Shown here: positions 1 to 5,929 of the stretch, in pieces
How positions within the stretch are numbered: position 1 is the first letter of the stretch
Layout of the letters: every line of letters starts with the position of its first letter
Program-made: the position numbers and the translations under genes
Assembly (NCBI GenBank): GCA_021834865.1
Contig: JAKBRD010000045.1
Span: forward strand, 1-5,929
DNA: 5,929 nucleotides
From: Microcaldota archaeon
GTDB lineage: Archaea; Micrarchaeota; Micrarchaeia; Micrarchaeales; Micrarchaeaceae
Direction of reading: 5' to 3'
Notes under the pieces: generated by a model
What the model saw: the letters and a program-made list of their open reading frames with translations, nothing else
The model's database searches: none
Told to the model about the DNA's origin: nothing

Positions 1-114
1 TCCGATCCTCAGGCGAAGAAGCTCAATGCACAGCCGGGAGACCTCATAGCGATACACCGCGAGGACCCGAACAGCAGCTACATCTATTACCGCTACGTGA
101 CCAAGGAGGTCTGA
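1..114 (+). CDS. rpoH: RNA polymerase subunit H (RpoH/Rpb5 C-terminal family), 3' end only
   Basis: The frame open from base 1 encodes 37 residues and ends at TGA 112-114; the start lies left of the window. Archaeal RpoH is a small protein of roughly 75-85 residues, homologous to the C-terminal domain of eukaryotic Rpb5. It is part of the lower jaw of RNA polymerase and helps assemble the large subunits. The visible part matches the family's C-terminal pattern: a DP-x-A-K-x-L segment, the QPGDLIAIHRE strand (family form kPGDvvkI.R), then YIYYRYV near the end (family form yYRlv). The usual S-x-T-A-G turn before the last strand is replaced by EDPNSS, and there is a short TKEV tail. Its position directly ahead of rpoB2 is the usual archaeal order. 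The family call is strong despite the truncation because both motif and neighbourhood agree. Confidence 0.9.
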   Translation, partial: SDPQAKKLNAQPGDLIAIHREDPNSSYIYYRYVTKEV

Positions 115-125
115 AGTTTGTAAAA

Positions 126-146
126 GCACGCCCCAAAAGGGCGTGC
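126..146. repeat. Perfect 8-bp inverted repeat (hairpin) between rpoH and rpoB2
   Basis: GCACGCCC at 126-133 is the exact reverse complement of GGGCGTGC at 139-146, with a 5-base loop CAAAA. The stem is seven-eighths G/C pairs, so it should be stable as RNA. It begins 11 bases after the rpoH stop and ends 13 bases before the rpoB2 ATG. No run of T follows it (the next bases are CCTAAGTGG), so it is not a classical intrinsic terminator. Archaeal terminators normally depend on T-tracts, not hairpins. It could be an RNA processing or stability element, a partial attenuator, or a protein-binding palindrome; the sequence does not decide between these. Confidence 0.7.
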
Positions 147-159
147 CCTAAGTGGTAAA

Positions 160-1626
160 ATGAGCGCAACACACGAGGTAATGGAATCATATCTGAAATC
201 TACTTCTATCTCACAGCAGCAGATAGACAGCTACAACAGGTTCATAACTACAGGCTTGAACAAGATAGTCGAGGCGCAGAGCCTCATAGAGCCTGACGTA
301 TCAAATTTCGCAATAAAGCTGGGCAGCATAAGGCTGGAGCAGCCCATAATAATAGAATCTGACAGCTCTACCAAGAGAATTCTTCCCAACGAAGCGTTGG
401 CAAGGAACCTTACATATGCGGCTCCTATGTACCTGACTTACGTGCCTGTGATAAGCGGCATAGAAAAGGCAGACGCCATGGGAGAGGCCTATGTGGGAGA
501 ACTTCCAGTAATGGTAAAAAGCAACTTATGCTACACAAAGAACATGACCGAGCAGCAGCTCGTCAAGGAGGGCGAGGACCCTGACGACCCAGGAGGCTAT
601 TTCATAATAAAGGGCACAGAGCGCGTTCTAGTAGGCATAGAGGACCTTGCGCCCAACAGGATGATAACTACAAAGGAGAAAGTAGGCATAGTTGTCAAGG
701 TTTTCTCAACAACTGTCAACTTCAGGGCCCGCTGCAGCATAACAAGGGACGACTACGGAATGTACACGGTTCTGTTCCCGACGCTGAACAAGGGAATAAG
801 CCTTTCGCTGATACTAAGGTCGCTTGGAATGGACCAGAAGTCCGTCCTGGCTCTTACCGAGGACAATTTTGCGCGCAACGACCTGATGCTGAACATGGAA
901 GTAGGAAAGAACTACATGGAGATGCAGCCGAAAGATGCCATAATAGAGCTCGGCAGGATAACTGCGCCAAACCAGGCCATGACCTACCAGGAGAAGAGGG
1001 CAGAGACGCAGCTGGACACATACATACTGCCGCATCTGGGAACGTCTCCGGAAGTCAGGAGGGAAAAAGCCGCTTATCTCATAAGGATGGCCGAGCGCAC
1101 CTCGATGGTGGCCAACGGCACCGTCAAGCCTGACGACAAAGACCATTATGCCAACAAGCGCGTCAAGCTCGCCGGAGACCTTTTGGAAGAGCTTTTCAAT
1201 ACCGCCTTCAAGGCGTTCATAAAGGACATAAAGTACCACGTCGAAAGGACTACGGCCAGGGGGCGCAGGCTTACGGTAAAGACCAATATAAACCCGGATA
1301 CGCTAACGGAAAAGATACTTTATTCCATGAGCACAGGCTCGTGGCCAGCAGGGCAAACGGGAGTATCGCAGGTTCTCGACAGGGTCAACTACATGAGCTC
1401 TGTGGCACACCTGCGCAGGGTAAAATCTCCTCTTGCCAAGAAGCACCCGCACCTGAAAGCGAGAGACGTACACGGCACGCACATAGGCAAGATATGCCCG
1501 AGCGAAACGCCTGAAGGAACAGAGGTAGGGTTGACTAGGTACCTTGCACTAATGTCAAAGGTTACGGTGGGAGCCGAACATTCGATGCTGGAGAAGAAGC
1601 TGAAGGAGCTAAAGCTCATAAAATAA
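160..1626 (+). CDS. rpoB2: DNA-directed RNA polymerase subunit B'' (N-terminal half of Rpb2/beta)
   Basis: 488 residues, close to the usual length of archaeal B''. It forms the protrusion, lobe and fork of the second-largest subunit and joins B' to complete it. Family motifs in order: LARNLTYAAPMYL near residues 80-92; GELPVMVKSNLC (113-124); GEDPDDPGGYFIIKGTER (138-155); EDLAPNR soon after; STGSW plus GVSQVLDR (391-408), the fork region equivalent to the bacterial rifampicin pocket; HLRRVKSPL (417-425); and CPSETPEG (446-453). The protein ends about 35 residues after ETPEG, where split archaeal B subunits normally break. The segment after ETPEG reads TEVGLTRYLAL; archaea usually have PNCGLVKNLAL. 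ATG 160 is chosen because it gives the full N-terminal helix. Its ribosome binding site is weak (GTGGT, 152-156). ATG 181 has GAGGT one base upstream, which is too close. Isoleucine is ATA in 31 of 33 codons by hand count. Confidence 0.97.
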   Translation: MSATHEVMESYLKSTSISQQQIDSYNRFITTGLNKIVEAQSLIEPDVSNFAIKLGSIRLEQPIIIESDSSTKRILPNEALARNLTYAAPMYLTYVPVISGIEKADAMGEAYVGELPVMVKSNLCYTKNMTEQQLVKEGEDPDDPGGYFIIKGTERVLVGIEDLAPNRMITTKEKVGIVVKVFSTTVNFRARCSITRDDYGMYTVLFPTLNKGISLSLILRSLGMDQKSVLALTEDNFARNDLMLNMEVGKNYMEMQPKDAIIELGRITAPNQAMTYQEKRAETQLDTYILPHLGTSPEVRREKAAYLIRMAERTSMVANGTVKPDDKDHYANKRVKLAGDLLEELFNTAFKAFIKDIKYHVERTTARGRRLTVKTNINPDTLTEKILYSMSTGSWPAGQTGVSQVLDRVNYMSSVAHLRRVKSPLAKKHPHLKARDVHGTHIGKICPSETPEGTEVGLTRYLALMSKVTVGAEHSMLEKKLKELKLIK

Positions 1627-1632
1627 CGTTTT

Positions 1633-1638
1633 GGTGAT
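1633..1638 (+). promoter_or_regulatory. Strong ribosome binding site for rpoB1 (decides a TTG start)
   Basis: GGTGAT matches the archaeal anti-Shine-Dalgarno (16S 3' end with ATCACC) over six bases and ends three bases before TTG 1642. It lies wholly inside the 15-base spacer after the rpoB2 stop. The ATG that overlaps it at 1637 is in another frame and opens only a short ORF of about 16 codons. The site therefore supports independent initiation of rpoB1 at the non-AUG codon. Confidence 0.75.
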
Positions 1639-1641
1639 GTT

Positions 1642-3465
1642 TTGTCTGAAGAGAAATGCAGAGTATACCTCGATGGAAGAGAAATAGGCGCCGTGGCGAA
1701 CGGAAAGGAGTTCGCTGCAGAGATAAGGTCAAACAGGAGAAAGGGCCTGATATCCGGAGAGATAAACGTAGCCTACATTAAAAGCATAAACGAAGTCCAC
1801 ATAAATGCGGACAAGGGAAGGGTAAGGAAGCCGTACATAATCGTAGAAGACGGGCAGTCAAAGCTTACTCCTGACGTAATAGAGAAGCTAAAGGCCGGAG
1901 AAATAGACTTCAACTTCCTTGTAAGGAGGGGCATAATAGAATACCTGGATGCCGAAGAGGAAGAGAACATACTCGCAGCCGTTGATCCTTCGGAAATAAC
2001 AAAGAAAACGACCCATCTAGAAGTTGATCCTGCGTCATTCTTCGGGCTTACGGTAAACAACAGCGTATTCCCTGAATTCAACAGCATGGGAAGGCACCCG
2101 ATAGCATGGAACTTCATGAAGCAGGCCCAGGGCCTTTATACTACTAACTTCAACAGCAGGTATGATGCGAGGGCATTCCTGCTTTACTATCCGCAGGTTC
2201 CGATAGTCAACAGCGTTACGTACAGGACGCTAAACATGAAGAGGCACGCAAACGGGCAGAACTTCGTGGTTGCGCTTTCGACTTATTACGGCTACAACAT
2301 GCAGGACGCAGTAGTGCTCAACAAGGCCGCAGTCGACAGGGGCCTGGGAAGAAGCGTATTCTACAGGTCATACATGGACGAGGAGCGCAGATATCCTGGA
2401 GGCCAGCAGGACAGCTTCAAGCTGCCTCCGCCTACGATAGAAGGCTACAAGGGAGAGCACGCATATTCAAAGCTCGGAGAAGACGGCATAGTCGAGCCTG
2501 AGCTTGAGGTCAACGAGGGCGAAGTGATAATAGGAAAGGTATCGCCGCCAAGGTTCCTAGAGGAGCAGACTAGCTTCGGAGTCGGAGAAGAGCGCAGCAG
2601 GGACAATTCCGCAACGCTGCGTTCCGGGGAAACCGGAGCTGTAGACAGCGTTATGTTCAGCGAGACTACCGGCGCGACAAGGATAATAAAAGTAAGGATA
2701 AGAAGCATAAAGGTGCCGGAAGTAGGAGACAAGTTTGCAAGCAGGCAGAGCCAGAAGGGAGTGACTGCGCTTATAGTGCCGCAGGAAGACATGCCTTACA
2801 CCAAGGAAGGCATAGTCCCGGATTTGCTTCTCAACCCAATAGGATTGCCTAACAGGATGACTTACGGGCACATACTCGAGATGCTCGGAGCCAAGGCGGC
2901 ATCGCTTGACGGCAAAACTGTGGACGGGACTCCGTTCTCAAGGCACGGAAAAGAGGTCATAGACGATTATGCGGGAACACTTGAAAAGTACGGCTTCGAG
3001 AAGTTCGGAGACGAGGTTTTCTACGACGGAAGAACAGGCAAGAAGTTCTCGGCCCAGCTGTTCAACGGAGTTGTATACTACCACAGGCTGTGGCACATGG
3101 TGAGCTTAAAGCTTCAGGTCAGGAGCAGGGGCCCTGTGCAGATACTTACGAGGCAGCCTACGGAAGGAAAGCCAAGGAAGGGAGGCCTCAAGTTCGGAGA
3201 GATGGAACGCGACGCACTGGTCGGGCACGGCGCAAGCCTGCTCATAAAGGAGCGCATGCTGGACCAGAGCGACAAGGCTCCGGTATGGATATGCAAGACC
3301 TGCGGAGACATAGGATACTACGATTACATAAAGAACACTCCGGTTTGCCCGACGTGCGGAGGCAACAAATTGGAGGAGGTTGAGATAAGCTACGCATTCA
3401 AGCTGCTGCTGGACGAGCTCAAGTCCATGCACATACTGGCTAGGCTTAGGCTCAAGAGCGACTGA
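1642..3465 (+). CDS. rpoB1: DNA-directed RNA polymerase subunit B' (C-terminal half of Rpb2/beta)
   Basis: 607 residues, normal for B'. It carries the hybrid-binding region, wall and the C-terminal clamp segment. Motifs in order: VYLDGREIG (about 8-16); GRVRKPYIIVE; IEYLDAEEEEN (99-109); LYYPQVP; YGYNMQDA (216-223); EERRYPGG; GKVSPPRFLEE; VGDKFASRQSQKG (361-373); QEDMPYTKEGIVPDL; NRMT (404-407); WHMV (484-487); RSRGPVQILTRQPTEG; GGLKFGEMERD; a C-terminal zinc ribbon with ligands C551, C554, C569 and C572; and SYAFKLLLDELKSM at the end. TTG 1642 is the only plausible start: TAA 1624 closes the frame upstream, no ATG occurs until about residue 148, and GGTGAT precedes it. Lysines 364 and 372, R405 and H485, matching NTP-contacting residues in other polymerases, are kept. 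Near-invariant residues are changed: Glu of YNMED is Q221, HG of RHGQKG is Q369-S370, and DKIHAR is LKLQVR (489-494). Codon use matches the neighbours, so no sign of transfer. Confidence 0.97.
   Translation: MSEEKCRVYLDGREIGAVANGKEFAAEIRSNRRKGLISGEINVAYIKSINEVHINADKGRVRKPYIIVEDGQSKLTPDVIEKLKAGEIDFNFLVRRGIIEYLDAEEEENILAAVDPSEITKKTTHLEVDPASFFGLTVNNSVFPEFNSMGRHPIAWNFMKQAQGLYTTNFNSRYDARAFLLYYPQVPIVNSVTYRTLNMKRHANGQNFVVALSTYYGYNMQDAVVLNKAAVDRGLGRSVFYRSYMDEERRYPGGQQDSFKLPPPTIEGYKGEHAYSKLGEDGIVEPELEVNEGEVIIGKVSPPRFLEEQTSFGVGEERSRDNSATLRSGETGAVDSVMFSETTGATRIIKVRIRSIKVPEVGDKFASRQSQKGVTALIVPQEDMPYTKEGIVPDLLLNPIGLPNRMTYGHILEMLGAKAASLDGKTVDGTPFSRHGKEVIDDYAGTLEKYGFEKFGDEVFYDGRTGKKFSAQLFNGVVYYHRLWHMVSLKLQVRSRGPVQILTRQPTEGKPRKGGLKFGEMERDALVGHGASLLIKERMLDQSDKAPVWICKTCGDIGYYDYIKNTPVCPTCGGNKLEEVEISYAFKLLLDELKSMHILARLRLKSD
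2293..2310 (+). other. rpoB1: B' active-site motif YNMQDA (normally YNMEDA)
   Basis: This stretch encodes residues 218-223 of B'. The aspartate (D222) that corresponds to E. coli beta D814 and yeast Rpb2 D837 is present. The preceding acidic residue (E. coli beta E813, yeast E836) is Q221, codon CAG at 2302-2304. These acidic residues are known from the family to help place the NTP-bound metal. The codon was read directly and the flanking motif aligns without gaps. Confidence 0.85.
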
Positions 3466-3470
3466 GGTGT
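3464..3470 (+). promoter_or_regulatory. Ribosome binding site for rpoA1 overlapping the rpoB1 stop
   Basis: GAGGTGT begins inside the rpoB1 TGA (3463-3465) and ends four bases before ATG 3475, a normal archaeal Shine-Dalgarno arrangement. The overlap implies tight translational coupling of B' and A'. An in-frame GTG at 3469 is less likely to be the start because it falls inside this site. Confidence 0.75.
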
Positions 3471-3474
3471 GCAC

Positions 3475-5929
3475 ATGGTTCAGGCTGAAATAATAGACCA
3501 CATAAGGTTCACGGCGATAAGCCCTGACGAGATCAAAAGAATGAGCGTGGCTAAGCTCATAGTCCCAGATACGTACAACGAGGACGGATATCCTATAGAC
3601 GGAGGGCTTGTAGACCAGAGGCTGGGAGTCATAGACCCAGGGCTAAAGTGCAAGACCTGCGGAGGAAGGGCTAAGAGCTGCGTCGGCCACTTCGGCCACA
3701 TAGAGCTCGTGAGGCCTGTCGTGCACCCGGAGTTCTCAAAATCCATATACCTGCTGCTGCAGTCCACATGCGAGAGCTGCCACAGGATTCTCCTGGATGA
3801 AGAGCAGATAGCCGAGCTCAGGCCTGCTATAAAAAGCTTCATAAGCGTTGAAGAGGACGTCGTGGAAACGCTTCCGGAGACATCATCGCTTGCTACTCTT
3901 ACAAAGAAGCTTAAATCCGTAAAGAAGTGCCCGCACTGCGGCACTATGCAGCAGAAGCTCAAGTTCGAGAGGCCAACTTTCTTCTATCTAGGTCCAAACA
4001 AGATGAAGCCGGACGAGATAAGGGACTGGCTCTCAAACATAAGCAATGACGATCTGTCGCTGCTCGGAATAGACGGCGCTGCTACAAGGCCGGAATGGTT
4101 CATACTTACGGCATTGCTGGTTCCTCCAGTAAACGTCAGGCCTTCGATAACCCTGGAATCAGGAGAGAGGAGCGAGGACGACCTGACGCACAAGCTCGTG
4201 GAAGTCATGAGGATAAACCAGAGGCTCGAGCAGGACATAGATGCCGGAGCGCCTCAGATAATAATAGACGACCTGTGGGAGCTTTTGCAATACCACGTTA
4301 CTACATATTTCAACAACGAGACTCCTGGAGTTCCGGTGTCAAGGCACAGGAGCACCAGGCCTTTGAAGACGCTCGCGCAGAGGCTCAAGGGCAAGGAGGG
4401 AAGGCTTAGGTACAACCTTTCCGGAAAGAGGGTCAACTTCTCCGCTAGAACCGTAATATCTTCGGATGCAAGCCTCACGATAAACCAGGTAGGAATACCA
4501 ATGCGCATAGCGGAAAACATGACTGTGCCGTTCTACGTTACCAAATGGAACATAGAAAAGGGCAGGGAATTCCTCAAGAATCCGTCATATCCTACAGTAA
4601 TAAACGTCATAGGCAAGGACGGGCTGAGGAAGCGCGTCACTGAGACTAACAGGGAGGAGCTGCTCTCGGTACTCGAGCCAGGAGCCGTGCTTGAGCGCCA
4701 GCTGATAGACAACGACATAGTGCTATTCAACAGGCAGCCTACGCTTCACAGGGTATCGATAATGGCGCACAGGGTAAAAGTGCTCCCTGGAAAAACGATG
4801 CGCATGAACGTCTCGATAGCAATGCCTTACAACGCAGACTTTGACGGAGACGAAATGAACCTGCACGTTCCGCAGAGCATAGAGTCGCAGGCAGAGGCGA
4901 GATACCTCATGCAGCCAAAGAACATAGTGCTTGGCGCGAAGGACGGCAGGCCGATAGCATTCATAATAGAAGACGAAATAGCAGGTGCATACTTGCTCAC
5001 AAAGGACGACGCAATGTTCGACAAGCAGGAAGCAATGGTGATGATGTCGAACATAGGCATATACGAGCTGCCCGAGCCCCAGCGCAACGGCATGTACTCT
5101 GGCAAGAGCCTGTTCTCAATGCTGCTTCCAAAGAATTTCAGCTTCGAATACAGCAACAAGTCCAACAAGGTCGTGATAAAGAACGGCGAGCTGAAGTCGG
5201 GCATAATGGACAGCAAGCTCGTTGGCTCGGGCGCTGTGCTTATAGCAAAGCTTTTCGTGCACTACGGGCCAGAAGTCGTCGAGCAGTTCATACTGAAGCT
5301 TACGAAGCTCACGCTGCGCGTATCATACATGTACGGCCTTACGGTTGGAATAAAGGACTACTACAACTCCGAGAAGCAGATAAAGGAGAGGGAGGAAATA
5401 ATAAGCCAGACCAAGGAGAAGGCTTCTGAGCTTGCCGAAAGCTACAAGAAGAAAAAGCTCGAAGCGCTTCCGGGATATACGCGCAAGGAAACATTCGAAA
5501 TGCTGCTGCTTGCGCAGCTTGAAGAGGCCAGAACAAAGGCTGCAAAGCTCATATCGTCAACCACTGACGAAAGCAACGGCGCCTATATGCTTGCGACAGT
5601 AGGGGCACGTGGAAGCGTGCTTAACATGCTTATGATAAAGCTGCTGCTTGGTCAGCAGCAGGTAAGGGGCAAGCGCCTGTCCAGGGGCTATACCGGAAGG
5701 GTTCTTCCGTATTTCAAGAAGAACAGCAAGGATCCGGAATACAAGGGATTCGTTACAAACGGCTACCAGGACGGCCTCACTCCAATACAGATGTATATGC
5801 ACGCAATGGGTTCGAGGGACTCGTCAATGACAAAGTCGCTTGTAACTGCTGTCAGCGGATATCTCCAGCGCAGGTTCATAAACGCATTGCAGGACTTCTA
5901 TGTTGAGACAAACCTCAGCGTTAAAGACG
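3475..5929 (+). CDS. rpoA1: DNA-directed RNA polymerase subunit A' (N-terminal part of Rpb1/beta'), 3' truncated
   Basis: 818 codons are visible and the frame is still open at the edge. Archaeal A' is usually about 870-900 residues, so perhaps 50-80 are missing. It supplies most of the clamp, the Mg-A site and the bridge helix. Motifs: ISPDEIKRMSV (15-25); zinc site C59, C62, C69, H72 in a CVGHFGHIE context; second zinc site C99, C102, C152, C155; the clamp coiled coil around SEDDLTHKLVEVMRINQRL; KGKEGRLRYNLSGKRVNFSART (305-326, lid/rudder and switch region); FNRQPTLHR (418-426); NADFDGDEMN (453-462) with catalytic D455, D457 and D459; GARGSVLN (710-717) and GQQQVRGKR (726-734) in the funnel; YLQRRFINALQD (796-807) after the bridge helix. 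The bridge helix is very divergent: only G779, R781, T791, A792 and SGY (794-796) of the 18-residue consensus remain. ATG 3475 has a good upstream ribosome binding site, and the N terminus matches the family. rpoA2 is expected next. Confidence 0.97.
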   Translation, partial: MVQAEIIDHIRFTAISPDEIKRMSVAKLIVPDTYNEDGYPIDGGLVDQRLGVIDPGLKCKTCGGRAKSCVGHFGHIELVRPVVHPEFSKSIYLLLQSTCESCHRILLDEEQIAELRPAIKSFISVEEDVVETLPETSSLATLTKKLKSVKKCPHCGTMQQKLKFERPTFFYLGPNKMKPDEIRDWLSNISNDDLSLLGIDGAATRPEWFILTALLVPPVNVRPSITLESGERSEDDLTHKLVEVMRINQRLEQDIDAGAPQIIIDDLWELLQYHVTTYFNNETPGVPVSRHRSTRPLKTLAQRLKGKEGRLRYNLSGKRVNFSARTVISSDASLTINQVGIPMRIAENMTVPFYVTKWNIEKGREFLKNPSYPTVINVIGKDGLRKRVTETNREELLSVLEPGAVLERQLIDNDIVLFNRQPTLHRVSIMAHRVKVLPGKTMRMNVSIAMPYNADFDGDEMNLHVPQSIESQAEARYLMQPKNIVLGAKDGRPIAFIIEDEIAGAYLLTKDDAMFDKQEAMVMMSNIGIYELPEPQRNGMYSGKSLFSMLLPKNFSFEYSNKSNKVVIKNGELKSGIMDSKLVGSGAVLIAKLFVHYGPEVVEQFILKLTKLTLRVSYMYGLTVGIKDYYNSEKQIKEREEIISQTKEKASELAESYKKKKLEALPGYTRKETFEMLLLAQLEEARTKAAKLISSTTDESNGAYMLATVGARGSVLNMLMIKLLLGQQQVRGKRLSRGYTGRVLPYFKKNSKDPEYKGFVTNGYQDGLTPIQMYMHAMGSRDSSMTKSLVTAVSGYLQRRFINALQDFYVETNLSVKD
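4831..4860 (+). other. rpoA1: Catalytic Mg-A loop NADFDGDEMN of subunit A'
   Basis: This stretch encodes residues 453-462 of A'. The signature of multisubunit RNA polymerases is intact; D455, D457 and D459 hold the catalytic magnesium. Its integrity argues that the operon encodes an active polymerase even though other active-centre motifs have drifted. Confidence 0.97.
5809..5862 (+). other. rpoA1: Divergent bridge helix of subunit A'
   Basis: This stretch encodes residues 779-796. It aligns without gaps to the archaeal consensus GGREGLVDTAVRTAQSGY. Flanks are canonical (HAMG before, LQRRFINALQD after), so the register is secure. Eleven of the 18 positions differ: S780, D782, S783, S784, M785, T786, K787, S788, L789, V790 and V793. 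The TA pair next to the nucleotide-addition site and the SGY turn are kept. Confidence 0.85.

Follow-up and report, generated by a model that had tools for sequence, protein, structure and literature searches.

The window, a stretch of 5,929 nucleotides (contig JAKBRD010000045.1), carries the genes for both parts of Rpo2 and, downstream of these, the gene for the RNA polymerase subunit A' (Rpo1N). The features considered here are collected in Table 1. The A' product scored 1042 bits against the NF006336 profile (cut-off 819), as expected of an archaeal RNA polymerase subunit A'. The TIGR02390 profile, with a cut-off of 1042.55 bits, was narrowly missed by the window CDS, which is truncated (1017.5 bits), and the A' gene of Candidatus Micrarchaeum sp. 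A_DKE (NZ_CP060530, complete genome) scored 1041.5 bits against it. The window product was 99% identical to that of A_DKE and 93–62% identical to five further records under the titles Micrarchaeota or Mancarchaeum. Judging from these matches, the gene encodes the ordinary A' subunit of the Candidatus Micrarchaeum RNA polymerase, apart from the changes in the active centre described below. The order of Micrarchaeum consists of tiny symbiotic archaea, and the bridge helix (BH), in which A' departs from the familiar form, is regarded as near-invariant throughout cellular life.

Table 1. Features of the window, with positions counted from its first nucleotide (mj, M. jannaschii numbering)
Feature	Position	Strand	Basis or remark
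rpoB'' (Rpo2 N-terminal part)	160..1626	+	profile match
Fork loop 3 region of B'', KICPSETPEGTEVGLTRYLALM (Pyrococcus RICPTETPEGPNCGLVKNLALM)	1489..1554	+	alignment
rpoB' (Rpo2 C-terminal part)	1642..3465	+	profile match
Backtrack-site segment of B'	2092..2121	+	Ile at 2101–2103 replaces gating Tyr (yeast Rpb2 Y769)
Metal-B motif GYNMQD of B'	2290..2307	+	Gln (2302–2304) replaces Glu (yeast Rpb2 E836); Asp (D837) kept
rpoA1 (A', Rpo1N)	3469..5929	+	likely start ATG 3475; 3' end beyond window
Catalytic NADFDGD motif of A'	4831..4851	+	intact, as in A' subunits
Bridge helix core of A' (Rpo1N), GSRDSSMTKSLVTAVSGY, mj A' 809–826	5809..5862	+	in-frame translation with A'
Ser replacing second N-hinge glycine (mj G810/yeast Rpb1 G820)	5812..5814	+	alignment of loci
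Thr replacing mj D816/yeast D826	5830..5832	+	alignment; yeast D826 is the salt-bridge partner of K830 (PMC5127505, figure legend)
Lys at mj 817/yeast T827	5833..5835	+	alignment of loci
Val replacing Arg/Lys (mj R820/yeast K830)	5842..5844	+	alignment of loci
Val replacing mj Q823	5851..5853	+	alignment of loci

We compared the window helix GSRDSSMTKSLVTAVSGY with the Thermococcus helix GGREGLVDTAVRTAQSGY, taken from the 8cro alignment. The two differed at 11 of 18 positions (Thermococcus to window: G2S, E4D, G5S, L6S, V7M, D8T, T9K, A10S, V11L, R12V and Q15V). An earlier reading of the DNA, made from the sequence only, had claimed 11 changed residues, including the loss of GL, DTA and the Arg and a change of Q to V, and this was borne out by the translation and the Thermococcus alignment; its numbering of two residues as V790 and V793 is consistent with a start at ATG 3475. 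With respect to the canonical motif GL-DTA-[VL]-[KR]-TA-x-[ST]-GY, the window lacks GL, DTA and the K/R before TA, and has TA-x-S-GY. The residues retained in this region are T821, A822, S824, G825, Y826, R829 and R830 (M. jannaschii numbering, as for all BH positions below). The flanks of the helix, said to align perfectly, did align without gaps, but their identity was incomplete, with QMYMHAM and LQRRFINALQDF in the window versus QEYFFHAM and MQRRLINALQDL. The description of the lost residues as universal was too strong for some of them: M. jannaschii has Q817, not T, in the DTA triplet (PMC2776397), and the second hinge Gly is Ala in T. thermophilus and E. coli (PMC3533926).

A helix of this kind might be produced by a sequencing or assembly artefact, or belong to a divergent extra gene in a genome that also has a canonical rpoA1. 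Both possibilities had been raised with the sequence-only reading, and neither was encountered: A_DKE and seven further relatives have no canonical helix, and a single A' match, with a helix identical to that of the window, is present in the complete A_DKE genome, from which the copy number is taken. The BH codons showed zero differences between the window and A_DKE, and 7–11 synonymous and 0–2 non-synonymous differences between the window and seven other relatives (L001, L002, L009, L003, L010, L012 and L011). This predominance of synonymous differences excludes sequencing error and indicates purifying selection on the altered helix. Furthermore, separate genome records gave 111 loci with Lys and without Arg. 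An artefact or a second copy is very improbable, and the altered helix is confirmed as real.

To describe the spread of the altered helix, we refer to the order of A_DKE in the genome collection as Micrarchaeales, a label given in this analysis. Of the 164 genomes in the order, 145 had an A' match, and the helix was read in 111 of these 145 (91 + 20); rows L007, L008 and L037 were removed as duplicates of L004, L001 and L004, respectively. K817 was present in 111/111 in-order loci and R820 in 0/111. The residues at position 820 were L (49), V (46), I (10), M (3) and A, G and T (one each), giving a non-polar side chain (L, V, I, M or A) in 109 loci, with G and T in the remaining two. The second hinge Gly (position 810) was found in three loci, and was otherwise S (77) or A (31). 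High conservation was observed for S813 (108/111), L819 (104/111), T821 (103/111), S824 (109/111) and both G825 and Y826 (111/111); A822 was present in 91 loci, with Pro at this position in four, and positions 814, 816 and 823 were highly variable. Among the best 120 of 8000 protein matches to the window A', which come partly from the same genomes, 118 had a full BH, with K817 in all and R820 in none.

Outside the order, a draw from the phylum gave 196 genomes, 187 of them with a match, of which 90 lay outside the order and 65 of these 90 were read. The first 43 were a biased sample, chosen as the best scorers against the window, and 22 more were read later, among which the two non-order loci without R820 surfaced. 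Across the 65 outside loci, R820 was present in 63, G810 in 64 and K817 in five, and Asn replaced D816 in 62; R820 was also kept in 118 of the best 120 of 7998 matches to an outside A'. The fixation of K817 and absence of R820 within the order, set against the retention of R820 outside, indicate that a new constrained motif replaced the former residues. The statement that the helix had lost universal residues is therefore correct as to the loss, but not if read as mere degeneration, given an order-wide replacement motif with K817 and L819. At the sequence level, the bridge helix of the order is a distinct and itself conserved version. In a separate scan of viral contigs for other A' genes, six loci were obtained, of which one (L143) had an ordinary helix, GGREGIIDTAIKTSESGY, by a simple pattern search, and the other five gave none by that search.

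A tree was built with FastTree on A' minus the BH columns, with local SH-like support. The 112 in-order rows, the window among them, formed one clade (support 100), and the loss of Arg in the order was a single change on this first tree. Once the outside exceptions were included, R820 had changed at least four times, in the order, in L245/L248, in P0237 and in P0152, the last two having been put into the tree precisely because they lack R820; three of these four changes occurred with K817 present. L245/L248 have the helix GGRDSVVDKGVNPAKTGY and a trigger loop that is still canonical, P0237 has K817, and P0152 lacks it. Elsewhere on the tree, K817 arose three times and G810 changed five times. 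The association of K817 with the change at R820, as expected for relocation of charge from 820 to 817, was not significant with four independent pairs. For the order, both the loss of Arg and the switch at trigger-loop position T1080 (see below) fall on a single branch, that of its ancestor. Adaptation to the environment, for example to acid, is suggested as an explanation by the co-culture of Ca. Micrarchaeum harzensis A_DKE at pH 2.0–2.5 (PMC8975820). However, with the Arg loss being a single change, habitat and descent are confounded in the order, and we consider this explanation very improbable.

We then scanned the polymerase subunits for switched sites, defined as sites at least 93% conserved outside the order and at most 8% kept inside, using 43 outside and 91–92 in-order rows (40 and 56, respectively, for B''). 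Of the 306 conserved sites in A', 14 had switched; the corresponding figures were 8 of 97 for A'', 18 of 224 for B' and 13 of 96 for B''. The BH contained six of the 14 in A', the trigger loop four of the eight in A'', and fork loop 3 (FL3) four of the 13 in B'', with a fifth just upstream. The switched A' sites were enriched in the BH (6/16 versus 8/290; Fisher, p = 1.8e-5), a region named beforehand by the sequence-only reading and whose 16 conserved sites were counted by hand; this p value is only a guide, since sites changing on one branch are not independent. In the trigger loop, position T1080 was occupied by V, I, M or L in all 91 in-order rows, and by T or N in all 43 outside rows; it was also T in 21 of the 22 added outside loci (the loop was found in 21) and in Thermococcus. 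The switch at L1081 is no departure from the canonical form, because Thermococcus also has Leu there, so that it is the outside group that deviates.

The catalytic residues were intact both inside and outside the order, namely, the NADFDGD Asp triad (92/92 and 43/43 rows, respectively), the trigger-loop His (91/91 and 43/43) and the metal-B Asp (90/90 and 41/41). Two further residues were missing from nearly all rows of the phylum: the metal-B Glu (E836) was kept in 4/131 rows, none of which belonged to the order, and the gating Tyr (Y769) in 0/128, where M, I and L were mostly found and Thermococcus has Y. This phylum-wide absence suggests that both residues were probably lost before the order arose. 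The yeast numbering for Rpb2 758–781 was presumed from the yeast sequence, and the counts made along it for N834, E836 and D837 agree with PMC3533926.

Strict coevolution of the BH with the trigger loop was considered and rejected. R or K at BH position 823 was paired with a bulky residue at trigger-loop position 1086 in 90/91 in-order rows, but this represents two independent pairs, and the pairing of V at BH 820 with V at trigger-loop 1080 was not significant with eight independent pairs. L245 and L248, which lack R820, keep a canonical trigger loop; together with P0152, which lost R820 without K817, they indicate that neither coupling is strict. In AlphaFold models, which had no canonical control, the window A' folded without its partners gave a pLDDT below 50 and no helix for residues 782–792 (BH, 779–796), and most of the BH in the fused A'-A'' of another locus (L035) was likewise below 50.

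The altered helix could also have arisen by neutral drift, with relaxed selection in a small-population symbiont acting at change-tolerant helix positions and no particular mechanistic outcome. Positions 814, 816 and 823 do vary widely within the order, and changes at 816, 817, 819 and 823 are reported to be accepted by, or even to activate, the M. jannaschii enzyme (PMC2776397, PMC2988716). Against drift, the order acquired new invariant or near-invariant residues (K817, S813 and L819) and an almost uniformly non-polar position 820, purifying selection is seen in the BH codons, and the changes are concentrated in elements of three subunits that contact one another. We therefore regard drift as rather unlikely, although it is the strongest of the rival explanations.

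Published mutants give some indication of what the individual changes may do. The superactive substitutions of M. jannaschii include Q817K and D816N, while any residue other than Gly at G809 or G810 severely cuts activity (PMC2988716). R820 of the same enzyme is reported to accept only Phe and Trp (PMC8204694), suggesting that mutant effects transfer uncertainly between backgrounds. As stated in the sequence-only reading, substitutions of the QS pair (Q823/S824) do alter the rate (PMC2776397). The positions reported as most sensitive to mutation are T821, G825, Y826 and R829 (PMC2776397), and all four residues are retained in the window. In yeast Pol II, K830, the equivalent of R820, forms a salt bridge to D826 and contacts V1094 of the closed trigger loop (PMC5127505), and molecular dynamics describe T827 and Rpb2 Y769 as coupling to the frayed RNA 3' nucleotide, with T831 as the sensor (PMC4838855). 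The yeast E836A and G820A mutants are both slow and have a fidelity defect, which is severe in E836A, and D837A is lethal (PMC3533926). The second hinge residue is Ala in 31/111 loci here and also in T. thermophilus and E. coli (PMC3533926), which counts against claiming a hinge defect.

With moderate confidence, we propose that the BH was rebuilt in the ancestor of the order and kept by purifying selection, with the coupling of the active centre re-tuned. The sequences show that the D816/R820 polar pair has been given up, that Lys is fixed at 817, that the second N-hinge Gly is nearly always exchanged for Ser or Ala, and that the trigger loop (T1080 to V, I, L or M) and FL3 are also altered in this order. 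Hydrophobic packing would take the place of the salt-bridged Arg/Lys in contact with the trigger loop in its closed state, and the positive charge would be shifted by one helical turn to 817, adjoining the site of the frayed 3' nucleotide. This Lys would thus stand at the edge of a frayed-nucleotide site whose Tyr is absent and whose sensor Thr is mostly retained. We infer that the chemistry is normal, and that a re-tuning has affected how bending of the helix is coupled to closure of the trigger loop and to the frayed RNA 3' end; the activating K817 may offset changes that slow other enzymes. The effect would be expected on the balance of rates, pausing, backtracking and fidelity, with activity not lost. 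An effect on kinetics, pausing or fidelity is plausible, and translocation or pausing may be unusual, as the sequence-only reading had put forward.

A wider reading is possible but tentative, in which transcription in Micrarchaeales would use alternative and stable active-centre mechanics. Here, the near-universal Asp-Arg pair would be replaced by a Lys placed one turn earlier together with hydrophobic packing at the trigger loop, the backtrack site would operate without its gating Tyr and metal-B without its Glu, the route from K817 to loss of R820 would have been taken repeatedly in the phylum, and proofreading would be altered. If true, this would represent another solution to the coupling of nucleotide addition, with altered proofreading. 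An order in which all 111 genomes read share a constrained variant amounts to a natural double-mutant-cycle experiment, in which the residues retained by the helix (G825, Y826, R829 and mostly T821) are told apart from those that only seemed essential (D816, R820 and G810). It also offers a tractable test of how coupling between the helix and the trigger loop sets pausing and fidelity.

The altered Micrarchaeum BH was not found in literature on Micrarchaeota RNA polymerase, the Micrarchaeum bridge helix, or the DPANN active site and trigger loop, as covered at the level of titles and the beginnings of abstracts, with most subscription journals outside this range. One paper on DPANN and RNA polymerase (PMC7289017) is of general content. 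The closest precedent is the work of Nottebaum and Weinzierl 2021 (PMC8204694), who described concerted divergence of the BH, trigger loop, FL3 and metal-B in N. equitans, with similar substitutions in Pace- and Woesearchaeota; the strings 'Micrarchae' and 'DPANN' are absent from its text. Concerted divergence of the active centre is thus already known in other DPANN archaea, and the BH solution of Micrarchaeales is different and new. It also means that divergence like that of Nanoarchaeota exists elsewhere in a different form.

Compared with canonical archaeal Rpo1N (Thermococcus, Pyrococcus, Sulfolobus and M. jannaschii), the window has in common the subunit family, the catalytic motif, T821-A822, S824-G825-Y826 and R829-R830, but differs at the 11 BH residues (versus Thermococcus) and at matching trigger-loop and fork-loop residues. 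Compared with the superactive BH mutants of M. jannaschii (Tan 2008, PMC2776397; Weinzierl 2010, PMC2988716), the laboratory substitution Q817K is the very residue fixed in the order, which, however, combines K817 with changes at G810 and R820 reported as damaging singly.

The system of N. equitans and of Pace- and Woesearchaeota resembles that of the window in that the same elements are changed in an otherwise complete archaeal polymerase (PMC8204694). In both N. equitans and the window, the metal-B Glu is replaced by Gln, and the FL3 columns V458 and N460, mapped by spacing from the published residue numbers, are altered. These similarities, together with Pro at 822 in four of the 111 in-order loci, the column inferred from residue numbers to hold the N. 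equitans proline, would be expected if a Nanoarchaeum-type divergent active centre had been inherited from a common DPANN ancestor. Such inheritance is improbable in our estimation, since R820 is kept in 63/65 Micrarchaeota loci outside the order, and an Arg is seemingly kept in N. equitans, where the R808 region corresponds to mj R820 (PMC8204694). Moreover, FL3 residues C445 and G452 are changed in N. equitans, compared here by its published description, and unchanged in the window. The key BH change of N. equitans is the proline P810 (PMC8204694), whereas the window has A at 822; and by the same account N. equitans has Arg in the region of mj R820, whereas the order has lost the Arg and fixed Lys at 817. 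The N. equitans RNA polymerase has been assayed in vitro and is active, with a requirement for fluoride (PMC8204694).

In Ca. Micrarchaeum A_DKE, whose A' is 99% identical to that of the window, and across the phylum, the transcript cleavage factor TFS has either diverged or escaped detection. In profile searches of the phylum, none of 196 genomes gave a TFS_arch match above the cut-off, while archaeal control genomes were positive; matches below the cut-off, many of them short, were obtained in 89 of the 196, and 5 of 20 genomes had a match to the Zn-ribbon profile PF01096 above the cut-off for that profile. The candidate TFS protein of A_DKE retains the Asp–Glu pair (GDEAP) and lacks QxR, the usual TFS motif.

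Outside the order Micrarchaeales, two fused A'–A'' genes, L245 and L248 (genomes G161 and G064), carried the bridge helix GGRDSVVDKGVNPAKTGY, with Lys at position 817 (M. jannaschii numbering), the Arg gone and Pro replacing the catalytic Thr 821. Despite the loss of Arg, the trigger loop was canonical in both genes, which adjoined the Thermococcus outgroup in the A' tree. Within the order, A' and A'' were apparently fused in single open frames of ~1190–1220 residues at L021, L035, L039, L040, L043, L054 and L158. In three Micrarchaeota loci outside the order (L097, L109 and L134), the A'' trigger loop was interrupted by intein-like insertions between QM and TMRTFH.

Position and order consensus of the B' segment
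Feature	Window position	Order consensus
B' backtrack-site segment	2092-2121	about RHAMLANFIKQ

We take this B' segment of the window to be closer to bacterial beta sequence than to the archaeal RNTYGAGMAKQ.
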